Assembly (NCBI GenBank): GCA_018830405.1
Contig: JAHJSF010000055.1
Location: forward strand, 1-5,075
Length of the DNA: 5,075 bases
From: Nitrospinota bacterium
Lineage (GTDB): Bacteria > Nitrospinota > Nitrospinia > UBA9942 > JAHJSF01
Direction of reading: 5' to 3'
Position 1 is the stretch's first letter. Every line of letters begins with the position of its first letter. The translations under genes were made by a program, and so were the position numbers. The notes under the pieces are model-generated. The model was not told the DNA's origin. It saw only the letters and a list, made by a program, of their open reading frames with translations, and ran no database searches. This document shows positions 1-5,075 of this stretch, piece by piece.

Positions 1-1
1 C

Positions 2-109
2 GAAGGACTGAACAACAAGATCCGTGTAATCCAGAGAAGGGCTTATGGTTTACGAGACGAGGAGTATCTGAGGCTGAAAATACTGACTTGTATGCTTAAG
101 GGGATATAA
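2..109 (+). CDS. ISL3-family transposase, C-terminal fragment
   Basis: The frame is open from the window edge and ends at TAA 107-109. It encodes 35 residues beginning EGLNNKIRVIQRRAYGLRDE and continuing with EYLRLKILTCML. The pattern GLNNKI-(R/K)-VI-x-RRAYG-x-RD-x-EY-x-RLKIL is the typical C-terminus of ISL3 (IS204/IS1001/IS1165-type) DDE transposases, where it follows the last catalytic acidic residue. The catalytic triad itself is upstream of the window, so activity cannot be judged. The last codons contain AAGGGG (98-103), which lies at Shine-Dalgarno distance from the next ATG. Confidence 0.85.
   Translation, partial: EGLNNKIRVIQRRAYGLRDEEYLRLKILTCMLKGI
98..103 (+). promoter_or_regulatory. 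IS-supplied ribosome binding site for the Mrr fragment
   Basis: AAGGGG lies 7 nt before ATG 111 and inside the final codons of the transposase. With the transposase stop ending 1 nt before the ATG, the arrangement would allow translational coupling. It decides the start of the Mrr-domain frame, because no other good start with a binding site precedes the Mrr homology. Confidence 0.55.
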
Positions 110-110
110 A

Positions 111-614
111 ATGACCCACACTCTTACGCGAAGAGCCATAAAAGATTTATCGCAGGAATTATTGGATTTAGTAAAAAAGAGCTCTCCACAATTTTTTGAA
201 AGATTGGTAGTAGAGCTTTTGTTGTCTATGGGATATGGCGGTTCGCGTAAAGACGCCGGGCAGGCTATTGGTGGGAGTGGTGATGGCGGAATTGATGGAA
301 TAATTAAGGAAGATAAATTGGGCCTTGATGTAATTTATCTTCAAGCCAAACGGTGGGAAAACGTTGTTGGATCAAAAGAGATTAGAAATTTTGTCGGTAG
401 CCTTGTCGGCCAAAAGGCAAATAAGGGGGTATTTATCACAACCTCTGGATTCACAAAAGATGCCTTGGAGTATGTAAAAACAATTACCCATAAGGTTATC
501 TTGATTGACGGGGAAACATTGGCCAACCTTATGATTGAAAATAACGTTGGTGTTTCGAAGATAATTAGTTATGAGGTTAAAAAAATAGACTCAGATTATT
601 TTATTGAAGAGTAA
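111..614 (+). CDS. mrr: Mrr-type restriction endonuclease, catalytic domain only; 5' end replaced by an IS end
   Basis: This 167-residue protein is the nuclease half of an Mrr-type (type IV) restriction endonuclease, a family that cuts modified foreign DNA. Residues 10-45 match the helix leading into the domain, with SPQFFERLVVELL followed by MGYGG. The PD-(D/E)xK core is visible: E30, the glycine-rich GSGDGGIDGII with D62, and QAK at 78-80. The rest of the fold (GVFITTSGFT, then a VILIDGETLANLM strand-helix) is complete to the stop. Full-length Mrr is about 300 residues with an N-terminal winged-helix DNA-recognition domain, which is absent here. Residues 1-9 are translated from the ISL3 end, so the natural N-terminus was apparently cut off by insertion. 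The frame is intact and has an IS-derived binding site and start, so it may still be expressed, but loss of the recognition domain makes normal function doubtful. A natural stand-alone nuclease domain is the alternative. Confidence 0.82.
   Translation: MTHTLTRRAIKDLSQELLDLVKKSSPQFFERLVVELLLSMGYGGSRKDAGQAIGGSGDGGIDGIIKEDKLGLDVIYLQAKRWENVVGSKEIRNFVGSLVGQKANKGVFITTSGFTKDALEYVKTITHKVILIDGETLANLMIENNVGVSKIISYEVKKIDSDYFIEE
112..137. repeat. Probable terminal inverted repeat (right) of the ISL3 element
   Basis: This 26-bp segment sits between the transposase stop and the start of Mrr homology and ends in GAAGAGCC. It contains a small perfect palindrome, CTCTT-ACGCG-AAGAG (121-135). The inner boundary is approximate because the matching left repeat is not in the window. 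The segment is also translated, as residues 2-9 of the downstream open frame. Confidence 0.6.
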
Positions 615-684
615 CAAACAAAAACGGCACCCTTCTCCCTTTTTCTGATTCCTCAGTTTTTCTTCAGGCAATTTAACCTACTTA

Positions 685-693
685 TGCTATAAT
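685..693 (+). promoter_or_regulatory. Extended -10 promoter candidate upstream of tRNA-Ser
   Basis: TGCTATAAT is a perfect extended -10 (TGn plus TATAAT). It lies in the 155-bp AT-rich gap between the mrr stop (614) and tRNA-Ser (770), about 75 nt before the tRNA. No good -35 hexamer stands at 16-18 nt spacing, which an extended -10 can tolerate. It probably drives tRNA-Ser and perhaps the following repeat and tRNA-Arg. I see nothing else in 615-769. Confidence 0.5.
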
Positions 694-769
694 TACCAGC
701 TTAATTGTCTTTTGGGGGTGGTTTTGTCCCGATTGACCATATATCATGTAAATACAAGCCTATTTATGC

Positions 770-859
770 GGAGAGGTGACCGAGAGGCCGATGGTGCTCG
801 CCTGCTAAGCGAGTGTTCGTTAACACGAACCGAGGGTTCGAATCCCTCCTTCTCCGCCA
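770..859 (+). tRNA. tRNA-Ser (anticodon GCU), CCA encoded
   Basis: The full class II cloverleaf can be folded by hand. The acceptor GGAGAGG pairs with CTTCTCC (one G-U). The anticodon stem is CTCGC/GCGAG (797-801/809-813), with loop CTGCTAA giving anticodon GCT at 804-806. A long variable arm (GTTCG/CGAAC) is present, typical of tRNA-Ser. The T arm is GAGGG-TTCGAAT-CCCTC, the discriminator base is G, and CCA is genomically encoded (857-859). It reads AGC/AGU codons. The next tRNA downstream does not encode CCA. Confidence 0.97.
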
Positions 860-894
860 TATTAATCGTTTGTTTTATAAGTAGTTTTTCTCTA

Positions 895-1055
895 GTGTTT
901 AGTTGCCTAAGTCTGCGTCAGTACCAAGACCGAGAATTTGGCGCGGCCAGCACGAAGACAACCGCAGCCATAGCAGGGCCTATGGCGAGGATTGACGACA
1001 AAGTCGGGCGTGTCAAAGGCCGGTCGACTACAGCAAGATTTAGGCAATTAAGCAC
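895..1055 (+). repeat. 161-bp palindromic structured repeat, copy 1 (MITE-like or mobile RNA element)
   Basis: The ends are 20-bp imperfect inverted repeats, 895-914 (GTGTTTAGTTGCCTAAGTCT) and 1036-1055. They pair throughout, with three mismatches that are all G-U wobbles when the + strand is read as RNA. Nested inside are further helices: CGGCC 944-948 with GGCCG 1018-1022, CACG 951-954 with CGTG 1009-1012, and a perfect 7-bp hairpin GCCATAG/CTATGGC (967-973/980-986, loop CAGGGC). The first 58 bp recur at 5018-5075 with four differences. No protein-coding signal is convincing in it. It occupies most of the gap between the two tRNA genes. Candidates are a non-autonomous transposable element or a mobile structured RNA such as a solitary HEARO/omega-RNA. 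The family assignment is not established from this window, but the repeat itself is certain. Confidence 0.85.
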
Positions 1056-1077
1056 CAGGTAAACTGCGATATTTTAG

Positions 1078-1151
1078 GCGCCCATAGCTCAGATGGATAG
1101 AGTAGCGGATTGCGATTCCGTTGGTCAGAGGTTCGACTCCTCTTGGGCGCA
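1078..1151 (+). tRNA. tRNA-Arg (anticodon GCG)
   Basis: The 74-nt cloverleaf has acceptor GCGCCCA/TGGGCGC, a D arm GCTC-AGATGGATA-GAGT with the arginine identity base A20, and an anticodon stem GCGGA/TCCGT (1105-1109/1117-1121). Loop TTGCGAT places the anticodon GCG at 1112-1114. The T arm is AGAGG-TTCGACT-CCTCT and the discriminator is A at 1151. CCA is not encoded. The anticodon reads CGC, and CGU by wobble. Most bacteria instead use ACG deaminated to ICG, so GCG is notable. A T6 run (1156-1161) follows. dnaX starts 40 nt downstream, and no separate promoter is evident in between. Confidence 0.93.
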
Positions 1152-1191
1152 TTTCTTTTTTAATGGCAATTCACTTAACCGTGGCTGATAT

Positions 1192-2838
1192 ATGACTTAT
1201 CAAATATCCGCAAGAAAATGGCGTCCCCAGACCTTTGAGGAGGTGGTGGGGCAGGAACAGATCGCCCGAACCTTGCAGAATGCCCTCTCCGCCAACCGTA
1301 TTGCCCATGCCTATCTCTTCTGCGGTATGAGGGGGGTAGGGAAGACGACTATGGCCCGCATATTTGCCAAGGCCCTCAATTGTTTGAATGAACCGACCAA
1401 AGGCCCCTGCAATAATTGTGATATGTGCCATGATATTACTAAAGGTTCTTCCCCCGATGTTATCGAGATAGATGGCGCTTCCAATACCAGTGTTGATGAT
1501 GTCAGAGAGCTGCGCCAGAATGTCCGCTATGCCCCGGCCAGGGGGAAATATAAGGTCTACATTGTGGATGAGGTCCACATGCTTTCCAAAAGCGCCTTTA
1601 ATGCCTTTCTTAAAACTTTGGAAGAGCCTCCGCCTCACACTGTTTTTATATTTGCCACCACCGAGCCGCACAAGATTCCCGAGACAATTCATTCTAGGTG
1701 TCAAACCTTTGTCTTTAAGGGATGTTCCAAGGTAGATATTGCCGCCCAGCTCAATAAGATTGCCAAGGAGGATGGAATAACCTTTGAGGGGCAGGGAATA
1801 GATATTATTGCCAATGGGGCGGGGGGGAGCATGCGCGATGCCCTTGTCTTTTTCGACCAGGTTGTCTCCTACGCAGGGAAGAATGTTTCCGAGGAGAAGG
1901 TTAGGGAGGTTTTGGGCGTGGCCGGGATGGCCAGGATTTCAGCCATTATAGATTCCGTTATTACCGGGGACGTTAAGGGGATTGTCTCCCATGTCCGTGA
2001 GGTGGAGCAGGAGGGGGTTGATCTAAAGAATCTCTCGCAAGATATTCTGCACTATCTCAGAAATATGACTATTTGCAAGCTGACCAGCGAGCCGGGCGAT
2101 TTGATTGGGCTTGATGCTGACTTGATTGAGTCGATTAAGGGGCAGGCCTCCGGACTTGACGAGACTGCAATTCAATTCATGTTTCAGATTATGCTGAAGA
2201 CCGATTTTGATATGAAGCCGTCAACCCTCCCGACACTTGTCCTTGAGATGGGGCTGATTAAGATGACCCAGGCCGCCTCTATGGTGGGGATAGCCTCCAT
2301 TATAGAAAAGATGGAGTCTGTGTCCGGCGGCGATAATGGGGGCGGCTCAGTCGGAGCTGCTGTGCCGGTTCCGAAGAGGGAGGCTAAGCCTGCTGCAATA
2401 AAAGAGGATAGGGGGGCGAAAAAGAGTGTTGCGCCCCCTCTAGATAATTTGCCAATGACTTCCAATCAAATAACCAATGATGGGGAGACTGTTTGGTTGC
2501 GTGTCCAAGAGGGAGTTAGCAATATCCGCCCCAGATTGGGAGGTGTTTTGGAGCATGCTATATTCCACTCTCTTACGGTGGATAGTTTGGTCATAGGATT
2601 TGCCAACGATAAGGAAGTAGCCTTTTACCGAGGCGAGATAGACTCTAATATGGAGATTATCGACAAGGTTTTATCGGAGGTTTTAGGGCGTAAGGTAACT
2701 CTGGCCTTTAAGGATGTTGCCCTGCCGAAGACCAAAAAGCAAAATGCCCCTCAGGGGGAGGAGAGCGGCAAGTGGAAGAAGGAGATTGTGGGGGAGGTGC
2801 TTAATCATTTTCCCGGAGTAGTGGCATCCGACTCGTAA
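1192..2838 (+). CDS. dnaX: DNA polymerase III subunit gamma/tau (clamp-loader ATPase)
   Basis: This is the AAA+ ATPase of the replicative clamp loader, which loads the beta clamp and, as tau, bridges the polymerase cores and helicase. The 548 residues begin with the family-typical MTYQISARKWRPQTFEEVVG. Visible motifs are Walker A GMRGVGKT (45-52), a zinc module with C64, C73, C76 and C79, Walker B VYIVDE (122-127), the sensor-1 strand FIFATTEP, the SRC arginine finger (R169) and sensor-2 GGSMRDA (211-217, R215). A Gly/Pro/Lys-rich linker at about 378-420 leads to a C-terminal domain (WLRVQEGV onward) like domain III/IV of other DnaX proteins. ATG 1192 is the only upstream start, since an in-frame TGA lies at 1186-1188; its ribosome binding site is weak. 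Close downstream spacing to ybaB and recR matches the common dnaX-ybaB-recR operon. A possible recoding site for gamma lies in the linker. Confidence 0.97.
   Translation: MTYQISARKWRPQTFEEVVGQEQIARTLQNALSANRIAHAYLFCGMRGVGKTTMARIFAKALNCLNEPTKGPCNNCDMCHDITKGSSPDVIEIDGASNTSVDDVRELRQNVRYAPARGKYKVYIVDEVHMLSKSAFNAFLKTLEEPPPHTVFIFATTEPHKIPETIHSRCQTFVFKGCSKVDIAAQLNKIAKEDGITFEGQGIDIIANGAGGSMRDALVFFDQVVSYAGKNVSEEKVREVLGVAGMARISAIIDSVITGDVKGIVSHVREVEQEGVDLKNLSQDILHYLRNMTICKLTSEPGDLIGLDADLIESIKGQASGLDETAIQFMFQIMLKTDFDMKPSTLPTLVLEMGLIKMTQAASMVGIASIIEKMESVSGGDNGGGSVGAAVPVPKREAKPAAIKEDRGAKKSVAPPLDNLPMTSNQITNDGETVWLRVQEGVSNIRPRLGGVLEHAIFHSLTVDSLVIGFANDKEVAFYRGEIDSNMEIIDKVLSEVLGRKVTLAFKDVALPKTKKQNAPQGEESGKWKKEIVGEVLNHFPGVVASDS
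2412..2447 (+). other. Candidate dnaX -1 frameshift site (gamma production)
   Basis: Zero-frame codons read GCG AAA AAG, giving G-AAA-AAG at 2418-2424, close to the E. coli dnaX slippery A-AAA-AAG but lacking its first A. A -1 slip would add seven codons (GAG to AGA) and stop at TAA 2445-2447, giving a product of about 418 residues, near the length of E. coli gamma. A GC-rich 7-bp hairpin (2412-2418/2432-2438) places the A run in its loop, and AGAGG (2403-2407) lies about 11 nt upstream like the stimulatory Shine-Dalgarno of E. coli. The hairpin is not in the canonical downstream position, so this remains a candidate. Confidence 0.3.
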
Positions 2839-2855
2839 TATCTGTATAATATTAC
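2835..2855. other. AT-rich hairpin over the dnaX stop, containing a TATAAT hexamer
   Basis: GTAATAT (2835-2841) and ATATTAC (2849-2855) form a perfect 7-bp palindrome around a 7-nt loop, and the dnaX stop TAA lies inside the left arm. The hexamer TATAAT (2845-2850) falls within it but has no matching -35, so it could be either a promoter -10 for ybaB-recR or simply part of the palindrome. The hairpin is too AT-rich and lacks an immediate T run, so it is a poor intrinsic terminator. Confidence 0.35.
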
Positions 2856-2912
2856 CTCTTGTATTTTGGTTAAGTTGTTCAATATAGAGCGAATAGATAG
2901 GAGTTATATTTT

Positions 2913-3257
2913 ATGTCTATGCTGGGTAAATTAGGCAACATGGGCGACATGATGCGCCAGGCCAAAGAGATGAAATCGAAGATGGAGGCCATCCAGAAAA
3001 ACCTTTCGGCCCAGAGGGTTGAGGGGCAGTCAAAGGGGGGATTAGTCAATGTTATGGCCGATGGCCAGGGGGAGGTCTTGTCGATTAAGATAGACCCTTC
3101 CCTTATAGAGAAGAAGGATATAGCCGCTATAGAGAATTTGGTAATGTCGGCGGTTAATGAGGCCTCAAAGAAGGCCAAGAAGCTTATGACCGCGGAGATG
3201 TCCAAAGTTGCGGGCGATATGGGTATTCCCCCATTCCTAGCCAAACTTATGGGGTAA
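2913..3257 (+). CDS. ybaB: YbaB/EbfC family nucleoid-associated DNA-binding protein
   Basis: The 114-residue protein has the layout of the YbaB/EbfC family, small dimeric proteins that bind DNA and coat the nucleoid. It has a Met/Lys-rich N-terminal helix (LGNMGDMMRQAKEMKSKMEA, about 7-26), a beta-sheet core with the pattern G-x-VNVMADGQGEVLSIKIDP (about 43-62), and a C-terminal helix (IENLVMSAVNEASKKAKKLM) ending in a Met/Pro-containing tail. Family members are usually 100-110 residues, so it is full length. ATG 2913 is preceded by AGGAG at 2899-2903, an ideal spacing. It lies 74 nt after dnaX and 3 nt before recR, the standard genomic position of this family. Confidence 0.95.
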   Translation: MSMLGKLGNMGDMMRQAKEMKSKMEAIQKNLSAQRVEGQSKGGLVNVMADGQGEVLSIKIDPSLIEKKDIAAIENLVMSAVNEASKKAKKLMTAEMSKVAGDMGIPPFLAKLMG

Positions 3258-3260
3258 CCC

Positions 3261-3857
3261 TTGAAGGGTTTAGAATCTGTAAACAATCTTGTTAAAGAGT
3301 TTAAAAGGCTCCCCGGCATAGGTCAGAAAACGGCCGAGAGGTTGGCCTTTTTTGTCTTGAAGTCTGATAAGTCTATGGCGCTTGCCTTGGCCGAGGCGAT
3401 GATATCTGTCAAGGAATCGGTTAGGCTCTGTTCTGTTTGTAATTCTATAACAGAAGATGACCATTGCGAGATATGTCGGGACAGCGGGCGGGATAGGGAT
3501 ATCATCTGCGTTGTCGAGGAATCTAAGGATATCTACGCCATAGAGAGGTCGCGGGAATTTAAGGGGTTGTATCATGTCCTGATGGGGGTGTTGGCCCCGT
3601 TGGATGGAATAGGTCCCTCCAATCTTAAGATTAAGGAACTTGAGCTTAGGATTAGCGGGGGGGGGATAAAAGAGGTAATCATTGCCACCAATCCTGATAC
3701 AGAGGGGGAGGCAACCTCTATATATCTTTCGAAGGTTTTAAAACCTTTGGGGGTGAAGGTAAGCCGTATCGCCAGAGGTCTTCCGGTCGGAAGCGATCTT
3801 GAGTATGCGGATGAGGTTACCATTATGAGGTCGTTACAGGGAAGAAAAGAGATTTAG
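3261..3857 (+). CDS. recR: Recombination mediator protein RecR
   Basis: RecR forms ring-like oligomers that, with RecO (and RecF), load RecA onto gapped DNA in recombinational repair. The 198 residues show all family parts: a helix-hairpin-helix LPGIGQKTAERL (17-28), a zinc finger with C57, C60, C69 and C72, a Toprim domain from IICVVEESKD (81-90) to ATNPDTEGEAT (142-152), and the C-terminal GLPVGSDLEYADEVTI (173-188) leading to the usual basic end. The start is TTG at 3261, 3 nt after the ybaB stop, with GGGG (3251-3254) as a possible binding site. No in-frame ATG or GTG fits the conserved N-terminus better. A G9 run (3657-3665) encodes Gly133-135. The stop TAG is also the edge of the following repeat element. 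Confidence 0.97.
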   Translation: MKGLESVNNLVKEFKRLPGIGQKTAERLAFFVLKSDKSMALALAEAMISVKESVRLCSVCNSITEDDHCEICRDSGRDRDIICVVEESKDIYAIERSREFKGLYHVLMGVLAPLDGIGPSNLKIKELELRISGGGIKEVIIATNPDTEGEATSIYLSKVLKPLGVKVSRIARGLPVGSDLEYADEVTIMRSLQGRKEI

Positions 3858-3980
3858 ACAGAGCGACATAAATTCGTATACCTTTGTTGCTCCTTGGCTC
3901 TTCGTTACGGCGTATGCTAAATACGCCTCACTCTTCGCCTTCGTCGCGCCTCGGTCTACTTTTTTCTGACGCTCTGTATA
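3855..3980. repeat. Palindromic MITE-like element between recR and the oxidoreductase gene
   Basis: The ends are inverted repeats TAGACAGAGCG (3855-3865) and CGCTCTGTATA (3970-3980), matching at 10 of 11 positions with TA at each outer edge. Inside is a perfect 7-bp hairpin GGCGTAT/ATACGCC (3909-3915/3921-3927, loop GCTAA), flanked on both sides by the direct repeat CTCTTCG (3898-3904 and 3931-3937). A T6 run lies at 3960-3965. The TA edges resemble the target duplications of IS630/mariner-type elements, but 126 bp carries no transposase. A TATAGT hexamer at the right edge (3977-3982) could act as a -10 for the next gene, though no -35 is apparent. Only one copy is in the window, so repetition elsewhere is a prediction. 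Confidence 0.55.
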
Positions 3981-4014
3981 GTTGTTTTTTCTCATACTTT
4001 TAAAGGTGATTGAC

Positions 4015-5025
4015 ATGGAAACAAAGGTTGTAGAGATGAAGAATGTTAATGAGTTCGGGTTTTACGAAATCCGAATGGAGAGTATCGGCGGCCAAGGGGC
4101 CAACCTGGCCGGTAAGGTACTTGGTGAAGCGGGTGTCCTCAATATGGGGATTAACGGCCTAAACTTTTCGAGCTACGGTTCTGAAAAGAGGGGCGCCCCG
4201 GTTAAGGCCTTTGTCCGTTTTGCCCCGGCCGGCAAGGAGATATATGTAAACAGCCCGGTTGAGAGACCGCAGTTGTCGGCCATATTCCATGAGCAGTTGA
4301 TTAAGACGGTACCAGTAATGGCCGGTGTTACGCCTGAAACGGTTATTATTGTAAATACCGCCAGAACACCTGATGAGATGAGGGATGTTCTTAAAATGAA
4401 CTCGGGGAAGATTGTCTGTATCGATGCCCTTAAGATTGCCATGGAAGAGGGGACCAGGGTTAATACCGCCCTTCTCGGAACGATAGCCAAGTTTTCAGGT
4501 TTCATAGACCCGGAGGCGGTCAAGGCCTCCATAAGCCATAACCTTGGTAAGAAGTATGCCAAGCTGGTTCCCCCCAACCTGAAGACATTTGACAGAGGTT
4601 ATAACGAAGGGGTTTTAAAAGAGTTTGCCGATGATGGTAAGTATCCGCCGGTTGATGCCTGCGGTGGGGTAGCCTGCCAGAAGATAGGCTATCTGAATCA
4701 GCCGATAGGCGGGGTTATTCCCGTTGCCGGCACGAGTATTCAGAAGGATCTAAGCCCCAGCCGTGAGGGGTGGATTCCTGTTCTCAACAAGACCAACTGT
4801 AAGGATTGCGGTGAGTGCGATATTACCTGTCCTGATATGACATTTGAATGGACGGACGGTACTAACGCCCTCGGAAAAGAGGGAAGAGTGTTAGTAAGAA
4901 TAAATTATCAATATTGCAAAGGCTGCCTGCGTTGCGTGCAGATGTGTAAATTTGACGCCCTTCATGCCCACAAAGAGGCCGAAGTGGATGAAGAGATTTT
5001 GAAAAAAGGATTTACCCGTGTTTAG
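4015..5025 (+). CDS. 2-oxoacid:ferredoxin oxidoreductase, fused gamma-delta subunit
   Basis: These anaerobic enzymes (pyruvate, 2-ketoglutarate or isovalerate type) interconvert a 2-oxoacid plus CoA with acyl-CoA, CO2 and reduced ferredoxin. Residues about 16-195 form the gamma domain: GGQGANLAGKVL (25-36), SSYGSEKRGAPVKAFVR (52-68) and VNSPVERPQ (78-86). Residues about 235-336 form a delta-type ferredoxin domain with two 4Fe-4S motifs, CxxCxxCxxxCP at C262, C265, C268 and C272, and CxxCxxCxxxC at C301, C304, C307 and C311. The linker carries two more cysteines, C216 and C221. I chose ATG 4015 (336 residues) because AAAGGTG (4002-4008) precedes it; an upstream ATG at 3982 would add 11 residues and lacks a binding site. 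Alpha and beta subunits are not in the window and are probably downstream. Substrate is undetermined, with pyruvate likeliest. The stop codon lies in the start of repeat copy 2. Confidence 0.92.
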   Translation: METKVVEMKNVNEFGFYEIRMESIGGQGANLAGKVLGEAGVLNMGINGLNFSSYGSEKRGAPVKAFVRFAPAGKEIYVNSPVERPQLSAIFHEQLIKTVPVMAGVTPETVIIVNTARTPDEMRDVLKMNSGKIVCIDALKIAMEEGTRVNTALLGTIAKFSGFIDPEAVKASISHNLGKKYAKLVPPNLKTFDRGYNEGVLKEFADDGKYPPVDACGGVACQKIGYLNQPIGGVIPVAGTSIQKDLSPSREGWIPVLNKTNCKDCGECDITCPDMTFEWTDGTNALGKEGRVLVRINYQYCKGCLRCVQMCKFDALHAHKEAEVDEEILKKGFTRV

Positions 5026-5075
5026 TTGCCTAAGTCTGCGTCAGTATCAAGACCGAGAATTTGGCGCGGCTGGCG
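5018..5075 (+). repeat. 161-bp structured repeat, copy 2 (truncated by window end)
   Basis: These 58 bp match 895-952 with four differences (copy-1 positions 924, 948, 949 and 952). The match begins at GTGTTTAG, and upstream sequences of the two copies are unrelated, so the element edge is at or within a few bases of 5018. The repeat starts inside the last codons of the oxidoreductase gene and supplies its TAG stop (5023-5025). Two of the four differences fall in predicted helix positions, where C-to-T (948) and A-to-G (952) would change a Watson-Crick pair to G-U rather than break it, if the missing 3' half matches copy 1. Confidence 0.88.

What the first reader, a model, noticed from the sequence alone, without database searches (positions are those of the whole stretch)
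895..1055. Two-copy structured repeat: possible mobile RNA element
A 161-bp unit with 20-bp terminal inverted arms and at least three nested helices sits between two tRNA genes. Its first 58 bp recur in the same orientation 4.1 kb away beside an unrelated gene. It has no credible coding frame. The size, internal helices, solitary occurrence and gene-edge position fit a mobile structured RNA such as HEARO, the RNA partner of IscB nucleases (omega-RNA), or a non-autonomous MITE-type element. I favour neither firmly. If it is an omega-RNA, the bases just 5' of each copy would act as guides.
Basis: partly seen in the sequence, partly recalled or inferred. Interest (0 to 1): 0.62.

Follow-up and report, generated by a model that had tools for sequence, protein, structure and literature searches.

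The report
Widespread mobile RNA-like hairpin repeat
The stretch is one of about fifty copies of a small non-coding hairpin repeat in this bacterium's genome, and it belongs to a scattered family found in several bacterial phyla whose stem sequences change freely while the folded shape and a short tip motif stay the same, as expected of a tiny mobile element that is recognised as a folded strand.

Summary
Window 895-1055 is one of about 50 copies in this 1.42-Mb draft genome. The second "58-bp" copy is a whole element cut by the contig end. The + strand folds into one long hairpin (z -7.4 as RNA; minus strand -2.1), with compensatory changes above all controls. A model built only from other genomes recovers 23 copies here, including this one. 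So it belongs to a homologous family also present in Ca. Fischerbacteria, Syntrophales, Geobacteraceae, other Deltaproteobacteria and Nitrospirae-labelled genomes: variable but paired arms, near-invariant tip. One Geobacteraceae copy carries the palindrome reported for 24 "predicted short RNA elements" of Geobacter metallireducens (PMC2700814). HEARO/omega-RNA is not supported: no Rfam match, no HEARO in the genome. It is not a GTAG REP, and no target-site duplication is seen. Best reading: a non-autonomous, MITE-like element selected as a folded strand, moved by an unidentified enzyme. A resident RAYT/TIRYT transposase has its own, unrelated ends. Transcription and function were not tested.

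The parts
895..1055 (+). Complete 161-nt hairpin element (the finding)
895..914 (+). 5' arm (terminal inverted repeat)
   Evidence: pairs with 1036-1055; compensatory changes across copies; arm found at about 50 genomic sites
1036..1055 (+). 3' arm (terminal inverted repeat)
   Evidence: as above
958..999 (+). Conserved apical core ACAACCGCAG-CCATAG-CAGGGC-CTATGG-CGAGGATTGACGAC; apical stem 967-973 with 980-986
   Evidence: invariant or nearly so in 26 copies; shared with elements of other phyla
892..894 (+). 5' junction CTA (consensus CYA across copies)
   Evidence: position -3 C 74%, -2 Y 94%, -1 A 94%
1056..1058 (+). 3' junction CAG (consensus YAR across copies); no target-site duplication
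   Evidence: +1 Y 97%, +2 A 83%, +3 R 77%; left/right match no better than shuffled for 2-12 nt
5018..5075 (+). Second copy of the element, cut by the end of the contig
5023..5025 (+). TAG stop codon of the upstream porG-like gene, supplied by the element
770..859 (+). Flanking tRNA-Ser(GCT) gene (context)
1078..1151 (+). Flanking tRNA-Arg(GCG) gene (context)

Best explanation
A non-autonomous, MITE-like dispersed element of 161-206 nt whose + strand is maintained as one long imperfect hairpin: freely varying but base-paired arms, inner helices and a sequence-conserved tip. Shown: many intergenic copies; conserved junctions CYA|element|YAR without target-site duplication; covariation; strand-specific folding; homologous families in several phyla; absence from the orthologous tRNA-tRNA spacer of two relatives. 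Inferred: an enzyme supplied in trans recognises the folded single strand, as RNA or as single-stranded DNA (arms by shape, tip by sequence), and pastes it between genes. The mobilising enzyme is not identified. Transcription and any host function are unknown.
For: At least 40 copies, 46 by model, arms at about 50 sites. Covariation in this genome: 10 pairs and 24 cells with changes on both sides, 0/500 shuffles and every slid control below; across phyla 36 of 61 pairs and 173 cells, 0/500. R2, built without any sequence of this genome, finds 23 copies here, window copy 45.6 bits, E 6e-8. + strand folds better in all 26 copies of A1 and all 23 of A2 (4 shared); G-U outnumber A-C cells 119:21 and 79:25. 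No duplication, fixed junctions. Patchy: 7 of 77 genomes of the phylum; from about 3 to 93 matches in named MAGs of other groups. Orthologous tRNA-Ser/tRNA-Arg/dnaX loci in two genomes of the same order lack it. Internally deleted copies with intact ends, and one element inserted in the core of another. No orientation bias to co-directional genes (11 same, 13 opposite).
Against: No autonomous copy with a transposase between these ends was found: arm matches in the own genome are all within about 210 bp of each other or unpaired. The two orthologous spacers hold other small palindromes, so they show absence, not a clean empty site. The identical deletion in two Fischerbacteria copies can come from recurrent slippage between AGCAAAA repeats, so it does not prove movement. 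The near-invariant tip is more than a pure end-recognised MITE needs. No target-site duplication, which most described MITEs have.
Confidence: 0.72

Rival explanations
1. Mobilised specifically by a Y1 (HUH) transposase of the RAYT/TIRYT kind, as REPs and TIR repeats are: the folded top strand is excised and inserted as single-stranded DNA at CYA/YAR. (A sub-case of the best explanation that names the enzyme.)
For: No target-site duplication and conserved flanks fit IS200/IS605-type chemistry; strand-specific hairpin; the genome holds one intact RAYT-like gene, NF047646 84.5 bits; Y1 genes in 5 of 7 element-bearing genomes against 22 of 70 others, p = 0.048. TIR-flanked RAYT genes with repeated TIR families are described (PMC3733652).
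Against: The resident gene is flanked by its own 28-bp inverted repeats GGGGTCAGGTCTTGCAATGCAACATTTC, unrelated to the element. Two element-bearing genomes have no detected Y1 gene, and five of the six same-order relatives have Y1 genes but no element. Strand asymmetry is much weaker with DNA than with RNA energies.
Confidence: 0.25
2. A transcribed structured RNA with a host function (small RNA or mRNA leader/trailer), dispersed by duplication, as proposed for the Geobacter relatives.
For: Strong RNA-type covariation, G-U bias, near-invariant tip across phyla; Geobacter homologue described as predicted short RNA elements in 5' regions (PMC2700814); intergenic regions that hold it are more often divergent than convergent, 12 to 3.
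Against: No orientation bias relative to neighbouring genes; no promoter-like site and no terminator-like site on its strand; about 50 copies next to unrelated genes; absent from most relatives.
Confidence: 0.15
3. HEARO / IscB omega-RNA or another RNA family already in Rfam.
For: Size, internal helices, dispersed occurrence.
Against: No Rfam hit at E up to 10 on the element, none at gathering threshold for relatives, no HEARO in the genome.
Confidence: 0.02
4. Tc1/IS630-type (DDE) MITE with TA target duplication.
For: Many junctions read (C)TA|...|TA(G).
Against: Left and right dinucleotides (TA or CA) are not correlated between the two ends of a copy: match 0.571 against 0.631 for shuffled; hairpin-wide strand-specific covariation is not expected.
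Confidence: 0.06

Closest known systems
24 'predicted short RNA elements' of Geobacter metallireducens (Additional file 4, PMC2700814)
   Same: Intergenic multicopy; central palindrome GRCGTAGCGCTGCTACGCC, whose reverse complement GGCGTAGCAGCGCTACGTC is the tip of a family member in a Geobacteraceae MAG.
   Different: Window copy has different arms and tip-stem sequence; the main text gives no structure family, no covariation and no link to other phyla beyond Desulfotalea; its alignment itself (a supplement) could not be read here.
Prokaryotic MITEs (review PMC10969869), e.g. Chunjie of Geobacter uraniireducens, QMITE2 of Coxiella
   Same: Short, non-coding, terminal inverted repeats, intergenic, high copy, hairpin-forming.
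   Different: Those carry direct repeats (target duplications); none seen here. Homology to Chunjie not tested (paper and sequence not held).
REP / RAYT and TIR / TIRYT repeats (PMC2817692, PMC3733652)
   Same: Palindromic, intergenic, strand-specific hairpins; IS200/IS605-type enzymes make no larger target duplications.
   Different: No GTAG/CGTC head, much longer, one hairpin per element, not found flanking the resident RAYT gene.
HEARO (RF02033) / IscB omega-RNA
   Same: Mobile-element-associated structured RNA of similar length.
   Different: No sequence/structure match, no HEARO in the genome.

Membership tests
MITE | short non-coding repeat with terminal inverted repeats, many dispersed copies | tested here: met
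MITE | target-site duplication / direct repeats (in young copies) | tested here: not met
   no excess over shuffled flanks for 2-12 nt
MITE | shares ends with an autonomous transposon | tested here: inconclusive
   no paired arms around a gene in the own draft genome; repeats break contigs, so it could be missed
HEARO / omega-RNA | match to RF02033 model | tested here: not met
HEARO / omega-RNA | associated iscB gene | not tested
   no genome-wide iscB search was run; none of the window genes is one
REP (GTAG/CGTC) | GTAG or CGTC tetranucleotide head on a short palindrome | tested here: not met
   ends are GTGTTTAG here, mostly AGGG or AGCG in relatives
RAYT/TIRYT-mobilised repeat | repeat flanks the transposase gene | tested here: not met
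   resident RAYT has unrelated 28-bp inverted repeats
Cross-phylum hairpin family defined here | homology to a model built without this genome | tested here: met
   window copy 45.6 bits, E 6e-8
Geobacter metallireducens 24-copy short RNA element | central palindrome GRCGTAGCGCTGCTACGCC | tested here: inconclusive
   exact in a relative of the family (L179); the window's own tip is CCATAG..CTATGG; original sequences not available here

The most novel reading that the evidence does not exclude
An element that spreads and is selected as an RNA: the transcribed hairpin, recognised through its invariant tip, is itself the substrate or partner of an unknown enzyme (for example reverse transcription into DNA, or an RNA-bound or RNA-guided transposase), making it a bacterial analogue of a SINE or an omega-RNA of a new type.
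Probability: 0.12. Interest if true: 0.85.

Novelty: new variant of a known kind. Interest (0 to 1): 0.55.

Why it matters
It ties scattered, unannotated repeats of several anaerobic bacterial phyla into one homologous family with a structure model, and its pattern (arms free to change if paired, tip nearly fixed, one strand preferred) points to a folded strand as the unit of recognition. That makes the question of which enzyme moves such repeats, and whether through RNA or single-stranded DNA, directly testable in culturable Geobacter.

Tried and rejected
HEARO/omega-RNA and all Rfam families. Target-site duplications of 2-12 nt. The resident RAYT as carrier of these ends. Inverted repeats of the element's kind around RAYT genes of relatives: none. 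An autonomous element revealed by unpaired arms or core-only matches: most core-only matches in G082 are contig ends. Phage, plasmid and viral-contig homologues: none. CRISPR repeats as source of the tip (GCGAGGATTGA resembles the Geobacter CRISPR3 repeat ...GCGAGGATTGAAAC of PMC2700814): GAGGATTGAAAC occurs in none of the 198 loci held. Integron attC site: rejected on anatomy (no RYYYAAC/GTTRRRY ends; from general knowledge). Literature searches gave no description of a cross-phylum family.

Full report
1. Observation. The window holds a 161-bp unit at 895-1055 between tRNA-Ser(GCT) and tRNA-Arg(GCG). Folded as RNA, the + strand gives one hairpin of -73 kcal/mol (z -7.4, 0 of 200 shuffles); the minus strand reaches -51 (z -2.1). 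With DNA energies the difference between the strands is small: -31.5 and -26.6 kcal/mol, z -3.7 and -2.7. The second copy at 5018 is not a 58-bp fragment: the contig ends at 5075.

2. Copy number. BLAST in the window's own 1.42-Mb, 185-contig draft genome (87% complete) gives 40 matches. A covariance model gives 46. The arm pattern hits at about 50 sites, against one forward and one reverse match for the reversed pattern. Several contigs end inside the element, so the true number is probably higher. About a third of the copies are 192-206 nt long because the tip is replaced by another palindrome (CCCCCTTATTCCCCCTTAACAAAGGGGG...), which also occurs elsewhere in the genome and sits in both orientations.

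3. Structure is conserved. In 26 copies, 97.9% of cells in the 55-pair hairpin form standard pairs; 10 pairs (24 cells) changed on both sides, above all 500 shuffles and all slid controls. Examples are GCCTAA...TTAGGC, GCATAA...TTATGC, GCACAA...TTGTGC and AGCCGC...GCGGTT. G-U cells outnumber A-C cells 119 to 21, and the + strand folds better in every copy. The pair count leans on a structure predicted from the + strand, but the slid controls and the other-genome model below do not share that weakness in full.

4. A wider family. Weak model matches in two genomes of the same class share the tip but not the arms. The tip pattern ACCGCAGNNATAGCANNGCTATNNCGAGGATTTTGCG found 17 loci in public genomes: Ca. 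Fischerbacteria RBG_13_37_8, Syntrophaceae, Syntrophus, Syntrophales, Geobacteraceae, other Deltaproteobacteria, a 'Nitrospinota' and a 'Nitrospirae' MAG; the last two are G007 and G014 of the window's own class (labels as in GenBank, the window's own name was not revealed). Nearly all of them, apart from one with masked bases, one cut at a contig end and one with a worn outer stem, fold into one long hairpin of about 180 nt. In 18 elements from other genomes, 36 of 61 pairs changed on both sides (173 cells; 0 of 500 shuffles), all in the two outer helices, while the two apical helices hardly vary. A model built from those 18 alone (R2) finds 23 copies in the window's genome, including this one at 45.6 bits, E 6e-8. 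That is an independent demonstration of homology. In the phylum 7 of 77 genomes have it; none of the six same-order relatives does. Named genomes hold from about 3 to 93 matches; some matches are the same element read on both strands.

5. Insertion. Flanks read CYA|element|YAR with no duplication of 2-12 nt. Wider-family ends read (C)YA|AGGG...CCCT|AAG or similar. The tRNA-Ser(GCT)/tRNA-Arg(GCG)/.../dnaX order is kept in two genomes of the same order, where the spacer is 93 and 79 bp instead of 218 and lacks the element; those spacers carry other small palindromes, so this shows absence rather than a clean empty site. One element in L043 sits inside the core of another. Copies with deleted tips but intact ends occur in three genomes.

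6. Relation to genes. Copies are intergenic. Between co-directional genes they lie in either orientation (11 same, 13 opposite); divergent outnumber convergent neighbours 12 to 3, against 3 and 6 among background pairs (a crude ORF caller, small numbers). In about ten copies, including the second window copy, the neighbouring gene's stop codon falls in the first eight bases of an element end. Six copies lie within 25 nt of a tRNA gene; whether that is enriched was not tested rigorously.

7. Mobiliser. The genome has one Y1 transposase gene, a RAYT-type protein of 283 aa. It is flanked by its own inverted repeats GGGGTCAGGTCTTGCAATGCAACATTTC, which fit the GGGGWSAS motif of TIRYT ends in PMC3733652, and no copy of the hairpin lies near it. 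Y1 genes are weakly associated with the element (5 of 7 against 22 of 70; p = 0.048, uncorrected for phylogeny). The mobiliser is therefore open.

8. Known or new. Rfam has nothing. [quoted passage not shown] metallireducens with central palindrome GRCGTAGCGCTGCTACGCC (PMC2700814); its reverse complement is exactly the tip of the Geobacteraceae element L179. That family was therefore seen before in Geobacter, without structure or wider relatives as far as could be read here. The window's version is a new branch of it.

9. Mechanism. Shown: dispersal, strand-specific hairpin, covarying arms, fixed tip, junction consensus without duplication. Inferred: recognition of a folded single strand by an enzyme in trans. 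RNA is favoured over single-stranded DNA by the G-U bias and by the much larger strand difference under RNA energies, but G-T wobbles in a strand-specific DNA hairpin are not excluded. Templated repair within the hairpin could also create compensatory changes without selection on RNA.

Noticed in passing
L028, L030, L031, L034-L039, L145-L150 inside elements; L003, L012, L016, L018, L038, L145 outside: A second dispersed palindrome (ACAACCCCCTTATTCCCCCTTAACAAAGGGGGATAGGGGGTTGTA) occurs on its own in the genome and has replaced or entered the tip of about a third of the elements, in both orientations.
   Followed up: partly
window 5018-5025; also L003, L007, L008, L017, L020, L026, L030, L031, L033: The element's ends supply the stop codon of the neighbouring gene in about ten copies (CTAG junction or TAG/TAA at end position 6-8).
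   Followed up: partly
L067 1369-2342: A TIRtron-like unit: intact 283-aa RAYT-type transposase between 28-bp inverted repeats GGGGTCAGGTCTTGCAATGCAACATTTC, the left one present twice.
   Followed up: partly
L194 818-910 and L196 878-956: In two relatives the orthologous tRNA-tRNA spacer holds other palindromes (e.g. AGTGAATAGTGGTTAGTGATTAG), so this spacer may be a favoured landing place for hairpin repeats.
   Followed up: no
L001, L004, L012, L016, L021, L037 (element edges): Six copies lie within 25 nt of a tRNA gene, on either side and in either orientation.
   Followed up: no
L113 759-940: A chimeric element whose left arm comes from a different arm type than its right arm and partly repeats the right arm inverted, suggesting arm exchange or templated arm correction.
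   Followed up: no
L026 near 1731 and L040 near 618: Another repeat around the second palindrome (GCATTCAAAATGATAACAAGGCG...), apparently a third dispersed family.
   Followed up: no
window 111-614: Small Mrr-type restriction endonuclease gene (PF04471, 127 bits) next to the tRNA-Ser gene.
   Followed up: no
G082 (genome of L109): 93 model matches in a 6.2-Mb deltaproteobacterial MAG, many at contig ends: the richest genome seen and the best place to look for an autonomous copy.
   Followed up: partly
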